Shown piece by piece: positions 1-10,928 of a stretch of 10,928 nucleotides of DNA. Position 1 is the stretch's first letter. Each line of letters begins with the position of its first letter. The notes below the pieces were generated by a model, which saw nothing but the letters and a program-made list of their open reading frames with translations, was not told the DNA's origin and did no database searches. The DNA comes from a bacterium. Lineage in GTDB: Bacteria > NPL-UPA2 > JAGMAN01. The stretch covers positions 1 through 10,928 of the forward strand of contig JAGMAN010000038.1 of assembly GCA_023130215.1 (NCBI GenBank). The letters are read 5' to 3'. The position numbers and the translations under genes are program-made.

Positions 1-877
1 CAATAAGGTCTGGTTTTATATCATAGTGCTGGTATCCAAACATCTTTCCGGTTCTGCCAAAACCAGCCTGGACTTCATCAAAAATCGTCACAATGTCATT
101 CTCCTTGCAGAATCTCTCCAGGGCCTGAGCATAATCATAAGGGAGAAAGTCAGGTCCCACACCTTGATACGTTTCTGTAATAACACCGGCTATTTCCGCG
201 GGTTTTACTCCCTGTTGAGCTATGGTCTTCAAGAATAGCTCGAAAGAGGTATCTTCATTTTTGTATCCGTCAGGGAAGGGCACCTGAACAAATGTCTTTC
301 CTTCATCTACAATCCATGCCTTTAATTTATCCATGCCGCCGGCCAGTTGGGCTCCCAGGGTCCTGCCGTGAAATGCGTTTTTGAAAGATACTATATACTT
401 CTTTTGTGAGCCGTGTTTTTCCAGAGCATATGTTTTTGCAAGTTTAATGCAATTTTCACAGGCCTCACTACCTGTGGTAAGTAAGAACACATGATAATTC
501 GCAGGGTCAGGTGAAATGGCCTGAAGTGCTTTTGTGAGCTTTGCCCTTTTCTCATGCACAAAGACATACGTGGCCAGAAGATTTTGGTCCAGTATATCCT
601 TTATTGCCTGTCTGATCTCTTTTCTTCCATGCCCGATATTGGAAATCAGCACACACGAAGACCAGTCAATCCAGGTATTGCCCCAGCGGTCCGAAACCTG
701 GAACCCTTCTGCCCTGTGCCAGACTATGGGGGGTTGTCCCATCATTGACCTCGGTTCAGATGTTTCCAATGCCTCGAATATTTTCAAAGATTCAGGCACA
801 GGAAGTTTTGTCTGCACACAGCGATATTTTGTCTTGACCTGCGGCACATCTACAGGCTCTAAATTGTATTTAGCCAT
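1..877 (-). CDS. Class III PLP-dependent aminotransferase, C-terminus cut off
   Basis: Fold-type I, class III (ornithine/acetylornithine/GABA-type) aminotransferase, cytosolic; it moves an amino group between an amine donor and a 2-oxo acid using pyridoxal phosphate. I translated it by hand: 292 codons are in the window and the reading frame leaves the low edge open. Visible motifs are TTGSEA near residues 135-140 (PLP phosphate binding), FHGRT at about 170, ETYQG at about 236 and DEVQAGFGRTG at about 268-278, where the Asp contacts the PLP ring nitrogen. The PLP-binding lysine should lie just past the edge. Two consecutive ATGs exist (880 and 877). The AGGAG at 883-887 is 2 bases from the first and 5 from the second, so 877 is preferred. 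It follows the glutamate dehydrogenase gene by about 80 bases, suggesting that glutamate is its donor (inference). The family is sure, the substrate unknown. Confidence 0.9.
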   Translation of the reverse strand, partial: MAKYNLEPVDVPQVKTKYRCVQTKLPVPESLKIFEALETSEPRSMMGQPPIVWHRAEGFQVSDRWGNTWIDWSSCVLISNIGHGRKEIRQAIKDILDQNLLATYVFVHEKRAKLTKALQAISPDPANYHVFLLTTGSEACENCIKLAKTYALEKHGSQKKYIVSFKNAFHGRTLGAQLAGGMDKLKAWIVDEGKTFVQVPFPDGYKNEDTSFELFLKTIAQQGVKPAEIAGVITETYQGVGPDFLPYDYAQALERFCKENDIVTIFDEVQAGFGRTGKMFGYQHYDIKPDLI

Positions 878-900
878 CATTACTCCTTTCCTTATCCATC

Positions 901-959
901 AATACAGCGAAGCAGCACTGCCTGTGAAACGGCACTGCTTTGCGGTGTTTCACCGTATT
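901..959 (-). repeat. Imperfect inverted repeat between glutamate dehydrogenase and aminotransferase genes
   Basis: AATAC at 901-905 is matched by GTATT at 955-959, and pairing continues imperfectly inward. Inside are a perfect 7-base inverted repeat (GTGAAAC 924-930 with GTTTCAC 947-953), a competing 5-bp hairpin (CGGTG 943-947, CACCG 951-955) and a direct repeat of GCACTGC at 915-921 and 932-938. It begins at the stop codon of the dehydrogenase gene. On the transcribed strand no run of T follows, so it is unlikely to be an intrinsic terminator. It may be an mRNA-stabilising or processing hairpin, or a dispersed palindromic repeat. Confidence 0.55.
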
Positions 960-2164
960 TAAATCCAGGCCCTCTCTTGAAGAGCATTGACAACTTCTTT
1001 TACAGCTATAGCTTGAGCGGCTATTTTTAAAGAACATTTCTCTTTTGCGGAAAAATGGCAACACTTCTCAAAATTATCAGCGATTAAAGAATCTATTGTT
1101 TCATAAGTATCGGAGACTTTCGTAATAGCACCTGACTTTGCCTTTCGCCACTCTACATACGAAGCAATAACGCCGCCACTGTTAGCTAAAATATCCGGAA
1201 CGACAATTTTTTTACCCTCCATAACGGCATCAGCTTCAAGCGTAGTCGGACCATTAGCCGCTTCTACTATCACCGGAGCTTTTATTTCAAGAACATTCTC
1301 TTTAGCAATTACATTTTCTATTGCTGCTGGTATAAGGATATCTACCGGCAACGATAACAGTTCCTTATTGGTTATCTCCTCTCCTTCTACCACACCGGAT
1401 GGAATCTGCCCTTTCACCTTAATATTTTTAAATATATCTTCAATATTCAGTCCTTTCTTGGAATAAAATCCCCCCCGATAATCAGAAATAGCCACCACTT
1501 TTGCTCCTGCTTGGCGCAAGAACAAAGCCGCCCAACTTCCCACGTTGCCAAAACCCTGGACAGCTACGCTTGCCTGAGAAGGCTTTTGTTTCAAAAATTC
1601 TTCTATCGATAAGAGAGTCACCTTCATCACTCCCCGGCCGGTGGCTTCTTCCCTGCCAGGCAATCCCCCTATACGAGGCGGCTTGCCTGTTACGGATTCT
1701 AATATATGTGTCTCTCCATAAATGATAGCCATATCCCGCGCACTCGTGCCCATGTCCGGAGCAGGAATATACGCACCGGATTTCAACTCCAGTTCCATCA
1801 TATGCACAAACTCCTTCATCACGGATACTTTCTGGAAGAAGGTTATCTTATTGGGATCAAGTGATATCCCGGACTTACCTCCGCCAAAAGGAATTCCAGC
1901 CAAGGCACATTTCCAGACCATTCGTTCAGCCAGGTCTCTCGTTTCCTCAAGAGTTACCGCTTCAGACATACGTATGCCGCCCTTGGCCGGGCCCCGGACC
2001 GTATTATAATAAGCGACATAACAATCAGCCTCAAGCATTTTGCCCCGGTCCAAAAGTAGATTCAGATTAAACTTTATCTCCTTTTCACTTTTAGACAAAA
2101 TACGAAGCGCATTCTCGGGTATATCAATGAAATTAGAGACACGATTAAAATCAATACTTGTCAT
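959..2164 (-). CDS. gdhA: Glutamate dehydrogenase (Glu/Leu/Phe/Val dehydrogenase family)
   Basis: Interconverts L-glutamate and 2-oxoglutarate plus ammonia with NAD(P)(H); cytosolic, normally a hexamer. The 401 residues carry the family's substrate and catalytic residues: K61 in AKGGIR, K85 in MVWK, K97 in GGGKSG and catalytic D137 in PAPDMGT. The Rossmann motif GFGNVG is at 204-209, with D228 at the end of the second strand, which leans towards NAD (weak inference). ANGPTT at 303-308 and LANSGGV at 326-332 favour glutamate over leucine or phenylalanine dehydrogenases. The start at 2164 is chosen because GGAGG (2172-2176) sits 7 bases upstream; an in-frame TTG at 2194 would add ten residues, including the SD itself. 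It lies 49 bases after gnd and just before a PLP aminotransferase, with which it may share glutamate/2-oxoglutarate turnover. The family is firm, cofactor choice unresolved. Confidence 0.93.
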   Translation of the reverse strand: MTSIDFNRVSNFIDIPENALRILSKSEKEIKFNLNLLLDRGKMLEADCYVAYYNTVRGPAKGGIRMSEAVTLEETRDLAERMVWKCALAGIPFGGGKSGISLDPNKITFFQKVSVMKEFVHMMELELKSGAYIPAPDMGTSARDMAIIYGETHILESVTGKPPRIGGLPGREEATGRGVMKVTLLSIEEFLKQKPSQASVAVQGFGNVGSWAALFLRQAGAKVVAISDYRGGFYSKKGLNIEDIFKNIKVKGQIPSGVVEGEEITNKELLSLPVDILIPAAIENVIAKENVLEIKAPVIVEAANGPTTLEADAVMEGKKIVVPDILANSGGVIASYVEWRKAKSGAITKVSDTYETIDSLIADNFEKCCHFSAKEKCSLKIAAQAIAVKEVVNALQERAWI

Positions 2165-2171
2165 TTTTATC

Positions 2172-2176
2172 CCTCC
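2172..2176 (-). promoter_or_regulatory. Shine-Dalgarno GGAGG deciding the gdhA start
   Basis: GGAGG on the minus strand, 7 bases before the ATG at 2164. It lies inside the reading frame of the longer TTG-start version and therefore argues for the shorter protein. Confidence 0.8.
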
Positions 2177-2213
2177 GGTAACTTCTGAGACCAATCACAT
2201 TTCCCGGGCATTT

Positions 2214-3653
2214 TTAACAAAATCCTGCTATTCTATCTTCCTGCTCTGTCTGCCACTCCGTGTGGAAGACGCCTTCTTTATCCACCCGCTGGTAAGTATG
2301 AGCGCCAAAGTAATCCCTTTGAGCCTGAATCAGGTTAGCGCTCAACCGCTCCCGACGGTAAGAGTCGTAATAGCAGAGGGCAGAACTGAAAGCCGGAATC
2401 GGTATCCCTGAGTTGGCTGCTGTGGATACTACGAGACGCCACTTATCCTGAGACCTTTCCACGATGTCCTTGAAATAAGGGTCGAGGATGAGATTGGCCA
2501 GGTCAGGACTGCGGTCGAATGCTTCCTTTATACGGTGCAAGAACTGAGCCCGGATGATACATCCTCCACGCCAAATCATGGCGATCTCGCCCAGGTGAAG
2601 GTTCCAGCCGTGTTCCTCGCTTGCTGCCTTCATGAGGGAGAATCCCTGAGCGTAGGAACATACCTTGGAAGCATAGAGAGCCTGACGAATGGCCTCGATG
2701 AACTCGTCTCGATTGCCTTCATATTTGACACCTGGCCCGGACAGGATTTTAGAAGCGGCTATACGCTCCTCCTTTATAGCCGAAATACATCGCGCAAAGA
2801 CAGCCTCTGCAATGGTCGGTGCGGCAATGCCCAGGTCCAGAGCCGACTGACTGGCCCATTTTCCGGTTCCTTTCTGACCTGCCTTATCCAGTATTAGCTC
2901 GACTAACGGCTTTCCAGTCTCCTCATCCACCCTGGAGAAAATGTCCCGCGTGATCTCAATGAGGTAGGAATCAAGCTCGCCCTCATTCCATTTAGAAAAG
3001 ACCCCGTGCAACTGCCGGGCATCCATACCGAGAGCATTTTTCATAATGTAGTATGCCTCGCAGATTAACTGCATGTCTCCGTATTCTATTCCGTTATGGA
3101 CCATCTTTACATAGTGTCCGGCTCCGTCGGGCCCAATGTAAGCACAACAGGGTTCGCCATTAACATGGGCGGCAATTTTGGTAAAGAGGGGAGCAACTAT
3201 GTCATAAGCTTCCCTCTGTCCGCCGGGCATTATCGCCGGACCGTGCAGGGCTCCTTCTTCTCCTCCACTAACTCCGGTGCCGATGTAGAGTATACCTTTC
3301 TCAGATAACTCCTTATTGCGACGGATGGTGTCCCCAAAGAAAGAGTTACCGCCATCAATAATAAGGTCACCTTTTTCCAAATGGGGCATTAGTTTCTCGA
3401 TAAAGGCATCAACCGCCTCCCCGGCTTTAACCATTAGCATAATTCGCCGGGGTCTTTCCAGTGAACCAACGAATTCCTCAATAGAATAGGTAGGCAGTAT
3501 CTTCTTGCCCGAGGCTTTTCCCTTAGCAAAGTTCTCGGTCTTTGATGAAGTTCTATTAAATATGGCAATAGGAAAGCCCTTGCTCTCGATATTAAGGGTA
3601 AGATTCTCCCCCATAACCGCTAAGCCAATCAATCCTATCTTCTGCTTTTGCAT
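2214..3653 (-). CDS. gnd: 6-phosphogluconate dehydrogenase, decarboxylating
   Basis: Oxidatively decarboxylates 6-phosphogluconate to ribulose 5-phosphate, the third step of the oxidative pentose phosphate pathway; cytosolic dimer. The protein is 479 residues, matching the usual long bacterial form of about 470-480. The N-terminal Rossmann motif is GLIGLAVMG (7-15), with N33-R34-T35 after the second strand, as in NADP-dependent enzymes. The substrate loop includes IIDGGNS (98-104) and GVSGGEEGA (127-135). Catalytic K183, N187 and E190 fall at the same numbers as in the well-studied enzymes. The C-terminal tail has the typical [11 protein letters not shown] motif. ATG 3653 is chosen because AGGAG (3661-3665) is 7 bases upstream; a TTG at 3683 is in frame but has no such support. 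No glucose-6-phosphate dehydrogenase or lactonase is in the window, so its substrate may come from gluconate phosphorylation (inference). Confidence 0.97.
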
Positions 3654-3660
3654 CGACCTT

Positions 3661-3665
3661 CTCCT
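3661..3665 (-). promoter_or_regulatory. Shine-Dalgarno AGGAG of gnd
   Basis: AGGAG on the minus strand, 7 bases before the ATG at 3653. It supports that start over the in-frame TTG thirty bases further upstream. Confidence 0.75.
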
Positions 3666-3747
3666 TTCTTTTTCTTTATCCAAATATGCAATGTAGTTTA
3701 GTTGTATCTAAATCTGAGATCCCCTTCTTCTTCTCTAAATAGTAGCA

Positions 3748-4944
3748 TCAATAGCTCTTAAACCCCAATGCCTGAAGGATGCTTAATACTTTCTCATTAC
3801 TCTGGACTAATTTCACTTTGAAACTATGAAATTCTCTCCGAACTGGATATTCATTCCTCAGTCGGTCAAAATAAGCTCCTCGCTCAGGTAAAGGGATTTT
3901 GAGAATTCCGCGAAGAGCCCTATCGTCGCCCTCTAAGTCATAAGCCTTTCTCACTACTTCGGACAAGATTGCTTCGTCACCTTCGCTCTGCTCTGGGTCC
4001 TCGCAATGAACCCCAATTTCAGGGTAGAGTGGGGGAGGAAGGTTAGTTGGCTGCCAGTTAGCGACTTTCCTGTCTACCCCCGCCTGTCTGTCGGACAGGG
4101 ACACGCAAGATAAGAAACGGCAGGTCCCCTGATAAATAAATAAGGTAGCGTTGGCTTTCCCCTCCCGGGAATAACCAGCAATGTGGGGAGTTCCCAGGTC
4201 AACTGCCTGGAGAAGTTCCTCGCTTATCTCTGGCTCACCTTCCCAGACATCGAGCACAGTCCCGCTCAGTCTTTTTGATTTCAGAGCCTTGAGCAGACCG
4301 GGACTATCCGCTACCGCTCCCCGGGAAGTATTAATGAAGAAACCTCCTTTTTTCATCTTTTCAAAAAGAGCCTCATTAGCCATATGATAGGTAGCATCTT
4401 CTCCTTCATGACTGAGAGGAACATGAAGAGTTAAAATATCTGATTTCTGGAGTAGTTCTTCCAATGGCCGGAAGCGACTCTCACCAGTCTTCCGGGCCAG
4501 GGGAGGGTCATTCTGAAGAACATTCATCCCTAAAATACCTGCTTTCTCTACCACTCGGGAACCAACATTTCCCACTCCCACCACACCAATGGTCTTTCCG
4601 GAAAGAGAGAATTCATATCGTTGGGCAAGGATGAGAAGAGCGGCTACTATATATTCAGCCACTGAGTTAGCATTACATCCAGTCGCACTGGCGAACCTAA
4701 TTCCCTTTTTTTTTAGATAATCAAGGTCAACATGGTCCAGTCCAATAGTGGCGGTGGCTACGAAACGAACCCGACTTCCCTTAAGAAGCCGCTCATCCAC
4801 CCTGGTTACTGTTCGCACAAGGAGAACGTCAGCCTCCTTGACTGCGGAAGAGTTGATTTGGCGACCGGGAAGGGTGGCTACTTCCCCTAATTTTCCGAAA
4901 GCTTCTTCCACAAAGGGAATGTTCTTATCAGCAACGATTTTCAT
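3748..4944 (-). CDS. pdxB: Erythronate-4-phosphate dehydrogenase with repeat-derived insertions
   Basis: Oxidises 4-phospho-D-erythronate to the 2-oxo acid in the DXP-dependent vitamin B6 (PLP) pathway; a D-2-hydroxyacid dehydrogenase. From this start the 398 residues align with E. coli PdxB end to end: MKIVADKNIPF at the N-terminus, TATIGLDHVD (64-73), NAD motif VGVGNVG (122-128), NDPP (145-148), and catalytic R208, E237 (in WEGEPE) and H254 (in HIAGY), at the same numbers as recalled for E. coli. The C-terminal PdxB-specific domain is present (YDLEGDDRALRG, LRNEYPVRRE, LGF). It is about 20 residues longer than E. coli PdxB (378), because of odd stretches at 273-296 and 312-326 that look like palindromic DNA repeats read in frame. 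Start 4944 forms an ATGA overlap with the upstream stop. GGAG is only 2 bases away; starts at 4977 or 4983 are possible. Other 2-hydroxyacid substrates cannot be excluded. Confidence 0.9.
   Translation of the reverse strand: MKIVADKNIPFVEEAFGKLGEVATLPGRQINSSAVKEADVLLVRTVTRVDERLLKGSRVRFVATATIGLDHVDLDYLKKKGIRFASATGCNANSVAEYIVAALLILAQRYEFSLSGKTIGVVGVGNVGSRVVEKAGILGMNVLQNDPPLARKTGESRFRPLEELLQKSDILTLHVPLSHEGEDATYHMANEALFEKMKKGGFFINTSRGAVADSPGLLKALKSKRLSGTVLDVWEGEPEISEELLQAVDLGTPHIAGYSREGKANATLFIYQGTCRFLSCVSLSDRQAGVDRKVANWQPTNLPPPLYPEIGVHCEDPEQSEGDEAILSEVVRKAYDLEGDDRALRGILKIPLPERGAYFDRLRNEYPVRREFHSFKVKLVQSNEKVLSILQALGFKSY
3967..4011 (-). repeat. Dispersed-repeat-like segment inside pdxB (ATTGC...GCAAT)
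   Basis: On the minus strand this reads TTCATTGCGAGGA followed by GAC/GAAG-rich sequence and ending GACGAAGCAATC. It resembles the 'CATTGCGAGG...GACGAAGCAATC' palindromic repeat I recall as scattered through many bacterial genomes. The ends are an inverted ATTGC/GCAAT pair. Here it is read in frame as HCEDPEQSEGDEAI (PdxB residues 313-326), a translation typical of this repeat. Identification is from memory; only one copy is in the window. Confidence 0.6.
4057..4131 (-). repeat. Palindromic insert inside pdxB, core CCTGTC...GACAGG
   Basis: This stretch encodes PdxB residues about 273-296, which have no counterpart in E. coli PdxB between the HIAGY helix and the WQPT segment. Its core is a perfect 6-bp inverted repeat, CCTGTC at 4083-4088 and GACAGG at 4094-4099 with a 5-base loop, of the 'CCTGTC-GACAGG' palindromic kind that I recall as repeated in some bacterial genomes. 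The exact ends of the element are uncertain; the insertion keeps the frame. Confidence 0.5.
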
Positions 4945-6239
4945 TTCTCCAAACGGTCTTGTAATTTCTTTTTCCATGCCCATAATCCTGCTGAAGGAGA
5001 ACTTATGAAATAAACCTTTTCACCGTCAGGCATAGTATTCCATCCCTCCGACATTTTCTCCGGGTTATAACGATTCAAGGCATCATCCAGCTCAACATAT
5101 TCAAAATTGACGTTTTCTATCTCTTCTCTGGTAAGTTTACCGGGAGCGTAAGTTATAGTGAAACGAGATTCGCTGGAGCCGTGAATTAAATGAGCAGCCG
5201 CATGTGCTAAATCCTGCAAGTCGTTGTTCTTCTTATATTGTTCCATAACCGTCGAGGTTCCCCCATACCCATATTTACGAATCAAAGCATCAACCTCAGG
5301 CTGTTCACCAAAACGTTCCAACCCCGGGGCAATGATTAATAATTCACCCTTGTCCGCCAGAGCCATACGAGTGCGATAAATAGCCTTATTGGCCACCCAT
5401 GTACTTTTAAATTCATCTGCTTGCATAACAGCAACAATCTTTTTTATTGGCTCATCAAAGACGGTGATGTTTTGTTCTTTACTTCTACCAGCAGCCATCA
5501 GATAGGTTTCCATGTCATCGCCTACATACAAACCAGTGGGGACAAGTTCCTGCTCTTCATTTCTTGCCATAACGATTAAGACATAAACATCAGGAAGTTT
5601 ATTTAAATAATCTTCTTCTGCCTTGTTATAGCAGGCCCGGACGGGAGTGATGAGCTGACCTAAATTGTTCTCTATGCCACAGCAAGCCGCCATCATATGA
5701 GAAGCGCAAATGGTTTCCTTCCCACCTAATCCGATGAAATAGTTCTTGTTGTGATTAGCAAAACCCAGGACTTCGTGAGGAACAACATGGCCTATATTTA
5801 TAATGAGGTCATAATCATTTTCAATGACCATCCTGTTGATTTCAACAGGGATAGGCCAGTCTGCTTTTCCATCACTGGCCTCTTTTACATAACCTGCGCT
5901 AACCTCACCAATTTTTTTGCATCCCTTACGCCAATCGTGGACATGGAAACATTCTAAGGGAATAGAACCGAACATCCATTTATTTTCCTTGTCAGTATGG
6001 GGCACGTGCTGTCCCAGCGTTGGGATGACATCAACCTTGCAGCCATCGGGAAGAAGTCTGTAAATCATCTCTGTCAATTGCCCTGCCCCAGAATGATGAC
6101 GTGTAATGTCAGGAGGCAAAAGCAAAACCTTTTTTAAGTCTTTTGTTATTCTTTCTCGTGCCTGCTCAATGAGTCGCTGTATCAATTCCTGCTTTTTCCT
6201 GACCCCGATTGATTCAGCTTCTTCATAAAACCACGGCAT
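4941..6239 (-). CDS. LarA-like (DUF2088) nickel-pincer racemase/epimerase, possibly sugar-acid epimerase
   Basis: Member of the lactate racemase LarA superfamily, whose characterised members use the nickel-pincer nucleotide (NPN) cofactor to invert the alpha carbon of 2-hydroxy acids. The 432 residues show PPDITRHHS (42-50, the substrate-binding D/R region), GQHVPHT (76-82, catalytic-His region), GHVVPHE (150-156, second His region) and GGKET (172-176, candidate NPN-lysine K174), with H181 a possible metal ligand. Assigning these to LarA residues is by eye. The overall pattern matches the branch commonly labelled 'D-mannonate epimerase' rather than lactate racemase, which fits the nearby mannonate-type SDR. 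A 2-epimerase for gluconate/mannonate is the best guess. AGGA (6247-6250) lies 7 bases before the ATG. It starts 3 bases after the HAD gene and overlaps pdxB by 4. The NPN-making genes larB, larC and larE are not in the window. Confidence 0.82.
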   Translation of the reverse strand: MPWFYEEAESIGVRKKQELIQRLIEQARERITKDLKKVLLLPPDITRHHSGAGQLTEMIYRLLPDGCKVDVIPTLGQHVPHTDKENKWMFGSIPLECFHVHDWRKGCKKIGEVSAGYVKEASDGKADWPIPVEINRMVIENDYDLIINIGHVVPHEVLGFANHNKNYFIGLGGKETICASHMMAACCGIENNLGQLITPVRACYNKAEEDYLNKLPDVYVLIVMARNEEQELVPTGLYVGDDMETYLMAAGRSKEQNITVFDEPIKKIVAVMQADEFKSTWVANKAIYRTRMALADKGELLIIAPGLERFGEQPEVDALIRKYGYGGTSTVMEQYKKNNDLQDLAHAAAHLIHGSSESRFTITYAPGKLTREEIENVNFEYVELDDALNRYNPEKMSEGWNTMPDGEKVYFISSPSAGLWAWKKKLQDRLEK

Positions 6240-6242
6240 AAT

Positions 6243-7136
6243 CTATTCCTTCCAGGGCGGCTCTTCCGGCAGATGCTTCATAAATTCCTTAATTAATTTC
6301 TCTTCATATCCACCGGCATAGTTTCCAGAGAGAAAGACATTCAGAGATTCCTCGTGAAACTTCTCCCAGGATTCCTCCTCCTCACCGGGGATAACCGGGT
6401 AGAAAAGAGCATTGTTTCCCTTGGCCGCTTTCATATCACCGGGAGCATCCCCAACCATAAGAACATGATTGGCTTTATATTTCCCTCCTGAGGCAAGTGC
6501 CAGATGCTCTGTCTTGGAGCCCATTTCCTGCCCGGCAATCACTTTCGCATATTTAGCAATATTATGTTCTTTCCATTCTCTCTGGAGGGCTTCTGTCGGC
6601 GTAGCTGAAACAACGACAATATCGACCAGAGTAGAAAGTTTTTCTAAGCTCTCCCTGACAAAAGGAAAAGGGGAAACATCTTTAACGGTCTCAGCTACTG
6701 TCCGATTCACTGCTTCGCTCCACTCCAAGGCTTTTTTAAGTTCGGGGTCTGCGGTTTTCTCCACTGCTTCCTTTAAGGCCGGATTTCCCAGGGGAACGCC
6801 GGAATCGATGAATTCTCTAATCTTGGGAGCCCGGGGAATATCTACTTTGCGCCTCCTTACCTCTTCCCTTTCCCTGAGCAAATCAAATACCATGACCAGG
6901 GCGGGAAAACGGTTTATCCCTCTCCATTTGGAGTATAGGTTGACGAATTCAGCCGCCTCCCTGGCATATTTGGAGACAGGCTGGAGACCCCAGTGTTTGA
7001 TAATATTGGGAATAAAACATTCCTTGTGCTTTATTTCCATAGTGTCAAAGGCGCATCCATCTGAATCTACACCCACAAAGAAATCGTGTTCAGGCTTAAG
7101 TTCTTTAAGTGCTCTACCTGCTTCTTTAACATCCAT
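6243..7136 (-). CDS. HAD-superfamily hydrolase, substrate unknown
   Basis: Haloacid dehalogenase-type hydrolase, most likely a phosphatase, cytosolic. The 297 residues contain the four HAD motifs: I, VDSDGC (nucleophile D24, acid/base D26); II, VVSATP (S177); III, K208 in GSKTEH; IV, GDAPGD (D230, D234, Mg binding). A large insert between motifs I and II (residues about 30-160) is a helical cap of the C1 type, so a small-molecule substrate is likely. It carries the unusual stretches KHWGLQPVSKYA and WRGINRFPA, possibly the substrate pocket. ATG 7136 is preferred because GGAGG (7142-7146) is 5 bases upstream; the ATG at 7148 lacks an SD. It sits between the SDR and LarA-like genes, 3 bases from the latter, so a phosphorylated sugar acid is a reasonable substrate (inference). 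I do not recognise a named family. Confidence 0.85.
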   Translation of the reverse strand: MDVKEAGRALKELKPEHDFFVGVDSDGCAFDTMEIKHKECFIPNIIKHWGLQPVSKYAREAAEFVNLYSKWRGINRFPALVMVFDLLREREEVRRRKVDIPRAPKIREFIDSGVPLGNPALKEAVEKTADPELKKALEWSEAVNRTVAETVKDVSPFPFVRESLEKLSTLVDIVVVSATPTEALQREWKEHNIAKYAKVIAGQEMGSKTEHLALASGGKYKANHVLMVGDAPGDMKAAKGNNALFYPVIPGEEEESWEKFHEESLNVFLSGNYAGGYEEKLIKEFMKHLPEEPPWKE

Positions 7137-7141
7137 CCCTT

Positions 7142-7146
7142 CCTCC
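7142..7146 (-). promoter_or_regulatory. Shine-Dalgarno GGAGG deciding the HAD gene start
   Basis: GGAGG on the minus strand, 5 bases before the ATG at 7136. It overlaps the alternative ATG at 7146-7148, which has no ribosome binding site of its own. Confidence 0.78.
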
Positions 7147-7154
7147 ATTAATGA

Positions 7155-7195
7155 GCACGTGACTTATGGAACGAAGTGAGCATAAGTCACTGTGC
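7155..7195 (-). repeat. Long stem-loop between the SDR and HAD genes
   Basis: A perfect 10-bp inverted repeat, GTGACTTATG (7159-7168) and CATAAGTCAC (7181-7190), with a 12-base loop. It is extended by GCAC (7155-7158) and GTGC (7192-7195) around a single bulged T at 7191, giving a 14-bp stem. It starts 3 bases after the SDR stop codon and ends 8 bases before the SD of the HAD gene. No T run follows on the transcribed strand, so it is not a typical intrinsic terminator. It could be an mRNA processing or stability element that sets relative expression, or a dispersed palindromic repeat. Confidence 0.75.
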
Positions 7196-7198
7196 GAA

Positions 7199-8023
7199 TT
7201 ATACGCCACTAAAAGCTGAAAATCCTCCATCTACCGGTATTACCGTTCCCTGGACAAACTGAGCAGAAGGTGAGACCAGCCAGATGATTGTACCGACAAG
7301 GTCTTCCGGATTTCCAAAGCGTCCCATAGGAGTATGCTCAATGATGGTCTTTCCCCGAGGAGTAAAATTACTGGTTTTCTCGTCAACAAGAAGGAAACGA
7401 TTCTGTTCAGTGAGGAAGAAACCAGGAGCAATAGCATTCACCCGAATCTTCTTTGAATAATTCTGAGATATATGAACGGCCAACCATTGAGTGAAATTAG
7501 ATACGGCTGCTTTGGCGGCTGAGTAAGCTGGAATCCGGGTTAGAGGACGAAGAGCATTCATTGAAGAAATATTGATAATTACTCCTTCTTCCTGTTTGGC
7601 TAAAACCTTTCCAAAAACCTGGGAGGAAAGAAAGACTCCTAAAAAATTCAGGTCAAAGACTCCTCTTATTGCTTCTGCAGGCAAGTCAAAGAATTCAAGT
7701 TCCTTAGAGGTAGTTGCCTCCTTTTTGTTTCCGCCTGCTCCATTTATCAGAATATCCAGGTGACCAAATTCTTTCATAATAGTGGAGAGGCATTCATTCA
7801 GGCTCTTGCGGGAAAGAACATCAGCTTTAAGGGCGATTGCCTTTCCCCCTTCCCGAGAAATTTCCCCGGCTACTCTTTGAGCCACCTCTTTGTTAAGGTC
7901 AAGCAGAGCTACTGAGGCTCCCTGCTTGGCCAGGGCCCTGGATATTGTTCCACAGAGTATACCTCCTCCCCCGGTTACCACCGCCACTTTTCCCTTTAAA
8001 TTAAATAGTTCTTCCAAATCCAT
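7199..8023 (-). CDS. SDR-family dehydrogenase, D-mannonate/fructuronate oxidoreductase type
   Basis: Classical short-chain dehydrogenase/reductase of 274 residues. The nucleotide site is TGGGGILCG (17-25) with D42 ending the second strand, so NAD is likely. NGAG is at 94-97, N126 is the structural Asn, and the catalytic set is S154, Y167 and K171 (YSAAK). The stretch around the active site (NISSMNA, PLTRIPAY), the APGFF.TEQNR segment and the C-terminal PVDGGFSAFSGV closely resemble the SDR group annotated as D-mannonate oxidoreductase (SDR-type UxuB) or gluconate 5-dehydrogenase. It would interconvert D-mannonate and D-fructuronate or a similar sugar acid pair. The LarA-like epimerase two genes on supports a sugar-acid role. 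Start 8023 (AAGGGG 3 bases upstream, typical SDR N-terminus) is favoured; ATG 8065 with AGGA 9 bases upstream is a real alternative adding 14 basic residues. Family sure, substrate moderate. Confidence 0.88.
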   Translation of the reverse strand: MDLEELFNLKGKVAVVTGGGGILCGTISRALAKQGASVALLDLNKEVAQRVAGEISREGGKAIALKADVLSRKSLNECLSTIMKEFGHLDILINGAGGNKKEATTSKELEFFDLPAEAIRGVFDLNFLGVFLSSQVFGKVLAKQEEGVIINISSMNALRPLTRIPAYSAAKAAVSNFTQWLAVHISQNYSKKIRVNAIAPGFFLTEQNRFLLVDEKTSNFTPRGKTIIEHTPMGRFGNPEDLVGTIIWLVSPSAQFVQGTVIPVDGGFSAFSGV

Positions 8024-8080
8024 ATTCCCCTTCTTTCTCCTTTCAATCTTTAGGCCTCTTTCCATACTTCAATTTCCTTA

Positions 8081-8109
8081 ATCTTTTCATATTATTTGGA
8101 ATTTGTCAA
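8081..8109 (-). promoter_or_regulatory. Candidate sigma-70-type promoter before the SDR gene
   Basis: A perfect -35 hexamer TTGACA (minus strand of 8104-8109) spans the truA stop codon. It is followed after 17 bases by AAAGAT (8081-8086), which matches only three of six -10 positions. The region is A/T rich. If used, transcription would start near 8074, before the SDR start at 8023, and would separate the sugar-acid block from leuB-asd-truA. The weak -10 keeps this tentative. Confidence 0.3.
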
Positions 8110-8909
8110 TACTTCACCTTGACTAAGCAGAGGCCGTGGGGAGGGAGGGTAGGGCCACCGTGGCGTCTATCTCTTGCCCGCAATATCTCCCTTATATCTT
8201 GAGGTCCGATTTTCCCTCTTCCTACTTCTAAGAGGGTGCCAGATATGACCCTGGCCATGTTATAAAGGAAGCCGTCAGCCTCTATGTCAATATGGATGAG
8301 TTTATGCTTGCTATCCAGGGAGATGCAATTGCTGCCAGACCCCACCGGGATCTTCTTTGAGGTAACAGAATTATCAACAGACTTAACCGTGAGCTTCTTT
8401 ACGATGCGAATGCAATTCTCCCTTCCGGTGGCTTGACCCCGAAACGAGGAGAAGTCATGTCTGCCAATCAGGTATTTAGCGGCCTTTTTCATGGCATGAG
8501 TGCCTAATGGATGGGGAAAGAAATAAGCATATTTCCTGAGAAATGGAGAGGGAAGAGCACGGTTCAGAATGGTATAACGGTAGAATTTACCCTTTGCCCC
8601 ATAGCGGGCATGGAAGTCATCCTCTGCCAGGAGACAACTTTTTATCACTATGTCTTCTGGCAGAAGACTGTTTAAGGCGGCTTTTAAATTCCTTAGAGGG
8701 ATTCTACTCTTCGTCTTAAGGTTTGCTGCCTGTCCCCGAGCATGCACTCCGGCATCAGTTCTACTTGCTCCAACGAGATTTACTTTCTCCTGAAGAACCT
8801 TGGTTAAGGCTTTCTCAATGGTCTCCTGCACAGTGGCTGAGTGCGGCTGGCGCTGCCAGCCATGATAACTGCCGCCATCATATTCAATAGTGAGTTTGAT
8901 ATTTCGCAC
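8106..8909 (-). CDS. truA: tRNA pseudouridine(38-40) synthase TruA
   Basis: Converts uridines 38-40 in the tRNA anticodon stem to pseudouridine; cytosolic dimer. The 267 residues show the N-terminal IEYDGGSYHGWQRQ (8-21), catalytic D52 in the invariant GASRTDAGVHARGQ (47-60), the FHARYGAKGKFYRY segment (99-112), HDFSSFRG (151-158) and DGFLYNMAR (212-220). About 20 extra residues (about 180-203) lie between KLTVKSVD and the LIHIDIEADGF strand, where many TruA proteins have a tight turn. The start is a GTG at 8909, only 4 bases after the asd stop and without a clear SD, so translation is probably coupled to asd. Placement after leuB-asd is, from memory, seen in several bacterial groups. The gene is essentially certain. 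Confidence 0.96.
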   Translation of the reverse strand: MRNIKLTIEYDGGSYHGWQRQPHSATVQETIEKALTKVLQEKVNLVGASRTDAGVHARGQAANLKTKSRIPLRNLKAALNSLLPEDIVIKSCLLAEDDFHARYGAKGKFYRYTILNRALPSPFLRKYAYFFPHPLGTHAMKKAAKYLIGRHDFSSFRGQATGRENCIRIVKKLTVKSVDNSVTSKKIPVGSGSNCISLDSKHKLIHIDIEADGFLYNMARVISGTLLEVGRGKIGPQDIREILRARDRRHGGPTLPPHGLCLVKVKY

Positions 8910-8913
8910 AACT

Positions 8914-9933
8914 TTAAGAAATAAGGCCCTGTTTTATCATTTCTTCAGCGATCTGGATGGTGTTCAAGGCGGCTCCTTTGCGGATGTTGTCTCCCACTAC
9001 CCAGAGGTTGAGGCAATTGGTGGCAGAGGAGTCCTCTCTGATTCTACCCACATAGACATCGTCCTTTCCGGCGACTTCAAGGGGAGTGGGGTAGAGGCTC
9101 TTCTCCGGCTGGTCAATGACTTTGATGCCTGGGGAGGAACTTAAGATTTTCCTTGCCTCCTCAGCCGAGAGCTTCTCCTCAAACTGGACATTAACTGCCT
9201 CCGAGTGACCAAAGAGGACAGGAACCCGGACACAGGTAGCTGAAATAGCCAGGTCCGGCGCGTCTAAGATTTTTCTTGTCTCCTTTACCGTCTTAGCTTC
9301 TTCACGATAGTAACCGGGAAACTCTTTCGTGAGGCTTCCAATCTCAGGGAAGAGATTGAAAGCGATCTGATGGGGATAGACTTCTCGGCCAACCTTTTCC
9401 CCTTTAACGATGGCTTTGGTCTGGGACTGAAGCTCATCAATAGCGGCCTTTCCCGTTCCCGATACTGACTGGTAGCTGGAAACGATGACTCTCTTTATCT
9501 TAGAGCGGCGATGAAGAGGAGCTAAGGCCATGACTGACTGGATGGTGGAGCAATTGGGGCTGGAGACAAATCCTGGGTGATTCTTCAAGTGATGAGGATT
9601 TACTTCTGGAATGACCAGGGGCACTCTTGGGTCTAAACGATAGTCATCGCCATTATCAATGACAACTACTCCTTTCTCCACTGCTTGCCAGCCAAACTGC
9701 CGGGAGGCACCTTTGGCTCCCTCAGTTCCAGCGAAGAAGGCAATGTCTACATTCTGGAATGCCTTTAGCTTTGTGGGTTCAATCTCATACTCATGGTCGC
9801 CGATCTTCTCAGTTCTTGCCCTGGTGGCTAAGATTTTTATCTCTCTTATCGGGAAATTCCTCTCCCTGAGAATCTTCACGATCTTAGCCCCCACCACTCC
9901 TATTCCTACTACGGCCACATTGAATTTCTTCAT
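8914..9933 (-). CDS. asd: Aspartate-semialdehyde dehydrogenase
   Basis: Reduces 4-aspartyl phosphate to aspartate 4-semialdehyde with NADPH, the branch point to lysine/diaminopimelate, threonine and methionine; cytosolic. The 339 residues match the usual bacterial length. It has the N-terminal Rossmann GIGVVG (10-15), catalytic C128 in SSPNCST, the SYQSVSGTGK loop (153-162), R236 in CVRVPV and H243 in LFGHSEAV, the general base. The phosphate-side segment reads DNGDDYRLDP (93-102), where many orthologues have DNSSAFRMDP; the Arg is kept. GGAG (9939-9942) lies 5 bases before the ATG and overlaps the end of leuB; stop and start are only 2 bases apart, so the two genes are surely cotranscribed. 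Confidence 0.96.
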   Translation of the reverse strand: MKKFNVAVVGIGVVGAKIVKILRERNFPIREIKILATRARTEKIGDHEYEIEPTKLKAFQNVDIAFFAGTEGAKGASRQFGWQAVEKGVVVIDNGDDYRLDPRVPLVIPEVNPHHLKNHPGFVSSPNCSTIQSVMALAPLHRRSKIKRVIVSSYQSVSGTGKAAIDELQSQTKAIVKGEKVGREVYPHQIAFNLFPEIGSLTKEFPGYYREEAKTVKETRKILDAPDLAISATCVRVPVLFGHSEAVNVQFEEKLSAEEARKILSSSPGIKVIDQPEKSLYPTPLEVAGKDDVYVGRIREDSSATNCLNLWVVGDNIRKGAALNTIQIAEEMIKQGLIS

Positions 9934-9935
9934 TT

Positions 9936-10928
9936 TTACTCCGCACCACTCACAAAGCTGGCAACCATATCACCAACTTCTGAAGTAGTATAGCCCATCT
10001 TTCCGGCGGAGAGGCTCTTTACCTTCTGGCAAGCTTTTATAATTGCTTCCTCCACTAACTGAGCGGCTCTTTTTTCCCCTAAGTGTTGGAGCATCATCTG
10101 AGCGGCGGAGATAGCCGCTAAGGGATTAATCATATTCTTCCCGGTATACTTAGGAGCTGAACCTCCAATCGGCTCGAACATAGAAGTTCCTTCCGGATTT
10201 ATATTTGCCCCAGCAGCGATTCCCATTCCTCCTTGAATCATAGCTCCTAAATCAGTGATGATGTCCCCAAACATATTGCAGGTGACAATAACATCGAACC
10301 ACTCTGGATTCTTCACCATCCACATACAGACTGCATCTACGAAGTTACAGTCTCTTTTTATATCCGGATACTCTTCCCCTACCTCCTGGAAGACCCTTCT
10401 CCACAGGTCATGAGCATAGGTCAGGACATTGGCCTTATCGCAGAGGGTAAGTTTGCGATTTCTGTTCCTTTCCCGAGCACACTGAAAGGCGTAGCGAATA
10501 CAGCGTTCTACTCCCTTTCTGGTATTAACCATCTTCTGTTCAGCCACCTCATCGGCAGTCCCTTTCTTAGAGAAGCTACCTATTCCTAAGTAAAGTCCTT
10601 CCGTATTCTCCCTGACTACCACGAAATCTATATCCTCGGGACCCTTATCTTTAAGGGGAGTCCACACTCCTGGATAAAGCTTAACCGGTCTTAAGTTTAT
10701 ATACTGGTCTAAGCTAAACCTTAATTTAAGGAGTAACCCTCTTTCTAATATCCCCGGCTTGACCTTGGGATGTCCCACTGCCCCCAAGTAAATAGCATCC
10801 ATCTTTTTAAACTCAGCCAGGGCCGAATCTGGCAGAGTCTCCCCGGTGCGCAGATAACGGTCTCCCCCGAAGTCATATTCCACTGTCTCAAACTTAAAAT
10901 CAGTTGTCTCGGCCACTGCTTGCAGGAC
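9936..10928 (-). CDS. leuB: 3-isopropylmalate dehydrogenase, N-terminus cut off
   Basis: Oxidatively decarboxylates 3-isopropylmalate with NAD in leucine biosynthesis; cytosolic dimer. The frame is open to the window edge (it begins VLQAVAETT), so about the first 20 residues are missing; a GTG at 10916 is just an internal Val. 330 residues are visible. Motifs in order: [36 protein letters not shown] with the substrate arginines, [10 protein letters not shown], the CDKANVL lysine, [13 protein letters not shown] with the metal-binding aspartates, and [19 protein letters not shown] for NAD. The [17 protein letters not shown] and [13 protein letters not shown] forms differ from E. coli LeuB and fit the LeuB-like subfamily found in several other phyla. 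Tartrate/malate or isocitrate dehydrogenases share this fold, but the asd neighbour and the motif set favour LeuB. Confidence 0.88.

Follow-up and report, generated by a model that had tools for sequence, protein, structure and literature searches.

In Rickettsia, palindromic elements (RPEs) lie in frame in conserved genes, and RPE-4, RPE-6 and RPE-7 can share one gene in different species (PMC3767692, PMC2229807). Intragenic CGTC and GTAG REPs have also been reported, including in uvrA and in DNA polymerase I genes (PMC3733652). In the window analysed here, the whole stretch of 10,928 nucleotides of contig JAGMAN010000038.1 (NPL-UPA2 lineage, assembly GCA_023130215.1), the initial annotation had noticed two palindromic segments within pdxB and proposed that they derive from two different families of dispersed repeats. 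Both segments, which we name elements A and B, are indeed present in the DNA, belong to different dispersed repeat families and are in frame, in the linker that joins the catalytic core to the C-terminal domain, DUF3410. The features discussed below are the following:

3748–4983, minus strand: pdxB-like gene, a 411-aa ORF encoding a 2-hydroxyacid dehydrogenase core and DUF3410
4069–4110, minus strand: element A insert, 42 nt, encoding SCVSLSDRQAGVDR (residues 292–305, net +13 aa relative to homologues)
4083–4099, read on the plus strand: palindromic core of element A, CCTGTCTGTCGGACAGG, with related palindromes elsewhere in the genome
3967–4008, minus strand: element B, CATTGCGAGG...GACGAAGCAATC (full sequence CATTGCGAGGACCCAGAGCAGAGCGAAGGTGACGAAGCAATC), encoding HCEDPEQSEGDEAI (residues 326–339 of the 411-aa ORF)

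The product of the pdxB-like gene contains the Pfam domains PF02826, PF00389 and PF11890 and matches the PDB PdxB 3oet with E=2e-88; its score against the NCBIfam PdxB model NF001309 is 429.1 bits, for a cutoff of 434. The frame is open through 411 codons, DUF3410 is complete and the catalytic residues Arg221, Glu250 and His267, previously described as intact under the numbers R208, E237 and H254, are invariant across the alignment of PdxB homologues. The linker and the C-terminal parts are the most diverged regions of the protein. Translation likely starts at Met14 (4944) rather than at 4983, since the Met14 ATG (4944–4942) overlaps with the stop of the upstream gene and this start agrees with the N-terminus of the PDB PdxBs; the residues 312–326 initially given for element B fit numbering from Met14. 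The 5' end of the 411-aa ORF (4941–4983) overlaps the upstream LarA-like gene, and the overlap of ATG and stop hints at translation coupling from the LarA-like gene to pdxB.

The gene order SDR–HAD–LarA-like–pdxB–gnd is common to the window and to a genome of another family of the same phylum (G008), in which the neighbours are 83–90% identical and PdxB 64–66%; because of this common neighbourhood, the pdxB of G008 serves best as outgroup among the sequences available. The block shared with G008 spans positions 2214–8065 of the window, yet the PdxB of the genus-mate G001 is only 54% identical. Sequence comparison suggests that the SDR–HAD–LarA-like–PdxB-like–Gnd block may have been transferred, and the PdxB-like enzyme perhaps has a sugar-acid role. 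Misbinning of the contig was considered and rejected, since TruA is 87% identical to that of the same-genus G001 over the matched stretch and the contig thus fits the genome. TruA (8106–8909) carries a 23-residue insert (the SVTSKKIPVGSGSNCISLDSKHK region, ~8300–8370, minus strand), which is missing in the same-genus G001 as well as in G003 and G004 and in whose DNA no repeat family was recognised.

Element A is a 13–14-residue insertion, facing a 13-residue gap in all seven aligned PdxB homologues (G008, 66% identical; the same-genus G001, 54%; the others, 35–51%), and the full segment is also missing in three PDB PdxBs. The insert corresponds to positions 4069–4110, so that the range of 4057–4131 originally assigned to it was too wide. 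Repeats were sought by pattern searches and in a sample of stretches. The pattern CCTGTC-N2-12-GACAGGC gave four matches in the genome to which the window belongs, vs none for the reversed control, and a relaxed palindrome pattern gave nine matches at six loci, vs one control match; variants of the palindrome are present at five loci of this genome besides pdxB. Further genomic copies, which the initial annotation led one to expect, were therefore recovered for the palindromic core of element A only: the full 42 bp have no second copy in the genome, where a whole-linker DNA query and an A-flank pattern likewise retrieved no further copy, and element B is single-copy in the pattern search, its hundreds of matches lying in other genomes. 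No Rfam match was obtained in the window or at the repeat loci.

At the other loci, the A-type palindrome is found in frame inside an insert of ~33 aa relative to the 1o5z enzyme (folC), in a loop that differs in length among members of the genus (leuC) and as two tandem units, coding for LPAGQAGLSAGQAG, in an outer-membrane-like ORF, while one locus is covered by short ORFs only. A palindrome in apgM (contig C46) was rejected as an insertion, as it coincides with the conserved GGLGR motif, adding a single residue there, and is probably coincidental. In the FolC gene (797–2245 of L260, minus strand, contig C27 of G000, the window's own genome), the A-type palindrome adjoins CCCTCTCCCC..GGGGAGAG, another palindromic type, which has six matches in foreign contigs and none in the control. 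CCTGTCTGCCGACAGGC is repeated in other phyla; G063, for instance, has nine copies, among short ORFs and apparently between genes.

The arms of element B, CATTGCGAGGACCC...GACGAAGCAATC, have at least 107 matching sites in GTDB genomes, spread over many phyla, the matches listed including Patescibacteria, Omnitrophota, Dehalococcoidia, Planctomycetota, Bacteroidia, Methylomirabilota and Alphaproteobacteria. A shorter arm pattern is present in 23 of the 98 sampled genomes, with a maximum of 284 matches in one complete genome (G070), and the reversed pattern has no match in any of them; in the window's own phylum, most genomes contain the arm pattern. The nearest copies among the matches listed, 39–40 of 42 positions identical, are from MAGs labelled Methylomirabilis oxygeniifera. 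Palindromes of the CCTGCCTGCCGGCAGG type gave 24 matches, and none in the control, in diverse contigs bearing family B (L060–L166), and are so frequent there that the two repeat types often share genomes.

Within family B, 88 of 108 copies start with CGTC or TGTC and 12 of 108 have a CCA tail, while the window copy has GTTC and CTT, respectively. An inverted half follows within 120 nt downstream in 66 of 108 copies, vs 1 of 158 control stretches; the window copy is single. Pairing in the inner stems of the family exceeds that of exchanged halves (mean 2.51 vs 1.76, with a maximum of 2.14 in 500 shuffles). The folding of element B of the window is weaker than that of all 80 distinct copies compared, as would be expected if it were a decayed or atypical unit.

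Relative to the nearest orthologue, element B has a net effect of ~+4 aa (~10 residues vs 6 in G008), and its end, DEAI, is in register with the DEKI of G008 (DEKI or DEVI in homologues). Since the net change is +4 and not +14, and since DEAI corresponds to DEKI/DEVI, a simple insertion does not explain element B, which overlays or replaces the old linker. Absence from orthologues at this site, with the frame kept, thus holds for element A and only in part for element B. An AlphaFold2 model built from an eight-sequence PdxB alignment has a mean pLDDT of 83.7 and the solved PdxBs 3oet and 2o4c as its top structural matches. In this model pLDDT falls below 50 at residues 295–303, inside element A and after helix 273–294, and element B is placed as a loop between strand 322–325 and helix 336–347. 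As to surface loops, for which the initial annotation proposed to fold the protein, the model predicts a disordered segment for element A and a loop position for element B.

The register of DEAI with DEKI/DEVI and the length change of only ~4 aa would also be obtained if the linker SGENDEKI had drifted, by chance or driven by coding, toward a repeat-like sequence, but we regard this as extremely improbable, because 40/42 identity to a repeat copy, with no reversed-pattern match in 98 genomes, makes convergence over 42 nt very unlikely. The segments had been described as apparently domesticated, a term that implies use by the cell, of which our analysis gave no sign. An intact gene with a conserved core is what one would see if they altered the PdxB-like enzyme (its oligomer, regulation or substrate) and were kept by selection; nevertheless, this reading is very unlikely, given that element A is predicted to be disordered, that the linker and C-terminal parts are those most diverged, with PdxB 64% and the neighbours 83–90% identical to G008, and that similar inserts are found in unrelated proteins. 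The same low identity to the orthologue, together with an NCBIfam score that falls narrowly short of the PdxB threshold, could instead indicate a gene en route to a pseudogene, whose linker inserts would be an early indication of relaxed selection. We consider this unlikely, in view of the 411 open codons, the invariant catalytic residues and the complete DUF3410.

The explanation we favour, and consider probable, is that a functional pdxB-like gene has received, in one tolerant linker, copies of two non-autonomous dispersed palindromic repeats from different families, and that these survive as translated loops. Both repeats would have been copied in as DNA, into the same linker; since such repeats are short and mostly lack stops whatever the frame, linker insertions that left the reading frame unbroken would survive, element A being translated into a disordered loop and element B into a loop. 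The enzyme would presumably remain active, and the insertions are probably tolerated and neutral, like the Rickettsia RPEs and the intragenic CGTC-tagged REPs. No target-site duplication was established at the pdxB inserts. The locus is another well-documented case of a known phenomenon and not a new kind of element.

Family B was also identified inside other proteins, as 32 of 108 copies are located well within open frames of at least 150 codons. In other phyla, hosts confirmed by Pfam, many of them housekeeping proteins with the repeat inside or between domains, are PolA, SecA (two), GyrA, UvrA, LepA, RsmB/F, WecG, a CCA-adding-type enzyme and an epimerase; judging from repeat sequence and domain boundaries, the repeat may be a clean insertion in these proteins. 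No stop interrupts any of the six frames in 55% of the distinct copies, vs 30% of dinucleotide shuffles. It is conceivable, although we hold it to be doubtful, that family B is one cross-phylum repeat, so poor in stops that it can insert in frame in essential genes, and is spread between phyla by some machinery, which would make it a general supplier of new loops to the proteins of uncultured bacteria.

To Rickettsia and the other cultured groups in which palindromic repeats are translated, these observations would add a lineage with a small genome, represented by a metagenome-type assembly; they show two repeat families in one linker and one repeat family in frame in core proteins across many phyla. 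Inserts of this kind may make annotation harder, the window PdxB being 5 bits below the NCBIfam cutoff, and in-frame repeat inserts amount to natural insertion scans of protein tolerance.

Searching the literature by sequence and peptide strings, we found no published description of family A or B. Both resemble REP/RAYT (GTAG) elements and bacterial MITEs in being dispersed, non-autonomous and palindromic, but family B has no GTAG tag. Mobilisation of family B by a RAYT is not supported: Y1_Tnp is present in 18 of the 23 genomes with B arms vs 44 of the 75 without, and is absent in the copy-richest genome. Specifically, PF01797 had no match in the window's own genome (90% complete) or in G070, which has 284 arm matches.

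With the CGTC-tagged REPs described by Di Nocera et al. (2013; PMC3733652), family B shares a mostly CGTC/TGTC start, AT at the stem base, frequent inverted pairs, an occurrence within uvrA, polA and other genes and no obvious transposase. However, CGTC-tagged REPs have a stem of 8–9 contiguous bp and a loop of 4–5 nt, whereas that of family B consists of 5 bp with an internal loop and an inner hairpin that varies, and neither their tag (CGTC, TGTC or CCTC) nor their CCA tail is found in element B of the window, which, differing in tag, stem and tail, we do not assign to the CGTC class. RPE inserts are longer (68–192 in the R. japonica table, against 42 bp for the window segments). RPE-4/6/7 carry the motif ATGAC, which on the opposite strand reads GTCAT, the start of most family-B units. 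The analogy with the Rickettsia palindromic elements drawn in the initial annotation fits: RPE-4, RPE-6, RPE-7 and other RPEs (PMC3767692, PMC2229807) lie in solvent-exposed regions, the segments described here in a low-pLDDT stretch and a loop of the model, and both are short palindromic repeats that keep the frame of conserved genes and are sometimes of different families at one locus.
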